Positions 1 to 64,000 of a stretch of 64,000 nucleotides of DNA are shown one piece after another. Position numbers and translations under genes: made by a program. A model generated the notes under the pieces. That model was not told where the DNA came from. It worked only from the letters and a program-made list of their open reading frames with translations, and searched no databases. The stretch's first letter is position 1. The number at the start of each line of letters is the position of its first letter. The stretch covers positions 186,001 through 250,000 of the forward strand of contig CAMBSD010000002.1 in assembly GCA_945870425.1 (NCBI GenBank), written 5' to 3'. The DNA is from Chitinophaga pinensis (GTDB lineage: Bacteria > Bacteroidota > Bacteroidia > UKL13-3).

Positions 1-224
1 GCATGGATAATTGCAACTGAAGATAAAGAATTAAGTAGGTACCTCAATAGTTTATTTAATGCAAAATTTACTTGATTGTGGTTATTAGAATTGAAATCAT
101 AAAAGCCACTTTGATTAAAGCATAAACACAGTACATCAAAATTTTGAAACAAAAAAGCAGTAGCTAATCCTACTATACCAATTAAGACAAATAACAATTT
201 TGTAGAATAATTATTATACGGCAT
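1..224 (-). CDS. Exosortase F-associated membrane protein, N-terminal part (runs off window)
   Basis: Open minus-strand frame from an ATG at 222-224 to the window edge, 74 complete codons. It begins with a hydrophobic stretch (residues about 10-26). A second hydrophobic stretch near residues 57-74 contains NKLLRYLLNSL, which resembles the conserved RxxLN segment I recall for the small membrane proteins encoded next to XrtF. The start overlaps the end of the XrtF gene by 11 bases, so the two are probably translationally coupled. The C-terminal half is outside the window. Family assignment rests on the short motif and on the neighbour; membrane location is well supported. Confidence 0.6.
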   Translation of the reverse strand, partial: MPYNNYSTKLLFVLIGIVGLATAFLFQNFDVLCLCFNQSGFYDFNSNNHNQVNFALNKLLRYLLNSLSSVAIIH

Positions 225-744
225 CTTCGTTAAAATTTGACCCACCATATGTATTTACCCAAAAAATAAACAGTAAAAATACTAAGGTATAAATAAGCGC
301 TGTGAAGGCATATTCATGAAAGAAAGAAAACCATTCGTGATGATTCAAGGCCACATAAAATAAGGTAGAAACCCTCAAAACATTTAATAAGAAAACACCA
401 AATAGTCCAATGGATAAAAATAGAACTTTTGATTTTATTGCTCCTTTAAATGACAATATGGATGCAAAAAAGATAATCATGACACTTACTCCATTGCATC
501 CTTCACTCACTGTTATATAATTCACATTGTTTAAGTAAAATAAAATTCGTGGTTGTAAATCTGAGTATAACAGCGAAACATCATAACCTATTGAAATCAA
601 TATTTTCTGAGAAACCATTGCAACCAATTCAGAAATTCCATCAATTTGATTGCCTAAAAAACTTATCCAAAGCAAATAAAGAAGGTTTAGGAGAAGATAA
701 ATACCTATAAATTTTGAAGCAAAAACAATAAGTTTCTTTTGCAT
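214..744 (-). CDS. xrtF: Exosortase family protein XrtF-like
   Basis: Polytopic membrane protein of 176 residues. It carries the exosortase/archaeosortase catalytic triad: Cys83 in SEGCNGVSV, Arg124 in LNVLRVSTL and His143 in FFHEYAF, each at the edge of a membrane segment, with the end FIFWVN typical of XrtF. Exosortases cut a C-terminal sorting signal and are thought to pass the protein to a surface anchor or glycan. The ATG at 742-744 is chosen; the longer frame to 801 would begin with TTG and overlap the upstream aminotransferase by 46 bases. It lies 11 bases after that gene and overlaps its probable partner (1-224). No substrate with a recognisable sorting tail was found in the window. 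Confidence 0.82.
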   Translation of the reverse strand: MQKKLIVFASKFIGIYLLLNLLYLLWISFLGNQIDGISELVAMVSQKILISIGYDVSLLYSDLQPRILFYLNNVNYITVSEGCNGVSVMIIFFASILSFKGAIKSKVLFLSIGLFGVFLLNVLRVSTLFYVALNHHEWFSFFHEYAFTALIYTLVFLLFIFWVNTYGGSNFNEDAV

Positions 745-755
745 AATAAAAACAA

Positions 756-1904
756 TTATGACAGACCTTGAGACCTTAGTCCCCCAATCAAATTTCCACA
801 AATTTCCTTTAACAATGTTTCATTCATTTCTGTATGAATAGGCAATGATAGCACTGATTGGGTGGCGAGTTCTGACATTGGAAAATCTAAAATATTATTA
901 TTTTTTGAAGAGTAAGCCAATTGATTACACGCAACTATCGGGTAATAAATCATGGTTTGAATTCCCCTTTCTAATAAATAACTTCGTAGTTTATTCCTAT
1001 CAACTTTTTTTGACAAGCTAATGGTATATTGATGGAAAACATGTGTTGAATACCTATTTCTAAAAGGGATTTTTACATATTCATTATTTTCAAAGTATGA
1101 ATCATAGTGTTTAGCTGCCTCATTCCTTTTGGCTTCGTAAGAATCTAAATGTTTTAGTTTGACCCTTAATATGGCAGCTTGCAAACTATCTAATCTCGAA
1201 TTAACTCCAATCATTTCATGAACGTATAGTTCTTTTTGACCATGATTGGCTATCTTTCTTATTTTCCGAGCTAATTCATCATCATTGGTCATGATTGCCC
1301 CTCCATCTCCCATGCAACCTAAGTTTTTCGATGGAAAAAAAGAAGTCGTACCTATATGTCCAATGGCACCTGTTCGCTTTTTATCACCATTAGAAAAAGT
1401 ATAAACTGTACCTAAAGATTGAGCATTATCTTCAATGATAAATAGATTGTATTTTATAGCTATCTGAACAATTGCCTCCATTTCAGAACTCTGCCCAAAA
1501 AGATGAACTGGAATAATTGCTTTGGTTCTAGAAGTTATTTTTGATTCAATTTTTCTTACATCTATGTTGTAGGATTGAATATCAATATCAACCATTATTG
1601 GGCTGAGACCTAGCAAAATAATAACTTCAATGGCTGATGGGTAAGTAAAAGCAGGAACAATCACTTCATCACCATATTTCAATCCTAATGCCAATAATGC
1701 AATTTGAATGGCATCTGTACCATTACCACATCCAATGATATGCTTTACTCCTAAATAATTGGATAGCTCATTTTCAAAATAAGCAACTTCCTTTCCTTTT
1801 ACAAAAATTGAACTTTCGATTACATCTTGGATAGCATTGCCTAGTTCGGATTTTATTTTTGCATGCTGACTTTTAAGGTCAACCATTTGAATTTTCACAT
1901 CCAT
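756..1904 (-). CDS. DegT/DnrJ/EryC1/StrS-family PLP aminotransferase, WbpE-like
   Basis: A 382-residue sugar aminotransferase. The N-terminus (MVDLKSQHAKIKSEL), the NGTDAIQIAL segment, the EDNAQSLG segment and the PLP-lysine segment FFPSKNLGCMGDGGA match the WbpE/WlbC branch, which aminates C3 of UDP-3-keto-GlcNAcA to give UDP-GlcNAc(3NH2)A. The N-acetyltransferase and oxidoreductase genes needed on either side of this step lie directly upstream (1904-2482, 2508-3515). The ATG shares one base with the preceding stop (TAATG), indicating translational coupling. The exact substrate is inferred from family and context. Confidence 0.85.
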   Translation of the reverse strand: MDVKIQMVDLKSQHAKIKSELGNAIQDVIESSIFVKGKEVAYFENELSNYLGVKHIIGCGNGTDAIQIALLALGLKYGDEVIVPAFTYPSAIEVIILLGLSPIMVDIDIQSYNIDVRKIESKITSRTKAIIPVHLFGQSSEMEAIVQIAIKYNLFIIEDNAQSLGTVYTFSNGDKKRTGAIGHIGTTSFFPSKNLGCMGDGGAIMTNDDELARKIRKIANHGQKELYVHEMIGVNSRLDSLQAAILRVKLKHLDSYEAKRNEAAKHYDSYFENNEYVKIPFRNRYSTHVFHQYTISLSKKVDRNKLRSYLLERGIQTMIYYPIVACNQLAYSSKNNNILDFPMSELATQSVLSLPIHTEMNETLLKEICGNLIGGLRSQGLS

Positions 1905-2482
1905 TAATTTTCTTTAACTACCTTTCCTTCATTTAGCAAATACTTAGATGAGGTTTCAAAGCACAAAGCAATTCCATTTTCATCAAATTGCAATTTATTT
2001 CCATATTCACTTACCCAACCAATTTGCTTGGCAGGATTACCTACTAACAATTCAAAATCTTTCACATCTTTGGTCACAACTGCACCTGCTCCAATCATGG
2101 CATAAGAACCAATTTCGATACCACAAATTATGGTTGCATTTGCCCCTATACTTGCCCCTTTTTTAATTAGCGTTCTCTTATATTCTTCTTTTCTATTAAC
2201 AGCACTTCTGGGATTTATTACGTTCGTAAATACCATCGAAGGTCCAAGAAAAACATCATCCTCACATTCTACACCAGTGAAAATGGATACATTATTTTGA
2301 ACCTTATTATTACTGCCAATTTTAACACCATCGGCAATAAATACATTCTGTCCAATATTGCAATTGGAACCTATAACAGCCGAACCCATTATATGCGAAA
2401 AATGCCAGACTTTTGTTCCGGCACCTATATTACAGCCATGTTCTACTATGGCAGATTCGTGAATAAAGATTTCTTCGTTCAT
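1904..2482 (-). CDS. Left-handed beta-helix N-acetyltransferase, WbpD-like
   Basis: A 192-residue hexapeptide-repeat protein: repeated I/V-G-x-x-x-x turns from residue 15 to about 150 form a left-handed beta-helix, as in acetyl-CoA dependent sugar acetyltransferases. FIHESAIVEHGCNIGAGTKVW and SMVFTNVINPRSAVNRK resemble WbpD/WlbB, which acetylates the 3-amino group of UDP-GlcNAc(3NH2)A. It sits between WbpB-like and WbpE-like genes and ends in a TAATG overlap with the latter. Cytoplasmic. Confidence 0.85.
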   Translation of the reverse strand: MNEEIFIHESAIVEHGCNIGAGTKVWHFSHIMGSAVIGSNCNIGQNVFIADGVKIGSNNKVQNNVSIFTGVECEDDVFLGPSMVFTNVINPRSAVNRKEEYKRTLIKKGASIGANATIICGIEIGSYAMIGAGAVVTKDVKDFELLVGNPAKQIGWVSEYGNKLQFDENGIALCFETSSKYLLNEGKVVKEN

Positions 2483-2507
2483 TCAATTCATTAATTTGAA
2501 ATATACT

Positions 2508-3515
2508 CTAACTATTATAAATTCTTTCAATAATCTCAACCACTTTCATCCCCTCTTCAGCGCTAGTTTTAATTATATCCGCACCATTTAAAACATCAAT
2601 AACATTTTGAATGACGTATTGATGATTAGCTGCACTTCCTTTATAATTCCCATAATCATTAGCAGCATTCGTTTCGGGTAGGACGGGCATTACATAATTT
2701 TCGATATCACAATGCAACACTTTGTCCATGTACTGACCCCCAACTTTTACAGAACCCTTCTCCCCTATAACAGTTATACTACTTTCTAAATTCTTATTCC
2801 AAACACTTGTACTATAACTAATTGTTCCAGACCCGCCTTTTACTAAATCAAAATTAATTAAACCAGTATCTTCAAAGTCAATTGACTCCTTGTGATTATA
2901 GTTATAGAATCGAGATTGAACGCTTTTAATATCTCCAAAGACCCAATATAAAGTATCTACAAAATGACTGAACTGGGTAAACAATGTCCCACCATCCAAT
3001 GACTTTTTACCTTTCCATGAAGAGTTTTGATAATAACGATTATCTCTGTTCCAAAAACAATTGATTTGAACATGATAAATGGCACCCAATAAATTAGCAT
3101 CAATAACAGATTTTAACCAAGAAGAAGGAGGCGAATAACGGTTTTGCATAACGCAAAATACGTTTCTATTATTGCTTTTTGCAGTATCAATAACCAATTG
3201 GCATTCTTGCCTATTCAAGCCCATTGGCTTTTCAATAACAACATGAAATCCTTTATTCAATAAGAATGATGCCTGCTCACAATGCAAATAATTGGGTGTG
3301 GCAAGACAAACAACATCAATGGATTCCTGTTGATTAACTAAATCATGAATATCAGAAAATACTGTACAAGAATATGATTGGTTTAAAGCTAAGTGCAAAT
3401 CAAGATTAGTCTCAATCAAAGCTACAATTTTGGCGTCCTTTCTGGTTTGAATTAAATCTGCATATCTTTTACCAATATGTCCTAAGCCAACAATTGCAAA
3501 TGTAATTCTGCTCAA
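2508..3515 (-). CDS. Gfo/Idh/MocA-family oxidoreductase, WbpB-like
   Basis: A 335-residue protein with an N-terminal Rossmann fold (VGLGHIGKRYADL, residues about 8-20), the EKPMG segment usual in the Gfo/Idh/MocA family, and a C-terminal alpha/beta substrate domain. With WbpD- and WbpE-like neighbours, the likely role is NAD-dependent oxidation of UDP-GlcNAcA at C3. The only usable start is a TTG at 3513-3515: an in-frame stop lies two codons upstream and no ATG occurs before the Rossmann strand. It lies 9 bases after the aminotransferase at 3525. Confidence 0.82.
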   Translation of the reverse strand: MSRITFAIVGLGHIGKRYADLIQTRKDAKIVALIETNLDLHLALNQSYSCTVFSDIHDLVNQQESIDVVCLATPNYLHCEQASFLLNKGFHVVIEKPMGLNRQECQLVIDTAKSNNRNVFCVMQNRYSPPSSWLKSVIDANLLGAIYHVQINCFWNRDNRYYQNSSWKGKKSLDGGTLFTQFSHFVDTLYWVFGDIKSVQSRFYNYNHKESIDFEDTGLINFDLVKGGSGTISYSTSVWNKNLESSITVIGEKGSVKVGGQYMDKVLHCDIENYVMPVLPETNAANDYGNYKGSAANHQYVIQNVIDVLNGADIIKTSAEEGMKVVEIIERIYNS

Positions 3516-3524
3516 ACCTAATAT

Positions 3525-4661
3525 CTATTTTTGATTTAAAACTTCAAGAATGGTAGAAACTACAAGCTCCAAATCGGAGGTTGAAAGATTAGATCCTGAA
3601 GGCAAACAAAGACCATTATCAAAAAGTTTGGCCGAGGTTCCATCACCATAAAATGGATACTTTTCGAATATGGGTTGCAAGTGCATTGGTTTCCACAATG
3701 GTCGTGATTCTATATTCTTTTTATCTAGAGCTAACCTTAAATCTTCACGAGTTATCCCATCTGTTTCATTTGGATTAACTACGATACACGTCAACCATCT
3801 GTTACTAAAAGAGCCTTCAGGTTCATTATGAAAACTGACTCCATTTAAATTTGACAATTTAGATTTATAAAACTCAAAATTCGATCTTCTTTGCGCAACC
3901 CTATCATTTAATACAGTCATTTGGCCACGGCCAATTCCGGCACAAACATTACTCATTCTATAATTATAACCTATTTGTGAATGCTGATAATGAGGAGCAT
4001 TATCCCTTGCTTGTGTTGCTAGAAAACGTGCCTTATTAATATGAGCCTCATTGCTTGAAATCAAGGCTCCACCACCAGAAGTGGTAATTATTTTATTTCC
4101 ATTAAATGACAATACACCCAATTCTCCAAATGTTCCACAAGCTTGTCCATTTAAAGTGGATCCTAAACCTTCAGCTGCATCTTCAATTATTGGAATTTCA
4201 TATTCTTTAGCAATGGCTACTATTTCATCCATCTTTGCTGGCATTCCATAGAGATGAACTGGTATTATTGCTTTAGGTTTCATGCCATTCTTAATTCTAT
4301 CTTCGATAGCTAAGCTAAGATGTTTTGGGCACATATTCCAAGTGTCTTCTTCCGAATCAATAAAAATAGGAATAGCTCCTTGATAAGCTATTGGATTCGC
4401 AGAAGCAGAGAAAGTAAAACTTTGACATAAAACCTCATCACCTGCACCAACGCCTAGCATAATTAAAGATAAATGAATGGCAGATGTACCTGAACTTAAT
4501 GCCGCAGCATATCCCGATTTTGTAAAAGACACTAAATCTTTCTCAAAACCATCCACATGAGGACCTAATGGTGCGATCCAATTGGTTTCAAATGCTTCTT
4601 TAACATTTTCAAATTCTTTACCACACATATGTGGCGATGAAAGCCAAATTTTATTGTTCAT
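3525..4661 (-). CDS. DegT/DnrJ/EryC1/StrS-family PLP aminotransferase, PglE-like
   Basis: A 378-residue aminotransferase of a different branch from the one at 756. The opening KIWLSSPHMCGKEFENVKEAF and the segment NWIAPLGPHVDGFE resemble PglE-type enzymes, which aminate C4 of UDP-4-keto-6-deoxy-GlcNAc. The PLP-binding lysine is in FNGNKIITTSGGGAL. Two NeuD/PglD-type acetyltransferases (5787, 13032) and a PglC-like transferase (13681) belong to the same locus and would suit a bacillosamine-like sugar, but no dedicated PglF-type 4,6-dehydratase is present. Its ATG overlaps the preceding stop (TAATG). Confidence 0.82.
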   Translation of the reverse strand: MNNKIWLSSPHMCGKEFENVKEAFETNWIAPLGPHVDGFEKDLVSFTKSGYAAALSSGTSAIHLSLIMLGVGAGDEVLCQSFTFSASANPIAYQGAIPIFIDSEEDTWNMCPKHLSLAIEDRIKNGMKPKAIIPVHLYGMPAKMDEIVAIAKEYEIPIIEDAAEGLGSTLNGQACGTFGELGVLSFNGNKIITTSGGGALISSNEAHINKARFLATQARDNAPHYQHSQIGYNYRMSNVCAGIGRGQMTVLNDRVAQRRSNFEFYKSKLSNLNGVSFHNEPEGSFSNRWLTCIVVNPNETDGITREDLRLALDKKNIESRPLWKPMHLQPIFEKYPFYGDGTSAKLFDNGLCLPSGSNLSTSDLELVVSTILEVLNQK

Positions 4662-5152
4662 TATTGTCTATTATTTATTTTATCAGCCAAATTTTTATTG
4701 AATATATAAATTAAAAAAGGCAGTGTTGGAAATTGGAAAATAAACTTGCATAAAATATCTACTCTACTATAGATGTTAGAACCAATCCATTTAACCAAAT
4801 GTATATCTGCTTGCCCACAAAAATAACTAATGGTTCGTACAGCAAATAAGATTACAAGGAAGGACAGAAGTAAATTGATATAAACCCTATCATTCAATAA
4901 TAAATGAATTTTATATTGCAAGAACAGGCTTGGTAGGAAAATAAGTAGGTTTGAGAAAACGAGCATGTTCAAAAAAATATTATTGTTAATATTAAATTGA
5001 AAAAGAACATTATCATCGTTTTTCACCAATTCGCCTAAATTTTTCAAGAAATATAAGTTTCCAGATTCCACCTTGAAATTATAAATATTTCCTAAATAAT
5101 TTATTATGGCGTAAGCAATAACAAACAATCCAATTACAATTTTTTTATTCAT
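4661..5152 (-). CDS. Small multi-pass membrane protein following an exosortase
   Basis: A 163-residue protein, mostly hydrophobic, with about four predicted membrane segments (near residues 5-20, 55-80, 90-110 and 140-155). I do not recognise a conserved domain. It overlaps the end of the exosortase gene at 5145-5729 by 8 bases and is coupled to the next aminotransferase by TAATG. Small membrane partners next to exosortases are common, so a role with that exosortase is likely but inferred from position only. Confidence 0.6.
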   Translation of the reverse strand: MNKKIVIGLFVIAYAIINYLGNIYNFKVESGNLYFLKNLGELVKNDDNVLFQFNINNNIFLNMLVFSNLLIFLPSLFLQYKIHLLLNDRVYINLLLSFLVILFAVRTISYFCGQADIHLVKWIGSNIYSRVDILCKFIFQFPTLPFLIYIFNKNLADKINNRQ

Positions 5153-5729
5153 TTACTACTGTTGATTTTTTATGTGTTTTATTTTGAAGAATGGTCCATC
5201 TATGCCAAAGCCACAATATATAGCCATAAACGATAAACATAAAAGTGTAATGATGATGAAAATCGGCTTGTTTCTTGTCAAATATTGAAACCCATGCAAT
5301 AACAATAATTCTTACTAAATTAAGAATATAAATACTAACTAACCCAAAAGTAAGAAATGTAACCAACTTTTTTCGCCCGCCAAATGCAAATAGAAATCCT
5401 AAGAATAATGCAAATAATTCAACTCCATTGCAGGCACTCGCAATTCCAATTATAGGCTTATTATTAATGGATATATAAAGTTCATTTTGTTTTCCTTCCT
5501 CTCTTACAAGAGTTTTAGTGAAACCTTCATCCAATTTTGCATCATAACCCATTTGTCTTAAAACAAATGCTGTCATCTTTGCCTCTATTTTGGTCATAGG
5601 ATCATTTATTTGATTTTCCTTAAAGATAATTCCATAAAAAAGCATCCAGCCAAACCAAATCAATAATGCTTTTAATAAAAACACTATAAGGGGTTGCTTA
5701 ATAAAATCTAAAATCTTATTTTGTTCCAT
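5145..5729 (-). CDS. Second exosortase/archaeosortase-family protein (not XrtF-type)
   Basis: A 194-residue polytopic membrane protein with the exosortase triad: Cys100 in ASACNGVELFAL, Arg140 in LNLVRIIVIAW, and a histidine in the run H158-H160 before YTF. The longer N-terminal extramembrane segment (residues about 35-95) and the ELFALF context differ from the XrtF-like protein at 214-744, so this is a separate subfamily, possibly of the XrtX or XrtY kind. The following small membrane protein overlaps it by 8 bases. Substrate unknown. Confidence 0.8.
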   Translation of the reverse strand: MEQNKILDFIKQPLIVFLLKALLIWFGWMLFYGIIFKENQINDPMTKIEAKMTAFVLRQMGYDAKLDEGFTKTLVREEGKQNELYISINNKPIIGIASACNGVELFALFLGFLFAFGGRKKLVTFLTFGLVSIYILNLVRIIVIAWVSIFDKKQADFHHHYTFMFIVYGYILWLWHRWTILQNKTHKKSTVVNE

Positions 5730-5786
5730 ATTTACCTTAATAATAATTTACAATTATCTATTATAAAATTCATTTTACTAAAATTT

Positions 5787-6401
5787 TCATCCTCCAATTT
5801 CTTTGGCTGGCACACCGGCTATTATACTATTATCTGGCACGTCTTTAGTAACAACAGAACCAGCACCAATCTTGCACCACTTACCTATTTTAATATTTGG
5901 AAGCACCACTGCACCAGAACCAATAAAAGTTCCTTCCCCTATTCTAACATTGCCTGAAATATGCACCCCAAACATTATTGAAACAAAATCCTCTATTACC
6001 ACATCATGTCCTATAGTTGAATTAATATTAATTATCACATGGTTGGCAATTGATATATCAACTGTAAGGACTACAGCCTGACAAATTATATTACCTTCTC
6101 CAATTTGAATGGAAGAATTAATTTTAACGCTGGGATGAATTAGATTGACATATTTAATATCTTTATTTCTATTTGTGATGTCTTTTCTTATTTCTGTATC
6201 GGCAATGGCAACAATACAAATACTCTTATTGATAGCATTTTTAATTAATGGCAAATTTTTAAAATTATCACATTGCTTAAAATCATCAATAAATCCATCT
6301 ACAACATAATTTGATATTTCCGAGATTAGCCAAAGTGTCTCCATACCCATTCCACCAGCTCCATATATCCATAAATGGGTTTTATTATCTGTCATATTCA
6401 T
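5787..6401 (-). CDS. NeuD/PglD-family sugar O/N-acetyltransferase (copy 2)
   Basis: A 204-residue protein. The N-terminal Rossmann-like UDP-sugar binding half begins HLWIYGAGGMGMETLWLI; the C-terminal half is a left-handed beta-helix of hexapeptide repeats ending in IAGVPAKEIGG. This is the architecture of NeuD and PglD, which acetylate a sialic-type sugar or UDP-4-amino sugar using acetyl-CoA. A paralogue lies at 13032-13676. Being close to the PglE-like aminotransferase, it may acetylate that enzyme's product. ATG at 6401, or an in-frame ATG at 6395. Confidence 0.82.
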   Translation of the reverse strand: MNMTDNKTHLWIYGAGGMGMETLWLISEISNYVVDGFIDDFKQCDNFKNLPLIKNAINKSICIVAIADTEIRKDITNRNKDIKYVNLIHPSVKINSSIQIGEGNIICQAVVLTVDISIANHVIININSTIGHDVVIEDFVSIMFGVHISGNVRIGEGTFIGSGAVVLPNIKIGKWCKIGAGSVVTKDVPDNSIIAGVPAKEIGG

Positions 6402-6431
6402 ATCACAATTTCAATCAATACAATTCAAAAA

Positions 6432-6902
6432 TCAAAGTAATTCGCTTATTTTCTCAAGTTCAACCACTAAAGAATTATATTGGAATTTAACAAATTTAAT
6501 GTCCTTTACATTTCTAAGCATTCTGGCAAATTGATTAATTATTAAATTGAAAACAGAATATCCATATTTATTTAGATATTCTTGATGGGCTTCATTTAAT
6601 GCCAAATGAATAATGTTTATAGTATCATTTTCTTTAACATACAATAGTACACCTATCAACAAATTATTATTGCTTTTATCTACCACAAATAATGTTTGTT
6701 GGTTGAGATTATCTGAATCTAGTCGAATTGTTATTTGATTATTTTCTACAACTACTTTTGGCTTCCCATATTTATCTATCGTTTTTACAATCTTGGTTCT
6801 ATATCTTTTCTGATTTGAATTGAAAAAAAATACATCCTGCAATTCTTCAGCAGCTTGGATACTTATTGAAGGTGCCAACACCCAATCAAATTCAAAATTC
6901 AT
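6432..6902 (-). CDS. Hypothetical protein, GNAT-like features
   Basis: A 156-residue soluble protein I cannot assign. Residues about 75-115 (a strand LLIGVLLYVKEND, a strand INIIHLALNE, then a helix LNKYGYSVFNLIINQFARML) have the strand-strand-helix pattern of GNAT acyltransferases, but the acyl-CoA loop is not clear. It is encoded 5 bases after the MBL-fold hydrolase at 6908 and before a NeuD-type acetyltransferase. If it is an acyltransferase, it could use the acyl group built by the carrier-protein genes upstream; this is inference. Confidence 0.6.
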   Translation of the reverse strand: MNFEFDWVLAPSISIQAAEELQDVFFFNSNQKRYRTKIVKTIDKYGKPKVVVENNQITIRLDSDNLNQQTLFVVDKSNNNLLIGVLLYVKENDTINIIHLALNEAHQEYLNKYGYSVFNLIINQFARMLRNVKDIKFVKFQYNSLVVELEKISELL

Positions 6903-6907
6903 AGATA

Positions 6908-7525
6908 TTATGTAACTTGATTAGAAGTCAATTCGTGCCCTGTGAATATTCTACCGTGGCCTGAGCAAACAATAGTATTTTCATTGATGTAACTATAAAT
7001 AATATTTAAACTATCAATATTAACCAATTTATTTCCTCCTTTCAGCTTTGTAACCACAGGCACATTTGGTATAAACGAATCTCCTGTAAACAAATAGTTG
7101 CCGATTTTATAGGTTAAACATCCCAAATTATGACCAGGCGTTTCAATTATTTCTAATTTGCAATTTGAAAACAATTCAAATTCATCCTTTTCTTTTATTT
7201 CCTTGGTCAAAGTCCCTTCAAATACAATTGGGCTTTCATGATAAAATGAAAGGTTCATCTTATCTGAATACAAGCCTTCAATGGTATGATTCGAGGCATA
7301 CACAACACAATTTGGATACTTGGCAATTAGCTTATTAATTCCATAAATATGGTCGTAATGATAGTGTGTTATAAAAACACCTTTAACAAATTTATCTTCA
7401 GATAGTATTTCATTTACCTCTTCAAAATTACCAACATCAACTAACCACACATATCTCTCACTTTCATCCGAAAGTATGTAGGTATTTGAAGTAAAAACAG
7501 GATGAATTATCTGACGAACATCCAT
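6908..7525 (-). CDS. MBL-fold metallo-hydrolase (glyoxalase II-like)
   Basis: A 205-residue metallo-beta-lactamase fold protein with the metal motif HYHYDH in FITHYHYDHIYGINKL, a second ligand in ETPGHNLGCL, an aspartate in FTGDSFIP and a late histidine in CSGHGRIF. Members hydrolyse thioesters among other substrates. It is encoded 3 bases downstream of a carrier-protein gene (7529-7747), so cleavage of an acyl-carrier thioester is a reasonable inference; a general glyoxalase II-like role is the alternative. Confidence 0.82.
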   Translation of the reverse strand: MDVRQIIHPVFTSNTYILSDESERYVWLVDVGNFEEVNEILSEDKFVKGVFITHYHYDHIYGINKLIAKYPNCVVYASNHTIEGLYSDKMNLSFYHESPIVFEGTLTKEIKEKDEFELFSNCKLEIIETPGHNLGCLTYKIGNYLFTGDSFIPNVPVVTKLKGGNKLVNIDSLNIIYSYINENTIVCSGHGRIFTGHELTSNQVT

Positions 7526-7528
7526 TAA

Positions 7529-7747
7529 CTAACCCATAAAATCAAGGATATCCTTAACAGTATTAAAGCCTCTAATATGTTCACCTGTTAACTTTTTACT
7601 AAACTCTTCATCACAAAGAACAATAAGCGTTAATTTAGCCATTGAATCATATTCAGCTATTTCTGAGAGAACGGTATTTTCATTGATAGTAGCGCCTTCA
7701 ATTTCTAGGGTCTCTTCAATTAGAGCAATTTTTTCTTGATTTGTCAT
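7529..7747 (-). CDS. Acyl carrier protein 1
   Basis: A 72-residue acidic helical protein. The phosphopantetheine serine is in EYDSMAKLTLIVL (the DSM version of the usual DSL), followed by the helix II pattern of acyl carrier proteins. It lies among two SDR reductases, an MBL-fold hydrolase and a KAS III gene, so it probably carries an acyl intermediate for polysaccharide decoration rather than for bulk lipid synthesis. A second, different carrier protein is at 9287-9520. Confidence 0.85.
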   Translation of the reverse strand: MTNQEKIALIEETLEIEGATINENTVLSEIAEYDSMAKLTLIVLCDEEFSKKLTGEHIRGFNTVKDILDFMG

Positions 7748-7773
7748 ATATTATAAATTTAAATTGTTGTATT

Positions 7774-8526
7774 TTAAGATGATAAATACCCGCCATCAAC
7801 AGGTAAAGAAATTCCAGTAATAAACTTGGAAGCTGGGCAAAGTAAAAATGCAATAGCATTTGCTACATCTGTGGGCTCGCCCAATCCTAAATATTGTCTA
7901 TTTAAAATATTATCTACCCCTCCACTCATCTGCAAAAGATTAGCATACTCAGGTGTATTAATTTGTGATGGAACAACTGTATTTAATCTAATTTTTTTAT
8001 TAGCCAATTCTTTGGAAAGGCATCGAACTGCTGCTTCAACAGCTGCTTTTGAAGCTGAATAAGCTGTCACACTAGCCCCTCCTGCATGCGAAGCAATTGA
8101 AGAAACACCAACTATGCTTAGACCATCATTAAAATTAGCCTTCTTTGTAATGCATCTAATCATTTCTATAAATGAACCAAAATTAACATCCATTACATTC
8201 CTAATTTCTTTAATAGAAAGTAACGACAATGGTCTTCTTGATCTTATTCCAACACAATTCACAAATCCATCAAACTTTCCACAAATTGAAACTATTTCAT
8301 TTACTTTATTCTCTATATTTTCTAAATCAGCTAAATCATAACAAAAATATTTATGACCATTACCCACAAGCATGGTCATGGTATTTTGCAGCCTTTCCTC
8401 ATTTGTAGCAACCAGAACCAATTTAGCTCCCAAATTACTCAACAAAATAGCAGTTTCTTGACCAATACCAGCTGAAGCGCCAGTGACCATAATTAATTTA
8501 TCACTAAAAGAAACTAAATGTTGCAT
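7774..8526 (-). CDS. Short-chain dehydrogenase/reductase (FabG-like) 1
   Basis: A 250-residue classical SDR: cofactor motif TGASAGIGQET near residue 16, NFGSF region, active-site YSASKAAVEAAV (Tyr-x3-Lys) and the C-terminal GISLPVDGGYLSS typical of FabG-like enzymes. The likely reaction is NADPH-dependent reduction of a 3-ketoacyl thioester on a carrier protein, forming a 3-hydroxyacyl group. It directly abuts the related SDR at 8527 with no gap; the pair look like tandem duplicates that have diverged. Confidence 0.85.
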   Translation of the reverse strand: MQHLVSFSDKLIMVTGASAGIGQETAILLSNLGAKLVLVATNEERLQNTMTMLVGNGHKYFCYDLADLENIENKVNEIVSICGKFDGFVNCVGIRSRRPLSLLSIKEIRNVMDVNFGSFIEMIRCITKKANFNDGLSIVGVSSIASHAGGASVTAYSASKAAVEAAVRCLSKELANKKIRLNTVVPSQINTPEYANLLQMSGGVDNILNRQYLGLGEPTDVANAIAFLLCPASKFITGISLPVDGGYLSS

Positions 8527-9282
8527 TTAAATTGAATACCCCCCATCATGTATTATTGAAGAACCCGTTATCGTTTTAGTAGCATCACTCAACAAAAAGC
8601 AAACCGTATTCGCAATTTCTATCGGTTCAATTACACCTAGTATTTGCTTCGCAAAATCCTCATTCTTATTTAACTCCATATTATCTTGAATAAAATCTAA
8701 TTTCATATCTGAAGTAACCCATCCTTTGAGAATTGAATTGATACGAATTTTCTTTTCGCTCAATTCAGCAGCCATACCTCGGATAGAAGCATCAAGAGCA
8801 GCTTTTGAAGCAGAATATGAAATTTTTGATTTAAGTCCTTTTATGCTACTAACAGATGATATAGCCACCATGCTTCCTCCATTGTTGAAAAATCCCTTTT
8901 TGGTAACACACCTTACTATTTCCACAAATGAGTATAAATTAGCATTCATCATATCGTGTATAAATGCATTTTTAGTTAATTGCAGTGGCCTAACACCACC
9001 TTTACCAGCACAATAGACAAAACCATCAAAGGCTCCAAATGTTAGATTTAATTGCTTAATATTTACTTCAATTTCAGCATTATTATAAAAATCGAAAGTA
9101 TGATAACTCAATTGAGGGTTGCTTAATTTGTTAAAAATATCTTTTACTTTATCTTCGAAACAATCCACCATAATAACATTGGCTCCAAGTGATAAAATCT
9201 GCTTCACTATTGTTTCACCAGTTTCGGAAGATGCACCAACAACTAATATTCTTTTGTTGGATAAATCCATTGGGTTTATCAT
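8527..9282 (-). CDS. Short-chain dehydrogenase/reductase (FabG-like) 2
   Basis: A 251-residue SDR with cofactor motif VVGASSETGETIV (an altered glycine motif, Ser-Ser-Glu-Thr-Gly), active-site YSASKAALDASI and the end GSSIIHDGGYSI. The ATG at 9280-9282 is chosen; the longer frame to 9312 would start with TTG and run 26 bases into the carrier-protein gene. It shares strong layout similarity with the SDR at 7774. It may catalyse a second redox step on the same acyl group; its substrate is not known. Confidence 0.83.
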   Translation of the reverse strand: MINPMDLSNKRILVVGASSETGETIVKQILSLGANVIMVDCFEDKVKDIFNKLSNPQLSYHTFDFYNNAEIEVNIKQLNLTFGAFDGFVYCAGKGGVRPLQLTKNAFIHDMMNANLYSFVEIVRCVTKKGFFNNGGSMVAISSVSSIKGLKSKISYSASKAALDASIRGMAAELSEKKIRINSILKGWVTSDMKLDFIQDNMELNKNEDFAKQILGVIEPIEIANTVCFLLSDATKTITGSSIIHDGGYSI

Positions 9283-9286
9283 GGTA

Positions 9287-9520
9287 TTAATTGCTAGCTT
9301 TAAGTTTTTCAACCAAATTCAAAATAGCTTCAACCGAATTAAAGTTCTCTGGTTTTAATTCAGTTACCCTTATAGATATATTATATTCATCATTTAATTC
9401 AGATATGATACTTACTATATCAAATGAATCTAACAATCCATCATCAATAAGCTTTTTCTCATTTGCAAAATCCACATCGGGTCTAATGCTATCAAGTATT
9501 TCAATTATTCTGTTTTGCAT
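9287..9520 (-). CDS. Carrier protein 2 (PCP/DltC-like)
   Basis: A 77-residue carrier protein. The phosphopantetheine serine lies in LIDDGLLDSFDIVSII, the LDS context being typical of DltC-like and stand-alone peptidyl carrier proteins served by a free adenylation enzyme. The adenylation gene (10385) and a formyltransferase gene (9532) are immediately upstream in the operon. It most likely accepts the amino acid activated by that enzyme; an acyl group is the alternative. Confidence 0.85.
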   Translation of the reverse strand: MQNRIIEILDSIRPDVDFANEKKLIDDGLLDSFDIVSIISELNDEYNISIRVTELKPENFNSVEAILNLVEKLKASN

Positions 9521-9531
9521 AAAATTATTTT

Positions 9532-10380
9532 TTATATTTTCACCAATTTATCTAAGATGAACTCAATGTTACCTTTATTTAAAATAAATGTTTGTCCTGA
9601 ATTAGTTAAATCAAAACCATTTTTCGTTTCCAATGTCTCAGACATTTTATATTTATTAACTTGATATTTATTACCATTAAACTCAAACCAAACTAATCCA
9701 AGCGTTTCTAGCGGTCCATAATCCATTGACCGCAAAAATGCGCTAATCTTACTATGATTCCATCCCAAGTTTAGCTCTCCATTATTGGGCTTCTGCCATG
9801 AGTAGTATAACGCCAGTTCTTTAGTTGTTTTTTTTATTTCTTTTTTAATTTCAAGATTTAATGTATCAATTATGCTATCAAAAGAATCGGTGGCAAGTTT
9901 TGTATATTCTCGGAGCAATGAGAAAGAAGTAGTTTTAATTGAAATTGAAGTTTCCATCTGAATTAGAATTTTTCCAGCATCTATTTCGGGAACAACAAGG
10001 TGCCAACTAATACCTCCAATACTTTCCTCTTCAAAAATTGCCCATGCTTCAGCATTTCTTCCAGGAAACTTAGGTAATAAAGAGCCATGAAAATTAATTA
10101 AAAGTAAATTTTCTTTATCAATTATTTCCTTTGGAAAAATATATCTATTTGAAGCACTAACAATTAAAGTTGACTCTGTAATATTATTTAAATAATCAGT
10201 AAGTTCCACTTTATTTAAATTTTTATAGCTTATTTCATTTTTTGAACAAAAATTTTCAGATGAAATACTGCTACCTTTCCTACTTTCAATCATTATAGGA
10301 CATAAGCCTCTATTCTTAAGTATTAAAGCACAATTACAAGCAATTGTGCCAACTCCAATAACGATGTACTGATTAAACAT
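9532..10380 (-). CDS. Methionyl-tRNA formyltransferase-like N-formyltransferase
   Basis: A 282-residue protein with the formyltransferase catalytic set Asn96, His98 (INFHGSLLP) and Asp134 (PEIDAGKI). The spacing (2 and 36 residues) equals that of the Asn-His-Asp triad of E. coli methionyl-tRNA formyltransferase. It uses N10-formyl-tetrahydrofolate to formylate an amine. It is not the housekeeping enzyme by context: it lies between a free adenylation enzyme and a carrier protein. Candidates are an aminoacyl carrier (as in the formylation-adenylation-PCP start module of linear gramicidin synthetase) or a UDP-amino sugar (as in VioF/QdtF-type enzymes). ATG at 10378-10380; the frame up to 10392 starts only at TTG. 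Confidence 0.8.
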   Translation of the reverse strand: MFNQYIVIGVGTIACNCALILKNRGLCPIMIESRKGSSISSENFCSKNEISYKNLNKVELTDYLNNITESTLIVSASNRYIFPKEIIDKENLLLINFHGSLLPKFPGRNAEAWAIFEEESIGGISWHLVVPEIDAGKILIQMETSISIKTTSFSLLREYTKLATDSFDSIIDTLNLEIKKEIKKTTKELALYYSWQKPNNGELNLGWNHSKISAFLRSMDYGPLETLGLVWFEFNGNKYQVNKYKMSETLETKNGFDLTNSGQTFILNKGNIEFILDKLVKI

Positions 10381-10384
10381 TCCT

Positions 10385-11914
10385 TTATCCAATTGATTTA
10401 TTTTTATACTTTTCTTTCAATAAAGTTCTATCAATTTTTCCATTTAAATTATAAGGAAGTTCATCCAACTTTATAATAATATTTGGAAACATAAATTTAG
10501 GAATTCTATCTTTAATTTCATTTAAAATGTACTTATTGTCGGCCTCTTTTCCTTGAAATATACTGACAATTTTTTGTTTATCGTGGTCATAAAAACAAAA
10601 TGAGGCATCAATTTTTTCTAGTGAATTTATTAAGATTTCTATCTCCCCTAATTCAACCCTTTGACCCATGTGCTTAACCTGGTTATCTTTTCTTGACAAA
10701 AACATAATTTCGCCATGCTCATTAAACCTAGCCAAATCTCCTGTTCTGTAAATGGCTTCAGGATAATGCGGATTTAATGGATTTTGGCAAAAGGCCTCAC
10801 TCGTTTTCTCAGGATTATTATAATAACCTAAAGCTAAACAACATCCTCTCACGCAAATCTCACCGATTTCATTTCCAGATACCGGTTTGTTTTCCGAGTT
10901 TAATAAAAGTATTTCAGTATTTTTAAATGATATTCCTATAGGAAGCACCTCATCATCCGCAAATGGCTTTTCTATCTTATAATAAGTGCATACAGATGTA
11001 ATTTCAGTTGGCCCATACAAGTTAACAAAAAGGGTTTCAGGTAATGATTTACGCCAATAGTTTAACACTTTATTGTGCATCACCTCACCTGAAAACATCA
11101 CCTTGCTTAAGTATTGCGGCTTATTAGTTTCAAATGTATTAGAGTTTGCCACAAGGGCTATTGCTGCCGCTGACCATAAAATAGAATCAATTTTATTTTT
11201 ATTTAAAAACTCAATCAAATTTGCTTGAAATAAAAAGGCAGATTTAGGAATAAGATGCATAGTTCCACCTGTTTTTAAGGTGCAATAAATATCTTTAATA
11301 GACGCATCAAAATAAAATGGATTTTGGTTTCCAAACACATTTGACTCGTTAAACCCAAAAGTACTTACCAATACATCAGTCATATCAATTACCGATTGAT
11401 GACAAGTAATTACACCTTTAGGTATTCCTGTTGAACCAGAAGTAAAAGTTGCATATAATGGATCTCTATCAATCGCTTTTCTTCTTACCACTCCTAAAAG
11501 ATTTTCATCAATTCCTTCTTGAATGACCTCTTCATAAACAAGAGATAATAAATGGGGTGCAACACTTTTTGCAAAGTCTAAATCATTCTTCAATACAACT
11601 GTTGCTATGGGATTCAGTGTTTGCAGTATCAACTCTATTCTAAGTTTAGGCATTTGTATATCTATAGGAACATAAAAGTTTCCACTATATGCAACACCCA
11701 TAAACGAAACTAAACTTTCAATATTCCTATCAACAAACACTACAATAGGATTCTTGGTTGTATTATTTGTATTAAGTAAGATTTGAGTCCCAATCCTTTG
11801 TGCATTTTGCTTTAAACGAGCGTAGCTTATACTGTTTTTTTCATCTGCAAAAACGGTTTTTTGAGGGTATTTTTTTTCTGATTCCTCTAAATATTCAAGT
11901 ATGTTGTAAATCAT
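10385..11914 (-). CDS. Stand-alone adenylation enzyme (amino acid/acyl carrier-protein ligase)
   Basis: A 509-residue ANL-superfamily enzyme with the standard adenylation motifs in order: TFTSGSTGIPKGVI (A3), NLYGPTEIT (A5), YRTGDLARF (A7), DNQVKHMGQRVELGEIE (A8) and NLNGKIDRTLL with the late catalytic lysine (A10). No condensation or carrier domain is fused. It is like DltA and free NRPS adenylation proteins, which activate an amino acid as AMP ester and load it on a separate carrier, here probably the one at 9287. The substrate cannot be read by eye. Confidence 0.87.
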   Translation of the reverse strand: MIYNILEYLEESEKKYPQKTVFADEKNSISYARLKQNAQRIGTQILLNTNNTTKNPIVVFVDRNIESLVSFMGVAYSGNFYVPIDIQMPKLRIELILQTLNPIATVVLKNDLDFAKSVAPHLLSLVYEEVIQEGIDENLLGVVRRKAIDRDPLYATFTSGSTGIPKGVITCHQSVIDMTDVLVSTFGFNESNVFGNQNPFYFDASIKDIYCTLKTGGTMHLIPKSAFLFQANLIEFLNKNKIDSILWSAAAIALVANSNTFETNKPQYLSKVMFSGEVMHNKVLNYWRKSLPETLFVNLYGPTEITSVCTYYKIEKPFADDEVLPIGISFKNTEILLLNSENKPVSGNEIGEICVRGCCLALGYYNNPEKTSEAFCQNPLNPHYPEAIYRTGDLARFNEHGEIMFLSRKDNQVKHMGQRVELGEIEILINSLEKIDASFCFYDHDKQKIVSIFQGKEADNKYILNEIKDRIPKFMFPNIIIKLDELPYNLNGKIDRTLLKEKYKNKSIG

Positions 11915-11925
11915 ATTATTGCTGA

Positions 11926-13020
11926 TTATAATTCTTTCATTGATCTGATTATTCCTTCTTCAAAAACAGAATCATCCTCTATAATGGGAAGTATATCTGA
12001 TGTGTTTATTTTTGCTGAAAAAGCCCCCCAAGACAAGCCAACACCAAATGCACAGAAAAGTGTGTTTAATTCTTTTCCTTCCACATTGCCAAAGGTATCA
12101 CATAAGGTTACAATAGGAGATGCACCTGAGGTGTTGCCATATTTACTTAAGGTAAGGGGCATTTTATCTGCAGGAATTTTTAGCTTTTTTGCGATTTGTT
12201 GTAGTATATATAAATTTGCCTGATGAAAGGCATAACAATCGTAATCATCTACGCTTGTGTTTGTTAATGCCCAGAAATCTTTCATTAACTTAGGAATATC
12301 AGAAATGGTAAAAGTAAATACAGATGTACCTTGCATTATAGAATTATGAAGATTTCTTTCGATGCCATCATGGCAAATTTCATTTTCGTGGCTTGCATCA
12401 ATATTTCTGTAAGCCCCGCCTGGTACTATTAAATACCTGTATCCATTGCCATCAGATCTTACAAGAGAAATGATAGGACTAGCATCATTTGTTTTTTCCA
12501 ATAAAATGGCTACACTTGATTCTCCAATGAGCATAATAGAGGCCCTATCTATGGGATTGGTTGTTTTTCCAGTAGTATCACCAATAATTAATAAAGCTTT
12601 TTTTATATCAGAGCTATTCATCATTGAAGCTACGGTTTGAATACCATATACAAATGCTGAGCATCCCAAACTGATATCAAAAACAGCTGTATCAATAGAA
12701 AGTCCAAGTCGCTTATGCACAATAGAGGAAGATCCTGGTCGTCTATAGTCTGGACTATGGGTACCAAATACCAGAGCACCTATTTCATTTCTATCTATAT
12801 TCTTATGTTGAAGTAATTTTTCTGCTGCCACATATCCCAAATCAGAGGCTGTTTGATATTTAGAAGTTCTTCGAGTTTCTGTAATTCCAGTCATTAACAT
12901 AAACTTATCAACCTCTTCAGCACTAAAAATATCTTTAAATGATTCTGTTTTAGTAATATTACTTGGCATAGCGCAGGCCATACCTGAAATTTTTATGTTG
13001 TCAAAATTAAATATTGGCAT
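11926..13020 (-). CDS. 3-oxoacyl-ACP synthase III-like (KAS III/FabH family)
   Basis: A 364-residue thiolase-fold enzyme with the KAS III triad Cys120 (ISLGCSAFVYG), His266 (YAFHQANLY) and Asn296 (KYGNTSGAS). It condenses an acyl-CoA starter with malonyl-ACP, giving a short 3-ketoacyl-ACP. With two SDRs and a carrier protein in the same operon, it could supply a short 3-hydroxyacyl group, such as 3-hydroxybutyryl, for decorating an amino sugar. Its place inside a polysaccharide locus argues against a housekeeping FabH. Confidence 0.88.
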   Translation of the reverse strand: MPIFNFDNIKISGMACAMPSNITKTESFKDIFSAEEVDKFMLMTGITETRRTSKYQTASDLGYVAAEKLLQHKNIDRNEIGALVFGTHSPDYRRPGSSSIVHKRLGLSIDTAVFDISLGCSAFVYGIQTVASMMNSSDIKKALLIIGDTTGKTTNPIDRASIMLIGESSVAILLEKTNDASPIISLVRSDGNGYRYLIVPGGAYRNIDASHENEICHDGIERNLHNSIMQGTSVFTFTISDIPKLMKDFWALTNTSVDDYDCYAFHQANLYILQQIAKKLKIPADKMPLTLSKYGNTSGASPIVTLCDTFGNVEGKELNTLFCAFGVGLSWGAFSAKINTSDILPIIEDDSVFEEGIIRSMKEL

Positions 13021-13031
13021 ATCTATACATT

Positions 13032-13676
13032 TTAAAATTCTGTTCTTTTTGCTGGATTTCCCATATATAAAAATCCATCCTTTGTCTTGGTAATTACTAA
13101 ACTGCTTGCTCCAATACGAGTATTTGAACCTATCTTAATATTCTGCAAAACAATTGCCCCAATACCAAAAAAATTCATATCACCTATTTTTACTCCACCA
13201 GAAATACGTGCTAATGGCATAAATACATTATATGACCCTACCTCAACATCGTGAGCCAGAGCAGAAATACTGTTGAACTGATTGAAATCACCTATAGAAA
13301 CATCACATGAAAAGGAACAACCTCTAATTACCACATTTCCTTTTCCAATTTTAAAAGTTATTGGATCTGCAAATGCTACTTCAGGGTGAATAATATTAGG
13401 GAAATCAATGTGGGGATTAATAATCTTATCTACAATTAATTTAATTACCTTAGGGCTACCAATAGCAAAAACTATTGAAAGTGATTGAGGCCAGTTTTGC
13501 AACTCATCGATACCACCTAATACGCTACCAAAATGTGAAATTTGTGTTTCCTTCTCAACGCTATCATCAAAGAATCCAATGATATTCCAAGTTTCCTTTT
13601 CAATATTGATTTTCTCGATTAGGCAAGCTACCTCTTTACCAAATCCTCCAGCACCATATATGGCTATTTCTTTCAT
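13032..13676 (-). CDS. NeuD/PglD-family sugar acetyltransferase (copy 1)
   Basis: A 214-residue protein with the same two-part build as the gene at 5787: an N-terminal nucleotide-sugar binding half (AIYGAGGFGKEVACLIEKI) and a C-terminal hexapeptide-repeat beta-helix ending YMGNPAKRTEF. It lies between the KAS III gene and the PglC-like transferase. It probably acylates the amino sugar transferred by the latter. Whether the donor is acetyl-CoA or a longer acyl group is open. Confidence 0.83.
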   Translation of the reverse strand: MKEIAIYGAGGFGKEVACLIEKINIEKETWNIIGFFDDSVEKETQISHFGSVLGGIDELQNWPQSLSIVFAIGSPKVIKLIVDKIINPHIDFPNIIHPEVAFADPITFKIGKGNVVIRGCSFSCDVSIGDFNQFNSISALAHDVEVGSYNVFMPLARISGGVKIGDMNFFGIGAIVLQNIKIGSNTRIGASSLVITKTKDGFLYMGNPAKRTEF

Positions 13677-13680
13677 TTAA

Positions 13681-14289
13681 TTAATTATTGCCGTTAAATG
13701 GCTCAAATTTAATTGAATCACTTGAAGTGATATCTTTCCTTTGAACTACATTCTTTATTGTAAAAATAATAATTTTAATATCTGTTACAAACGAAATATT
13801 ATCAACGTACCAAACATCTAATTTAAACTTTTCTGACCATGTAATCGCATTACGTCCATTGCATTGGGCCCAACCTGAAATGCCAGGCTTCACTTCATGT
13901 CGTCTTGTTTGCTCTTGAGAATATAACGGAATATACTTTTCTAAAAGTGGTCTTGGACCAATTAAAGACATCTGCCCAAAAAATACATTCAAAAACTGAG
14001 GCAATTCATCCATAGATGTAGTCCTTAATAATCTTCCAAGGCCCGAGGTCCTTTCCTCATCAGGTAGTAGCTTTCCACTAGCATCTTTGGTATCAGCCAT
14101 TGTTTTAAATTTATAAATTTTAAACAAGGTTAGATTTTTACCTGTTCTGGTTTGCTTAAAAAACACACCCGATCCCTTATTGAAAAATAGCAATAAGATA
14201 ATAATCATCAACATAATTGGACTTAAAACCAATAGCGCAATAAAGGAAATAAGTATATCGAATAATCTTTTAAAAATAAATTTATACAT
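13681..14289 (-). CDS. Initiating sugar-1-phosphate transferase (PglC/WcaJ family, small form)
   Basis: A 202-residue bacterial sugar transferase. An N-terminal hydrophobic re-entrant helix (about residues 8-35) follows the KRLFDILIS motif; the catalytic core includes KFKTM, TSMDELPQFLNV (Asp-Glu pair), GPRPLL and KPGISGWAQ. It links the first sugar phosphate to undecaprenyl phosphate at the inner face of the inner membrane. The small size without extra N-terminal helices is PglC-like, which fits an acetamido sugar such as a bacillosamine derivative. It is 4 bases after the NeuD-type gene's upstream neighbour, in a tight operon. Confidence 0.9.
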   Translation of the reverse strand: MYKFIFKRLFDILISFIALLVLSPIMLMIIILLLFFNKGSGVFFKQTRTGKNLTLFKIYKFKTMADTKDASGKLLPDEERTSGLGRLLRTTSMDELPQFLNVFFGQMSLIGPRPLLEKYIPLYSQEQTRRHEVKPGISGWAQCNGRNAITWSEKFKLDVWYVDNISFVTDIKIIIFTIKNVVQRKDITSSDSIKFEPFNGNN

Positions 14290-14295
14290 TTAACA

Positions 14296-15510
14296 TTAAG
14301 GTTTTACAAAGTGTGCCATAATGATTTCATATGTGTTATTTGTGGTATAATTTTCAAGCAAATAATTATACCCATTAATTCCCATTTCTTTAGAAACTGA
14401 GGTGTTATTAATTAAAAAATTTAGCTTGTTATTAAAACCTGCCAAATCCCCACTTGTAACACCAAAGCCGTAATTATTTTTTTCGGCAATGGAACTTACA
14501 TCTGTATTTTCGTCTGTTGCTAGTAGGATGGCTATTTTGTTTTCCAAATAGGTTAATAAGCGTGAGGGATAGTTTGGGATGCTAAATTTTCTGGAAAGAA
14601 AAATCAATCCTATATCGGAAACCATAACAAGCCTATCAAAATCATTTTTAGGCAAAGTATTTAATAATAATAGATTATTAGGATTTTGATTTGTTAAGAA
14701 TTTCTTCAATTTATAAAATTCTGTTCCAGCACCAGCTACTATAAAAAATACGTCACTCCTGTTTATATTTGACTTTAAAACATCAATAAGAAAATCTATT
14801 CCTTGTGGCTTACCGAGGTTCCCCCCGTATATAGCAATTTTAGAATCTAGTGGTATTCCATATTTCTGCTTAAATTCATTAATAAGAAAATTTTGAGGCT
14901 GAACACTAAGTTCAATGCTATTGGGACAAACTTCTACCTTGTTTCCATCAATATTATTGTTATTTCTTAAAATATAATCAACATTTGCCGGAGACATACA
15001 ACCAATAAAATCAGATATTTTATATAGGTCATTTTCTTTCATTTTAAAATACCAGTATAAAGGGTTTATTTTATTAATATAGCCTAAATCAACAGCATTT
15101 TGAGGAAAAATATCTTTCAGTAAAAGGTATGTTATTGTGCCGATGCTTTTCCGTTTGACCAATTTAATTATCTTATTAAAAGTAATTGGGGGCGTGGAAT
15201 ATAAGACCAAATCAAAATGTATATTTTTGAAATACTGATTGATTGCTCCTAAATATTGATATTCGATAAGTATGGTGCCTATTCCTTTTTCTACAACATT
15301 TGTTTTAGTAATGTTTAATGTCCTTACACCTAAAATATGTATGTTATCTTTACTAGTTAAACTTGTGGGTTTATTGTTTTTCCTTTCAAATGGACAAACA
15401 ATATATACATGGTGCTCTTCTTCAGCAAACTTCCTTAGCAAGTCAGGATAAATGCCTCTACTTGAAATGTCGCTGATAATTTGGGAAAGGGTTAAAAATA
15501 AAATGTTCAA
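14296..15510 (-). CDS. GT4-family glycosyltransferase, WbuB-like
   Basis: A 404-residue GT-B glycosyltransferase. Residues about 95-140 (YSTPPITFNKIIKLV and LLLKDIFPQNAVDLG) resemble WbuB-type enzymes, which transfer L-FucNAc. The donor-binding half contains IAIYGGNLGKPQG and later SDIGLIFLSRKF and PSRLLTYLENK. The capE/capF/capG genes for UDP-L-FucNAc occur in the same locus, so FucNAc is a good donor candidate. The only start before the first strand is a TTG at 15508-15510, since a stop lies five codons upstream. Confidence 0.82.
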   Translation of the reverse strand: MNILFLTLSQIISDISSRGIYPDLLRKFAEEEHHVYIVCPFERKNNKPTSLTSKDNIHILGVRTLNITKTNVVEKGIGTILIEYQYLGAINQYFKNIHFDLVLYSTPPITFNKIIKLVKRKSIGTITYLLLKDIFPQNAVDLGYINKINPLYWYFKMKENDLYKISDFIGCMSPANVDYILRNNNNIDGNKVEVCPNSIELSVQPQNFLINEFKQKYGIPLDSKIAIYGGNLGKPQGIDFLIDVLKSNINRSDVFFIVAGAGTEFYKLKKFLTNQNPNNLLLLNTLPKNDFDRLVMVSDIGLIFLSRKFSIPNYPSRLLTYLENKIAILLATDENTDVSSIAEKNNYGFGVTSGDLAGFNNKLNFLINNTSVSKEMGINGYNYLLENYTTNNTYEIIMAHFVKP

Positions 15511-15522
15511 GACAATGGCAAT

Positions 15523-16749
15523 TTACTTTTTTGATTTACTTATCAGTTTCTCGTATAGATTGAAATACGCTTCAATTTTTTTATTTTTATCGAAATTTGA
15601 TTCTGCTAATTTTCTGCAGTTTGAAGAATAATGGGCTTTTCCGTTTTTAGTTATTTTTTCTATCCCATTCACTAAGGCTTCAATATTACCTGCTTCGATA
15701 ACTAGTCCTGTTTCATGAGTAATTAATTCAGGACTAGCAGTACAATTATATACGATACTCGGAGTTCCACTGGCATAGCCTTCAACTGTAGTCATTCCAA
15801 AGGATTCTTGGTTTGAAAGGTTCAAAACAATATGAGCAGCTGAATACAATTCATTCAATGTCGAAATACTCTCAGTTCTTTCTATACCAATAATGCTAGC
15901 GGGAAGGCTTTCAATTTGCTTTTTCGTTAGTCCAACTAATACTATTACATAGTCCTTAGAAATAATTCCAGCCAATTTGAAGTAGTCTGCTAAACCCTTC
16001 CTTGCATCCCAAGAAGTAGCAACTCCCAACAATATTTTTTTATTCTTAATTGAATACTTTTCTTCAATCACTTGCATGCTATCAATCGGACTAAAGGAAG
16101 TCAAATCAACACCATTCTGAATAACATTCATTGGAACGTTTTTGAGAAAAGAATTTTTAACAACACTACCTAACCAATTTGAAACAGGCACCAATGTAAG
16201 ATTTTCATTAGATGTAAAAACTTGCCTTTTTAAAGAAAAATTGTTTTTTGAATTATCATAAAAAACTGATGACGGATAGTTTTTGGATTTTGGACAATGA
16301 TTACATTCAGTTTCCCATTTATGGCAATTTATATCTGAAAAGAAAGTACAATGGCCTGTAAAAGCCCAACAATCATGTAGGGTCCAAACAATTGGAATTT
16401 TTATAGTGTGTAAATACGCGAATAATAATTGATAATTTAAATAATAACCATGAAGGTTGTGCAAATGAATAATATCGGGATTTATTTGGGTAATTTGACT
16501 TATTAAATTGAAAGTCGCTTTCCTTGAGCTCAATCCATGATTATCAAATAACCTAGATTCGATGGCATGAAGTTTACTATCAAAAGAATTCCCAATTTTA
16601 ATAGTTTCAGATACGCTTTCCCCTCCCCCTCTTCCATGAGCAATAAAACTCTTCCATCCCAAATTTAATCCAAAATCCCCAATTTGCTCAGCAATTCTTC
16701 CTGTTGAACCCTTATTAACAACCGAATTGATTTGAAGCAGTTTAGGCAT
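15523..16749 (-). CDS. GT4-family glycosyltransferase
   Basis: A 408-residue GT-B enzyme. The N-terminal half has INSVVNKGSTGRIAEQIG, a histidine-rich patch HLHNLHGYYLNY and TLHDCWAFTGHC with several cysteines (about residues 130-150, CTFF..CHKWETECNHC) seen in a subgroup of GT4 enzymes of polysaccharide loci. The C-terminal donor half contains NQESFGMTTVEGYASGTPSIVY, the EX7E-type motif. It overlaps the end of the preceding deacetylase-like gene by 8 bases. Sugar specificity unknown. Confidence 0.85.
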   Translation of the reverse strand: MPKLLQINSVVNKGSTGRIAEQIGDFGLNLGWKSFIAHGRGGGESVSETIKIGNSFDSKLHAIESRLFDNHGLSSRKATFNLISQITQINPDIIHLHNLHGYYLNYQLLFAYLHTIKIPIVWTLHDCWAFTGHCTFFSDINCHKWETECNHCPKSKNYPSSVFYDNSKNNFSLKRQVFTSNENLTLVPVSNWLGSVVKNSFLKNVPMNVIQNGVDLTSFSPIDSMQVIEEKYSIKNKKILLGVATSWDARKGLADYFKLAGIISKDYVIVLVGLTKKQIESLPASIIGIERTESISTLNELYSAAHIVLNLSNQESFGMTTVEGYASGTPSIVYNCTASPELITHETGLVIEAGNIEALVNGIEKITKNGKAHYSSNCRKLAESNFDKNKKIEAYFNLYEKLISKSKK

Positions 16750-17857
16750 TTTTATCGCTAAGAATAGTTTCTCCTAATTCCATTGAAGTCATGAATTCAA
16801 CATTGGGCCATTTTGTTATGATTGAATCTAAAAGAATACCAAGTTGATTCAAACCATAGTATGCATTTAATTTATTTATTGAGCCAATGTAATTTACCCT
16901 ATGAGAGCTTATGATAGCAGGTTTATGCCAAAAAAAAGCATTATCAATTTCTTGTAAGCAAGAAGCCACCCAATCCGATTTAGAAGGGTCAGAAGGCTCA
17001 AACCCACTGTTTCGAGTTAAATACAACTGATTATTTTGATTTATCTTACCTAGCCAGTTAATTTCTTTTTGGAATTTACCATTTCCTAAGGGGTAATTTT
17101 GAATTTTGTATCGAGTTAAAAATTTTATACCCAAATCCCTCATAACATTTTCCATTGATTTCGGTTCTGAGCTATTTGAAGCAATAAAATGAGTGGCATT
17201 AAAACCACAATTTTGTTGAAACAATTCAAATCCTTCCCTGATAATCTTTTCATAAGCAAGTATATCTTCCGAAGTTGAAGGATCAAATGCCGCCAAATAT
17301 TCTGGAATCTTTTCTCCTTTATAAAAAGCAACACCAAATGATTGATGATTAAAGGCAGTTAAGATACCTCCGTGTTTTTCCTTAAGAAGTTTAATCCATT
17401 TACTTGCATTTAGATGCTCTCTGCCATGCAAGCCTGGAACAAACAATCTTTCTTCAATTCCCTTTCTCCATAATTCGATAACCCTATCATGATTTGGGTA
17501 TTTTTTACAAGTATCAACAAAATTTTCATAATAATATGTTTCAAAACCAGACTGTTCAATTTTGTTAAAATCTGGGTTGGCCATAATGGCCATTGGAGTA
17601 ATAACCGGAGGCCTGCCTGTTGAATCTTTATATTGTAAAAGCAAGTCAAATAAATCTTCCAAATCAGCATTTGACTCTAAACAATCATTAATAGTAAAAT
17701 TGGATTTATCAACCCCTAATTTTGCAGATAACATGGCAAAATAATCTTTTTTGCTTCTAGTTCGAATACTCCCCCAATCATCAGATTCTATAACGATAAT
17801 TTTTCGCTTTGTATTCCAACCAGGTATGTTACTCAAATTTTTTCTTAATGCAATCAT
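16742..17857 (-). CDS. Deacetylase-like protein of polysaccharide loci, paralogue 1
   Basis: A 371-residue protein, presumably cytoplasmic as it has no signal peptide. Three conserved blocks stand out: ESDDWGSIR (Asp26-Asp27), LHGREHLN (His144-x3-His148) and SSHRVNY (His319). The Asp-Asp pair, His-x3-His and late His recall the metal-site layout of NodB-type carbohydrate esterases, though the overall sequence is divergent. A paralogue with the same blocks lies at 21750-22892. It may deacetylate a nucleotide- or lipid-linked acetamido sugar; this is inference from motifs. It overlaps the next gene by 8 bases. Confidence 0.7.
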   Translation of the reverse strand: MIALRKNLSNIPGWNTKRKIIVIESDDWGSIRTRSKKDYFAMLSAKLGVDKSNFTINDCLESNADLEDLFDLLLQYKDSTGRPPVITPMAIMANPDFNKIEQSGFETYYYENFVDTCKKYPNHDRVIELWRKGIEERLFVPGLHGREHLNASKWIKLLKEKHGGILTAFNHQSFGVAFYKGEKIPEYLAAFDPSTSEDILAYEKIIREGFELFQQNCGFNATHFIASNSSEPKSMENVMRDLGIKFLTRYKIQNYPLGNGKFQKEINWLGKINQNNQLYLTRNSGFEPSDPSKSDWVASCLQEIDNAFFWHKPAIISSHRVNYIGSINKLNAYYGLNQLGILLDSIITKWPNVEFMTSMELGETILSDKNA

Positions 17858-18919
17858 CTAATTTTCAATAATTACTTCTTTTAATAACCTAAATATTTTC
17901 TCTGAAGAGTATTCATCTCTTACATTTATTGCTTGGTTTCTTAATTTAACTTGTAACTCAGGATCTGAAATTAATAATTTAAGCTTGTTATATAATTCAT
18001 CTAAATTTCCAGTTTCATAAAGTAAGCCATTTTCTCCATCTATAATAATTTCTCTTGGTCCAGCCACACAATCACTGCTAATGCAAGCCAAAGGAACCGA
18101 CATGGCTTCTAATAAAGCATTTGGAAAACCTTCATAATACGAGGGCAATACAAAAATACTTGCACTGCTTAAAATTGATAAAAAATCTCTCTGGTAACCA
18201 TGAAAAACCACCTTTTCTTCTATGCTCAAATCCTTTGCAAGCTTTTGCAAATTTTTCATTTCGGGTCCATCGCCAACAATTTGCAATGTCCAATCTAATG
18301 TTTTTAAATTCGAAAACGCTTGAATTAAATCCTGATGCCCTTTTTCTTTTGATAATCTGCCAATGGTCACAATATTTTTTTCATAGCTTTTACTACTCAA
18401 ATCTATTGGATTCAAAACATTTGGAATAACATAAATGCCAGACAAGTTATACTTGTTTTCAAATATTTGCTTGGCTCTTTGGGTTTGAACAATAAGACCA
18501 TCTGCAAGTTTGTATATCCTTCTATTGAAGAACTCAATGAATTTACCCAAATATAAATTGGGTCCCATTCTATTTGTAATAAATGTTTTTAGGTTTAAAA
18601 ATCTTGTTGCAATTAAAACATATGAATTAAACCAATCACCAACAGAAATAACAACATTAGGTTTGTATTGCTTAACATTTTTCCTTATAAAAGGTATGAG
18701 CCTTGCAGCATAAATAAATTTATTCGTTTTTTTTCTATCAACATCAGGCCATATAATCAAAATACTCGGATGTATATCGAAAAATATTTCTGTCTTAAAA
18801 AGGCAAATTATTACAACTTCAAAACCATTCAAGGCAAACTCATTCGCCCAGTTACTCAATGCCCTTTCCTGACCTCCTCCTGATAACCCTCCACCAATAA
18901 AACAAATTTTCTTTGTCAT
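17858..18919 (-). CDS. GT4-family glycosyltransferase
   Basis: A 353-residue GT-B enzyme with N-terminal CFIGGGLSGGGQERALSNW, the donor-domain start NIVTIGRLSKEKGHQDLI and the EX7E region PSYYEGFPNALLEAMSVPLAC, the usual GT4 layout. It starts exactly where the ATP-grasp gene ends (ATG overlapping TAA by one base) and abuts the deacetylase-like gene. Donor and acceptor unknown. Confidence 0.87.
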   Translation of the reverse strand: MTKKICFIGGGLSGGGQERALSNWANEFALNGFEVVIICLFKTEIFFDIHPSILIIWPDVDRKKTNKFIYAARLIPFIRKNVKQYKPNVVISVGDWFNSYVLIATRFLNLKTFITNRMGPNLYLGKFIEFFNRRIYKLADGLIVQTQRAKQIFENKYNLSGIYVIPNVLNPIDLSSKSYEKNIVTIGRLSKEKGHQDLIQAFSNLKTLDWTLQIVGDGPEMKNLQKLAKDLSIEEKVVFHGYQRDFLSILSSASIFVLPSYYEGFPNALLEAMSVPLACISSDCVAGPREIIIDGENGLLYETGNLDELYNKLKLLISDPELQVKLRNQAINVRDEYSSEKIFRLLKEVIIEN

Positions 18920-19848
18920 TAAGACACTTTCAAATCAAGTAATTCACCGTATTTATAATCCATTTCTATAGGACGTATTTGGTCAAATCCACCTCCATGA
19001 TGCTGTGTTATCTCTCCAAAATATAATTTCCCATCAACATCATAAAAATCAACCCTCACATATTGAAAATCCTCCCCTATTTTTTCAGCAATTTCAATCA
19101 TTCTTCCCAAGGTAGAAGGTGGGTTAATTTCCTCTCCTCTAAGGTGTGCAATATCTTTACTTTTTAGCGCCCATGTAAAATATAATGGATTCCAATCTTT
19201 GTCATAAATATTTCTTTTATTCTTTCCTTCTCTATCAATTGAAACATATATGAAGGCAACTTTTCCATTGATAACATTTAATTTAAAGTCGTTGGGTATT
19301 TCACCATTAGCCTTTAATAAAAGCTTTTCGATAACAATACGTGGCTTAATATTTTTATATTGCCATTCTCTATCAACCAAATAATAATTTCTAGTCAGCC
19401 ACCACCTGCAATCCAAAAAAAACTTATTAAAATCAACCTTACTTTTATCCTTTATTATCAAATAACTTCCTGAGTCGTGGGTAGCCTTTACAATACAAGG
19501 GTAATCAGGTATATTACTTAAAGTAATATCCTTATAGTTTGAAGTTACAAAGGCTAGTGGAATTAATAAATCTTCTCCAAATTCCTTATCAATGTAATCT
19601 CTTACACCGTGCTTATCCGCCAATATAGAATGGAAGTTTGATCTATCATTTATTTTCAACCATTGAATTTTTTCATTTAAAGTTTTAGGCTTATCCAAGT
19701 CTAATTCATAACCCTGCATGGCTTTAAAATGTTTTTTTAGATAATCAATATCTGTTAGTCTTTCGTATTTGATAAATCTATATATCCTATAAATATATTT
19801 GTAAATCAAAAAACCAAAATTCCCTTTATACTTTAACGTTTGAAACAT
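18919..19848 (-). CDS. TupA-like ATP-grasp protein (probable amide ligase)
   Basis: A 309-residue protein. KPKTLNEKIQWLKINDR, CIVKATHDSG, PRIVIEKLLL and the metal-site region VRVDFYDVDGKLYFGEIT are the landmarks of the TupA-like ATP-grasp family, named after the teichuronopeptide protein that joins a peptide to a uronic acid polymer. ATP-grasp enzymes form amide bonds through an acyl phosphate. It overlaps the HAD gene by one base, which overlaps the HisC-like gene, so the three act together. I infer amidation of a uronic acid in the polysaccharide by an amine made by the other two. Confidence 0.8.
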   Translation of the reverse strand: MFQTLKYKGNFGFLIYKYIYRIYRFIKYERLTDIDYLKKHFKAMQGYELDLDKPKTLNEKIQWLKINDRSNFHSILADKHGVRDYIDKEFGEDLLIPLAFVTSNYKDITLSNIPDYPCIVKATHDSGSYLIIKDKSKVDFNKFFLDCRWWLTRNYYLVDREWQYKNIKPRIVIEKLLLKANGEIPNDFKLNVINGKVAFIYVSIDREGKNKRNIYDKDWNPLYFTWALKSKDIAHLRGEEINPPSTLGRMIEIAEKIGEDFQYVRVDFYDVDGKLYFGEITQHHGGGFDQIRPIEMDYKYGELLDLKVS

Positions 19849-20516
19849 TATAAAACTATTTCTTTAAAATTATATTTTTGAGGCCAATTTTGACCTTGCC
19901 CTCTTGAAACAACAATCCCTTCATCTGACCAATTTAAAAGTGGCAAATCACTTATGCTGTCGGTGAAAGAAATTTTCTGCTGAAATTTCAAATTATTGGT
20001 ATTGATAAGTTCATTCACTTGAATAACTTTCTCTTCATACAAGCAATCTTTTCCGTTTAACAAAAAACCAGATGCTTTCCCTTTTTTAAATTCAATCTTA
20101 GATGACACTATATGTTTAATCTTGTTATCTGCCGCAAAAAGATTAAGATATACATCATATCCTCCTGAAGCAATAATTACATAATCACCCTTAGCAACAT
20201 ATTTTTCCAATTCAATAAATAAGAGTTGAATGATGTTTTTGCTGATAATAATATTATAAAAATCTGATGCAAAATTTTTGATTTCAAATTCAGAAATTCC
20301 TCTTATTTTCATCAAGTTAATACGTTTTGAAATATTATACTTGGGTAAGAACCTATCTACAATTGCAAAAAATCTTGAGTGTAGGAAAATCATTTCAAGG
20401 CTTGTTATAAATCGCGACCAAATGGTTTTCTTCCTTTCCACAACAAAATCTATAAAAGCATTTGCAGTCTGAAAATTTACCAACGTTTCGCAAAAATCAA
20501 AAACTATTAAATTCAT
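19848..20516 (-). CDS. HAD-family phosphatase (subfamily IB-like)
   Basis: A 222-residue haloacid dehalogenase-superfamily protein. Motif I is FDFCETLV: the nucleophile Asp is present, but the usual second Asp (DxD) is Cys, a variant I associate with HAD genes of some capsule loci. Motif II is the serine of IIASGGYDVY, the conserved lysine lies near GKDCLYEEK, and motif III is FTDSISDLPLL. It fits dephosphorylation of a small phosphorylated amine. Its start overlaps the HisC-like gene by 4 bases. Confidence 0.82.
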   Translation of the reverse strand: MNLIVFDFCETLVNFQTANAFIDFVVERKKTIWSRFITSLEMIFLHSRFFAIVDRFLPKYNISKRINLMKIRGISEFEIKNFASDFYNIIISKNIIQLLFIELEKYVAKGDYVIIASGGYDVYLNLFAADNKIKHIVSSKIEFKKGKASGFLLNGKDCLYEEKVIQVNELINTNNLKFQQKISFTDSISDLPLLNWSDEGIVVSRGQGQNWPQKYNFKEIVL

Positions 20517-21607
20517 ACCTGTTTTAACACATCAAGAACACGTTGCATTTGAGCTCTTGTGCCAATAGTAATTCTTAAACATTGAATTAATTTGGCGCTA
20601 TGTTCCAAATTCCTAACAAAAATGTCGTTTTCAATGAGTAATGAGTTTGCTTTTTTCTTTGTTGACTCATCTATAAACTTCACCAAAACAAAATTACCCT
20701 CGCTGTTAAAAACTGTTTCTATGCCAGGTAATACTTTCAATCCATTTGAAAATTCTTTTCTAGCCAAGTGTACTTCTTGAACAAAATTATGCATGTAAGG
20801 AATATCCGACAAAGCTGCAATCATGGCTGTTTGCGTAAAAGTGGATATATTCTTGGCATTTCTAATTTTGGAAACTTGTTTAATATTATCAGGATGCGAA
20901 ATAAGATACCCTGCTCTAAAATTTGCCAATGCAAAGGCCTTTGAAAAAGTTCTAGTAACAAAAAGATTTTCAAATTTCATTACCTCATTTTTGAGCGACT
21001 TACCATAAAATTCAAAATAGGCTTCATCAATGATAAATACCGTATCACTTAATTCATTTAATAATGAAATGATAAACTCATCTTCTACTAAATTACCTGT
21101 TGGATTATTGGGATTACAAATATATACTAAGGAAGGGTTAATGGTTTTTATTGAATTAACAAATTTCTCCTTATCTAATTCAAAATTATCGTCATATTCA
21201 TAAATATGAACAATACCTCCTTGAGATTCACAAGTGAGTCTAAAGTTATCATAGGTCGGTCCTAAAATTAATATGGGATCTCCAATAGAAACATACATCC
21301 TAACCAAATATTCATGCAATCCGTCAGAGCTTGCAAAATATTGCACACATGATTCATCAATTGAACAATATTGAGCTAGTAAATTTAATAATTGGGCATT
21401 ATGGGTACTAGGATATAAAAACGAAAAATCATCTTGATTTAAGATATCTTTAAAACTTTTCATAACCAATGGTGTCGGAGGAATGGTTGCTTCATTCCAA
21501 TCAAGTTTTAATATATTTCTTCTTTGTTCTTCTGAGACCTCCCATATTTTATGAGATGCCACTTTATAAGGCAATAAATTTCTGAGGTATTTATTAATTA
21601 ATTTCAT
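20513..21607 (-). CDS. HisC-like class I/II PLP aminotransferase
   Basis: A 364-residue fold-type I aminotransferase related to histidinol-phosphate aminotransferase: KLDWNEATIPPTP at the N-terminus, YICNPNNPTGN, FIIDEAYFEFYG and the PLP lysine in TRTFSKAFALANFRAGY. It lies in a capsule locus with a HAD phosphatase, so it is probably not in histidine synthesis. HisC-like enzymes of Campylobacter capsule loci make serinol phosphate from dihydroxyacetone phosphate, and a similar role is my inference. A 142-base gap precedes it, making it the first gene of a possible sub-operon. Confidence 0.85.
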   Translation of the reverse strand: MKLINKYLRNLLPYKVASHKIWEVSEEQRRNILKLDWNEATIPPTPLVMKSFKDILNQDDFSFLYPSTHNAQLLNLLAQYCSIDESCVQYFASSDGLHEYLVRMYVSIGDPILILGPTYDNFRLTCESQGGIVHIYEYDDNFELDKEKFVNSIKTINPSLVYICNPNNPTGNLVEDEFIISLLNELSDTVFIIDEAYFEFYGKSLKNEVMKFENLFVTRTFSKAFALANFRAGYLISHPDNIKQVSKIRNAKNISTFTQTAMIAALSDIPYMHNFVQEVHLARKEFSNGLKVLPGIETVFNSEGNFVLVKFIDESTKKKANSLLIENDIFVRNLEHSAKLIQCLRITIGTRAQMQRVLDVLKQV

Positions 21608-21749
21608 TGTACATCTCTGGAAATTAAATCATAATTATTTCTTAAAATTTTCATAATTTCTCAAATCTATATAAAAATTATTTTTTCTTGTAATTAAATT
21701 CTGCTAAAAACTTGCTTAATTTCTGCACACTAAAAATATCTCAGTAAAG

Positions 21750-22892
21750 TTAACTATTGGGATTCCTATTTTGCCTAATTAAATGTCCTAAAGAGACAGT
21801 TGTCATAAATTCAACATCAGGCCATTTTTTTAAAATATTTTCTAAAAGCAAGCTAAAAGATTTCAAATTTGAAGTTCTATTCCTTTCATCTAGAAAACCA
21901 ATAAAATTAATTCGATGGGTGCTAATGATGGCTGGCTTTTTCCAAAAAAAAGCATTACCAATTTCCTTTAATGTTTTTTCAAAGCCATACCCATCAACTG
22001 ATGGTTCAAATGCACAGTTTCGTATGAGATAGGTTTGATTATACTTATTTATCTCTCCAATATGATGCCTAAGTAATTTTCGTTTTTCATTAGCTTCTTT
22101 TGGTAAAATTTGATATTTCATTCCTTGTAAATACCTAACACCATGATCCGACAAGATACTATTTAACCTAGCATCCCAAATAAAATTATTTGCAATAAAT
22201 GATTCAGATTTATAACCAAAAATTTGTTCAAATAAAGCCAGCCCACTTTTAATTGATTCCTCTAATAAGTTATTATCCTTGGAGTCAAAGGTTGCTTGAA
22301 TGCTTTTAGGCAATAAGGGAAATAAATCATTACTTAAACCCCACATTTTATTTTCAAATGCTAATCTAAAAGCAGTATCATTCTTTCTTAAAAGGTCTAA
22401 CCACATGGCCACATTAACATGCTCTCTTCCATGAAATTGAGGGAAAAATATTCCACTATTTATTCCTTGTTTCCATAATTCGAAAGAATTGTGATGTTGA
22501 GGGTATCTTTTTAAGGTTTCAGTAAATGGTTCAAAATAATAAATACTGTAATCCGCAGCTTTTATCTTTTCAAAATCAGGGTTAGCGATTACGGTATTAG
22601 CCGTAATAATTGGGCTATTCCCTTTATTGTCTTTGTATTTCAATAAGGTTGAAAACAAATAGTCAAGATCATACTCACTTGCTAAAGAATCAAATTTACA
22701 GTAAGGGCTTTTGTCAACTTGAATTCCATTTTGTTTTAATGTTTTATAGGTTTCAACAGAAGGCATCCTAACACTTCCCCAATCATCAGATTCAAAAACG
22801 ACAATCTTTTTATTTGTTTTCCAACCTTTATAATTGATAAGGTTAGATGAAATAAAAGGTTTAATGATATTATGTATTGAGTTATGATTCAC
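21750..22892 (-). CDS. Deacetylase-like protein of polysaccharide loci, paralogue 2
   Basis: A 380-residue paralogue of the protein at 16742, with the same blocks: FESDDWGSVRMPS near residue 32, FHGREHVN in the middle and STHRINFIG near the end, plus shared EFMTTVSLGHL at the C-terminus. The start is a GTG at 22890-22892 (in-frame stop three codons upstream, no ATG before the first strand), overlapping capG by 11 bases. The coupling to capG suggests it could act on a FucNAc- or acetamido-containing intermediate; unproven. Confidence 0.7.
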   Translation of the reverse strand: MNHNSIHNIIKPFISSNLINYKGWKTNKKIVVFESDDWGSVRMPSVETYKTLKQNGIQVDKSPYCKFDSLASEYDLDYLFSTLLKYKDNKGNSPIITANTVIANPDFEKIKAADYSIYYFEPFTETLKRYPQHHNSFELWKQGINSGIFFPQFHGREHVNVAMWLDLLRKNDTAFRLAFENKMWGLSNDLFPLLPKSIQATFDSKDNNLLEESIKSGLALFEQIFGYKSESFIANNFIWDARLNSILSDHGVRYLQGMKYQILPKEANEKRKLLRHHIGEINKYNQTYLIRNCAFEPSVDGYGFEKTLKEIGNAFFWKKPAIISTHRINFIGFLDERNRTSNLKSFSLLLENILKKWPDVEFMTTVSLGHLIRQNRNPNS

Positions 22893-24051
22893 TCCAAACT
22901 ACTCTTTTAACATAATCAGTGTAGCTAATAATAATTCGCACCATTTTATCTGATACATTAGGCATGCTATAGTCATTTACTGGTCTAAAAATCCTATTTT
23001 CAGTTTCTTTCTCATGATCCAATTGAATTAAGCCTTGCATAATTCTTTCGGTATTTAATCCCACCATCATAACTGCAGTCTCTTCCATTGCTTCGGGCCT
23101 TTCATGTGCATCCCTAATATTTAATGCAGGGAAGTTTAAAATGGATGACTCCTCTGAAATAGTTCCACTATCAGATAAAACTGCAAATGAGTTTAATTGA
23201 AGGGCATTATAATCATTAAAACCCATTGGCTTTAGCAATTGTATTTCAGGACGCACACTGATAGATTTCTCATCCATCATTTTACGTGTTCTCGGATGGG
23301 TGCTAACTATAATGGGATAATGATATTTATCGGCAATGGCATTTAACGTATCTATCAAACCCTTAAAGTTTTTTTCACTATTAATATTTTCTTCACGATG
23401 AGATGAAACAACAAAATACTTTCCTTTTTCTAAAGAAAGTTTTGATAAAATATCGCTGCTCTCAATATTCGCTTTGTAATGCGTTAACACTTCATACATG
23501 GGAGAACCTGTTTTTATTATTCTGTCAGCAGGCAAACCTTCACGCAGTAAATACTCACGGGCGATATCGCTATAGGTTAAATTAATATCTGCTATGTGAT
23601 CAACAATCTTTCTATTGGTTTCTTCGGGTACTCTTTGGTCAAAACACCTATTTCCAGCTTCCATATGAAAAATGGGTATGTGTCTTTTTTTGGCTGGAAT
23701 GGCACACAAACAAGAGTTGGTATCTCCCAAAACCATAAATGCATCAGGATTAACTTCAGCTAACAATGCATCAATTTTTATTAAAATCTGTCCAACCGTT
23801 TCGGTAGCAGTTTTACCTGCTGCATTCAGAAAATGATCTGGCTTTCTAATTCCCATATCATCAAAAAATATTTGATTCAATTCATAATCATAATTTTGTC
23901 CAGTATGAACAATAATATGTTCGATTGAAGGTGATTCATCTAATTTGGCCATTACCCTTGAAAGTCTAATTATTTCTGGTCTAGTGCCTACCACGGTCAT
24001 TACTTTTAGCTTGGTAACGGGCATTTGGTGATTGGTGCTTGGTGTATTCAT
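22882..24051 (-). CDS. capG: UDP-sugar 2-epimerase, CapG/FnlC/WbjD type
   Basis: A 389-residue WecB-family epimerase: VMTVVGTRPEIIRLSRVM, HTGQNYDYELNQIFFDDM, MVLGDTNSCLCAIPAKK and HMEAGNRCFDQRVPEETNRK are typical of CapG, which converts UDP-2-acetamido-2,6-dideoxy-L-talose to UDP-L-FucNAc. capF and capE lie upstream, completing the pathway. An in-frame ATG at 24024 is an equally good start; the extra nine codons up to 24051 are low-complexity. A WbpI-like role in making ManNAc3NAcA cannot be excluded, since a WbpB/D/E set is also present. Confidence 0.87.
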   Translation of the reverse strand: MNTPSTNHQMPVTKLKVMTVVGTRPEIIRLSRVMAKLDESPSIEHIIVHTGQNYDYELNQIFFDDMGIRKPDHFLNAAGKTATETVGQILIKIDALLAEVNPDAFMVLGDTNSCLCAIPAKKRHIPIFHMEAGNRCFDQRVPEETNRKIVDHIADINLTYSDIAREYLLREGLPADRIIKTGSPMYEVLTHYKANIESSDILSKLSLEKGKYFVVSSHREENINSEKNFKGLIDTLNAIADKYHYPIIVSTHPRTRKMMDEKSISVRPEIQLLKPMGFNDYNALQLNSFAVLSDSGTISEESSILNFPALNIRDAHERPEAMEETAVMMVGLNTERIMQGLIQLDHEKETENRIFRPVNDYSMPNVSDKMVRIIISYTDYVKRVVWSES

Positions 24052-24079
24052 TGTATTTTATTTTTCCTGTAGTTTATGG

Positions 24080-24101
24080 CTATTGGCAATTGGCTTTCAG
24101 C
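24080..24101. repeat. Left arm of imperfect inverted repeat around the dead four-helix-bundle gene
   Basis: A 22-base word beginning CTATTGGCAATTGG. Its reverse complement matches 17 of 22 bases at 24589-24610, so the two words bracket the pseudogene at 24126-24485. A shortened relative is at 25764-25778. Confidence 0.5.
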
Positions 24102-24125
24102 TATTAGCAGTCTGTGTGATGAAAG

Positions 24126-24485
24126 TTAATGGCTGTTTTTTATTTTCAAAATTAACGAGGTCAACATTTTCTTTATTTGTTGTATCATTGGTAAAAGGCT
24201 TTCATAATCAATTTTACTCAAATAGTTTAATTCATATCTCAGTAAAATTAAATATTCGGTTTCGCTTGCAGATCCTAAACTGATTTGTAAAAATCTTGCA
24301 AAATCAGCCTTGCTACCCCTGCCACAACCTTCTGCTATATTAATTGCAATTGACGAAGAAGATCTTCTTATTTGTGATGTTAATCCATAAACTTCTTCCT
24401 TTGGGAAACTATGGGTATGTTTATAGACTGTGAGTGTTATTTGATGGGCTTTTTCCCAAACTTATAAAGTTCTAAAGTCTTTCAT
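24126..24485 (-). pseudogene. Four-helix-bundle protein (23S rRNA intervening-sequence family), nonsense-mutated
   Basis: Reading the minus strand from the ATG at 24483-24485 gives MKDFRTL, then a TAA at 24462-24464, then an otherwise intact frame: VWEKAHQITLTVYKHT, SFPKEEVYGLTSQIRRSSSS, INIAEGCGRGSKADFARFLQ, ISLGSASETEYLILLRYELN and an end at 24126. These are the hallmark segments of the four-helix-bundle family first seen in 23S rRNA intervening sequences. Codon 8 is normally a sense codon, so the gene is broken by one point change. No alternative ATG allows translation of the first helix. It splits capF from capG. Confidence 0.83.
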
Positions 24486-24588
24486 TTTTTATATTTAGAT
24501 GTCAGTTTTTATTAGTTGGGTATCAATTGTCAAATTCAGTGATTAGCTATTTGAGCTTTGTTTTAAACTATCTCTCATTAAGCTGAGT

Positions 24589-24610
24589 GCCGAAAGCTAA
24601 TACCCGATAG
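24589..24610. repeat. Right arm of imperfect inverted repeat around the dead four-helix-bundle gene
   Basis: Word GCCGAAAGCTAATACCCGAT plus two further bases; the reverse complement of 17 of its 22 positions occurs at 24080-24101. It ends inside the last base pairs before the capF stop codon region. Together with the left arm it suggests that the gene between came in as a unit. Confidence 0.45.
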
Positions 24611-24614
24611 CTTA

Positions 24615-25745
24615 TTAAACATTCTCAAAAAAAGTATCTGGATCTGCGGGATCATAAAATTCATTTATCCAAAATATGGTATATAATTCTTCTTCTCCGA
24701 TGTTTTTAATATTGTGTGTATACCATATTGGCATGTCTACATAAGCTGGCTCTTCTCCATCTAAGTAATAATCCAACATTTCATCAGTGCCAATTTGCCT
24801 TAACTGAATCAAAGCCTTTCCCTTAATAACAGCAAATCGCTCAATCTTACGGGTATGAAAATGATTTCCTCGAGTTATTTGCGGAACAGTAGTCGAAAAG
24901 GAAACCTGGCCTCCCACATTTAGCCTTATTATCTCTGTAAAAGCACCTCTTGGATCCTTATGGCTTACAAACTTAACAGGGAAATGGGTTTTTAAAGGCA
25001 TATAGCACCTAAAAGTATTGAACAGCAAGTAATCTAAACTTGATCTCAATTCAGGAATAATTCCACTTTTTTGATACTCATTATAAAAATTGTTAATCTT
25101 ATCTAATAATTCAAGAACGGTGATTTCGTGGTTATGCTTAACAATATAGGTATTGGCAAAACTGCCCTTACTAATAGCTTCATCAATATGCTTAATAAAT
25201 TCAGCAACAAGTTCCCCTACATATATTAAATTGATATTTCCATTAGAATCAACTTTTGGTGTTTCACCATGAGATATTTGATGACAAAAAGTGGCCACCA
25301 CTGAATTGTAATAAGGGTGTCCAAAAGGCCCAAAAACATTAGGTATCACCAAGCCAGTAAATTGTGCTTCATTTCTTTTAGCCCAATTTACTAGCAATTC
25401 CCTACCCTCCTTTTTGGATTTACCATAAAGGTTGTCTCTTTCTTCCTGAGTAGAAGATGAGAACAACACATGAGCCTTCGAAGAAGTTCTTTCAAGTGAG
25501 GTAATAAGTTTATAGACCAGCTCAACATTGGTATTGTAAATAACATTGGCATCATTATGTCTGTTCATCGCAGCCAAATGAAGGATTACGTCACAGTTTT
25601 TAACAAAAGAATCCAATTTCGAGTCATCATCAAAAAATGATTTTTCGAAAGGTATCCTCTCATACTTGTCTGCAAAAAGTCCTAGTGTGTTATAAATATG
25701 TTTTCCAACAAAACCCGCTTGTCCTGTTATTCCAATTTTTATCAT
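24615..25745 (-). CDS. capF: CapF/FnlB/WbjC-type reductase with C-terminal cupin
   Basis: A 376-residue two-domain enzyme. The N-terminal SDR domain has KIGITGQAGFVGKHIYN, the short HLAAMNRHND segment and LYGKSKKEGRELL (Tyr-x3-Lys). The C-terminal cupin (from about residue 255) contains RGNHFHTRKIERFAVIKG with metal-binding histidines and ends in FWINEFYDPADPDTF, as in CapF. It reduces the 4-keto sugar in UDP-L-FucNAc synthesis after CapE and before CapG, both encoded in the same stretch. Confidence 0.92.
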   Translation of the reverse strand: MIKIGITGQAGFVGKHIYNTLGLFADKYERIPFEKSFFDDDSKLDSFVKNCDVILHLAAMNRHNDANVIYNTNVELVYKLITSLERTSSKAHVLFSSSTQEERDNLYGKSKKEGRELLVNWAKRNEAQFTGLVIPNVFGPFGHPYYNSVVATFCHQISHGETPKVDSNGNINLIYVGELVAEFIKHIDEAISKGSFANTYIVKHNHEITVLELLDKINNFYNEYQKSGIIPELRSSLDYLLFNTFRCYMPLKTHFPVKFVSHKDPRGAFTEIIRLNVGGQVSFSTTVPQITRGNHFHTRKIERFAVIKGKALIQLRQIGTDEMLDYYLDGEEPAYVDMPIWYTHNIKNIGEEELYTIFWINEFYDPADPDTFFENV

Positions 25746-25763
25746 ATGTATTATAGTATATAG

Positions 25764-25778
25764 CTATCAGCTTTGAGC
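25764..25778. repeat. Shortened relative of the 24080/24589 repeat word
   Basis: The 39-base gap between capF and the cupin gene holds CTATCAGCTTTGAGC, which resembles the 24080-24101 word with an internal deletion. Low information, possibly chance in AT-rich DNA. Confidence 0.25.
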
Positions 25779-25784
25779 TTTTTT

Positions 25785-26204
25785 TTAAAACGCCCAAGTA
25801 TTTATATCAAATTTAATATTATCAGTTGCAGCTTTCTCGATATCGAAATCTGAAAAAACCAATAATTTAGATTCTGTTTCTAACGAAACGATTCCATTGG
25901 CATATCCAGGTGGTATATGCAAAATTTCACTTTTAGATTCGCATAATGTCAAAGTTTCTACTTTTAATTGTTTGGATGGATTCTCCCAATTATCCGGCTT
26001 AACCAAACCAATGTAAAAACTACCTTTTAAACAATAGAACCATTTGGACTCGAATTGGTGTCCTTGCCAAGCTCTCTTTGGGTTATCTTCAGAGTTCTCA
26101 ATCACATAAAACCTCCTTACATTATCCATGTCAAAATCATTTACATGAAAAAGGCTTCCCCTTTTGTCTTTAAAAATCCCGCCTGATATGATTGAGTAAG
26201 TCAT
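25785..26204 (-). CDS. WxcM/FdtA-like RmlC-type cupin protein
   Basis: A 139-residue single-domain cupin: GGIFKDKRGSLFHVNDFDM, RAWQGHQFESKWFYCLKGSF and HIPPGYANGIVSLE are typical of the sugar-nucleotide cupin family that includes 3,4-ketoisomerases and RmlC-like epimerases. It lies between capE (12 bases upstream) and capF, so it may act on the CapE product, either as an isomerase opening a side branch or as a helper of CapF. The true reaction is unknown. Confidence 0.8.
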   Translation of the reverse strand: MTYSIISGGIFKDKRGSLFHVNDFDMDNVRRFYVIENSEDNPKRAWQGHQFESKWFYCLKGSFYIGLVKPDNWENPSKQLKVETLTLCESKSEILHIPPGYANGIVSLETESKLLVFSDFDIEKAATDNIKFDINTWAF

Positions 26205-26215
26205 TATAAATTTAC

Positions 26216-27250
26216 TTACTCTGCTAGATGACCAATCGATAAATCGCCTAAAACTTCTCGTTTAATAAAAGGTAATTTTAAAAGTAATTTTTTCATCCCT
26301 TCCACACCCTGCTGGGTAGTATTATGTGAATGGTAATCCTCAATTTTAGAAATATCCTGCTCTCCTTCTGAGAAATATTGAGCATAATTTAAATCTCTAT
26401 TATCTGCAGGAATTCGATAAAAATCGCCCATATCTTCCGCTTTCATCATCTCTTCTCTGGTACATAAAGTTTCATATAACTTTTCACCATGTCTGGTACC
26501 AATAATTTTAATTTCATTATCAGCATTACATAATTCTTTCATGGCTTGAGCAAGATCTCGAATAGTTCCTGCAGGTGCTTTATTCACAAATAAATCACCC
26601 GAATTACCATGTTCAAAAGCAAACAATACAAGTTCTACAGCCTCATCCAACGACATCAAGAATCGGGTCATATTGGGATCAGTTATGGTAATAGGCTCAC
26701 CTTTTTTTATTTGCTTTAAAAAAAGGGGAATAACCGAGCCTCTTGATGCCATCACATTTCCATAGCGTGTAAGACAAACGGTTGTATCTGATAGATTGCG
26801 TGAGGCTGCAATGGCAACCTTTTCCATCAATGCTTTTGAAATACCCATCGCATTGATTGGATAAGCAGCTTTATCGGTACTCAAACAAATTACTTTTTTC
26901 ACTTTGTTGGCACCTGCTGCATCAATTACATTTTGGGTACCAAAAACATTTGTTTTGGTTGCTTCCAAAGGAAAAAATTCACAGGATGGCACTTGCTTTA
27001 AGGCCGCTGCATGAAAAACATAATCAACGCCACGCATGGCCCTTTCAACACTGCTATAATCCCTAACATCACCTATATAAAATTTTAATTTATCATTTCT
27101 CAATTGATTTCGCATATCATCTTGCTTTTTCTCATCTCGAGAAAAAATTCTGATTTCGTTGAAGTTATCGGTATGTAGAAATCTGTTTAAAACTGCATTT
27201 CCAAACGAACCAGTACCGCCTGTAATTAATAGTTTTTTGTTTTTTATCAT
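26216..27250 (-). CDS. capE: UDP-GlcNAc 4,6-dehydratase/5-epimerase, CapE/FnlA type
   Basis: A 344-residue extended SDR. KLLITGGTGSFGNAVLNRFL is the cofactor motif, FSRDEKKQDDMR, LSTDKAAYPINAMGISKAL shows the Met-x3-Lys variant of the active site seen in the CapE/FlaA1 group, and GTRHGEKLYETLCTREEM the substrate region. It forms the UDP-4-keto-6-deoxy-L-arabino-hexulose that CapF and CapG turn into UDP-L-FucNAc. It could also feed the PglE-like aminotransferase, as no other 4,6-dehydratase for UDP-GlcNAc is seen. Confidence 0.92.
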   Translation of the reverse strand: MIKNKKLLITGGTGSFGNAVLNRFLHTDNFNEIRIFSRDEKKQDDMRNQLRNDKLKFYIGDVRDYSSVERAMRGVDYVFHAAALKQVPSCEFFPLEATKTNVFGTQNVIDAAGANKVKKVICLSTDKAAYPINAMGISKALMEKVAIAASRNLSDTTVCLTRYGNVMASRGSVIPLFLKQIKKGEPITITDPNMTRFLMSLDEAVELVLFAFEHGNSGDLFVNKAPAGTIRDLAQAMKELCNADNEIKIIGTRHGEKLYETLCTREEMMKAEDMGDFYRIPADNRDLNYAQYFSEGEQDISKIEDYHSHNTTQQGVEGMKKLLLKLPFIKREVLGDLSIGHLAE

Positions 27251-27299
27251 GACTTTATATTATTTATATTATGAAAATAGTAAACTACTATAATCGATG

Positions 27300-27872
27300 T
27301 TATCCTTTGCATAATTTTTCATGCAATTCAATGGTCTTTTCATCCCACCTATATTTTATCACTTTAGCTGGAATACCCCCAACAATGGCATAAGGTGGTA
27401 CATTTTTATTTACTACCGAACCCGCAGCTACAATGGCTCCTCTCCCAACAATTACACCAGACAAAATGATTGCCCCAGCACCTATCCATACATCATCTGA
27501 AATCACAATTGGTTGGTCGTCTTCTGGAAGTTTATCAGACTCCGTATAATCAAACATAAACTTACCTACAATATGTGAACTATGATTACCTGCAATTAAA
27601 GACACATTTGGGCCAAACATTACCTTTGATCCAATCGCAATATGACTGAGTTTTGTGGCCATAAGTAGCGCATTACTTCCCATAAAAACATCATCTCCTA
27701 TCGTAACATGCTCATAATAAATACGTGATTCTCCCGGGAAAAAAGCTACATTCTTTCCTACTGATTTAAATCGAGTTAAACAATACATGATGATTAACTG
27801 ATTATGATAAACTTTTATCTTATTAAAAAGCGGAAGAAAAAATTTATAAATAATAAAAATGAATCCTTTCAT
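27300..27872 (-). CDS. Hexapeptide-repeat O-acetyltransferase (CysE/WbbJ family)
   Basis: A 190-residue left-handed beta-helix protein with many I-G-x-x-x-x turns ([30 protein letters not shown]) and the catalytic-type histidine region LIAGNHSSH, ending [14 protein letters not shown] basic, hydrophobic N-terminus may lie on the membrane. Such enzymes O-acetylate sugars of capsule or O-antigen. It is the gene between a GT4 gene and capE. Confidence 0.85.
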
Positions 27873-27884
27873 GTGAAAATAAAT

Positions 27885-29129
27885 TTATTTCATTTGCCTT
27901 TCAAGAAAATCAAACAGCTCTGCACCTTGCTTATCTTTATTAAAATAGTTCTCCGCCACTTTTCTGCCATTTAAGCCAATCTCAAAAGCTTCTTTTTTAT
28001 TACTTAGGGCATCTATTAGCGTTTCAGCAAATGAATCAACATCACTTGGATTAGCCAAATAGGCAGATTTTTTATGTTCCAAGTAATTTGGAATTTCTCC
28101 CACTCTAGTTACACAAACAGGGTTTGAGGATGCTAAATATTCTCCTAATTTAGTTGGAAAACCACCTTGCGCTTGTCTTGAATCAGGCCTTGGCATCACT
28201 AGCATTTCTGCCCCTTTAAGCAAAACTGGAATTTTATCGCGTTCAATCGAACCTAAATAGATTATTCTATCTTTAAACTCGCTCTTTTCAATTAATTGCA
28301 TCATTCTACCCCCATCTATTTCATAAAATGCAGCGATATACAATCGTAAATCCTTGAAGGTATTGGCTACTTTTTCAAATGATTTAATTAGCACATCAAT
28401 TCCATCTTTAGAAAAACTGCTTGAGCCTGTATAAGCTATGTATGGTTTAATATATTCAACATTATCATTTACTAATTCAAATCTTGACAAATCAACAGAC
28501 ATAGGTAAATGGTAGTAAACGATATCACAATTTTTATTTGTAAATTTTCTATAATAGGTCTCTAAAGTTTTGGTCATGGTTATACAAACATTCACTCTAG
28601 GCAATATTACTTTGGTCAAATATTTTAGTTCAATATTATTTCTATAAGTTTGTAAAGGGTTTGTTGAATGATCATTCATAACATCCTGAAATTCATTTAG
28701 CTCTAGCATTAGTTTCTTATTCTTGAAAACCGATTTTAAAAATAAGGAATTATACATCCTGAAACAATCCAATTTTGGCATCAAGAAGATATAATCAAAC
28801 TCTTTATTTAGTAAAGAGTTTTTAATATTAAATACATTTTTCAAATGAATATAAAGAGGCAATAGATATTTATTAAGCCTTCTTCCATTTAGGCTTTTGG
28901 TAATAAAAGTATTGGAATAAATATAGCTAATGTTATTGTCAATTGAACCTTCAACTCCGTATTGTTCAAACTCCTTTTGGCTATTAAAGCCCCCCAAAAA
29001 AAACAAATGCACTTTTGCCCCATGTTTGGCTAATCCCTCCAACATGGCTCTCCACCTATTAGAGGTAGCACCCGCTTCTACATACATATTGTTAATACTA
29101 ATAACTACTATTTTCATGTGAGTTTCCAT
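27885..29129 (-). CDS. GT4-like glycosyltransferase
   Basis: A 414-residue GT-B protein: MKIVVISINNMYVEAGATSN at the start, donor-domain PYIAYTGSSSFSKDGIDVL, VLLKGAEMLVMPRPDSRQAQ and FPTKLGEYLASSNPVCVT, the GT4-type donor loop. An in-frame ATG at 29117 is an alternative start that removes METH. Specificity unknown. Confidence 0.83.
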   Translation of the reverse strand: METHMKIVVISINNMYVEAGATSNRWRAMLEGLAKHGAKVHLFFLGGFNSQKEFEQYGVEGSIDNNISYIYSNTFITKSLNGRRLNKYLLPLYIHLKNVFNIKNSLLNKEFDYIFLMPKLDCFRMYNSLFLKSVFKNKKLMLELNEFQDVMNDHSTNPLQTYRNNIELKYLTKVILPRVNVCITMTKTLETYYRKFTNKNCDIVYYHLPMSVDLSRFELVNDNVEYIKPYIAYTGSSSFSKDGIDVLIKSFEKVANTFKDLRLYIAAFYEIDGGRMMQLIEKSEFKDRIIYLGSIERDKIPVLLKGAEMLVMPRPDSRQAQGGFPTKLGEYLASSNPVCVTRVGEIPNYLEHKKSAYLANPSDVDSFAETLIDALSNKKEAFEIGLNGRKVAENYFNKDKQGAELFDFLERQMK

Positions 29130-29134
29130 TAAAA

Positions 29135-30304
29135 CTAGGATGCATGACTAAGTTTGTCGAAGCCTTCGTAAGTTTTGAAAATTTTATTCAAAAAATCAAT
29201 ATTTTCTTTTGGTTTCACTTCTTTTAATTTATCAAATGATTGAATCGTTTCATTTAAAACACGAACCATATCCAAGACATCACGATTCTTAAATAATATG
29301 CAGGCCTCTGGCCTCTCCACCACATCGCTTACAATTACTTTTATGTTTTTATGTAAAGCCTCTCTTACAGTTAATGAATCCCCATCAGAACATGTGGGTC
29401 GCAAATAAATTTCTGACTTCTCACAAACCACATTCAAATCAGGAATGACATCAAAATGAAATTTTATATGATCTTGCAGCTTATGTTCCGATACAAAATC
29501 TAAATATTTAACCATATTAGGATCTTTATCAGCATCTGGAATGAGTAAAAACAATCCTATTTTCGGATAATCTTCTTTTAAATATTTTATTGATTCCAAA
29601 GCCATGTCTAAACCATATAAATCAACACCATTTAGTTGCTTTATTCCAAATGCATAAAAAAACATACTTGGAGTATGTGATTCAAAATATTGTTTTAGTT
29701 CAGAGGATAATTCAAAACCTGTTTCATTTGCGGGCAAATAAGCAGGAATAACATCTACATTAGATGCATCAACTCCCAGAAAAATCAATTGCTTTGATAT
29801 GGTTTCATTCACTGCAATCCATTTGATCCTTTTATTTTTAATCAATAGTTTCAAAAAATAATAGTCTCTGTTTGTTGAATTTAGCACTTTAACTAAACTC
29901 ATTTGGTCGTGGATTGTGAAAACCAATTGTTTTTTAAAAAATGTATGCAGCAAAAAAAACAAATAACAAAAAGGCAATTCATTATGAACATGCAGAGTCT
30001 TAGCCTTATCGAAAAGAATGTACCTAAAAAACCATACTAACATATTCAGATGTGCATTTTTGAAGGATGGTAATAAGCTAACCCAGGGTGCATTTTTGGT
30101 ATTATAAAAATGCTGAATGTCTTTTTTTGAATAGTGGTAATTGTTTCTATGTAATTCCTTTCTCTGAATATAAATGGTATTATAAACACGATTCAATTGC
30201 TGCTTTCCAAACAATATGGAGCCTAACCTAAATACATGGATGGATACGCCACCTATGCCTATATAATTGGAGGAGGCGCAATTTCCGATAATACTAATTC
30301 GCAT
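29135..30304 (-). CDS. Glycosyltransferase, GT4-like
   Basis: A 389-residue protein. GIGGVSIHVFRLGS near the N-terminus, HVHNELPFCYLFFLL and TIHDQMSLV in the acceptor half, and YLRPTCSDGDSLTVREAL with the Glu-containing donor loop in the second half fit GT-B enzymes. Its start overlaps the polymerase gene by 11 bases. Specificity unknown. Confidence 0.78.
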   Translation of the reverse strand: MRISIIGNCASSNYIGIGGVSIHVFRLGSILFGKQQLNRVYNTIYIQRKELHRNNYHYSKKDIQHFYNTKNAPWVSLLPSFKNAHLNMLVWFFRYILFDKAKTLHVHNELPFCYLFFLLHTFFKKQLVFTIHDQMSLVKVLNSTNRDYYFLKLLIKNKRIKWIAVNETISKQLIFLGVDASNVDVIPAYLPANETGFELSSELKQYFESHTPSMFFYAFGIKQLNGVDLYGLDMALESIKYLKEDYPKIGLFLLIPDADKDPNMVKYLDFVSEHKLQDHIKFHFDVIPDLNVVCEKSEIYLRPTCSDGDSLTVREALHKNIKVIVSDVVERPEACILFKNRDVLDMVRVLNETIQSFDKLKEVKPKENIDFLNKIFKTYEGFDKLSHAS

Positions 30305-31586
30305 GTTGCAATCCTTTTTTATTCGCAGGTATCATCAAGTAAGAAAATACCACCCAAAATTCTAAATACATCAGTGGTACTAAAGAAAAAAATCCAATTA
30401 TAAAACATAAAAGTATCAGACGCTGGACGGTATCACCAGCAATAAAGGCGGTGACCATCAAAACCAACATAATAATTAAACCAACAATGCCATAATCGAA
30501 CATTTGTTCTAAATAATTGTTATGCGTACTCAAACCATCTGATAAATTCATAACCGTATGACTATATCCTCCACCCAAAATAATTTTACTCAAATCTTGT
30601 TTAAGATATTCATCATAAGTTGTTTCCCAAATACTTGTACGCCCTCCACCAGTTTCGATATTATCTTCTGAAAAACGTTCAAAAATTACGAAGGATGAAG
30701 CATAAGTATAAACTAAGAAACTAATTAAAATAATGATAAATATGAAACTTGCTTTACTCTTTATATCCTCACTCCTTGATACTGAATAAAGAAATATAGC
30801 AGCCGTAGTTATGATCCCTCCCCTGGAAGCCAATAATAATTGTCCTAGTAATATGGCTCCTAAAACTATAGCATAAAATCGTTTCTCAGTTGATTTTGAT
30901 GTTTGAAGAAACCTAGTAACAGCCGTAGCTACACCAAACGATAAAAACAAGGAAGCATAATTTCTATCTGGCAAAATAATTGGATTAATATATCTTTCAG
31001 TGACATCCCATCCTAGAAGAAATAATGAAAAATACCACATAGACCCAATAGCACAAGCAGCCATCAAAGAATTTTCTAGACAATATTTCGCCTTTCCTCT
31101 ATCAATTAATAAAATAATCATAATTGAACATAAGATGGCTAAATAATTTTGATTGAAATAGATGAGTTGCATTGGATTTTCAATAAACACAAAACCCACA
31201 ATTATTGCATAGAAAAACCAAAATATATAGATTTTAAAATTGGGTGAAATGATAAAGGCAAAGTTTTTCTTTGACAATTGAATAAATAGGATGATTACTT
31301 GGGTAATGATCAAAAAATTTGGCAATAATACTAGAAAGGAGGAACCAATTACCGCATTGAGCGAAATACCAAAAAAGATTGCTGCTAAGTATACGTTGGT
31401 ATCGTAGATTACAGAAAAAAACAATACAGCTAAAAAGATAACAACCTCAACGTCATAGCTAATGGGGTTGAACCTATTAATAAATAAAATAGTAGTAAAT
31501 AAAGAATAAATGAAAAATAAGAAAAAGGTAGCATTTCCTTTGTTTTGGTACAGTTTCTCAAATTTATTACTTTCGATTTCTTGCAT
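30294..31586 (-). CDS. O-antigen polymerase/ligase family protein (Wzy-like)
   Basis: A 430-residue polytopic membrane protein with about 10-12 membrane segments and one large periplasmic loop near residues 290-360 holding GGGRTSIWETTYDEY and LSTHNNYLEQMFDYGIVG, the latter typical of the Wzy_C/O-antigen ligase family. It probably polymerises the repeat unit in the periplasm after Wzx export. It is the only such candidate in the window, encoded next to Wzx. Confidence 0.85.
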   Translation of the reverse strand: MQEIESNKFEKLYQNKGNATFFLFFIYSLFTTILFINRFNPISYDVEVVIFLAVLFFSVIYDTNVYLAAIFFGISLNAVIGSSFLVLLPNFLIITQVIILFIQLSKKNFAFIISPNFKIYIFWFFYAIIVGFVFIENPMQLIYFNQNYLAILCSIMIILLIDRGKAKYCLENSLMAACAIGSMWYFSLFLLGWDVTERYINPIILPDRNYASLFLSFGVATAVTRFLQTSKSTEKRFYAIVLGAILLGQLLLASRGGIITTAAIFLYSVSRSEDIKSKASFIFIIILISFLVYTYASSFVIFERFSEDNIETGGGRTSIWETTYDEYLKQDLSKIILGGGYSHTVMNLSDGLSTHNNYLEQMFDYGIVGLIIMLVLMVTAFIAGDTVQRLILLCFIIGFFSLVPLMYLEFWVVFSYLMIPANKKGLQHAN

Positions 31587-31612
31587 ATATTAGATTATGT
31601 TTAATTGAAAAA

Positions 31613-33148
31613 TTATTTTACAGAATAACTAAGACCCGCAATTTGCTTAATGATTGACAGCAATTTATCAAACTCCCTCTTATTTCTATATGCCATAAAA
31701 AGTGTAATATTTGAAACAACTATTACTACCAATATTTTCAATAGTAAGTTGCCATAAACATTGGTAAGATGTATTTGAGCAATTAAAAAATATGAAAATA
31801 AATAGGCAACAATTGTTACAAACAAACCTAAAAGATAATCCTTAAAATAAATGAGGGCACTCATTTTAAATCCATGCTTATATAGGACATAAGGCTCGAC
31901 CCAATAAGCTGTTAATAAAGAGCTAGACAGTGTGGCAATAAAAGCGCCCACCAATCCTATTTTTTGAATTAAGAATACCGATAAAATAACATTAAAAATT
32001 GATTCAAAAATCGGTTTGTATCTATCCTGCCAAAACAAGCCAAAAGCACTTTTAAAAGTTAAAACATTTGTTCTTCGACCTGTTACAAAAAAGTTTAGTA
32101 CCAAAAACATCAGAGTTAAATCATCAAACAAATAGGTTTTTCCAAGCCATATTTCAATAAAGGGGTTAACAACCAATACTAAACAAATTGATGCGGTAGA
32201 AAAAAGCCAAAAATTAATAAATTCAGATGTTTTAAATACTAAATAAGTATTCTCATCTGTTGATGTAGCTTTTAAATTTCCAATGGATGCCGACAAGGAA
32301 CTAAATATCAACATAATAAAAGTATTGATGGAAGAAATAATTAAGAAATAATTTGAATATACCCCCACGGTCTTAAGATCTATATATTTGGATATTAACA
32401 AATTGGTTATACCAAAAACCAAAACACCAGAAAATTTATGTAGCGATAATGCCAAGATATTTTTATAAATACTTTTCTTATCTAATTTATCCTGAATATC
32501 TGATATCTTATCACGTAAGTAGGGAAACAATTTGTCTGCTTTCCTTGATATAGAATAGTTTGAAAAAAGAGTAACTACAATTTGAATAATTAAAAAAACA
32601 ATGAAATTGGGAATAATAAACAGAAATGCAATTTGTAAAACATTTTTCAATAAGTTAAAAACCTGAAGATTCACTGTTTCAATGTATTGATTTTGGCTTG
32701 CAATAATCAAAGCCCTCTTATAGCTATTAAAATAGGATACAACAGAATTTCCTAAAAATAGCAAATAAATAATTTCAAGGTTCTTTACTTCTCCAGAATT
32801 GACATTAATGAAATGATGAATAAAAGGTAGAAAAATTAGGCCTAAACAAGCGACTACCAAACCAACTACCCTATAGGAGGTTTTGTAAAACCTCATTATC
32901 TCATTAATTCTAGACGTATTATTTTCAGCTAAAGGGCTGTAAAGACTAAATATAATTGCATTACTTAAGCCTAATTCTGCCAATGATAAAAGAGACAATA
33001 CATTTGAAAAAAGTCCATTTAAACCTAGGTAATTTGCATTTAAAATATGTATAAATGCAGTTCTAGTTCCAAAACTCAGAAGTATTCCAAAAATTTGTCC
33101 TATTAGGGCATATGCTATATTTTTTTTTGCTTTTTCTGTTCTTGACAT
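31613..33148 (-). CDS. Polysaccharide flippase (Wzx-like, MOP superfamily)
   Basis: A 511-residue membrane protein with about 14 segments. The start MSRTEKAKKNIAYALIGQ followed by HILNANYLGLNGLFSNVLSL is characteristic of a Wzx group common in Firmicutes and Bacteroidota. It flips the undecaprenyl-linked repeat unit. The ATG at 33146-33148 is preferred; the longer frame to 33184 adds twelve polar residues unlike the family. Confidence 0.88.
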   Translation of the reverse strand: MSRTEKAKKNIAYALIGQIFGILLSFGTRTAFIHILNANYLGLNGLFSNVLSLLSLAELGLSNAIIFSLYSPLAENNTSRINEIMRFYKTSYRVVGLVVACLGLIFLPFIHHFINVNSGEVKNLEIIYLLFLGNSVVSYFNSYKRALIIASQNQYIETVNLQVFNLLKNVLQIAFLFIIPNFIVFLIIQIVVTLFSNYSISRKADKLFPYLRDKISDIQDKLDKKSIYKNILALSLHKFSGVLVFGITNLLISKYIDLKTVGVYSNYFLIISSINTFIMLIFSSLSASIGNLKATSTDENTYLVFKTSEFINFWLFSTASICLVLVVNPFIEIWLGKTYLFDDLTLMFLVLNFFVTGRRTNVLTFKSAFGLFWQDRYKPIFESIFNVILSVFLIQKIGLVGAFIATLSSSLLTAYWVEPYVLYKHGFKMSALIYFKDYLLGLFVTIVAYLFSYFLIAQIHLTNVYGNLLLKILVVIVVSNITLFMAYRNKREFDKLLSIIKQIAGLSYSVK

Positions 33149-33192
33149 TTCTAATTTACAATTACCTTCACTCCCGCCTATCAAATGAAATG

Positions 33193-34332
33193 CTATTCAA
33201 ATTGAGATAACACTTCAAATCCACTCTTTTTTAACACCATCGAACGTTTCATTAATGACAAGTCATTTTGCATCATATCCTGAACTAAATCTTGTAAATT
33301 ATATTTTGGTTTCCAACCTAATTTGTTATACGATTTACTTGGGTCCCCTATCAACAAATCCACCTCAGTAGGTCTAAAATACCTTGAATCAACAGAAACC
33401 AATTCATCACCTATTTTAAGCTTACAAATTTCATTAAGATCTAAGGTAATGAGTTTATCTCGATCAATTCTATCAACATAACCCACTTCATTTTCATTTT
33501 CTCCTTTAAAGGCCAAATAGATTCCTAGGTGTTCAAAAGAAAGGCGAACAAACTCCCTTACAGAAGTTGTTACTCCTGTGGCTATGACAAAATCTTCTGG
33601 AGCATCTTGTTGCAAAATCAACCACATGGCTTCCACATAATCTTTGGCATGTCCCCAATCGCGTTGTGCATTCAAATTTCCTAAGTACAATTTATCCTGA
33701 AGTCCCAAAAGTATTTTAGCTGCAGCCCTTGTTATTTTTCTTGTTACAAATGTTTCACCTCTTAATGGACTTTCATGATTAAATAATATACCATTACATG
33801 CAAACATATGATATGCTTCTCGATAGTTCACTGTTATCCAATAGGCATATAATTTTGCCACTGCATAGGGAGACCTAGGATAAAAGGGTGTCGTTTCACT
33901 TTGAGGCACTGCTTGAACCAATCCATACAATTCTGAGGTAGAAGCTTGATAAATTTTAGTCTTATTAACCAAACCGCAAATTCTTATGGCCTCTAAAATT
34001 CTCAATGTCCCCAATCCATCTGCATTTGCTGTATATTCAGGTTCTTCAAAACTAACATGCACATGGCTCATGGCAGCCAAATTATAAATTTCATCGGGTT
34101 GTGTTTCCTGAATAATTCTTATTAAATTGGTACTATCTGTTAAATCTCCGTAATGTAATTTTAAGTTCACATTTTTCTCATGAGGATCTTGGTAGAGGTG
34201 ATCAATTCTATCTGTATTAAATAAAGACGACCTGCGTTTAATACCGTGTACAAAATATCCTTTCTTTAATAAAAACTCTGCCAAATAAGCTCCATCTTGT
34301 CCTGTAATACCTGTTATTAATGCAACCTTCAT
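33193..34332 (-). CDS. gmd: GDP-mannose 4,6-dehydratase
   Basis: A 379-residue extended [79 protein letters not shown], the Tyr-x3-Lys in [12 protein letters not shown] and [15 protein letters not shown]. It converts GDP-mannose to GDP-4-keto-6-deoxymannose, which Fcl turns into GDP-L-fucose. Its partner fcl is 690 bases upstream, separated by a GIY-YIG gene and repeats. GDP-mannose-forming genes are not in the window. Confidence 0.97.
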
Positions 34333-34484
34333 TTTATTCGTTTTTCGTTAATTGTAAAGTTCTGAAAATCAAATTTAGTGATATATTTTTTTTCTGAACT
34401 TACTAAATAATACAATATCTTTTTATTATGTAAGAGTCCTATAACCATGTCAACATGAGGCAATCGTTTAACTATGATGGTTTC

Positions 34485-34572
34485 GTCACTCTATGCTTGT
34501 CTAATGAGTACTATTCTATATTTTTCTATTATATAATTTAAACTATATGATTATGTAACCCTGAGTCTGTTT
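34485..34572. repeat. Palindrome-plus-linker unit A (most degenerate copy)
   Basis: Begins GTCACTCTATGCTTGTCTAA, a worn form of the palindrome at 34649. It is followed by an AT-rich linker that shares an identical 20-base block (34526-34545, CTATTATATAATTTAAACTA) with unit B at 34620-34639. An extra GTAACCCTGAGTCTG segment at its end looks like another partial copy. Confidence 0.7.
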
Positions 34573-34648
34573 GTCACTCTGAGCTTGTCGAATGGATGTT
34601 AATTACTATTTTATATTCTCTATTATATAATTTAAACTACATAAACAA
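34573..34648. repeat. Palindrome-plus-linker unit B
   Basis: Begins GTCACTCTGAGCTTGTCGAA with a damaged right arm (TGGATG in place of TGGGTGAC), then an AT-rich linker that includes the 20-base block shared with unit A. Unit length is 76 bases. Confidence 0.75.
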
Positions 34649-34676
34649 GTCACCCTGAGCTTGTCGAATGGGTGAC
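34649..34676. repeat. Palindromic repeat copy C, downstream of the GIY-YIG gene
   Basis: A 28-base element with perfect 7-base arms GTCACCC and GGGTGAC around a 14-base centre TGAGCTTGTCGAAT. It starts 10 bases beyond the GIY-YIG stop. It matches copy D (34986-35013) in inverted orientation at 27 of 28 bases. The core TGAGCTTGTCGAA is a word I associate with dispersed repeats in Bacteroidota genomes. Confidence 0.85.
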
Positions 34677-34686
34677 ACCATCACAA

Positions 34687-34974
34687 CTAATTTTCACCTT
34701 TAGATAAGTTTATTAACCCTTGCATATCATTTTTTACAAGCGCTTCCTTTTTAGCTCTTGACCATTTTTTCAATTGTTTCTCTCTTTCAATAGCTTGTTT
34801 AATGTCTAAAAATTCTTCTGTATAAATTAAATGAATAGGTCTTTTGTTATATGTATATGATTTTGAATAAAAACCATTTTGATGTTGCTCTACTCTTACA
34901 TGTATGTTATTTGTAATACCAATATAATATGAATTATCTGAGCACAATAATATGTATATATAATAAGTATTCAT
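34687..34974 (-). CDS. Small GIY-YIG nuclease-domain protein
   Basis: A 95-residue protein of the UvrC-N/YhbQ-like GIY-YIG type: YYIYILLCSDNSYYIGITNN (Tyr-Tyr-Ile-Gly at 16-19), Arg27 and His31 in HVRVEQHQNG, and the glutamate region AIEREKQLKKWSRAKKEAL. No other domain. It sits between gmd and fcl, with palindromic copies C and D placed in inverted orientation 10 and 11 bases outside its stop and start. Function of these small nucleases is not established; the layout suggests a small mobile unit. Confidence 0.9.
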   Translation of the reverse strand: MNTYYIYILLCSDNSYYIGITNNIHVRVEQHQNGFYSKSYTYNKRPIHLIYTEEFLDIKQAIEREKQLKKWSRAKKEALVKNDMQGLINLSKGEN

Positions 34975-34985
34975 TTTAAAATACG

Positions 34986-35013
34986 TTCACCCATTCGACA
35001 AGCTCAGGGTGAC
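34986..35013. repeat. Palindromic repeat copy D (inverted), upstream of the GIY-YIG gene
   Basis: TTCACCCATTCGACAAGCTC plus AGGGTGAC: the reverse complement of copy C with one mismatch. It lies 11 bases before the GIY-YIG start codon and 9 bases from the end of fcl. Confidence 0.85.
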
Positions 35014-35022
35014 AAAAGCAAT

Positions 35023-35976
35023 TTACATCTTTACCTCTTTTATTGTATGTACGTTATTAACAAACCAATTATAAGTATCTTGAATTCCTGATTCTAAATC
35101 AATTTTTGGATACCAACCTAATTGATTAAGTTTAGTTGTGTCCATTAATTTTCTGGGTGTTCCATCTGGTTTTGTTTCATCCCATATAATTTCACCAGTA
35201 TGTCCCACAATTTTTTGTATGAGCAAAGCTAATTCATGTATCGAAATGTCAATTCCTACTCCTACATTATATAGACTATCTTCTAATTTATTTTCTAATG
35301 CAAATAATACAGCTAGTGCCAAATCATCCACATGAAGAAACTCCCTCAAAGGTTTACCAGTTCCCCAAAGCGTTACTGGAATATTTCCATCCAACATAGC
35401 TTCATGAAATTTCCTAATCATAGCTGGCATTACATGAGAAGTGTGTAAATCAAAATTATCTTGTGTGCCATATAAATTGGTGGGCATCAAACTGACATAA
35501 TCTTTGCCATATTGCTTTCGAATCGCTTCACACGCTTTCACCCCAGTAATCTTGGCAATGGCATACCATTCATTTGTTGGCTCTAAACTAGAAGTTAATA
35601 AACAATCTTCTTTTAATGGTTGTGGAGCTAATTTAGGATAGATACAAGAACTTCCTAAAAATACAAATTTCTCTACATCGGTTTCTAAAGAAGATGTAAG
35701 TAAATTATTTTGAATAAGCATATTATCCATTAAAAATTGATATGGATAATTGCTGTTCGCTAAAATACCTCCCACCCTGGCTGCAGCATCAATAGCAACA
35801 TGAGGTTTTTCGAAAATAAAAAAATCTTTCACCTTTAACTGATCTCTCAAATCAAGTTCTTTACTTGATTTACCGATAAGATTTATAAAACCATTTTCGT
35901 TAAGCACTTTCCAAATGGCTTTACCAACCATCCCATTGTGACCTGCAATGTATATTGTAGAATCTTTATTAATCAA
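35023..35976 (-). CDS. fcl: GDP-L-fucose synthase
   Basis: A 317-residue extended SDR: YIAGHNGMVGKAIWKVL, DAAARVGGILANSNYPYQF, FLGSSCIYPKLAPQPL, the Tyr-x3-Lys in WYAIAKITGVKACEA, NLYGTQDNFDLHTSHVMPA and KLNQLGWYPKIDLESGI. It epimerises and reduces the Gmd product to GDP-L-fucose. The start is apparently TTG (35974-35976), since an in-frame stop lies five codons upstream and no ATG precedes the cofactor motif. It follows the SGNH gene by one base. Confidence 0.95.
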   Translation of the reverse strand: MINKDSTIYIAGHNGMVGKAIWKVLNENGFINLIGKSSKELDLRDQLKVKDFFIFEKPHVAIDAAARVGGILANSNYPYQFLMDNMLIQNNLLTSSLETDVEKFVFLGSSCIYPKLAPQPLKEDCLLTSSLEPTNEWYAIAKITGVKACEAIRKQYGKDYVSLMPTNLYGTQDNFDLHTSHVMPAMIRKFHEAMLDGNIPVTLWGTGKPLREFLHVDDLALAVLFALENKLEDSLYNVGVGIDISIHELALLIQKIVGHTGEIIWDETKPDGTPRKLMDTTKLNQLGWYPKIDLESGIQDTYNWFVNNVHTIKEVKM

Positions 35977-35977
35977 A

Positions 35978-36928
35978 CTAACTATTTTTCATTATACCCT
36001 CTGCAACCAACCTGTCTGCAATTATATTACTAAATAATTCTGCTCCTTTGTCATTCAAATGAAGCTTATCACTAAATAGATAATATTTGTTTAAAAAGCT
36101 AGTATCATTAGAATAATCCCAAAAACTAATCTTGTTATCATTCATTATTTGTATGGCTTTTTTGCCTGCAAACGAATAATTATCATTGACTTCGTTATTG
36201 TAAATTGGAGAATTTACAATAACTAATTTAATATTTTTAATTTTAGCTATGTAAATCAATTTCTTAAGTATTAATTCCATATTTAAATCACTAATGAAGG
36301 TATTCAAATTTCTATTCACACCTATATTTGCAACTGAATCAATCTTGTTTAAACTTTTCTGAATTGGAATAAATGATTTGACATAGGCAAATTTATTTGA
36401 AAATAAATTGTATATAATTATGTCAAAAATCAAAGAATTGTATTTGTAAGCTTTTGAAAGCAATTTTATTTTTTGATAATTGTCTGTTAATTTTAAGAAT
36501 TCATAGGCATTAGGATACCTATCAACATAAGGTAATAATACTTTGATAAGGTAATAATTTAGTTTATTGTAACTCAAAGTATTTGGTTCTATTTCAACAA
36601 TAATTACTTTCGGATTGTGATTTATAGTCATTACTTCAACTTGAAAAGTTGGTAAATAAATACCATAACCGCCATTCAGTCCGGCATTTACAGACGAAAA
36701 TCCAGTTTTTTTTGAAATAATTCTGGGATTATAATGATGTTGGGCTCGCGAATTCCCTAATATAACTAAATCAGCCTTATTTGTTGTAATTGATTCAATA
36801 ATTTGATAATTGGGACCAGTTTTTTGTTTAAAAAACAAGAATTCTAATACACTCCCAATCATTAAATCCAATGAATAAATAACCAATAAAAAAACAACCA
36901 AACGTAGAGTAAATTTTTTGTAATGCAT
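35978..36928 (-). CDS. Membrane-anchored SGNH-hydrolase-like protein (O-acetylation partner of MBOAT)
   Basis: A 316-residue protein with an N-terminal membrane anchor (about residues 8-30) and a periplasmic SGNH-like domain: LVILGNSRAQHHYNP holds the nucleophile serine, and SDKLHLNDKGAELFS the Asp-x-x-His pair. It immediately follows the MBOAT gene (1-base gap to its stop), the usual pairing in which the MBOAT protein carries acetyl groups across the membrane and the SGNH protein transfers them to the glycan. ATG at 36926-36928 is chosen over the overlapping longer frame. Confidence 0.82.
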   Translation of the reverse strand: MHYKKFTLRLVVFLLVIYSLDLMIGSVLEFLFFKQKTGPNYQIIESITTNKADLVILGNSRAQHHYNPRIISKKTGFSSVNAGLNGGYGIYLPTFQVEVMTINHNPKVIIVEIEPNTLSYNKLNYYLIKVLLPYVDRYPNAYEFLKLTDNYQKIKLLSKAYKYNSLIFDIIIYNLFSNKFAYVKSFIPIQKSLNKIDSVANIGVNRNLNTFISDLNMELILKKLIYIAKIKNIKLVIVNSPIYNNEVNDNYSFAGKKAIQIMNDNKISFWDYSNDTSFLNKYYLFSDKLHLNDKGAELFSNIIADRLVAEGIMKNS

Positions 36929-36929
36929 T

Positions 36930-38363
36930 TTAGAATTGAAAATAAATAAACTGACCAGCATCAAATACTCCAACCAAAATAATTGAAATTAATAGCATCG
37001 CGTAGAATAAATAATTTCTAACAATTGAGAATGAATTCAATGGGAGTCTTGTTTCAATTTCAAAATAAAACTCTTGCTTAAACTCAACATATATCAAGAA
37101 AAATAATCCAACAAAGCCATAAAAAATTTGTTTCCAACCACCTGAATAAAAAGGCATGTTGAATTTAAACATATTGCGGATAATAACAAAAGCATCATGT
37201 GCTGAATTGGCTCTAAAAAAAACCCAAGACAGACATATAAGGGCAAATGTAATAAGGATGTTAACGATATTAAAACCACTTTTAATGATTTTAGGCCTAC
37301 TTTTTTCAGAAGTCCTTAATAGGCGATTTTTGATTAGGGCAAATATTAAATACAATCCATTTAATGCTCCCCAAATTATAAAAGTCCAGTTAGCTCCATG
37401 CCATAAACCACTTACAAGAAACACGAAGAACAAATTGAAATACCACCTTGGAATACTTACTCTATTTCCACCAAGAGAAATATATAGATAATCAGAAAAC
37501 CAAGTTGATAATGAAATGTGCCACCTTTTCCAAAACTCTGATACAGATTTTGCAAAGTAAGGCCTCTTGAAATTGGTCATTAATTTAAAACCCATCACCT
37601 GGGCAGACCCAATGGCAATTTCGCTATAACCTGAGAAATCACAATAAATTTGAAATGCAAAAAATATGGTAGCTAAAATTAGTGTAAAACCGAAATGTTG
37701 GTCTGGATTGCTATAAACTGCATTAACATAAATAGAGAGCCTGTCTGCTATTACTATTTTTTTAAACAATCCCCACAGCATTAATTTCAATCCTTGCACT
37801 ACCCTTTCATAGTCAAATTCATGATATTCATAAAATTGATGTAATAAGTTTTGCGGTCTTTCAATGGGGCCTGCCACTAATTGAGGGTAGAACATTACAT
37901 ATAACGCATATATCCCAAAATTCTTTTCGGCTTTTTGATTTCCTCTATACACTTCAATGGTGTAGCTCATTGCTTGGAATGTGTGAAAAGATAATCCAAT
38001 AGGAAGTATGATGCTTAAATATGGAATAGGATTTTTATGTTCCAAAATTCCTAAGAAACTACTAATATTATCATTAATAAAATTGTAGTATTTAAAAACA
38101 GCTAAAATGCCAACATTGGCTATTAAACTTATAATGAGGAATGTTTTTCGTTTTTTTCCTTGAAATTTCTCTAAATATATACCTGCATAATAATCAATAA
38201 TGATAGTAAACAGGAGAATTAAAATATAGATAGGTATGAATGACATGTAAAAATAGCAACTAGCCATTAATAACATAAACCATCTATACTTGTGAGGTAA
38301 GGCGAAATATAGTGAGGTAACTATAACAAAAAAGAAAACGAATTGAAAACTATTAAATAGCAT
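36930..38363 (-). CDS. MBOAT-family O-acyltransferase (AlgI-like)
   Basis: A 477-residue polytopic protein with the AlgI/PatA landmarks: PQLVAGPIERPQNLLHQF, FQIYCDFSGYSEIAIGSAQ, SVSEFWKRWHISLSTWF, DYLYISLGGNR and the catalytic histidine in SGLWHGANWTFIIWG. It moves acetyl groups to the periplasm for O-acetylation of the polysaccharide together with the SGNH protein downstream. Confidence 0.93.
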   Translation of the reverse strand: MLFNSFQFVFFFVIVTSLYFALPHKYRWFMLLMASCYFYMSFIPIYILILLFTIIIDYYAGIYLEKFQGKKRKTFLIISLIANVGILAVFKYYNFINDNISSFLGILEHKNPIPYLSIILPIGLSFHTFQAMSYTIEVYRGNQKAEKNFGIYALYVMFYPQLVAGPIERPQNLLHQFYEYHEFDYERVVQGLKLMLWGLFKKIVIADRLSIYVNAVYSNPDQHFGFTLILATIFFAFQIYCDFSGYSEIAIGSAQVMGFKLMTNFKRPYFAKSVSEFWKRWHISLSTWFSDYLYISLGGNRVSIPRWYFNLFFVFLVSGLWHGANWTFIIWGALNGLYLIFALIKNRLLRTSEKSRPKIIKSGFNIVNILITFALICLSWVFFRANSAHDAFVIIRNMFKFNMPFYSGGWKQIFYGFVGLFFLIYVEFKQEFYFEIETRLPLNSFSIVRNYLFYAMLLISIILVGVFDAGQFIYFQF

Positions 38364-38393
38364 TAAAAAAAGAAAGTAATAAGTAGTCTGTAT

Positions 38394-39350
38394 TTAGCTG
38401 AAAAATCTAGACTTATAATCGTCAATGGTGCTTAGCATTTGCTTTTCTATATCGGTCTGAGGATTGTATTGTAAAATTTCCTTTGCCAATGAAATATCTG
38501 CAAGGCTAAATAAAATATCACCTTTTCTATTAGGACCATGAATTGAATCGACTGATGTGTTGGTAAGCTTTTTAATAGTACTCCAAATTTTATTCAAATC
38601 AGTAGTTTGTCCGCAAGCTACATTTAACACATAATGTTTGCCTTCGTCCAATGGAAAAAAAAGTCCATTACAATTAATTTGAACAACATTTGTAACAGGT
38701 GTAAAATCTCTGGTAATAGTACCATCACCATTTATTATTGGAGATGTATTAGTTAATGCTGATTTAATAAACAATGGAACAACCGCTGCATAGGGACCGT
38801 TAGGGTCTTGCTTTGGGCCAAATACATTAAAATATCTAAAACCAACAATTGACATTCCATAATTTTTGGCATAAGCCTCTGCATACAACTCATTAGTCAT
38901 TTTGGTAGCAGCGTATGGAGACAACACCTTACCAACTCGAATTTCTACTTTAGGAGATTCATTTAAATCACCATATACTGAAGAAGATGATGCATAAACT
39001 ATTCTTAATATTTTATTTTTTTTTGCAGCTTCCAAAATATTAATAAACCCATTAACATTAACATCATGAGAGGTTACTGGATCTTTAATGCTTCGAGGCA
39101 CAGATCCCAAAGCAGCTTGATGACAAATTGCATCTATACCGATACAGGCTTTATTACAATCTTCAGAGTTTCTAATATCCCCTTCAATCAAATCAAATTT
39201 TGAATGAGAATTAAAATCTTTTAAATTCTCTCTTCTGCCTGTTGAAAAATTATCAAGTACACGAACTAAAGTAACCAATTCATTATTTAATAAAGATTCA
39301 ACAATATTACTTCCTATAAAACCTGCACCACCTGTTACTAAAATTTTCAT
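38394..39350 (-). CDS. NAD-dependent 4-epimerase, TviC/WbpP-like
   Basis: A 318-residue extended SDR: ILVTGGAGFIGSNIVESLL, CHQAALGSVPRSIKDPVTSH, YASSSSVYGDLNESPK, the Tyr-x3-Lys in SPYAATKMTNELY and RYFNVFGPKQDPNGPYAAV. These are typical of the WbpP/TviC group, which interconverts UDP-GlcNAc/GalNAc or their uronic acids at C4. With TviB directly upstream it probably makes UDP-GalNAcA. Confidence 0.87.
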   Translation of the reverse strand: MKILVTGGAGFIGSNIVESLLNNELVTLVRVLDNFSTGRRENLKDFNSHSKFDLIEGDIRNSEDCNKACIGIDAICHQAALGSVPRSIKDPVTSHDVNVNGFINILEAAKKNKILRIVYASSSSVYGDLNESPKVEIRVGKVLSPYAATKMTNELYAEAYAKNYGMSIVGFRYFNVFGPKQDPNGPYAAVVPLFIKSALTNTSPIINGDGTITRDFTPVTNVVQINCNGLFFPLDEGKHYVLNVACGQTTDLNKIWSTIKKLTNTSVDSIHGPNRKGDILFSLADISLAKEILQYNPQTDIEKQMLSTIDDYKSRFFS

Positions 39351-39362
39351 CTTTTTACTATT

Positions 39363-40628
39363 TTATAAACTTGCATCCGATTGATTTTTGGGCAATAAAG
39401 CTTTTAAATCGTAAATCACACTTACATCTTTTGTGATATCGCGAATATTTAAATCTTTAAATTGATTATGCGCTACAGCCAGAATAACAGCGTCATACAT
39501 TGTATTATTCGAAATATTTTTATGCGTTGTCAAACTATATTCATGCATTACCTCTGATGGATCTGCCCAAGGATCTATAATAGTTACATTTATATTAAAG
39601 GTCTGCAATTCTTTTATAATATCAACTACTTTAGTGTTTCTAACATCAGGGCAGTTTTCTTTGAAGGTAAAACCTAAAACTAACACATTTGCATTTTTAA
39701 CTTTAATGTCTTTTTTAATCATTAATTTAATTGTTTCAGTTGCCACATAAGCACCCATGCTATCATTTAACCTTCGTCCCGCTAAAATAATTTCAGGATG
39801 ATAACCTACCTCTTGGGCTTTTTGTGCTAAATAATATGGATCAACACCGATGCAATGTCCTCCTACTAATCCTGGCTTGAATTTTAAAAAGTTCCACTTT
39901 GTGCCTGCAGCCTCTAATACGTCATTTGTGCTAATTCCCATCAAACTAAAAATTTTTGATAACTCATTAACAAAAGCGATATTTATATCTCTTTGAGAGT
40001 TTTCAATAACTTTGGCTGCTTCTGCAACTTTAATAGATGATGCTTTGTGTGTTCCAGCTACTATGATACTTCGGTAAAGAGCATCAACTTTGTCTGCAAC
40101 CTCCGGAGTAGACCCTGAAGTAACTTTAAGAATTTTAGTTACAGTATGCTCTTTATCTCCAGGATTAATTCTTTCAGGAGAATAGCCACAAAAGAAATCA
40201 GTGTTAAATTTCAAACCCGAAACTTTTTCTAAAACAGGCACACATTCATCTTCTGTAACACCCGGATAAACAGTTGATTCATAAATAACAATATCACCTT
40301 TCTTAAGAAGTTTACCTACTGTTTCACTTGCTTTGTAAAGGGGAGTTAAATCAGGACGATTATTCTTGTCAGTTGGAGTAGGCACTGTAACTATGTAATA
40401 GTTACAGAATCTAATATCTTCCAAATTTGACGAATAACTGATGAGTGGTGATAATTTCATATTTTCATCACTCACCTCTAAGGTTCGATCATGCCCCAAT
40501 TTTAATTCCTCAATCCTACTTTGGTTTATGTCAAAACCAACGGTTTTGATTTTCTTTCCAAATTCAACGGCTAAAGGTAGACCAACATAACCTAAACCAA
40601 TGACAGCAATGTTTTCTGGTGTGTTCAT
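39363..40628 (-). CDS. tviB: UDP-N-acetylhexosamine 6-dehydrogenase, TviB/WbpO type
   Basis: A 421-residue UDP-sugar dehydrogenase: [57 protein letters not shown], the catalytic cysteine in [16 protein letters not shown] and [16 protein letters not shown]. The TviB/WbpO group oxidises UDP-GlcNAc or UDP-GalNAc at C6 to the uronic acid. It may feed both the TviC-like epimerase and the WbpB/E/D-like set at 756-3515. A 163-base gap separates it from wzc. Confidence 0.9.
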
Positions 40629-40730
40629 ATATAAGATTATATTATAAGTAATTAATTACAGAATCAATATAAGAATCTGATTATCATGCAATAAATAAAT
40701 AAAGCTTCGCTATGTGAGTCCCATTTAAGA

Positions 40731-40738
40731 CAAAAATA
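40731..40738 (-). promoter_or_regulatory. Possible Bacteroidota -7 element in the wzc-tviB gap
   Basis: On the minus strand this reads TATTTTTG, fitting the TAnnTTTG -7 consensus, about 100 bases before the tviB start. No clear -33 TTG at the right spacing, so chance is possible. The 163-base gap otherwise holds only AT-rich sequence. Confidence 0.25.
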
Positions 40739-40791
40739 AATGATTTATTATGATAAGAAAACCTTTGAGTAAATCGACTTGTATATAAGTA

Positions 40792-43284
40792 CTATAATCC
40801 AAGGATTCTTTTCCATAAAGGCTTTTTGATTACATCCAAAGTATCACCATAACCATATTGGTTTCCATATCCATATCCGTAACCGTAACCATATCCGTAA
40901 CCGTAACCGTAACCATAGCCGTAACCATATCCATAAGCAGCGTAACCATAGCCATATACACCAGCAAAATTAATATCATTAAAAACCAAACCTATCTTCT
41001 TTTCGTTTTGGTTATTGAATAATTCATTTACTATATTCAGATAGTTATTCTTACTTACATTTTGTCTTACTACATAAAGAAACAAATCAGAATACTTCAT
41101 TATATCCAATGCATCCGCAACAAGTCCAATTGGAGGGGTATCTAGTATGATAAAATCATATTTATCTTTTAGTCTAGTTAATAACACCCCAAATGCATCT
41201 GACATAATCAATTCTGAAGGATTAGGGGGTGTTGGGCCCGCTGTAATAATATCTAAGTTAGGAACTAAACTATGTTGTATAATATCTTCTTCCTTTAGTT
41301 TGCCAATTAAATAATTAGTTAGACCAAATGAATTGTCTAGTTTAAAATCCTGGAAAATTTTAGGTTTACGCAAATCGAGTCCAATAAGCAAAGTCCTATA
41401 TCCACCAATAGCCAAAACAGAACTTAAATTCATCGACACAAAGGTTTTTCCTTCACCACTGACTGTAGAACTTACAATAATTAATTTGTTATCTGAATTA
41501 TTTGTTATTATATAGTTCAAATTACTACGAAGGTTCCTAAATGATTCAGCAATAGATGATTTGGGATGCTCAGCAATTACTAGAGAAGACGCTTTGTCAT
41601 TATGAGTAATATTTCCAATTAACGGGATAGAAGTAAGTGATAATAATTGACTATGATTTGTTATAGAGGTACTGAAATAATCAATAATGAAAATAATAAT
41701 CAATGGAAAGAGAATTCCAATAAAAAATGCCAACAACATATTATTTGATGTGTTAGGATAGGTTTGTCCAGCCCCAAAAGCCATATCCACAATTTTATGG
41801 TCAGATATATTTGATGCACCAGCTATACCAGCTTCAGCTCTTTTTTCTAGTAAGTAATTATATAATTTGTCGCTAAGTTTATATTTCCTTTCTATATTAA
41901 GCAATTGTTGCTCAGTTGCAGGTAATTTAAGCACTTCTTTTTCCATTTCAGAAATTCTTCCAGTAATGTCCTTCACTACCATATTAGAGTTCTCTCTTAT
42001 ATTTTTGACATTCTCAATTAAAGCTTTCTTAATTGATTGAATATTATTTTCCATTTCAATCAATAATGGATTTTTGTCTTTGAGAGATAATTCTAAAACA
42101 GATTTTTTGCCATACAATTCTGACAACTTCAAAATAAGACTATTTAGTAGGGGATCAGCGATACCAATAGCACTTGGAGCGATAACCTCATTAAACTTTT
42201 TATTTTTATCAATATAATCTTGTAAATAGAGGAAATATTTATACTTAAGTTCCTCTTGTGCTTTTTGATTTTCTAAATTACTAAAGTTGACAACAATGGT
42301 TTTTCCCTCATCGCTTAAATTAAAGATTTTATTTACTTCTCTAAAATTTTGTCTATTTAGTTCATAATAGTTTAAAGAGTCACTAATTCTAACTAGCTGA
42401 TCATCAATAAATTTAATAGTATTTTGGGTTACCTTGTTTTTATCTTCAAGTCCAGACTGGAGGTAAGTTTCCATTAATTCATTTAAAAAAACGATATCTT
42501 TTTGGGGAATATCACCTTCTTTGGCTATTTCTACTAAACTTGATTGCTTATTTATTGGTTTTACAGTATATTTATTTACATACTTTTGTAATAATCTTTC
42601 ATTAGAATTTAAAACAAAATAGAAATTAGACCCCGCGCTAAATAGGTTTGGATTTACTAACTGAATCTTAAATTTAAAGCACTCTCCTTCCAGATAATTA
42701 TTTAAGTCAACCTTTAACTTCTCAATTTTTTTAGGGACAATTGCCACTCGTTCTTCTGTTCCAGGGAATCTAACTGTTCCATTTTTAGGATTATTTATGG
42801 ATATATACGCTTCATTCTGATTGATTGCACTAACCTCAATCTCCATATCATAACATTGAAGGTGGCTACTATCAAGAGTTATTATGAATGGGCTTTTGCC
42901 ATAAATATTCGTTCTTTTAACCGAACCCAAAGAAAAATAATCGAATTTAAAATCTAATTTCTCTAAGGTTTTGGTAACTAAACTTCTAGAAACGAGTATA
43001 CCCATTTCATTCTCAAGATTTTTACTTTGATTCAATAAAGACATTCCTGATAAGAAATTATCCGCTCCATCAAACTGATTTTTAAGTCCACCTTTTTCTT
43101 TTATTAAGATGGATGATTTTATTAAATATCTTGGGGTAGCGTATCTGTTAGCTAGATATGCTATAAACAAACTAATAAACAAACTAAACAACACATAAGG
43201 TAAGAAAGCTAATAATTTTCCAATTACTTTCTTTATATTAAAACTACTACTAACTATTTCAGTACTTTTATTAAAATCACTCAT
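40792..43284 (-). CDS. wzc: Polysaccharide co-polymerase and tyrosine autokinase (Wzc-like)
   Basis: An 830-residue inner-membrane protein: a first membrane segment at about residues 27-47, a long periplasmic domain with coiled-coil stretches (about 310-470), a second membrane segment near 520-540, then a cytoplasmic BY-kinase domain with Walker A SSTVSGEGKTFVSMNLSSV, Walker A' LLIGLDLRKPKI and Walker B DFIILDTPP. The tail (777-813) has 17 tyrosines, mostly in (Tyr-Gly)12. Such tyrosine clusters are autophosphorylated and control chain length with Wzy. It follows the Wza gene by 5 bases. Confidence 0.93.
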   Translation of the reverse strand: MSDFNKSTEIVSSSFNIKKVIGKLLAFLPYVLFSLFISLFIAYLANRYATPRYLIKSSILIKEKGGLKNQFDGADNFLSGMSLLNQSKNLENEMGILVSRSLVTKTLEKLDFKFDYFSLGSVKRTNIYGKSPFIITLDSSHLQCYDMEIEVSAINQNEAYISINNPKNGTVRFPGTEERVAIVPKKIEKLKVDLNNYLEGECFKFKIQLVNPNLFSAGSNFYFVLNSNERLLQKYVNKYTVKPINKQSSLVEIAKEGDIPQKDIVFLNELMETYLQSGLEDKNKVTQNTIKFIDDQLVRISDSLNYYELNRQNFREVNKIFNLSDEGKTIVVNFSNLENQKAQEELKYKYFLYLQDYIDKNKKFNEVIAPSAIGIADPLLNSLILKLSELYGKKSVLELSLKDKNPLLIEMENNIQSIKKALIENVKNIRENSNMVVKDITGRISEMEKEVLKLPATEQQLLNIERKYKLSDKLYNYLLEKRAEAGIAGASNISDHKIVDMAFGAGQTYPNTSNNMLLAFFIGILFPLIIIFIIDYFSTSITNHSQLLSLTSIPLIGNITHNDKASSLVIAEHPKSSIAESFRNLRSNLNYIITNNSDNKLIIVSSTVSGEGKTFVSMNLSSVLAIGGYRTLLIGLDLRKPKIFQDFKLDNSFGLTNYLIGKLKEEDIIQHSLVPNLDIITAGPTPPNPSELIMSDAFGVLLTRLKDKYDFIILDTPPIGLVADALDIMKYSDLFLYVVRQNVSKNNYLNIVNELFNNQNEKKIGLVFNDINFAGVYGYGYAAYGYGYGYGYGYGYGYGYGYGYGYGNQYGYGDTLDVIKKPLWKRILGL
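40846..40956 (-). repeat. Hexanucleotide tandem repeat encoding the Tyr-Gly tail of Wzc
   Basis: Near-perfect repeats of a six-base Tyr-Gly codon pair (TAC or TAT plus GGT, GGA or GGC), twelve in a row at residues 784-807, flanked by interrupted copies (YGYGY before AA; YGYG after NQ). Copy-number changes by replication slippage would keep the frame and alter only the number of tyrosines. Confidence 0.9.
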
Positions 43285-43289
43285 AAAAT

Positions 43290-44114
43290 TTATTTTGATT
43301 TAAAGATAATATATGTATTTAAAACTAACAAAAATGTACTTGCAACAGTTGCTATTGTTGTTAATGTATTTTGCGCTGAAGTTAAATTACCAAGTTCACG
43401 CATTTTAATCGGTTCAACATAAATTACATCATTCGGTTTTAAAAAATAATACGGAGATTCCAATAAACGAGCGTCAGTTAGATTCACCTGATGAATTTTC
43501 AAACCTTCTGGATATTGTCTAATTATGCTAACTTTTAATCTATTTGCTAGTGGGGTTAAATCGCCAACATGAGCTAGCACTTCGAGAATATTAACTTGAT
43601 TCTGCAAGAAAGAATATTTACCAGGCCTTGTAACTTCACCTATAACACTGCATCTAAATTCAGAAAACTGAACAGTTAAATGATAATTTTTAAAATATTT
43701 ATTCAATTCTAATCGAATAGCAGCATTAGCCTCAGATAAAGTTTTACCTAAAACATAAATATTACCAACAATTGGTAATACAATATTTCCACTATCATTA
43801 ACACCTACACCATTATAATACATCATACCTCCAACGCCTCCTGGCATCATGTTCATATTTCCCATTGTAGCCGGGGCCGCATTAAATATTTTACTTACTG
43901 ATTCATCTTCAGAGGCTATATTAATTGATAAAATATCACTGATTTGCAAGTGATAATTTGGCTTATTAATTTTTATGTAATCCGAAGTACTGTCTACCTT
44001 GTGTGTAGACATATTTTGTAGGTATACATACTTTTTATTACTAAGACAAGAACTTAGTAGCAAAAGACATAGAACTATGTAAACGGATGAAATTAACTTT
44101 ATTTTACAATTCAT
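43290..44114 (-). CDS. wza: Polysaccharide export outer-membrane lipoprotein (Wza-like)
   Basis: A 274-residue lipoprotein: signal peptide with lipobox LLSSC (Cys23), a Poly_export domain (NYHLQISDILSINIASEDES and GNIVLPIVGNIYVLGKTLSEA), an SLBB segment (FSEFRCSVIGEVTRPGKYSF, VLAHVGDLTPLANRLKV) and a C-terminal hydrophobic helix (TIATVASTFLLVLNTYII) that would cross the outer membrane. The ATG at 44112-44114 is chosen; the longer frame starts at TTG. A Met/Gly-rich stretch near residue 90 (MGNMNMMPGGVGGMMYYNG) is unusual. Confidence 0.92.
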   Translation of the reverse strand: MNCKIKLISSVYIVLCLLLLSSCLSNKKYVYLQNMSTHKVDSTSDYIKINKPNYHLQISDILSINIASEDESVSKIFNAAPATMGNMNMMPGGVGGMMYYNGVGVNDSGNIVLPIVGNIYVLGKTLSEANAAIRLELNKYFKNYHLTVQFSEFRCSVIGEVTRPGKYSFLQNQVNILEVLAHVGDLTPLANRLKVSIIRQYPEGLKIHQVNLTDARLLESPYYFLKPNDVIYVEPIKMRELGNLTSAQNTLTTIATVASTFLLVLNTYIIFKSK

Positions 44115-44145
44115 ATTTTTCACACTCAATAATTAGAAAGTTTAC

Positions 44146-44670
44146 TTATTTATTTAGACAATTTCTTATTTTATTTACGGGTATATTAAGTAATATATTC
44201 TGTTTTATACTTTGAAGACTAACTACCACATGGCTATTACTCCTATTTTCAATTATAAAACCCTTTAGACCATGCATCGGTCCGGAAATGATTTCAACAT
44301 TAGTACCAACAACAAAATCCTCATTCATTACTTCTATTGCAATTTCACTTCCTAAAATTTGTTTAATTAATGAAATTTCTTTCTCACTTACCACAACAGG
44401 CGATTTTTCAAAGTTTACAAATTTAACTATTCCATTCACATTTAGAATGTCATAATAATAACTTATACTTGTGTTAATGAATAAATAACTTTTAAATAAA
44501 GGCTCAGATACCCACTTTTTCCTATCACTCCATTGTTTCAGCGTCCTATTTAAAGGTAAATATGTCTCAAAACCAAGTAATTGAAGTTCAGCATCAACTT
44601 TTTTCTCATATCGAGGCTTGGTGTACAATAAGTACCATTTATTATTTTTATCTTTTATATCAATTAGCAA
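44146..44670 (-). CDS. UpxY/LoaP-like NusG-family transcription antiterminator
   Basis: A 174-residue NusG paralogue: NGN domain start NKWYLLYTKPRYEKKVDAEL, YLPLNRTLKQWSDRKKWVSEP typical of the UpxY group, SYLFINTS, and a C-terminal KOW-like segment VEIISGPMHGLKGFIIENR. Such proteins head capsule and exopolysaccharide operons in Bacteroidota and let RNA polymerase read through the long operon. It is the first gene of the 44-kb minus-strand locus. The start is non-ATG, probably TTG at 44668-44670, as a stop lies two codons upstream. Confidence 0.9.
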   Translation of the reverse strand: MLIDIKDKNNKWYLLYTKPRYEKKVDAELQLLGFETYLPLNRTLKQWSDRKKWVSEPLFKSYLFINTSISYYYDILNVNGIVKFVNFEKSPVVVSEKEISLIKQILGSEIAIEVMNEDFVVGTNVEIISGPMHGLKGFIIENRSNSHVVVSLQSIKQNILLNIPVNKIRNCLNK

Positions 44671-44700
44671 TTTTCAGAAACCTATTTGGGCAACCACTAT

Positions 44701-44708
44701 CAAAATTA
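44701..44708 (-). promoter_or_regulatory. Candidate promoter -7 element of the polysaccharide operon
   Basis: The minus strand reads TAATTTTG, matching TAnnTTTG, with a TTG at 44725-44727 some 16 bases further upstream as a possible -33 element. Transcription would begin roughly 25 bases before the antiterminator start. The 248-base gap to the POT gene shows no other match I could see. Confidence 0.35.
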
Positions 44709-44918
44709 AATATCTATAAATCAACAACTAATAACAAAAAAAATCTTACTTTATTAAAGAATTCTAAGTTAATAAACTTTCAATCTTGTTGCGAATATGA
44801 ACAATTTATATCATCTCCGCAAATTTGATTTTCCAAAATAATAAATGTAAACCGCTGTGTAATTAGGATGAGTATATAATAATTTAATTTGAAACTTACA
44901 ACCTAAAACCATATAAAA

Positions 44919-46550
44919 TCAAAGATTTTCTCTCAATATCTTATTAAGCCAATTCAACAAAATAAACATTACAAAAGCAGCAAAACCAAGTAAAACAAAG
45001 TTAACTAGGAAAAAGTTCGCTTTGTTCTCATATCCATCCCACAAGGTTGCCAAAATACCCGAAAGTTTATTCCCTATCGAAGTTGAAAGGAACCAGCCAC
45101 CCATCATCAAGGCTGTTAAGCGTTTAGGACTTAATTTTGAAACTAATGATAATCCCATTGGGCTCAAAAACAATTCGCCAATTGTAACCACCCCATAACA
45201 ACTAATCAGCCATAATGGAGAGGCCTTTTCAGCACCATTATCACAATAATAAACAGCAGCCACCATAACCAATGTGCTTAATGATGAGATGAGTAATCCA
45301 AATGCTATCTTTGTTGCAGTACTTGGCTCAACTTTACGTTTTTTCAATAATGCAAAAAATGAAACAACCACTGGAGTCAGAATAATTACCCATAGTGGAT
45401 TAATGGATTGAAATAATTCGGTATTAAATAAAAATACTTCCGAGCTTTCTGGTGGAACTAATTCAGCTTGCATGTTCCTAAAATATACAGGTCTATCCCA
45501 AACCTTTTTTGCTTTGCCGTTTTCCTTAATTAGTGAAAATTTGTCTGTATATGCCTCGACAGAATCAACACGATATACAAATTTTTCAGCTTGATATAGG
45601 TTTTCTGCAACCGGTTTTATGGCTGATGGTACTTCCCTATCGGTATAATACTGGGCCCAAGTGGTCAGTGCTGTACCATTTTGTTTGAATACAGCCCAAA
45701 ACATTACAGAAACTAACATAATGGCTAATAAGGCCGCCAATGGTTTTTTATCTGAAGCCCCAGCCTTTACATACAATCCAATATAGAAAATAATAATAGG
45801 AATTGTTGCAAAGATAAAAGCATCTGTGCTATCGCTTCCAAAGATGTTTCCGGGGATAGACCAAGCACCAATACCCACTACAATTGCAGGTAAAAATACA
45901 GTGGCAAATATTTTTGATAGAGGCATATCTTCTTTCTGCACTGGCTTTAAAACATCTGCATGTTTATAATGACGAAGGCCAATAAAGTATACGATTAGTC
46001 CAACAAACATTCCAATGCCAGCAGTTGCAAATGCATAGCTCCAACCGTATTTATTGCGCATGAACGCAGCAATGAACGTACAACTTGCAGCACCAATATT
46101 AATGCCTGAATAAAATATGTTATAGCCTGAATCTTTTAAGTTTTTATACCTATCATCGTTATACAAATTACCTAAAAGGGTTGAGATATTTGGTTTGAAA
46201 AATCCGTTACCCAGCACAATAAGAAATAAGGACAAATAAAAATAGGTAGTTCCTGGAATTGCTAATCCCAAATAACCAAAACCCATTAATGCTCCTCCAA
46301 TAAATATTGATTTACTATACCCTAAAATTCTGTCGGCTAATAAACCTCCTAGAAACGGGGTTAAAAATACAAAAGCAATGAAAGTACCATAAATATCAGC
46401 TGCATCTTTTCTATCCATACCTAGTCCTCCTTTTTCAATGGAGGTAGTCAGGTATAGTTGAAAAATACCGATCATAAGATAGTAACCAAATCGTTCCCAC
46501 ATTTCGGTAAAAAATAAGAATGGTAATCCTAAAGGGTGTTTGTTTTTCAT
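44919..46550 (-). CDS. POT/PTR-family proton-dependent oligopeptide transporter 1
   Basis: A 543-residue MFS-type transporter with about 12-14 membrane segments. GLPFLFFTEMWERFGYYLMIG carries the ExxER-type motif of proton-coupled peptide transporters; FKPNISTLLGNLYND is the PTR2 signature. A soluble insert near residues 300-370 (rich in charged residues) is common in Bacteroidota homologues. ATG at 46548-46550 is preferred, since the longer frame would place the upstream terminator hairpin inside the coding region. Confidence 0.92.
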   Translation of the reverse strand: MKNKHPLGLPFLFFTEMWERFGYYLMIGIFQLYLTTSIEKGGLGMDRKDAADIYGTFIAFVFLTPFLGGLLADRILGYSKSIFIGGALMGFGYLGLAIPGTTYFYLSLFLIVLGNGFFKPNISTLLGNLYNDDRYKNLKDSGYNIFYSGINIGAASCTFIAAFMRNKYGWSYAFATAGIGMFVGLIVYFIGLRHYKHADVLKPVQKEDMPLSKIFATVFLPAIVVGIGAWSIPGNIFGSDSTDAFIFATIPIIIFYIGLYVKAGASDKKPLAALLAIMLVSVMFWAVFKQNGTALTTWAQYYTDREVPSAIKPVAENLYQAEKFVYRVDSVEAYTDKFSLIKENGKAKKVWDRPVYFRNMQAELVPPESSEVFLFNTELFQSINPLWVIILTPVVVSFFALLKKRKVEPSTATKIAFGLLISSLSTLVMVAAVYYCDNGAEKASPLWLISCYGVVTIGELFLSPMGLSLVSKLSPKRLTALMMGGWFLSTSIGNKLSGILATLWDGYENKANFFLVNFVLLGFAAFVMFILLNWLNKILRENL

Positions 46551-46575
46551 AAATTTTGTTGGTTGTAAAACCAAA

Positions 46576-46603
46576 AATAAGTCTTGCCGAGACAAGACTT
46601 ATT
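46576..46603 (-). terminator. Hairpin terminator between the two POT genes
   Basis: Perfect 11-base arms AATAAGTCTTG and CAAGACTTATT around CCGAGA. On the minus strand the stem is followed by a T-rich run (TTATTTTTGGTTTT). It lies 25 bases downstream of the stop of the POT gene at 46629. Confidence 0.7.
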
Positions 46604-46628
46604 AATAAATATTTATTAGAAATGGTAT

Positions 46629-48152
46629 TTAAACGCCATGCATCATTTTCTGTAATGTCTTAGTTAATCCAAATAAAATTACTGATGCAATACCAGACAA
46701 TACCACAAAAATCATGAAGAATTCAAACAAACCAGTGATTTCGAAACCCATAAATGATGGATGAGTAGCTAGTGTTGGATCAGGATATAAACCACTTAAA
46801 GTACCTGCAAATTTATTTGCAGCAGCGGTAGATAAGAACCAAACGCCCATTAATAATGAAGCAAACTTAGCAGGAGCCAATTTTACTACCATAGCCAATC
46901 CAATTGGAGAAAGACATAATTCACCAATGGTATGAAGCAAGTACAAACTAAACAGCCACATGATACTCACTTTGATGTTTGGATCTATACCTTTAATACC
47001 AAAAGCAATTACTAAATAACCAATTGATAAAAACATCAAACCAAAAGCTTGTTTTGTTGGTGATGCAGGTTCCATATTTTTATTACCCAAAAAGGTCCAA
47101 AACATAGCAAACAATGGTGCAAGTATTACTATTAATACAGCGTTGATTGATTGAAAGAAACTCGCAGGTACCTCTGTACCTAATATATTTCTATCCGTCT
47201 GCTCCTCTGCAAAGAATGTTAATGAAGCCCCGGCCTGTTCAAATGCTGCCCAAAAAAAGATAACAAAAAATGCCAAGATATAAATTACCCAAATTCTTTG
47301 TTTTTCTATAGGGGTAATTGTTTTATCAGTAATTATAGCAGCTGGACCTATGATAGTAATTGAAAATATAGCAGAACCAATAAGACCCAAATCCATAACA
47401 TTAAAAAATAGAACAAATAATCCAATCGAAGCTCCAGCCCAAATCAACATTTGAGAAATAGGCATTTTTGGCGCTTTCTTTTCATGGCCTTCCACTACCT
47501 TTTTCATAGGAACCATGCCAATACCATGTCCTTCTGGAGTAACAATGTATTTATTTTTAAGCAATTCAAATGAAATCATACTTATAACCATTCCTATACA
47601 CGCAGCTAAAAATCCCCATTTGAAATCAGCGGCATTACCTGTATCTCCAAAACCACCACAAACTAATGGAGCGATGAAGGCACCTAAATTAATACCCATA
47701 TAAAAAATAGTGAAAGCAGAATCAACTCTTTTATCGCCTTCAGGGTATAATTGTCCAACCATTGTAGAAATGTTTGGCTTAAAGAATCCATTACCAAAAA
47801 TCAAAAATCCAAGGCCCAAAAAAAGCATAGGTTGGGCAAAGGCAATATTAGAATAATTAGAAGCTGAGATAAACATACACAATTGGCCTAGTGCCATTAA
47901 TATTCCACCAAACAATATTGATTTCCTATTACCCCAGTATCTGTCAGCTACATAGCCTCCAACAAGAGGTGTCAGATAAACTAAACCAGTATAACTACCA
48001 TATACCTCAGAGGTAAATGCTTTGTCAAAAAGTAAAGCCTTTACCATATACAAAGTGAAAATAGCGCGCATGCCATAGTAGCTGAAACGTTCCCACATTT
48101 CTGTAAAAAACAATAGGTATAAACCTTTAGGATGTTTTTGTTGTGTACTCAT
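46629..48152 (-). CDS. POT/PTR-family proton-dependent oligopeptide transporter 2
   Basis: A 507-residue paralogue of the upstream-numbered neighbour: GLYLLFFTEMWERFSYYGMRA, GGYVADRYWGNRKSILFGG, NGFFKPNISTMVGQLYPEGD. About 14 membrane segments, inner membrane, di/tripeptide uptake with protons. It is divergent from the DUF4197 gene across a 96-base region and followed by a hairpin terminator. Confidence 0.93.
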   Translation of the reverse strand: MSTQQKHPKGLYLLFFTEMWERFSYYGMRAIFTLYMVKALLFDKAFTSEVYGSYTGLVYLTPLVGGYVADRYWGNRKSILFGGILMALGQLCMFISASNYSNIAFAQPMLFLGLGFLIFGNGFFKPNISTMVGQLYPEGDKRVDSAFTIFYMGINLGAFIAPLVCGGFGDTGNAADFKWGFLAACIGMVISMISFELLKNKYIVTPEGHGIGMVPMKKVVEGHEKKAPKMPISQMLIWAGASIGLFVLFFNVMDLGLIGSAIFSITIIGPAAIITDKTITPIEKQRIWVIYILAFFVIFFWAAFEQAGASLTFFAEEQTDRNILGTEVPASFFQSINAVLIVILAPLFAMFWTFLGNKNMEPASPTKQAFGLMFLSIGYLVIAFGIKGIDPNIKVSIMWLFSLYLLHTIGELCLSPIGLAMVVKLAPAKFASLLMGVWFLSTAAANKFAGTLSGLYPDPTLATHPSFMGFEITGLFEFFMIFVVLSGIASVILFGLTKTLQKMMHGV

Positions 48153-48248
48153 ATTATCAAGTAAATTTTTGTAATGTTTGATTGCAATATAAAAGTTGAC
48201 TTTACAATTACAAGGTTTTGTAGAAACATTTTATTAAGATTGCCTTAA

Positions 48249-49016
48249 ATGAAGAAATTAATTTTATCAGCCTATATCATTGGAATGTTATCCATACTAA
48301 GTGGATGTGACACTTTACAACAATTATCTAAGCAAAATGGGCTACCCAATTTCCCTTCCATTCCCAATGTGAATATTCCATTGAGCAATGAAGAAGTAAT
48401 AAAAGGCCTTAAAAGTGCTCTTAAAGTTGGTACCGACACCTCCATTTCAATTCTTGGAAGAACAAATGGTTATTTTACCGATGCTCTTATAAGATTGGCT
48501 TTACCACCCGAAGCCCAGCCAATCGTTAATAATATAAGCAAAATTCCTGGCGGTCAAAAATTATTAAATGATGCCATATTAGCTATTAATAGAGCCGCAG
48601 AAGATGCTGCTCCTCAGGCAAAAACTATTTTTGTAAACGCCATTACTGGCATTAGCATTGCGGATGGGTTCAATATTTTGAATGGTGGTAATAACGCTGC
48701 AACCACCTATTTAAAAAACCAAACTTATAACCAACTTACAGATGCTTTTGCCCCTAAAATTAGAACTTCATTAAGCAAACCATTGGTATTTGGTATTTCT
48801 GCAGAGTCGGCTTATAAAACTTTAATAGATGGTTATAATACTGCCTCAATGAATGGGCTATTATTCCAACAAGTAAAGCAAAATTCATTAGCAACCTATA
48901 CCACCCAAAAAGCTTTGGATGGTTTGTTTGTTAAAGTTGCCATTGAAGAGACAAAAATTCGTCAAGATGTTTCTCATAGAATTAATGACATCTTGAAAAG
49001 AGTATTTGGTAAGTAA
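48249..49016 (+). CDS. DUF4197 lipoprotein
   Basis: A 255-residue protein with a lipoprotein signal (MKKLILSAYIIGMLSILSGC, Cys20) and the DUF4197 body: EEVIKGLKSALKVGTDTSI, YFTDALIRLALPPEAQPI and LKNQTYNQLTDAFAPKIR. Function unknown; it is exported and lipid-anchored. It converges on the S9 peptidase gene with only two bases between stops. Confidence 0.9.
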   Translation: MKKLILSAYIIGMLSILSGCDTLQQLSKQNGLPNFPSIPNVNIPLSNEEVIKGLKSALKVGTDTSISILGRTNGYFTDALIRLALPPEAQPIVNNISKIPGGQKLLNDAILAINRAAEDAAPQAKTIFVNAITGISIADGFNILNGGNNAATTYLKNQTYNQLTDAFAPKIRTSLSKPLVFGISAESAYKTLIDGYNTASMNGLLFQQVKQNSLATYTTQKALDGLFVKVAIEETKIRQDVSHRINDILKRVFGK

Positions 49017-49018
49017 CC

Positions 49019-51241
49019 TTAGAGCTTTTCTAATATAAAGCGGGTCATTCTTTCATAAAGGTGCAACCTTGTTTTACTTCCCCCAATGCCATGATTCTTG
49101 TTTGGATAAAACTCCGAATCATATTTCACACCTTTCTTAATCATGGCATCTAACATTTCTACGGTATTTTGAAAATGGACGTTATCATCAGCAGTACCAT
49201 GAATGATTAAATAATTTCCTTTTATTTTCTCAACATGATTAATGGGCGAGTTGCTGTCATAACTTTCACCATTCTCTTGAGGAGTTCGCATATAACGCTC
49301 TGTGTAAATATTATCATAATACCTCCAATTGGTAACTGGCGCTACGGAAATAGCAGACTTAAACACATCTGTTCCTTTGCTTATCGCTAATCCTGCCATG
49401 TATCCACCAAAACTCCATCCCCAAAAACCTATACGACTTGCATCCACATAAGATAATTTGCCTAATTCTTTGGCGACATAAATTTGATCTTCTATTTCAA
49501 ACTTACCCAATTGCTGGTAAGTACATTTCTTAAAATCTTCGCCTTTGAAACCAGTACCTCTTCCATCTACACAAACAACTATGTATCCCTTTTGAGCCAA
49601 CATCTGATACCAAAAATAATTGCTCCCCATCCATCTGTCAACAGCCAATTGATTCCCAGGTCCATTGTATGCATACATTAATAGTGGATACTTTTTATCA
49701 GCACTAAAGTTTGATGGTTTAATTATCCAAGCATTTAATTCCTCATTGTAACTATTTTTAATATCAAAAAATTCTGCATTGCTAATGGTATAGTTTTTCA
49801 ACTTGTCTTTTAATTTGGCATTATCCTCCAAAATCCTAATCTGCTTTCCTTTTGAGTCAAACAAAGCATATGATGTTGGATTGTTTAAAGAAGAACTTAC
49901 ATTTAGGAAGTATGTAAATGCACTATTAAAAATGGCTGTATTCCATCCTTTGTTATTAGTGATTGTTGCTTTATTCTTACCGTTCAATCCAATGCTATAC
50001 ACATATCTTTCATTTGATTTATTCATTGGCTTTTTGCCAATCATGTTCTCTGCGCTGTTGTAATATAAAGTCTTCATTTTTTCATCCACACCATAAAATT
50101 CATCCACATCCCAATTTCCTTTGGTTATTTGTTTAATAAGTTTGCCTGACAAATCATACTGATAAAGATGATTCCAACCATCACGCTCACTGCTAATTAT
50201 AAATGACTTTCCATCTTTCAAAAAATATAAATTATCAGTAATCTCAACATAATATTTATTCTCTTCAGTATATATGACATTTGATTTTCCTGAATTTGCA
50301 TCGGCTATCAATAATTCTAATTTATTCTGTAATCTATTCAAACGTTGAATGCAAAGTTTGTTATTATCTTTTGTCCATTGCATTCTTGGGTAGTATATAT
50401 CTGTCTCTTTTCCTGTTTCCATTTCAGCAATCAGCTCACTTTTGGTATCAAACACATATATATTGATATTGCTATTTGCTTCCCCTGCCTTAGGGTATTT
50501 AAACTTGGTTTGACTTGGATAAAGAGAGCCATACATAGCCATTTCAAACTCTTTTACTTTACTTTCATCAAATCGATAGAATGCAATTTTATCCCCCTTA
50601 GGACTCCAAAAGAAAGCTTTCCAAATAGCAAACTCCTCTTCGTATACCCAATCTGTGCTACCATTGATGATGTTATTCATTTTACCATCTTTAGTAATTT
50701 GCACTTCTTGCATTCTGTTTAAATCATAAAAGAATAAGTTGTTTTCTTTCACATAAGCTATTTTGTTAGCATCAGGTGAAAAAGAAGCATGCATTACTTT
50801 ATCAGATATGGGTTTTGATAATTTCTTTTTGATCAAATCAAAAACATAATAAACCGCTTTATAGCTATGTCTATAGATACTTTCAGCCATAGTTGGTATT
50901 AATATCTTAGTCTCATCTTCACTAAACTCAAAAGATGAAAATTCGATTGCTTTATCAGCTCCATTAAGTTTCAAGTCCTCATGGTTTACTAAAACATCAA
51001 TAGCCTTACCAGTAGCAAATTCATACCTCACGAGATTTTGATTTGAATCTAAATTACAATAGTATCTACCATCATTTAAGCTCGTAAATCCTTGAACCCC
51101 TCTAGCTGCAAAAGTTCCTTTGGTAAAAATATCTTCTAAGCTAATATCTTGTTTTTGAGCTATTAAAAATGAGTTACTCAGGTAAAAAAAAGTAAACAGT
51201 AAAAGGATAATGAGGCGTTTTTTTGTTGTTATCTTGTACAT
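49019..51241 (-). CDS. S9-family (dipeptidyl peptidase IV-type) serine peptidase
   Basis: A 740-residue exported peptidase: signal peptide at residues 1-28, an N-terminal beta-propeller (DPPIV_N; ADNTDWVYEEEF-like GSTDWVYEEEFAIWKAF carries the Glu-Glu pair that binds the substrate amino end), and a C-terminal alpha/beta hydrolase with Ser610 in GWSFGGYMAG, then Asp in HGTADDNVHF and His in NKNHGIGG. It removes X-Pro-type dipeptides in the periplasm. Confidence 0.94.
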   Translation of the reverse strand: MYKITTKKRLIILLLFTFFYLSNSFLIAQKQDISLEDIFTKGTFAARGVQGFTSLNDGRYYCNLDSNQNLVRYEFATGKAIDVLVNHEDLKLNGADKAIEFSSFEFSEDETKILIPTMAESIYRHSYKAVYYVFDLIKKKLSKPISDKVMHASFSPDANKIAYVKENNLFFYDLNRMQEVQITKDGKMNNIINGSTDWVYEEEFAIWKAFFWSPKGDKIAFYRFDESKVKEFEMAMYGSLYPSQTKFKYPKAGEANSNINIYVFDTKSELIAEMETGKETDIYYPRMQWTKDNNKLCIQRLNRLQNKLELLIADANSGKSNVIYTEENKYYVEITDNLYFLKDGKSFIISSERDGWNHLYQYDLSGKLIKQITKGNWDVDEFYGVDEKMKTLYYNSAENMIGKKPMNKSNERYVYSIGLNGKNKATITNNKGWNTAIFNSAFTYFLNVSSSLNNPTSYALFDSKGKQIRILEDNAKLKDKLKNYTISNAEFFDIKNSYNEELNAWIIKPSNFSADKKYPLLMYAYNGPGNQLAVDRWMGSNYFWYQMLAQKGYIVVCVDGRGTGFKGEDFKKCTYQQLGKFEIEDQIYVAKELGKLSYVDASRIGFWGWSFGGYMAGLAISKGTDVFKSAISVAPVTNWRYYDNIYTERYMRTPQENGESYDSNSPINHVEKIKGNYLIIHGTADDNVHFQNTVEMLDAMIKKGVKYDSEFYPNKNHGIGGSKTRLHLYERMTRFILEKL

Positions 51242-51271
51242 AGTGGTTGTGATATTATTTTAAATTCGCAC

Positions 51272-52672
51272 ATGCAATATAATAAAGTATCTGAAACGCA
51301 AATAAAGCAATTCAAAGGCATAGTTGGCGAACCGTTTGTGATTATAGATTCAGAGAGTATGGAGGCATACAGCCATGACTATACGGAAGATTTGAAATTT
51401 TACCCTGAGGTGGTGGTAAAACCCAGAACAGCAGAGGAGGTTTCAGAAATTCTAATTATTTGCAACAATGACAATATTCCTGTTACAGCAAGAGGAGCAG
51501 GAACGGGCTTAAGCGGAGGTGCATTGGCGGTGCATGGAGGTGTCATTTTAGCTATGGAGCGATTCAATCAAATTATTGATATTGATGAGAGAAACTTTCA
51601 AGTAACTGTTGAACCAGGTGTTATCAATGAATCGCTTCAAATGGCAGTAAAAGAAAAAGGTTTGTTTTACCCGCCCGATCCTGCAAGTAAAGGAAGTTGT
51701 TTCTTAGGTGGAAATTTGGCACATAGCAGCGGAGGCCCAAGAGCAGTGAAGTATGGGACTACGCGCGATTATGTATTAAATATTGAAGTGGTACTACCAA
51801 GCGGTGAAATAATTTGGACAGGTGCCAATACCTTAAAATATTCAACAGGATATAACCTAACCCATTTGATGATAGGAAGCGAGGGAACACTTGGCATTAT
51901 TACAAAAATAGTACTCAAGCTTATTCCGATGCCTCAGCAAACCTTGTTAATGCTTGCATCATTTACTTCTCCTGAAAAAGCTTGCGAAGCTGTGAATGCT
52001 ATTTTCAGAGCTGGTTGTAATCCTTCAGCTTGCGAATTTGTAGAACCAGATGGATTTAGATTATCCTCAAAATTGTTGAATATTCAATTTGAAATAAAAG
52101 AGGATATAGAGGCCTATTTATTGATTGAAGTTGATGGGAATGACATGGATATTATGATGAAAGAGTGTGAAGCCATTAGTGAAGTAATATATCATCATGA
52201 TTCTTCAGATGTATTATTTGCCCAGTCATCGGATGAGAAAGAATATTTTTGGAAGCTGAGAAGAAGTATTGGCGAAGCTACAAAACACAATAATACCTAT
52301 AAAGAAGAAGATACGGTTGTGCCAAGAGCAGAACTACCAAAATTATTCAAAGGCGTAAAAGAAATAAGCCAAAGATATGGCTTTAGAAGCATTTGCTATG
52401 GTCATGCTGGAGATGGGAACCTTCATGTAAATATTTTAAAAGATGATTTGAGTGATGATTTTTGGAACAATGAATTGAATGCGGCTATTATAGAAATTTT
52501 CGAGCTATGCAAAACCTTAAAAGGTACCATTAGTGGTGAACATGGTATAGGCTTGGTTCAAAAAAAATACATGAATATTGTAATGCCAGAAATACAATTA
52601 GAATTAATGCGTAGAATAAAATATGCTTTCGATCCAAAGGGTGTTTTAAATCCGGGAAAAATATTCTTATAA
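51272..52672 (+). CDS. FAD-linked oxidase (GlcD/D-lactate dehydrogenase-like)
   Basis: A 466-residue flavoprotein: FAD_binding_4 domain with VTARGAGTGLSGGALAVHGG and DPASKGSCFLGGNLAHSSGG, and a C-terminal FAD-oxidase domain with CYGHAGDGNLHVNIL and GTISGEHGIGLVQKKYM. It oxidises glycolate, D-lactate or a related 2-hydroxy acid to the keto acid. Single-gene unit divergent from the S9 peptidase and followed by a strong hairpin. Confidence 0.92.
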   Translation: MQYNKVSETQIKQFKGIVGEPFVIIDSESMEAYSHDYTEDLKFYPEVVVKPRTAEEVSEILIICNNDNIPVTARGAGTGLSGGALAVHGGVILAMERFNQIIDIDERNFQVTVEPGVINESLQMAVKEKGLFYPPDPASKGSCFLGGNLAHSSGGPRAVKYGTTRDYVLNIEVVLPSGEIIWTGANTLKYSTGYNLTHLMIGSEGTLGIITKIVLKLIPMPQQTLLMLASFTSPEKACEAVNAIFRAGCNPSACEFVEPDGFRLSSKLLNIQFEIKEDIEAYLLIEVDGNDMDIMMKECEAISEVIYHHDSSDVLFAQSSDEKEYFWKLRRSIGEATKHNNTYKEEDTVVPRAELPKLFKGVKEISQRYGFRSICYGHAGDGNLHVNILKDDLSDDFWNNELNAAIIEIFELCKTLKGTISGEHGIGLVQKKYMNIVMPEIQLELMRRIKYAFDPKGVLNPGKIFL

Positions 52673-52684
52673 ATTAGGAATTAC

Positions 52685-52730
52685 ATATAACAAAATAGGC
52701 TGTTCAGATGAACAGCCTATTTTGTTATAT
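52685..52730. terminator. Bidirectional terminator hairpin
   Basis: A perfect 21-base inverted repeat (stem containing AACAAAATAGGCTGTTC) with the 4-base loop AGAT. A-rich and T-rich ends on both sides allow termination for the + gene ending at 52672 and the - gene ending at 52746. Confidence 0.9.
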
Positions 52731-52745
52731 ATTATAAAATTGTAA

Positions 52746-54686
52746 TTACTCAACTATCATTTTGTTGGTTACTTTATATCCTTCAGTTTCTACTGAATAA
52801 ATATAAACACCAGCATTAGCGTTGTTCATATTAACTTCTAAATTATTCAAACCAATTGAATTATTAGTGAAATTTTTGCTGTAAACAACTTGACCAATTA
52901 GGTTAGTAACAGTTACAGTTGCATCACCTGCTTGTTTGAAGTTTACAGGTATTACAGTAGAACCATTTGAAGGATTAGGATAGTTTTGACCTACTTCCAT
53001 TAAATTATTTTTTAATTCTTTAACACCAACAACTTTAGCCATCACATCAGCAACAGGAATGTTTACATAATATACATTAAAATCTCCTGTTTTTCCTGAG
53101 TTATTAGATGCATTGTATACACCATTGATAGCACTTTGTAAGAATGTATAATGTAATGAGCTATTAACTGTGCGAGCTATTGAACCAAAAGCATGTTCTT
53201 CACCAATTCCAATAAAGCTTGAGGCATTGAAAGCAGTATCCAACCAAGTTAAACCATTGTCTTTTGAGTAAGATAAATATATGTTTCTATATTTTCCACC
53301 ATTTCCATCGTCAATAGAAGGATCTTCGTTGATACTTGTAAATAATAGATACATTGTTCCATCAGGTCCAATAGTAGCATTTGGCATAGTGGTGGCACTT
53401 GTATTACCATATCTAATTCTTGTAAAAACACCAGAAGCGAAGTTCAAATTATACTCACCGTTTCCATCAACATCAGGGCTACCTGCCACTGAAGTTATTG
53501 ATGAATCTGGACGACCTTCGTACCAATAATCAATACTGTTTTGACCTAAGAACAATGAGAAATTGCTACTAGTAGTATCATCATACAAAACTAAACCACG
53601 ACCCCAGAAACAATGAGCTTTATTGTTATCATCTAATACCACATTACAAGTACCGTCAGCAGTTAAAGTAGTATCTACTCTCACAGGACTAGGCAATTTC
53701 AAAGCACCAATAGGGAATTGATTGATTACTTTTTTAGTCCAATTGGTCCCGTTATCAGAAGATCTCCATAATGCGATATCATCCGTTAAATCACAAGATA
53801 AAATAGCTACTTCATTTCCTTTTACATCAATACTGTAATTATCGCCACCACCTGATACATATCTAACTGAATCGTAACCAGGAAGCGTTTGATTAACTAT
53901 ATCCCAAGTGTTTGTAGAAACTTTGTATCTAGAGAAAACCATTGGTGCTATAACACCTGCTTTTCTTACTCTTTTCTTTTGTATTCCTGTACTTGATGAA
54001 TCTGTATAACTAGCAAGTACATAAACATAATCACCAGAAACTTTTGTTCTGTTCCATAACACAGAGGGTGTTGTTAAATCCGATTCTGTCAATACTGGGG
54101 TACCTGTCCAAGCAGAACCAGGACCAATACCAGGTTTTCTATTAAACATTAATCCGCCTGCAGCACCCGCATTAGGCGTGCCAGATGCTTTAACTATATG
54201 AGACATAATAATCTCTTCGTTGGTAGTAGGATTGTATGCATAGCAAGGAAATCCAGTACGTTCAGGGTCTATTCTTGTAGAAACTTGAGATAATGGCAAC
54301 CAATTGGTTCCATTAAAATGTTGGTATCCAGCACCACGGGTAATGTAAGATGCATCTGGTCCATCAGAAGCTAATGTCCATATCGCTGAAATTTTACCAT
54401 CAGGAAAAACATGGATTCTATTGTAAATAGAAGCATTGGTTTGTTGATCATTTTGAGTCACACCAATAATCGCAGCCTTAGACATTTTGTTTAGGCTAGT
54501 TTGTTTTGTTTGTCTAGGAATTTCGATCTTCTCAGAAGATGGAACAAATACATCTGAAGCAGTAATTTTCTTTGCAGAAACAGCAGGAAGATTAGCTGCG
54601 GGAAATTTAGATTTTAAAACTTTCGGGGCTTGAGCAAACGATGCAGAGGCTAATGCCATTAAGCCCATAAGGTAGATTTTTCTCAT
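52746..54686 (-). CDS. Secreted protein with T9SS type A sorting domain
   Basis: A 646-residue protein: signal peptide MRKIYLMGLMALASASFA, a central region with sialidase/BNR-like repeats (SSDNGTNWTKK, SYSKDNGLTWLDT) suggesting a beta-propeller, and a C-terminal T9SS type A domain starting at QNYPNPSNGSTVIPV and ending YKVTNKMIVE. It is secreted across the outer membrane by the type IX system. Ligand or enzymatic role unknown. Confidence 0.9.
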   Translation of the reverse strand: MRKIYLMGLMALASASFAQAPKVLKSKFPAANLPAVSAKKITASDVFVPSSEKIEIPRQTKQTSLNKMSKAAIIGVTQNDQQTNASIYNRIHVFPDGKISAIWTLASDGPDASYITRGAGYQHFNGTNWLPLSQVSTRIDPERTGFPCYAYNPTTNEEIIMSHIVKASGTPNAGAAGGLMFNRKPGIGPGSAWTGTPVLTESDLTTPSVLWNRTKVSGDYVYVLASYTDSSSTGIQKKRVRKAGVIAPMVFSRYKVSTNTWDIVNQTLPGYDSVRYVSGGGDNYSIDVKGNEVAILSCDLTDDIALWRSSDNGTNWTKKVINQFPIGALKLPSPVRVDTTLTADGTCNVVLDDNNKAHCFWGRGLVLYDDTTSSNFSLFLGQNSIDYWYEGRPDSSITSVAGSPDVDGNGEYNLNFASGVFTRIRYGNTSATTMPNATIGPDGTMYLLFTSINEDPSIDDGNGGKYRNIYLSYSKDNGLTWLDTAFNASSFIGIGEEHAFGSIARTVNSSLHYTFLQSAINGVYNASNNSGKTGDFNVYYVNIPVADVMAKVVGVKELKNNLMEVGQNYPNPSNGSTVIPVNFKQAGDATVTVTNLIGQVVYSKNFTNNSIGLNNLEVNMNNANAGVYIYSVETEGYKVTNKMIVE

Positions 54687-54728
54687 ATTGTTTTATTTGT
54701 TTTTATTTAAAATTACATGAATGGTTGT

Positions 54729-54736
54729 CAAATTTA
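54729..54736 (-). promoter_or_regulatory. Candidate -7 element of the T9SS-protein gene
   Basis: Minus strand TAAATTTG fits TAnnTTTG and lies about 43 bases before the ATG at 54686. A -33 TTG is not evident, so support is limited. Confidence 0.3.
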
Positions 54737-54772
54737 GAAAAAAGTTTAATAAAAAAAAGTTTTTAGGTTATG

Positions 54773-55777
54773 TCAGAAAATTTTGACCAAGAGTTCTTGC
54801 ATCAAAGCAGTATCACTATTATTAGAAGTTCCAATGCCTTTGCTTTTCAAATCATACTCTGCGCAGAGTCTAAGCATCCTTTCAATTCTATCAGATGTAA
54901 AGTTTCTAACCATATTTGAGGCGTCTTGGGCCTGATAATAACTCAAGCCCAAAGCATTTTCAATTGCTTTTTTCTCACTTGCTTGGGCTTTGCTTAAAAT
55001 ATATGATTTACTCAAAAGATTGGTTAGTTGGGCCAGAAATGGAATAATTGAAAAATCCTTGGCTTTGCTAAGTCGTTGGTTGATATAAAAAGACCTAGCC
55101 GTATTGCGAGCGCATATGGCACTTATCAATTCAAAACTATTGAACTCACGACTAATGCCAATATTGGCCTCCACATCTGCGTCAGTAATAACTTTGTCGG
55201 TGGTTTTATTAATTAATAACTTTTCGAGCTCATTGCTAATTTTGCTTAAATCACTTCCTAGTGAATCTGCAATTAAAGCAGCTGACTTTTCATTTATTGA
55301 AAAGCCTTTGTCTGCCAGATACTTAATAATCCATTTTGGAAGCTGATTATCGTATAATTTTTTACTTTCAAAAACCACATATTTTGAGGCCAATTTATAT
55401 AGTCTGGTTCTTTTATCTATCTTTTTCCCTTTTAGGTTAATAACCAATATGGTTGAAGGGACTGGCTTTTCGAAATATTGCTCAAATTCATCAAGGTTCT
55501 TATATGATTGTGCCTCCTTTAAAATAATAACTTGATAATTAGCCATCATCGGAAACCGCTTAGCACTCTCAACAATCTGCCTGATTTCAGTGTCTTTGGC
55601 ATACACCACCATCTGATTAAAGCCTTTCTCAGCATCTGTCAATGCATTTTTCTCAATAAAATCGCTAATCTCATCTATAAAATAAAATTCATCCCCACTT
55701 AGCACATAGATGGGTGCAAACCTTTTGCCCTTTAGGTCTTGTAGTATTTTATTATAATCTAAGTTGCTTTCAGACAC
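54773..55777 (-). CDS. holA: DNA polymerase III subunit delta
   Basis: A 334-residue clamp-loader subunit: APIYVLSGDEFYFIDEISDFI, MMANYQVIILKEAQSYKNLDEF, VIKYL-type WIIKYLADKGFSINEKSA and DLSKISNELEKLLI are typical of HolA. It acts in loading the sliding clamp. The start is GTG at 55775-55777 (in-frame stop upstream). It is divergent from an HsdR-N-like gene. Confidence 0.92.
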   Translation of the reverse strand: MSESNLDYNKILQDLKGKRFAPIYVLSGDEFYFIDEISDFIEKNALTDAEKGFNQMVVYAKDTEIRQIVESAKRFPMMANYQVIILKEAQSYKNLDEFEQYFEKPVPSTILVINLKGKKIDKRTRLYKLASKYVVFESKKLYDNQLPKWIIKYLADKGFSINEKSAALIADSLGSDLSKISNELEKLLINKTTDKVITDADVEANIGISREFNSFELISAICARNTARSFYINQRLSKAKDFSIIPFLAQLTNLLSKSYILSKAQASEKKAIENALGLSYYQAQDASNMVRNFTSDRIERMLRLCAEYDLKSKGIGTSNNSDTALMQELLVKIF

Positions 55778-55882
55778 ATGTGCAAATAATCAAAGCTTTT
55801 GCACTATATCAAACTAATTAATCAACCAAGTGTGTGAAAAACTAAGCATTTGATTCATAAATATTGATTTTATTCGTGCTTT

Positions 55883-56338
55883 ATGCAATTAAACTTTCCT
55901 GAATACGATTTTAAAATATCTGACTTTGATGGCAAAAGCTATATTTTTGATATTATTAGAAAAAAGAATGTAGTATTATCACCTGAAGAGTGGGTTAGGC
56001 AGCATATTGTTAAATTTTTAATTGAAAATAATTACCCTCCATCCCTAATCAGTGTTGAAAGACAGATAAAATTCAATCAACTAAAAAAACGCTTCGATAT
56101 CTTAGTATATGACAATCAGGCTAAGCCTTTAATGCTCATTGAATGTAAAGCACCAGCTGTTAAATTAAGCCAAGAAACACTTAATCAAATTGCCTTGTAC
56201 AATAACCAATTTAAGGTTGATTATTTATTCATCAGCAATGGCTTAACCCACCTGATTTGCAGATTTGATAAAGAACTGAATAAATACTTTCCTTTAAAAA
56301 ATTTTCCGAATTGGAATTCGCTTAAACTTAATACATAA
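55883..56338 (+). CDS. HsdR N-terminal-like PD-(D/E)xK domain protein
   Basis: A 151-residue protein consisting only of the domain found at the N-terminus of type I restriction HsdR subunits: PEEWVRQHIVKFLIENNYP, KRFDILVYDNQAKPLMLIECKAP, giving the D-(x)n-ExK nuclease core. No helicase or specificity genes are nearby, and a stand-alone version next to holA is, to my knowledge, common in Bacteroidota. It overlaps the convergent CNT gene by 11 bases. Function unknown. Confidence 0.85.
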   Translation: MQLNFPEYDFKISDFDGKSYIFDIIRKKNVVLSPEEWVRQHIVKFLIENNYPPSLISVERQIKFNQLKKRFDILVYDNQAKPLMLIECKAPAVKLSQETLNQIALYNNQFKVDYLFISNGLTHLICRFDKELNKYFPLKNFPNWNSLKLNT

Positions 56339-57608
56339 TACCAGCTAAAGTAGCTGAAAGATAAGAAGCCAAAGTACCACATAACAATGCTCTAAAACCA
56401 AGTCGAGCTAGGTCTGAACGCCTTTCTGGAGCCAACTCCCCTATTCCACCCACTTGTATAGCGATTGAGCTAAAATTAGCAAAACCACATAGCGCGAAAC
56501 TGGCAATGATTATAGATTTAGGTTGCATGATATGTTGAGCAATCATAGGGGTTAATTGTGAGTATGCTACAAATTCATTAATGACTATTTTACTACCCAT
56601 TAATCCACCCACAATAAAAGTATCTTGACTTGGAACTCCCATTGCATAGGCAAATACTGAAAAAACGGAACCGAAAATAGTATTCAAACTTAAATGGTTG
56701 ATATCAATACCAATTGAACTAAGATTTAGTCCGTTAGTTGCTAATAAAATCCCAATTTTCGCTAGAATCATATTTACCAATGCAATTAATGCAATGAAAC
56801 CAATTAACATGGCTATTACATTCAGGGACACTTTCAATCCATCACTCGCACCATGACTAATGGCATCTAGCAAATTGGCATGTGATTTTTTCACCTCTAA
56901 TTTGACTGCACCTTTGGTGGCCGATTCTTCAGTTTCAGGGTAAACAATTTTGGAAATAACCAAAGCAGCAGGAGCAGCCATAATACTTGCAGCCAAAAGA
57001 TATGGAGCTGGCACACCCATAGAAATATATACGGCCATTACCCCTCCTGCGATACAAGCCATGCTGCCACTCATACTAGCCAATAATTCACTCATGGTCA
57101 TTGTACTTAAATAAGGTTTAATCATAATTTGAGCTTCAACCTGACCAACAAAAGCACTTGCTACATTAGAAAGGGCTTCACTGCCGCTCACTCTCATCAA
57201 GGTGTGCACTATTCTGGCAAAAAAAGAAACTATGATTTGCATCAAACCAATGTGGTAGGCAATGTTTACTAGTACCGCCACAAAAATGATGGTTGGCATT
57301 ATCTTGAACATAAATAAGAAACTGTATTGGTCACCAAAAATCGGTTTCAACAATTCTGGTTTAATCAAACCTCCGAATACAAATTCTCCGCCTTTGTCGG
57401 CTAATTGAAGTAGTTGCTCAATTTTATGTCCTACCCATGCAAATAAATTTTGACCAGGTGAAGTTTTCAAAATAAATAGTGCTAGTAATAATTGTAATCC
57501 CAAACCACTAAACACTAATCTATAGTTGATTGCCTTTCGATTATTCGAAAACAAAAAGGCAATTGCTAATATTAGTATTATACCAAATACTCCGGTAAAT
57601 CTTTCCAT
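56328..57608 (-). CDS. CNT-family (NupC-like) nucleoside transporter
   Basis: A 426-residue inner-membrane protein: Nucleos_tra2 N-terminus (LLLALFILKTSPGQNLFAWVG), core LSNVASAFVGQVEAQIMIKPY with the QVEAQ-type substrate segment, and C-terminal GFANFSSIAIQVGGIGELAPERR. Imports nucleosides with sodium or protons. Six bases downstream of the bifunctional-nuclease gene. Confidence 0.93.
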   Translation of the reverse strand: MERFTGVFGIILILAIAFLFSNNRKAINYRLVFSGLGLQLLLALFILKTSPGQNLFAWVGHKIEQLLQLADKGGEFVFGGLIKPELLKPIFGDQYSFLFMFKIMPTIIFVAVLVNIAYHIGLMQIIVSFFARIVHTLMRVSGSEALSNVASAFVGQVEAQIMIKPYLSTMTMSELLASMSGSMACIAGGVMAVYISMGVPAPYLLAASIMAAPAALVISKIVYPETEESATKGAVKLEVKKSHANLLDAISHGASDGLKVSLNVIAMLIGFIALIALVNMILAKIGILLATNGLNLSSIGIDINHLSLNTIFGSVFSVFAYAMGVPSQDTFIVGGLMGSKIVINEFVAYSQLTPMIAQHIMQPKSIIIASFALCGFANFSSIAIQVGGIGELAPERRSDLARLGFRALLCGTLASYLSATLAGIMY

Positions 57609-57614
57609 AGTTTA

Positions 57615-58211
57615 CTATTTTTTCTTGTTGTTAATTTCATCACGAATCCTAGCGGCCAATGCATAATCCTCCACCTTTAGGGATTCATCTAATTGTTTGT
57701 TTAATTCCTCTATACTCATAGAAGACATGTTCTTTTTCATTTCAACCATTGGGTTGTCATCATCCTCTTCATCATCAATCATATCCGGCATATTAGGACT
57801 TTCATCATTCACCTCGATACCTGCTTGTTCCATTATATCTTCGTAGGTATATATTGGGCATTTAAAACGAACAGCTAAAGCAATAGAATCGCTTGTTCGC
57901 GCATCAATTTCGCGCATTTCTCCATGTTGTTCACATATTAATTTGGCGTGAAAAACACCTTCATGTAAGTTATAAATGATAATTTCGACTATTTGAATTT
58001 CAAATTGCTTGCAAAAATTTAGAAATAAATCGTGGGTCATGGGCCTAAATGGCACAATTTTTTCAATCTCAATGGCAATTGCTTGTGCCTCAAAACTACC
58101 AATAACAATAGGTAAACGCCTAGTTCCATTGCTTTCGCCAAGTATTAATGTATAAGAACCACTGCTGGTTCCAGTGCTTAATCCTAATACGTTAAGCTTT
58201 ATTCTACTCAT
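57615..58211 (-). CDS. Bifunctional nuclease (BFN/DUF151) family protein with UVR motif
   Basis: A 198-residue protein: RIKLNVLGLSTGTSSGSYTL, RRLPIVIGSFEAQAIAIEIE, TSDSIALAVRFKCPIYT are hallmarks of the BFN domain; a UvrB/C motif (SIEELNKQLDESLKVEDYAL) closes the protein. An acidic linker lies between. The ATG at 58209-58211 matches the usual family start better than the longer frame to 58238. Confidence 0.9.
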   Translation of the reverse strand: MSRIKLNVLGLSTGTSSGSYTLILGESNGTRRLPIVIGSFEAQAIAIEIEKIVPFRPMTHDLFLNFCKQFEIQIVEIIIYNLHEGVFHAKLICEQHGEMREIDARTSDSIALAVRFKCPIYTYEDIMEQAGIEVNDESPNMPDMIDDEEDDDNPMVEMKKNMSSMSIEELNKQLDESLKVEDYALAARIRDEINNKKK

Positions 58212-58331
58212 TACTAATATTCCTTCTTCTATGAGCAAACGAATTAACTAAAAAATATTTTGTATAAGCAAACATTTTTAATAACACCCATGCGCAGATG
58301 AAACAATTATGGCATTTTTTGATTTTTTTGG

Positions 58332-58339
58332 TATTTTTG
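58332..58339 (+). promoter_or_regulatory. Candidate -7 element of the bactofilin gene
   Basis: TATTTTTG matches TAnnTTTG 30 bases before the bactofilin ATG. No clear -33 TTG. Confidence 0.35.
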
Positions 58340-58355
58340 TTATGAATTAACAATT

Positions 58356-58365
58356 AAGGAGAGAG
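58356..58365 (+). promoter_or_regulatory. Strong Shine-Dalgarno before bactofilin
   Basis: AAGGAGAGAG ends 3 bases before the ATG, with the AAGGAG core 7 bases away. Such a strong site is uncommon among the other genes of this window and fixes the start at 58369. Confidence 0.7.
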
Positions 58366-58368
58366 ATT

Positions 58369-58800
58369 ATGACGGTGTTTAAATCATCAAAAAGTGCCAC
58401 TTTCAACCCTCAGGAAATAAATATTATTAACTCAGGGACAAGCATACACGGTGATGTGCAATCAGAAGGAGATTTGCGCGTTGACGGGACAGTGAAGGGT
58501 AATATTCAAGTTAAAACCAAATTGGTTTTAGGTCCATCTAGCAAGGTGGAGGGAAATATAAAGGCACAAAATTGCGATATATCAGGCAATGTAACTGGGA
58601 ATGTTAATATTGTAGAACTATTGACAGTAAAAGCCACTGCTAGCATCACAGGTGATATTAATTCGACCAAATTGATTATTGAATCGGGTGCTGAGTTTAA
58701 TGGCAAAAGCACCATGGGAATTAGTAAAGCTAGCTCTAATGGACACCAAAAACCTGTAAACCCCATTGATGTAAAACCAGCAGTAAAAGTTGAAAACTAA
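58369..58800 (+). CDS. Bactofilin (polymer-forming cytoskeletal protein)
   Basis: A 143-residue protein with the bactofilin beta-helix: INSGTSIHGDVQSEGDLRVD, GTVKGNIQVKTKLVLGPSSK, GNIKAQNCDISGNVTGNV and ASITGDINSTKLIIESGAEF. It self-assembles into filaments at the membrane, often guiding wall or envelope synthesis. The AtpZ-like gene overlaps its end by 11 bases. Confidence 0.93.
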   Translation: MTVFKSSKSATFNPQEINIINSGTSIHGDVQSEGDLRVDGTVKGNIQVKTKLVLGPSSKVEGNIKAQNCDISGNVTGNVNIVELLTVKATASITGDINSTKLIIESGAEFNGKSTMGISKASSNGHQKPVNPIDVKPAVKVEN

Positions 58801-59017
58801 TACTGAGCCCAAAGATACGTCAGAGAAATTTAGAGCCATTGTAAAGTATAGCAATATTGCCTTTCAAATGATTGGCATTATTGTGATTGGGACCTTTTTA
58901 GGATTTTGGATTGACAAGTATTTTCAATTGAAATTCCCCATTTTCACTATTGTACTTATTCTACTATCACTTTTTGGAGCTATCTATTCTGTGGTAAGAG
59001 AATTTCTGAAGAAATAA
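58790..59017 (+). CDS. AtpZ/AtpI-like membrane protein
   Basis: A 75-residue protein with two membrane segments (about residues 24-44 and 50-70) and the motif GTFLGFWIDKYFQLKFPIFT of AtpZ/AtpI-like proteins, which often precede F-type ATP synthase genes; no such genes follow here. The start must be TTG at 58790: a stop lies two codons upstream and the first ATG is in the first helix. It overlaps bactofilin's end and meets the MazG-like gene stop to stop. Confidence 0.82.
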   Translation: MKTNTEPKDTSEKFRAIVKYSNIAFQMIGIIVIGTFLGFWIDKYFQLKFPIFTIVLILLSLFGAIYSVVREFLKK

Positions 59018-59344
59018 TCACTTCAATTTATCGTTGTTTTTGTGCCTTAGTTCATCTCTCTTGGTTTTCTTAGCCACGTTTTTTTCAAAAGCTTCAGTCA
59101 AATTAACCCCGGTTTGATTAGCAAGGCAGATCAATACCCACATTATATCGGCCATCTCATCGGCCATATCAATATTTTTATCGCTTTCTTTAAAACTCTG
59201 TTCACCATATTTCCTAGCCATTATTCTGGCCAGCTCACCCACTTCTTCCATCAATATGGCGGTATTTGTTAGTTCATTAAAATACCTAACTCCAACTGTT
59301 TTTATCCAATGATCCACCTGCGCTTGTGCTTCTTCTATTGTCAT
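59018..59344 (-). CDS. MazG-like nucleotide pyrophosphohydrolase
   Basis: A 108-residue all-alpha NTP pyrophosphatase: TAILMEEVGELARIMARKYG gives the ExxE metal motif and DMADEMADIMWVLICLA the ExxD motif. It hydrolyses noncanonical nucleotides. Two bases downstream of dtd. Confidence 0.9.
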   Translation of the reverse strand: MTIEEAQAQVDHWIKTVGVRYFNELTNTAILMEEVGELARIMARKYGEQSFKESDKNIDMADEMADIMWVLICLANQTGVNLTEAFEKNVAKKTKRDELRHKNNDKLK

Positions 59345-59346
59345 AA

Positions 59347-59799
59347 TTATTCTTTGTTTTTGGTATCAATTATAATTGTTACAGGGCCATCATTAACCAG
59401 ACTTACTTTCATGTCGGCACCAAATTCTCCCGTTTGAATAAATTTACCTAATTCCTTCTCAAATTGGGTGATGCATTTGTGATACATAGGTATGGCATAA
59501 TCCGGTTTAGAGGCTTTAATGTATGAAGGTCTATTGCCCTTTTTGGTGGATGCATGCAATGTGAATTGACTTACCAATAATAAATCGGCATTCATATCTT
59601 TAATAGATAAATTCATCACACCTGATTCGTCATTGCAAATCCTAAGGTTTACAATCTTAGCACAAAGCCATGCAATATCTTCATCTGTATCCGCATCTTC
59701 AATACCCAACAAAACCAATAAACCTTGGCCTATTGAGCCTATTACATTGCCATCTACTTTTACTTTGGCCTCAGAAACTCTTTGGATAACTGCCTTCAT
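59347..59799 (-). CDS. dtd: D-aminoacyl-tRNA deacylase
   Basis: A 150-residue protein with both active-site motifs of the DTD family: LLVSQFTLHAS (SQFTL) and VNDGPVTIIID (GPVTI-like at the C-terminal part). It frees tRNA from D-amino acids. Three bases downstream of rsgA. Confidence 0.96.
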   Translation of the reverse strand: MKAVIQRVSEAKVKVDGNVIGSIGQGLLVLLGIEDADTDEDIAWLCAKIVNLRICNDESGVMNLSIKDMNADLLLVSQFTLHASTKKGNRPSYIKASKPDYAIPMYHKCITQFEKELGKFIQTGEFGADMKVSLVNDGPVTIIIDTKNKE

Positions 59800-59802
59800 A
59801 AA

Positions 59803-60726
59803 CTATTCGTAAATGTCATCATTGCTCATGATGCTTAAATAACTGTGGTACCTTTCAGGGCTTATGATATTTTCTTCTACAGCTTTAATAATTGAACAGC
59901 CAGGTTCATTCATGTGCTTGCAGTTGTTGAATTTGCATTTTCCAATAAAGGATTTCATTTCTTTGAAATAATGAGAAATCTCTCTGTCATCAAAATCAAC
60001 CAAACCAAATTCTCTTATTCCTGGTGTATCTATGATATATCCGCCAAAAGACAATGGATGCATTTCGGCAAATGTAGTGGTATGCTGTCCCTTGAAAGAA
60101 TAACTTGAAATATCGCCCGTTTTAATATTCAAAGCAGGTTCGATAGCATTTAACAATGAAGATTTCCCAACACCCGAATGACCGCTTACCAAAGTGATTT
60201 TGCCTTGAAGTAAATCTTTCACTTCATCCAATCCAATATTATTTTTTACAGATGTTTTGATACAGGGATATCCAATATTATTTTGATACAATTGAATGGT
60301 GTCATTCAGTAAATCCTCCATCTCATTTGTAAACAAATCAAGTTTATTGAAAACTATGGTAGCGGGGATATGATAGGCTTCAGCAGTCATTAAAAACCTA
60401 TCAATAAAACCAAGAGAGGTCTTAGGAAAAGCCAAGGTTACCATCAATAAAGCCTGATCAATATTAGCGGCTATGATGTGGGTTTGTTTTGATAAATTAT
60501 TTGCCTTTCGAATGATATAATTTTTGCGGTCATGAATTTTATTAATAACTCCATTTTCATTGCTTGGCTCTATTTCAAATTCTACCACATCGCCAACAGT
60601 AACGGGGTTGGTATGTTTAATTCCTTGTAACCTAAACTTTCCTTTGATGCGACAAGAAACAATTTCTCCGTCATCCTTACGAACCATGTACCAACTACCG
60701 GTAGATTTTATTACGATCCCCTGCAT
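59803..60726 (-). CDS. rsgA: Ribosome small-subunit-dependent GTPase A
   Basis: A 307-residue circularly permuted GTPase: N-terminal OB fold (TGSWYMVRKDDGEIVSCRIK), then G4 FNKLDLF before G1 SGHSGVGKSSLLN and G3 DTPGIREFG, and a zinc site CKFNNCKHMNEPGC. It helps mature the 30S subunit. Its ATG overlaps the crcB stop (TAATG). Confidence 0.97.
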   Translation of the reverse strand: MQGIVIKSTGSWYMVRKDDGEIVSCRIKGKFRLQGIKHTNPVTVGDVVEFEIEPSNENGVINKIHDRKNYIIRKANNLSKQTHIIAANIDQALLMVTLAFPKTSLGFIDRFLMTAEAYHIPATIVFNKLDLFTNEMEDLLNDTIQLYQNNIGYPCIKTSVKNNIGLDEVKDLLQGKITLVSGHSGVGKSSLLNAIEPALNIKTGDISSYSFKGQHTTTFAEMHPLSFGGYIIDTPGIREFGLVDFDDREISHYFKEMKSFIGKCKFNNCKHMNEPGCSIIKAVEENIISPERYHSYLSIMSNDDIYE

Positions 60727-61091
60727 TAAGATTTAATTGAATACCCCATATAGGCAGCAAAAATGCCTAATACATTTGAAACTACCACATATAACAAGGC
60801 TTGTAATACAAACTTTTCTCTAAACATGTTTAATACTTCTATACTAATGGATGAAAAAGTAGTAAAGCCTCCTAACACACCCACAATGGCAAAGAGTCTT
60901 AGGTTATCGGGGTCTGCATTTTTTGTTAGTTGAAATGATAGCAAGCCAATGCAAAAACACCCAATCATATTTACCAAAAAGGTGTTAATAGGAAATGAAA
61001 TTCCAGTAAAGTCTTTGCAAAGCAAACCCACTACATACCTGGCCATAGAACCAATGGCACCGCCCAAGCCAACTAACAAAACTGATTTCAT
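60726..61091 (-). CDS. crcB: Fluoride channel CrcB/Fluc
   Basis: A 121-residue four-helix membrane protein: LVGLGGAIGSMARYVVGLL, INTFLVNMIGCFCIGLLSFQ and GVLGGFTTFSSISIEVL, the last with the TTFS motif of fluoride channels. The ATG at 61089-61091 is chosen; the longer frame to 61289 overlaps another gene and is not hydrophobic in the family's way. Coupled to rsgA. Confidence 0.95.
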   Translation of the reverse strand: MKSVLLVGLGGAIGSMARYVVGLLCKDFTGISFPINTFLVNMIGCFCIGLLSFQLTKNADPDNLRLFAIVGVLGGFTTFSSISIEVLNMFREKFVLQALLYVVVSNVLGIFAAYMGYSIKS

Positions 61092-61176
61092 AAAATATTT
61101 GAGGGCAAGATAAGCTTGTAGGGTATTTGAAACAAGAAATAGAAAAAGAATGATTTGAAATTGAAGGTTAAAGAAA

Positions 61177-61452
61177 TTACATTTGAGAATTGTGCGCCAA
61201 CAAACCATCCTTGGTTGCCAAGTATGAATAGGCATGCATATTATCGCTATCATACATGAAACTTCGCACATAGTCCTGCTTGGCATCATCCCAAAGCATG
61301 GCTACTACATATTTCTTTGAGATTAAACTTTTGAGGCAATCTGCAACCACATTTGGGGAATAGTTTACTTCTTCTAGAATCTTGTCAAAAGGCTCTACAA
61401 AGTATATGCTATTTAAAATATCATAGTCAATTTCGGTCAATTCGTATATCAT
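61177..61452 (-). CDS. Small conserved-looking protein, winged-helix-like
   Basis: A 91-residue soluble protein of unknown function. The helix-turn-helix-like pattern TEIDYDILNSIYFVEPFDKI and LEEVNYSPNVVADCLKSLISK, followed by strands KKYVVAMLW and YSYLATKDGLLAH, resembles a winged helix of the MarR/ArsR type, with the C-terminal TKDGLLAH like a wing end. DNA binding is possible but inferred. Confidence 0.65.
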   Translation of the reverse strand: MIYELTEIDYDILNSIYFVEPFDKILEEVNYSPNVVADCLKSLISKKYVVAMLWDDAKQDYVRSFMYDSDNMHAYSYLATKDGLLAHNSQM

Positions 61453-61474
61453 AAATGGCTACGAAAATAGAATA

Positions 61475-61930
61475 TTAACCTAAAATTTGGGCACTGTGAT
61501 TTTTAGCCTCTACTTTTTCAATGATATCTTCAATCTTGCCCTTTTCGTCAATGATAAAGGTAGTACGAATGGTGCCCATATACTTTTTCCCATACATGGT
61601 TTTTTCACCCCAAACACCATACAGGTTTTGAATAACATGATCCGTGTCGGCTAAAAGTGAAAAGGGCAGTTCGTACTTTTTTATAAAATTTTGGTGTTTC
61701 TTCACGCTATCCTCACTCACACCCAAGATGCTATAGCCCTTTGCTAAAAATGAATGGTAATTATCTCTGAGGTTACACGCTTCTTCGGTACATGTTGGTG
61801 TATTATCGTGAGGATAGAAATACAAAACTAGTTTATTGCCTTTAAAATCAGCTAGTTTAATGGTTTCTTCCTTTTCATTAATACCTATGAATATAGGTGC
61901 CTTATCTCCAATTTTCAGTGTTGTTGCCAT
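61475..61930 (-). CDS. bcp: Thioredoxin-dependent peroxiredoxin (BCP/PrxQ)
   Basis: A 151-residue peroxiredoxin with peroxidatic Cys47 and resolving Cys52 in TPTCTEEACNLRDNY, and GVWGEKTMYGKKYMGTIRTT typical of BCP. Reduces hydroperoxides in the cytoplasm. Confidence 0.96.
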   Translation of the reverse strand: MATTLKIGDKAPIFIGINEKEETIKLADFKGNKLVLYFYPHDNTPTCTEEACNLRDNYHSFLAKGYSILGVSEDSVKKHQNFIKKYELPFSLLADTDHVIQNLYGVWGEKTMYGKKYMGTIRTTFIIDEKGKIEDIIEKVEAKNHSAQILG

Positions 61931-61946
61931 GTTTATTTTTTTATTA

Positions 61947-63692
61947 TTATAAATTAATGCTGACTTTGTATTCAGTCATATTTCCTTTTTTATCATAAAC
62001 AAGCAAAAGCAATTCTGGTTTTACAACGGGCAAATTTTGATTCAAGCGCTTCATGTTTTCTAATAAAAAATCAAAATATACTTCATCAAATTTATAACTT
62101 AACAAGTTGCTCTTGGCATCATAATCCAATAAAATCCATTGATTATTCAAATAGGCTTCGTATTTAGCAATTCCGCTAAAATTATCCTTCACTTCAAAAT
62201 GCCAATACATGGTATCAACACTTGGATTTTCTTTATCAATAAAAACCCTTTCAATTCTTGGTTCAATGTTATCAATGCTTACAAAATAAGAACCAAAAAC
62301 ACTGGCTTTGCCTTTCACAAAACCATTTTCATAAGCACCACCTGCTGAGCGAAATTTCTTCTCGTTTTTATCAAAATAGGCCAAGAGTAGTTTTTCCTGG
62401 TATTCCTTTTTTACCTTATCTACTTTAATAGCTATATCAGCAGACTTGTGCATTGGCACTGAGCTATGATGTATTTGGTAAGTTTTGCTATAGGCTCTTT
62501 TTATTTTAGGTAAAACCTTATACTCATAAAAAATAGTATCATAAATCGACTTTGCATCCAAATGAAAAGTAAAATCCTTTTGCCTGATATCGTTGGCTTT
62601 TAAGGGATAAAAGGCCTTTCCGCTTTTTGAAAAATTGGTTTCTTGTACAGATTTTTTTGAAAGCACATAGAAAAGTAAAATCGCATTGTTGCCTGAGGCA
62701 TCCAATACACGAATTTTTATTTCATGAACTTTATCGTCAATCAAGGTTATTCGGCCTTTGTTTTTATCAAAAGTATAAAGTGGTATTTCGTTACCATCAT
62801 CCACAAAACATTTTTGAATCCTTACTTGATTTCGCTTGTAATAATCATAATCTATATGAGCATTGATGTATTTACTTTGGTCAAATGCAAACTGATTTAA
62901 AGTAAATGAAAAGGTATTTTTATTATCCAAGTAGGTCTCGTAACGGTAGATATTTTTAAGATCTGAGGCATTGTGAATATAGTCATAGGTTTCAATACCC
63001 ATTGCCAGATAATTGTTCTCTAATTGCAGGGTGTCCTTCAAAATCCACATAGAATCCAACTTAATTAGTTTCTTACTTGTCAAGTCAATCTCCTTATACA
63101 TCATAGCCGCCTCTGTGGTAAATTTATACAAACACAATTTTTGTATCGTTGGACATAAAGTATCAAAAGGAATGATGCCAAATAAGGCTGGGTTTATAAT
63201 TTCTTCTGATTTGGTATTTCTAATTTCGAAATGCAAATGAGGCCCCGTGCTACCACCGCTATTACCGCTAAACCCAATAGTATCGCCTTTTTTGACGAAT
63301 AACAAAGGTTTTTCAAACACCTTATCAAACTCAAAACTTTGGTTTTTGTATTGATAAGCATGTATCCATTCAGCAATTTTGCCATGATATTTTTGCAAAT
63401 GTCCATACACAGTGGTGTGGCCGTTTGGGTGGTCAATATAGATGGCTTTTCCGTAGCCAATGCTCTGAATTTTAATCCTAGAAATGTAGCCATCCGCACA
63501 GACATACACAGGTAAACCTTGACGTTCATTGGTTTTTAAGTCGATGCCACTGTGAAAATGATTATCCCGCAGACCTCCAAAAGGAGAGACAAAATGAGGA
63601 AGCGAGTCTAATGGGTATCTGAAATAATTCTGTGCTTGAGCTATAAAACAACTCAGCAATAAGGCCATAGTTAATGCCATTAATCGGTTCAT
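61947..63692 (-). CDS. M23-family (LytM) metallopeptidase
   Basis: A 581-residue exported protein: signal peptide MNRLMALTMALLLSCFIAQA, then a LytM domain with the zinc ligands in GLRDNHFHSGIDL and GPHLHFEIRN, followed by about 400 residues of unknown beta-rich sequence. It probably cuts peptidoglycan peptides in the periplasm. ATG at 63690-63692 gives the signal peptide directly; the longer frame to 63761 does not. Confidence 0.9.
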   Translation of the reverse strand: MNRLMALTMALLLSCFIAQAQNYFRYPLDSLPHFVSPFGGLRDNHFHSGIDLKTNERQGLPVYVCADGYISRIKIQSIGYGKAIYIDHPNGHTTVYGHLQKYHGKIAEWIHAYQYKNQSFEFDKVFEKPLLFVKKGDTIGFSGNSGGSTGPHLHFEIRNTKSEEIINPALFGIIPFDTLCPTIQKLCLYKFTTEAAMMYKEIDLTSKKLIKLDSMWILKDTLQLENNYLAMGIETYDYIHNASDLKNIYRYETYLDNKNTFSFTLNQFAFDQSKYINAHIDYDYYKRNQVRIQKCFVDDGNEIPLYTFDKNKGRITLIDDKVHEIKIRVLDASGNNAILLFYVLSKKSVQETNFSKSGKAFYPLKANDIRQKDFTFHLDAKSIYDTIFYEYKVLPKIKRAYSKTYQIHHSSVPMHKSADIAIKVDKVKKEYQEKLLLAYFDKNEKKFRSAGGAYENGFVKGKASVFGSYFVSIDNIEPRIERVFIDKENPSVDTMYWHFEVKDNFSGIAKYEAYLNNQWILLDYDAKSNLLSYKFDEVYFDFLLENMKRLNQNLPVVKPELLLLVYDKKGNMTEYKVSINL

Positions 63693-63772
63693 TTGATAAC
63701 TACCTTTATTCAAAATCATTTTACTCATATCATACATGCTCACATACACACAATCGATCATTAAAACATTAC

Positions 63773-64000
63773 TTATTTCACTTCACATTCAAGCATTTTT
63801 TTGTCTGCTATAAATCCTTCCAGTTTATCGCCAATAGCCACTTTTCCAACACCTGCAGGAGTGCCTGTATAAATTAAATCACCTACTTTTAGCGTGAAGT
63901 AATTAGACACAAACGAAACAATTTTTTCAAAAGAAAATATCATATTATGGCTATTGCCTTTTTGCACCGTTTCACCATTCTTGGTTAAATGAAAAGTAAT
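63773..64000 (-). CDS. Fumarylacetoacetate hydrolase-family protein, C-terminal part (runs off window)
   Basis: The open frame continues to the window edge (ITFHLTKNGETVQKGNSHNM), so the gene starts outside. VGDLIYTGTPAGVGKVAIGD is the FAH-family signature near the C-terminus. The family hydrolyses or isomerises keto acids with a C-C bond. Residues 1 to about the middle are missing from view, so the substrate is not assigned. Confidence 0.88.
   Translation of the reverse strand: MTFHLTKNGETVQKGNSHNMIFSFEKIVSFVSNYFTLKVGDLIYTGTPAGVGKVAIGDKLEGFIADKKMLECEVK

Follow-up and report, generated by a model that had tools for sequence, protein, structure and literature searches.

A predicted amino-acid-fed acyl-group cassette in a glycan locus of Chitinophaga pinensis

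Among the acyl groups known on the amino sugars of glycans are formylalanyl, acetylalanyl and hydroxybutyryl. The viosamine island of P. syringae (vioS, vioB, vioR and acp) puts 3-hydroxybutyryl on a 4-amino sugar, and vioA, vioB and vioR mutants are without the modified sugar (PMC3927599). In Flavobacterium psychrophilum, the O-PS R1 cassette wfpC-wfpG is the predicted maker of the R-group of Qui2NAc4NR, ahead of the step of a PglC homologue, and the R-group genes differ between strains (PMC6519341). The O2 antigen of Vibrio anguillarum carries N-formyl-L-alanyl, so that amino acids in formylated form are known from bacterial glycans (PMC10059132). The open-access literature yielded no description of genes that make such groups out of carrier-bound amino acids, and the cassette described here is a concrete candidate for a route from amino acids to glycan N-acyl groups.

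The window, a stretch of 64,000 nucleotides from Chitinophaga pinensis, holds a glycan locus in which ten co-directional, tightly packed genes occupy positions 13676-6432 of the minus strand. In order, the block encodes an N-acyltransferase (PglD1), a KAS III, an adenylation enzyme, a formyltransferase, a DltC-like carrier, two short-chain reductases (SDR2, then SDR1), another carrier, an MBL hydrolase and, last, a small protein. Gene families were assigned by Pfam and NCBIfam profile searches, and all of the genes that the original prediction had put in a tight operon are present where it placed them, on the minus strand and with such profile support. The intergenic gaps from PglC to the second PglD gene range from -26 to +30 bases, and the -26 overlap is only apparent, vanishing if SDR2 begins at an in-frame ATG within 8527-9312. 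Catalytic residues are intact in KAS III, the formyltransferase, both carriers and the MBL hydrolase, and KAS III, ACP, reductase and PglD acyltransferase, all four with intact active sites, are adjacent in the block.

These last four types are also what the cassette shares with the P. syringae island, where the acyltransferase is of the VioB/PglD type; unlike the cassette, the island lacks an adenylation enzyme and a formyltransferase, and has neither a second carrier nor an MBL hydrolase (PMC3927599). Likewise, the F. psychrophilum cassette has ACP, KAS, KR and a PglD homologue in a glycan locus, but it makes 3,5-dihydroxyhexanoyl from acetate units, without an amino-acid arm (PMC6519341). 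The V. anguillarum O2 antigen offers the formylated amino acid on a glycan, but implies no extension by KAS III (PMC10059132). Loading of an amino acid and its formylation on a carrier are found in the F-A-PCP module of LgrA (linear gramicidin synthetase), but there they belong to a single fused NRPS, in which a C domain follows, whereas the cassette consists of separate genes in a glycan locus, with KAS III in place of a fused downstream condensation domain. The block looks like a dissected NRPS initiation module together with a minimal type II fatty-acid unit. Our main reading, to which we assign a probability of roughly 0.5, is that the ten genes are the R-group (acyl-group) cassette of the glycan locus, and that the NRPS start and the fatty-acid unit would contribute to one product.

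The search for the same gene set in other polysaccharide loci, which had been proposed as a check, was successful in two genomes. The ten genes recur in identical order in a second genome of the window's order (G006, locus L010), and eight of the ten (all but the capping gene and the final one), with order kept, lie between PglC and an aminotransferase in a genome of another class (G365, locus L165). Because gene order is kept in these two other genomes, the block is a real conserved unit and not a chance assembly. A diverged, shorter set in Paenibacillus comprises an adenylation enzyme, a GNAT cap, a peptidyl carrier, KAS III, an MBL hydrolase, an ACP, an SDR and a single N-acyltransferase; it is flanked by release-factor-2 and yitT/arg genes, and no sugar genes were seen within 17.5 kb of it.

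The free-standing adenylation enzyme (10385-11914, minus strand) is DltA/NRPS-like, with matches to PF00501, TIGR01733 (311 bits) and the DltA subfamily (291 bits), orthologues of 70-71% identity in L010 and L165, and LgrA as its top PDB match. In a pocket alignment, its Asp203 corresponds to Asp235, the Asp holding the amino group, and this residue is present in all three cassette copies and absent from the acyl ligases of sister glycan cassettes. These features mark the enzyme as an amino-acid-type one, and Asp203 and the TIGR01733 match rule out the alternative of a plain acyl ligase. The pocket lysine (Lys207), also found in a gut DltA-like protein adjoining an Asp/Glu racemase, is a weak hint of an acidic amino acid as substrate. 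The partner of the adenylation enzyme would be the DltC-like, peptidyl-type carrier (9287-9520, minus strand; NF003464, 42 bits; PF00550), which has its serine in a DSF motif and orthologues of 68-70% in L010 and L165. This pairing is shared with the Dlt (D-alanylation) system, but an N-acyltransferase stands in place of DltB (MBOAT) and DltD. Neither of the latter was found among the cassette proteins and scanned neighbours, which rules out membership in the Dlt system.

The formyltransferase (9532-10392, minus strand; PF00551, Formyl_trans_N, 59 bits; triad Asn100/His102/Asp138) has the sugar enzyme GDP-perosamine formyltransferase as its best PDB sequence match (55 bits) and lies in a glycan locus, so that it could be an ordinary sugar formyltransferase of the VioF/WbkC type, separate from the carrier chemistry. 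We consider this very unlikely, since the gene sits between those of the adenylation enzyme and the carrier in both the window and G006, overlapping the former by 8 bases, and since the tree places the protein nearest to NRPS-type formyltransferases (support 92/92). Topology tests gave p-AU values of 0.030 for grouping with ArnA and 0.051 for grouping with glycan formyltransferases; both these values and the tree support are moderate, because the NRPS-type sequences in the tree were chosen by similarity to the window formyltransferase. The AlphaFold model of the protein is poor (pLDDT 50) and was left out of the analysis. Furthermore, in L165 the slot between adenylation enzyme and carrier is filled by an unrelated GNAT (PF00583, 55 bits), and a GNAT again holds this place in Paenibacillus, the two being homologous to each other (E 1e-10). 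Because formyltransferase is swapped for GNAT in the same slot, the slot enzyme most likely caps the amine of the carrier-loaded amino acid, and the target of the formyltransferase would most likely be the aminoacyl-carrier, not a sugar. The formyltransferase and GNAT versions share the adenylation pocket, DAK(L/M)MSLSVK, Asp203 included, and therefore one amino acid probably receives either kind of cap. This predicted swap of a formyl for an acetyl cap amounts to a natural experiment pointing to the formyltransferase substrate.

The condensing arm includes KAS III (11926-13020, minus strand; PF08541/PF08545; NF006829, 200 bits; triad Cys120/His266/Asn296), with orthologues of 71-72% in L010 and L165 and a place in the tree among glycan-cassette KAS III proteins (SH-aLRT 100). 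The second acyl carrier protein, ACP2 (7529-7747, minus strand), has a DSM serine and matches NCBIfam ACP models weakly, at ~25 bits; its orthologues share 64-68%, and 36% in Paenibacillus. SDR1 (7774-8526, minus strand) is a FabG-like reductase with full motifs and a Pfam/NCBIfam match, and SDR2 (8527-9312, minus strand, start probably at the downstream ATG) retains Ser-Tyr-Lys and is without the usual glycine-rich cofactor motif. The MBL-fold hydrolase (6908-7525, minus strand; PF00753, Lactamase_B; TIGR03413), a putative thioester editor, has GloB as its nearest named family, and its HxHxDH motif is intact as THYHYDH.

How the two arms are joined admits more than one solution. 3-Hydroxybutyryl, made by KAS III and SDR on the ACP, might be placed by an acyltransferase on the amine of the aminoacyl-carrier, and PglD might then move the resulting dipeptide-like N-(3-hydroxyacyl)aminoacyl group to the sugar; N-(3-hydroxybutyryl)-alanyl-Qui4N is known (PMC3210612), and the slot GNAT of G365 and Paenibacillus could acylate an amine with a hydroxyacyl group. 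We consider this very unlikely: in the window and G006 that amine would be blocked by the formyltransferase, and KAS III, the SDRs and ACP2 are nevertheless conserved between the formyltransferase and GNAT versions (48-72% identity).

In the single-product pathway that we favour, the adenylation enzyme would put one amino acid on the DltC-like carrier, and the formyltransferase would formylate its amine, the GNAT of the sister cassette probably acetylating it instead. KAS III would condense the capped aminoacyl group with malonyl on the second carrier, and SDR1 would reduce the beta-keto group, the atypical SDR2 either working alongside it or adding a further step. The product would be a 4-formamido-3-hydroxyacyl ("statine-like") thioester, in which the cap would moreover prevent lactam closure by the gamma-amine. 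The MBL hydrolase would remove misloaded thioesters. PglD1 would then attach the acyl group to the 4-amino group of a UDP-4-amino-6-deoxy sugar, which a CapD/PglF-type dehydratase and the aminotransferase DegT1 would supply, and the PglC-like enzyme would load the modified sugar onto the lipid carrier. The carrier chemistry is well supported, and sequence and comparison support the predicted enzyme classes, intact active sites, amino-acid-type adenylation, equivalence of the capping slots, co-inheritance and glycan context. The extension to a single product by KAS III and reduction is what we infer, as are the identity of the amino acid, the thioester-clearing step and the sugar acceptor. A carrier-bound amino acid as KAS III substrate is an assumption, the usual starters of KAS III being acyl-CoA, and the cofactor motif of SDR2 is degenerate.

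Two acyl groups, one per arm, would fit too: the adenylation enzyme, formyltransferase and peptidyl carrier would make an N-formylaminoacyl group, KAS III, ACP2 and SDR a 3-hydroxyacyl group, and PglD1 and PglD2 would place them on two amino sugars. Each type of group is known singly in glycans (PMC10059132; PMC3210612), and the window holds two aminotransferases in all, WbpB/LbH genes and, as originally claimed, two NeuD/PglD-type genes, both matched by TIGR03570: PglD1 (13032-13676, minus strand; 165 bits, above cut-off; orthologues 67% in L010 and 64% in L165) and PglD2 (5787-6401, minus strand; 191 bits). However, the conserved block of G006 and G365 has just one PglD, and PglD2, missing from the contiguous block in both loci, is for that reason probably outside the cassette core. 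Paenibacillus, too, has a single N-acyltransferase, yet keeps both arms together, and therefore one product is favoured and two separate groups seem rather unlikely.

Around the block lie PglC, DegT, WbpB and GT genes. The PglC-like polyprenyl-phosphate sugar-1-phosphate transferase (small PGT; 13681-14289, minus strand; PF02397, 203 bits), predicted to carry out the first sugar transfer, is 57% identical to its same-place counterpart in L165. DegT1, a DegT/PglE-LegC aminotransferase that would make the 4-amino group (3525-4661, minus strand; TIGR04181, 384 bits, below the cut-off of 420), has homologues after the cassette in both other loci (L010, 74%, partial; L165, 67%), and a 672-aa dehydratase of CapD/PglF size is encoded on the same strand 2.9 kb beyond the window. 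Parts resembling NRPS and fatty-acid enzymes, and the absence of adjoining sugar genes in Paenibacillus, would also suit a small-molecule operon that merely happens to lie in a glycan locus. This is most improbable, given that all three Bacteroidota copies adjoin amino-sugar genes, those of the window and L165 directly after PglC, that PglD1 is a member of a family of sugar N-acyltransferases, and that in same-family genomes (L085, L086) the slot between PglC and DegT1 is taken by a simple ACP-KAS-SDR-PglD cassette like that of Pseudomonas viosamine islands. Acyl cassettes are thus exchangeable at this locus position, and a modular family of simple acyl, ligase-fed and amino-acid-fed types would allow glycan N-acyl chemistry to be predicted from gene content.

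The original prediction, that an acyl or aminoacyl group is built on the carriers and reaches an amino sugar ahead of PglC-like transfer, agrees with all the evidence and is strengthened by the glycan context in three genomes and the simpler cassettes in the same slot. It may be too narrow, as an extended acyl of two parts is a candidate for the group. It had also named conservation of the genes outside any glycan locus as evidence against it, and this was found in part: because the Paenibacillus core set is without sugar genes nearby, the predicted chemistry is not confined to glycan loci, and the full Bacteroidota version is so far glycan-bound. With a chance that we put slightly short of even, there would be surface glycans whose decoration is part amino acid and part polyketide (4-formamido- or 4-acetamido-3-hydroxyacyl), made by a fully dissected NRPS-FAS line. 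In this line, a capped aminoacyl-carrier would be elongated by KAS III, and the formyltransferase and acetyltransferase caps would be exchangeable.

The amino-acid version of the cassette is rare in the phylum and class samples. Searches with the formyltransferase found it in two of the 64 genomes sampled from the order, and in no further genome among 395 of the phylum; searches with the adenylation enzyme found it in G365 alone among 294 class-mates and 80 family-mates. No match to the cassette was found in viral contigs, and a contig scan with the formyltransferase alignment, restricted by its short patterns, matched only the G006 contig. The last gene of the block (6432-6902, minus strand), with a 37% homologue in L010, had been described as a GNAT-like unknown; the gene is present, and its GNAT identity is weak, with no Pfam match, a signal of 18.7 bits in the L175 homologue, and GNATs as best Foldseek matches of a model of pLDDT only 61. 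Relatives of this protein in L166 and L175 adjoin KAS III/ACP genes.

Ten genes run head to tail on the minus strand of the window (13676-6432), with gaps of -26 to +30 bases from pglC (13681-14289) through to a second pglD gene (5787-6401). By profile search their products are a PglD/NeuD N-acyltransferase (PglD1, 13032-13676), a KAS III, an amino-acid adenylation enzyme, a formyltransferase, a DltC-like carrier (PCP), two SDRs, a weakly matched second carrier (ACP2), an MBL hydrolase that among named families matches thioester-cleaving GloB best, and a small protein (6432-6902) that received no family assignment. Active sites are complete in the KAS III (Cys120, His266, Asn296) and the formyltransferase (Asn100, His102, Asp138), both carriers retain their serines, the MBL hydrolase its HxHxDH motif and the SDR its Ser-Tyr-Lys residues. 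These searches and intact residues bear out the gene list of the original prediction; the gene at 6432-6902 is present, and the label 'GNAT-like' given to it is backed by weak evidence.

The ten-gene cassette is a conserved unit. A genome of the same family (G006; L010, JAKRSG010000278.1) carries PglD1, KAS III, adenylation enzyme, formyltransferase, PCP, SDR2, SDR1, ACP2, MBL and small protein in the order of the window, at 36-71% identity, with an aminotransferase next. The single-contig 4.2 Mb genome G365 belongs to a different class of the phylum; its set runs PglC, PglD1 (64% identity to the window), KAS III (72%), adenylation enzyme (71%), a 268-aa protein, PCP (68%), SDR2 (50%), SDR1 (51%), ACP2 (64%) and MBL (45%), followed by a hexapeptide and a DUF218 protein and then an aminotransferase (67%). 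In all three copies SDR2 (window 8527-9312, minus strand; L010:5190-5930; L165:8695-9453, in G365) has Ser-Tyr-Lys but no longer shows the customary glycine-rich cofactor motif, and it may be a non-reducing partner.

The adenylation enzyme scores 311 bits against TIGR01733 and 291 bits against the DltA family, under that family's cut-off of 476. In NRPS adenylation domains, Asp235 binds the amino group of the substrate. Its counterpart by alignment to LgrA, Asp203, is present in all three copies; sister ligases of other glycan cassettes (L050, L051 and the Parabacteroides locus L183) carry Thr or Ser at this position. The enzyme is thus predicted to activate an amino acid and not an acyl group. 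Separately, three human-gut contigs filed as 'Bacteriophage sp.' and bacterial in appearance (MT837917, MT837966, MT836540; L178, L179, L181) hold Dlt-like operons with a DltA-like enzyme (41-44% to the window enzyme) and a DltC-like carrier. An MBOAT accompanies them in the two checked, L178 and L181; L178 also has an Asp/Glu racemase, and L181 a PLP fold-III enzyme between adenylation enzyme and carrier. The racemase and the PLP enzyme suggest wall modification by amino acids other than alanine.

The protein between adenylation enzyme and PCP in G365 is a GNAT (PF00583, 54.8 bits; cut-off 20.7), homologous (E 1e-10) to a GNAT likewise placed in a shorter set of Paenibacillus cellulosilyticus (L182). 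Because a formyltransferase and an acetyltransferase-type enzyme share this slot, and the adenylation pocket D-A-K-L/M-M-S-L-S-V-K is unchanged across the three Bacteroidota copies, the most plausible explanation of the exchange is that the two enzymes act on one and the same aminoacyl-carrier, capping its amine. Among 34 formyltransferases placed in a tree, those of the window and G006 group with NRPS-fused enzymes and a plasmid adenylation-ACP-formyltransferase set (92/92); when they are constrained to join E. coli ArnA, p-AU is 0.030, and when constrained to join glycan formyltransferases of the order it is 0.051. Two points keep support for an NRPS-type affinity moderate: resemblance to the query guided the choice of NRPS sequences, and a sugar formyltransferase is the top PDB match. 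Like the window, an Agrobacterium salinitolerans plasmid (L092, NZ_CP109970.1) has a free-standing adenylation-carrier-formyltransferase set; it encodes in a row an acyl-CoA dehydrogenase, an alpha/beta hydrolase, an AMP-binding enzyme whose pocket (DLHFLCLIAK) is of the amino-acid type, an ACP and a formyltransferase.

In gene order, the Paenibacillus set comprises ACP, SDR, an AAC(3)-like N-acyltransferase, adenylation enzyme (38% identity to the window), GNAT, PCP (42%), KAS III (31%) and MBL (30%), its sole SDR being SDR1 (7774-8526 in the window). It lies between prfB and yitT/arg genes, and the chemistry is therefore not exclusive to glycans.

A KAS III search matched 58 of 395 genomes of the class. 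Many matches belong to a common KAS III-ACP-KAS III-SDR operon apart from obvious glycan genes, and several fall within glycan loci; L053-L089 show the common Bacteroidia operon with two more genes (about 309 and 225 aa). Two genomes of the same family, G007 (L086) and G008 (L085), have PglC, ACP, KAS III, SDR, PglD, aminotransferase, WbpB, LbH and a second aminotransferase: this is the same locus, with a simple cassette occupying the slot. Locus L174 (two KAS III, ACP, SDR, PglD) matches in gene content the published F. psychrophilum R1 cassette (PMC6519341). In L050 and L051, KAS III, ACP and SDR each occur twice, alongside PglD and an acyl ligase, and L051 adds an MBL. A tree of KAS III proteins places the window's enzyme together with those from the glycan loci L010, L050 and L051 (SH-aLRT 100). 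Given these exchangeable cassettes and this tree, the window cassette, which the original prediction had acylating a glycan amino sugar, appears to be an amino-acid-fed member of a known glycan acyl-cassette family, for which the P. syringae viosamine island is the experimental anchor (PMC3927599). The amino-acid version is rare among the genomes sampled. A capsule-type locus of a gut bacterium, on a Parabacteroides distasonis plasmid (L183, NZ_OY725812.1), has a PglD1-like acyltransferase (51%), two carriers, an acyl ligase, KAS III and SDR.

From Bacteroidota to Bacillota, the arm of adenylation enzyme, cap and PCP and the arm of KAS III, ACP and SDR stay together with one N-acyltransferase, which favours a single product from both. 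KAS III would extend the capped aminoacyl-PCP with malonyl, and the extended acyl group would be reduced and then transferred. An uncapped gamma-amine on the extended thioester would tend toward lactam closure, which would give a chemical reason for the cap. Known glycans carry N-formyl-L-alanyl groups (PMC10059132) as well as N-acetyl-alanyl, N-acetylglycyl and N-(3-hydroxybutyryl)-alanyl (PMC3210612), so two-group or dipeptide-like products are possible, though less probable. The acceptor sugar is inferred from the aminotransferase DegT1 (3525-4661), PglC and a dehydratase of CapD/PglF size just beyond the window (G000:C2:182249-183124, 672 aa).

Elsewhere in the glycan locus, all on the minus strand, are an exosortase-family XrtF gene (214-801; TIGR04128, above cut-off), a second, XrtX/XrtF-like one under cut-off (5145-5729), and a TupA-like ATP-grasp gene (18919-19848). 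The second exosortase gene and its membrane neighbour (4661-5152) lie between cassette and aminotransferase, and a link of this glycan to protein anchoring is possible.

Follow-up and report, generated by a model that had tools for sequence, protein, structure and literature searches.

A small GIY-YIG nuclease gene framed by inverted hairpin elements between fcl and gmd: a probable nuclease and target pair

Why does a small nuclease gene, enclosed by two short palindromic elements in opposite orientation, lie between fcl and gmd, and do the gene and the elements belong together? A preliminary description of the window (the whole stretch of 64,000 nucleotides that was analysed) had reported a 95-codon GIY-YIG reading frame between these two genes, and profile matches bear this out for the reading frame, for gmd and for an fcl-like neighbor (Table 1); the fcl-like protein scores 450, below the NCBIfam cut-off of 500.

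Table 1. Features at and around the GIY-YIG gene (window coordinates)
Feature	Positions	Strand	Remarks
gmd (GDP-mannose 4,6-dehydratase), downstream neighbor of GIY-YIG gene	33193-34332	-	TIGR01472 E=6e-179
More decayed element copy	34485-34510	+	77% to reference
49-nt direct repeat pair enclosing AT-rich block, beside element copies	34522-34570, 34616-34664 (span 34522-34664)	.	82% identity, spacing 94
Decayed element copy, stem broken	34573-34600	+	92% to 34649 copy over 26 nt (34573-34598)
Hairpin element downstream of GIY-YIG gene, GTCACCCTGAGCTTGTCGAATGGGTGAC	34649-34676	+	inverted relative to upstream element, gap 10 nt
GIY-YIG nuclease gene, 95 aa, single domain	34687-34974	-	PF01541 E=3e-18
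Hairpin element upstream of GIY-YIG gene, GTCACCCTGAGCTTGTCGAATGGGTGAA	34986-35013	-	starts 39 nt before ATG, GTC end outward, gap 11 nt
fcl-like gene (GDP-L-fucose synthase), upstream neighbor of GIY-YIG gene	35023-35976	-	NF047922 E=4e-135

The two 28-nt elements next to the gene have opposite orientations and are identical at 27 of 28 positions, as first described, and 0 of 100 shuffled windows contain such a matching element. The palindromic arms of 7 bases (GTCACCC/GGGTGAC) that had been ascribed to each of them are present in the 34649 copy, where all 7 pairs are perfect, but not in the 34986 copy, which has 6 pairs because its end reads GGGTGAA, with a terminal A. Both elements fold as hairpins in single-stranded DNA (ssDNA; z about -2.6), and the element can be written as ACCCT-GA-GCTTGTC-GA-A(T)GGGT, with one bulged T. 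The three copies on the forward strand (34485, 34573, and 34649) are spaced 88 and 76 nt apart, and fold prediction gives no stable ssDNA fold for the decayed copy at 34573. The location of the decayed copies next to the AT-rich direct repeat suggests that the downstream element has been locally tandem-duplicated.

The protein encoded between the elements carries the YIG motif, R27, H31, E65, and a KKWSRAKK motif with lysine at position 75 (K75); Y17, G19, R27, H31, E65, and W71 are invariant in an alignment of 36 GIY-YIG homologues. Its AlphaFold model (pLDDT 88) finds its nearest folds in the Protein Data Bank (PDB) among the UPF0213 proteins (1zg2 and 1ywl), followed by Slx1. Membership in the GIY-YIG superfamily (PF01541) is indicated by the domain match, the conserved catalytic Tyr/Arg/His/Glu, and the fold match. 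The two UPF0213 proteins, BH0048 and EF2693, resemble the window protein most closely in sequence as well as in solved fold, and their PDB records assign them no function. An anti-phage defence role for the gene was considered and rejected, the sole PADLOC match being weak (E=0.008).

A single scan of genome contigs yielded 80 GIY-YIG homologues, which are related by descent and are not independent samples, from Bacteroidota, Bacillota, Pseudomonadota, Spirochaetota, Patescibacteria, Planctomycetota, and other phyla. At 27 of 78 GIY-YIG loci the two flanks share an inverted repeat of 14 nt or longer, as against 8 of 277 other ORFs from these loci (p=2e-13). The hairpins follow a common grammar, GTC-A[arm]...[arm']T, in which the first pair is A-T, and fall into two types. 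Those of P type have a fully paired stem (e.g., GTCATTCCCGCGAAAGCGGGAATC), whereas those of G type have GAGC...YCGA within the stem (e.g., GTCATTTCGAGCGAAGTCGAGAAATC), giving the form arm-GA-GC..YC-GA-arm', in which the conserved facing GA dinucleotides probably form tandem G.A mismatches. A hairpin of this grammar lies within 300 nt, on either side, of 56 of 79 homologues as against 43 of 321 control genes, and on both sides of 22 of 79 and 2 of 321, respectively; a single detector served for both types, and the grammar was shaped on these same loci, the controls being scored by the same rule. The preliminary description had held that homologues lacking flanking palindromes would speak against a partnership of gene and repeat. 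The 56 homologues with a hairpin agree with such a partnership, but in the other 23 of 79 none was detectable within 300 nt, which counts against strict pairing.

Since the detector had been shaped on these data, a separate test used sites chosen by sequence only (GTCn5GAGC..YCGA). Arm complementarity at such sites is 3.12 of 5, compared with 1.94 when arms are re-paired; the best of 2000 shuffles reaches 2.35. Near GIY-YIG genes there are 173 of these sites, versus 67 elsewhere in the loci. In the aligned hairpins 97% of cells are paired and covariation is 0.673 versus 0.195, although these higher pair counts come from hairpins that the detector had preselected for complementary arms. Placement is also regular: in 41 of 49 cases the hairpin closest to the gene on its upstream side has the forward orientation, its GTC end pointing away from the gene (p=2e-6), and its start often falls 38-47 nt before the ATG, as it does in the window, which argues for a co-evolved unit.

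Stem-loops at both ends of a small gene, the upstream one in a probable leader, could also be transcription terminators or mRNA stability elements that bracket it. We consider this highly unlikely, given that the region has 0 terminator-like sites, that a T-tract follows only 6 of 189 hairpins, that the conserved GTC and the GAGC/YCGA core are foreign to terminators, and that there is no Rfam match; terminators and known RNAs were rejected on these grounds. The hairpins are, moreover, REP-like, and 9 Y1_Tnp matches in the genome raise the question of whether they belong to a RAYT (Y1 transposase) as its REP elements, with the GIY-YIG gene lying among them by chance. Such a coincidence seems extremely unlikely: the TGAGCnTGnCGAA core was found within about 1.5 kb at 0 of 30 Y1_Tnp loci, whereas hairpins do accompany GIY-YIG homologues of many phyla. 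The absence of core hairpins beside the 30 Y1 loci indicates that the partner is not a RAYT, which was rejected as the hairpin driver. The original proposal of a nuclease-repeat pair not of the transposase type is supported as far as the pairing goes, which proves to be general in the family; a spreading of the repeat by the nuclease is a further possibility.

Pattern and model searches of the host genome (G000; 2.96 Mb in 43 contigs) provided counts of the element genome-wide. The core TGAGCNTGNCGAA occurs in 12 copies and a control pattern in 0. The preliminary description had proposed looking for clustering of copies at GIY-YIG genes, and this is seen here: 3 of the 12 lie within 500 nt of the window gene (P=1.8e-8), the remainder being scattered and, where read, mostly intergenic. 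With 124 of the 595 candidates scored, a covariance model recognizes at least 46 G-type hairpins in G000. Part of this set goes with a second GIY-YIG gene (C5:129839) that has different hairpins of its own on both sides, and the likely orthologue of that gene in the congener G001 has the same kind of flanks. Two distinct nuclease-hairpin pairs can thus coexist in a single genome.

Many of the genomes used are draft metagenome-assembled genomes. Among 62 genomes of the order, at least 10 G-type hairpins (covariance model, all arm types) are present in 13 of 22 with a close GIY-YIG homologue versus 7 of 40 without one (p=0.0015). The copy number of TGAGCNTGNCGAA shows no significant link to the presence of any close GIY-YIG homologue (p=0.45), and a near-clade test (p=0.0003), for which the clade was picked partly after viewing the flanks, is not relied on. 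Assembly gaps may explain some of the 7 hairpin-rich relatives without a close GIY-YIG gene. In G020, the one of them studied in most detail, several arrays of hairpins are located no more than 100-300 nt from contig starts, so the missing gene may be merely unassembled. Many TGAGCnTGnCGAA hairpins (36-158), with no close GIY-YIG gene, are found in G020, G015, G013, and G010.

Other arrangements were recorded at individual loci of G000. On contig C26 (locus L009, 1450-1640) an inverted hairpin doublet with the spacer ACACGGATTAT is tandemly repeated in a REPIN-like manner. On contig C11 (L013/L106) a GIY-YIG gene of the REKELKSSNG class is bracketed by copies of a perfect palindrome, TCCGTTAGCTAACGGA, which belongs to a different palindrome family. 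Outside the window, at about 8330-9520 of contig C12 (locus L014, 1020-2210), a probable Met-tRNA(CAT) gene precedes a row of three tandem units, each about 356 bp long. Every unit is made up of a GIY-YIG gene of a further class, ALKSGKGREY (broken in two of the three), and a piece resembling the 3' half of the tRNA, in which palindromes are embedded; the array has the appearance of GIY-YIG units added one after another to a tRNA end.

Hairpin class corresponds to a single residue of the protein. Residue 75 is K in 52 loci with G-type hairpins and W in 16 loci with P-type hairpins, and the lone mismatch (L165) is a spurious detector call. On the best tree, residue and class each change six times, together, but the branches are well supported for just one independent pair of changes, and the AU test does not reject a tree with one W clade (p=0.23), so the link is suggestive only. 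Residue 75 as a specificity determinant is accordingly put forward as a hypothesis, the lineages being too few to establish causation. A broader proposal is that residue 75 (K/W in KKWxRx[K/W]K) selects the hairpin class (K75, GAGC..YCGA stems with tandem G.A; W75, fully paired dRS3-like stems) and that the gene with two outward hairpins moves as a minimal GIY-YIG mobile unit; taken as a whole, we regard this as doubtful.

How the gene came to lie at this junction can be approached through relatives. Around the 12 closest homologues of fcl, this gene and gmd are neighbors in nearly every case, in agreement with the earlier claim that the two normally adjoin, which holds in most close relatives; a GIY-YIG gene was found at the junction in 0 of these 12. 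Whether the junction is otherwise uninterrupted has a mixed answer. The junctions read show direct adjacency, with gaps of up to 162 nt and the reverse order in L125 and some others, except that in L114, L116, and L117 the two genes are 550-640 nt apart and a 23S_rRNA_IVP-type gene or remnant (PF05635, four-helix-bundle; two identified by Pfam, the third by similarity) lies between them. These inserts at the same place indicate that the junction may be insertion-prone.

A junction that tolerates or attracts inserts would also be expected if the hairpins were preferred landing sites for mobile genes of many kinds, with the GIY-YIG gene as a passive cargo, and Neisseria dRS3 repeats do serve as phage integration sites (PMC3898611). 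This explanation is nevertheless quite unlikely in our judgment, because the hairpins are more frequent beside GIY-YIG genes than beside other genes in these loci, the position of the upstream hairpin is consistent, and residue 75 matches the hairpin class.

The four nearest protein homologues (58-67% identity) are located at other sites, again with hairpins: that in L143 is beside a polysaccharide-type gene, and those in L144-146 share a different site. In G048 (contig C60; locus L154, 1240-2520) two near-identical GIY-YIG genes are in tandem with a period of about 510 bp, within an array of about 10 GTCATTTCGAGC hairpins between ordinary genes. The window gene is present in a single copy in G000, where its next homologue is 46% identical, and neither very recent copies nor a target-site duplication for the unit was found in the loci compared. 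Mobility of the gene together with its hairpins is suggested by its absence from the junction in relatives, the location of close homologues elsewhere, and the tandem duplication in G048; the same evidence is compatible with gain or loss by recombination.

The unit could be more than mobile in this general sense, namely an actively transposing element moved by its own nuclease, with lone or paired hairpins as its non-autonomous derivatives, like the REPINs of RAYTs. We take this seriously as a possibility without thinking it probable. The lack of the gene at the junction beside all 12 of those fcl homologues is as expected for such an element, but can also result from loss, and the fcl genes of relatives are at best about 74% identical. 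The location of the four nearest homologues at other sites and the duplication of gene and hairpins in G048 are likewise in its favor, yet identical copies at different loci and target-site duplications are not seen, and strand joining is not a known ability of the GIY-YIG fold. Inverted doublets do exist in G000, but with 18 outward, 13 inward, and 44 tandem pairs they are not mainly GTC-outward, and a REPIN-style dominance of inverted doublets was rejected on these counts.

The locus is most likely a nuclease-plus-target pair, in which a small GIY-YIG endonuclease is accompanied by a cognate ssDNA hairpin, 5'-GTC-A[4-nt arm]-GA-GC..YC-GA-[arm']T-3'. Hairpins of the same design frame relatives in many phyla, which argues for a pair rather than a chance arrangement. 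The gene bears one hairpin copy on each side, and further copies are scattered in the genome. In the mechanism that we propose from the sequence, the enzyme would recognize the folded hairpin in single-stranded DNA, such as the lagging strand or uptake or repair intermediates, and would nick at or near the conserved GTC. Cutting would probably introduce a bias at the repeats into recombination, transformation, or repair, and such a bias could let the gene propagate selfishly together with its hairpins, as a unit that occasionally inserts between genes, for example between fcl and gmd.

On this nuclease-plus-target reading, a very recent class, GIY-YIG nucleases with hairpin targets, is extended to the host's family of bacteria, and one target grammar (GTC plus a hairpin closed by A...T) is common to homologues of many phyla, so that the target of an uncharacterised homologue should be predictable from its flanking DNA. 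Residue 75 offers a simple specificity hypothesis for single-strand-specific nucleases, and a plausible driver becomes available for a class of bacterial palindromic repeats without a RAYT.

The pair invites comparison with RAYTs and their REPINs, with which it shares pairs or clusters of repeats by one nuclease gene, scattered copies, and several distinct pairs per genome (PMC3116915). The window enzyme, in contrast, is a GIY-YIG protein (PF01541) and not a Y1 (HUH) transposase, and the predominance of inverted doublets typical of REPINs is not seen. None of the papers in the literature searched linked GIY-YIG to REP sequences.

The idea of such a nuclease-repeat pair is not without precedent. 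Members of the Ssn family (site-specific single-stranded nucleases), reportedly described by Chenal et al. (Nat Commun 2025), are GIY-YIG nucleases that are reported to cut only ssDNA, at a specific repeated palindrome; the target repeat of the Neisseria meningitidis Ssn is said to be the NTS, with an effect on natural transformation, and thousands of homologues with differing targets have reportedly been found. The GIY-YIG gene and hairpin pair of the window presumably match this family. In both systems a small single-domain GIY-YIG protein occurs with dispersed short palindromic repeats near its gene, and the window locus has a single-domain gene with an adjoining cognate palindromic repeat and copies dispersed through G000; ssDNA cleavage and the effect on transformation are reported for Ssn and putative for the window system. 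The Neisseria dRS3 repeat has the form ATTCCC(N8)GGGAAT (PMC3898611). Hairpins of the form GTCATTCCC-N8-GGGAATC, an exact fit to that pattern, flank several W75 homologues, whereas the window hairpin, with its facing GA dinucleotides, differs from this fully paired class in having other arms and a GAGC..YCGA core. Given these Ssn features and the fit of several P-type hairpins to the dRS3 pattern, the best reading of the locus would be an Ssn-type nuclease with a cognate hairpin target of its own class.
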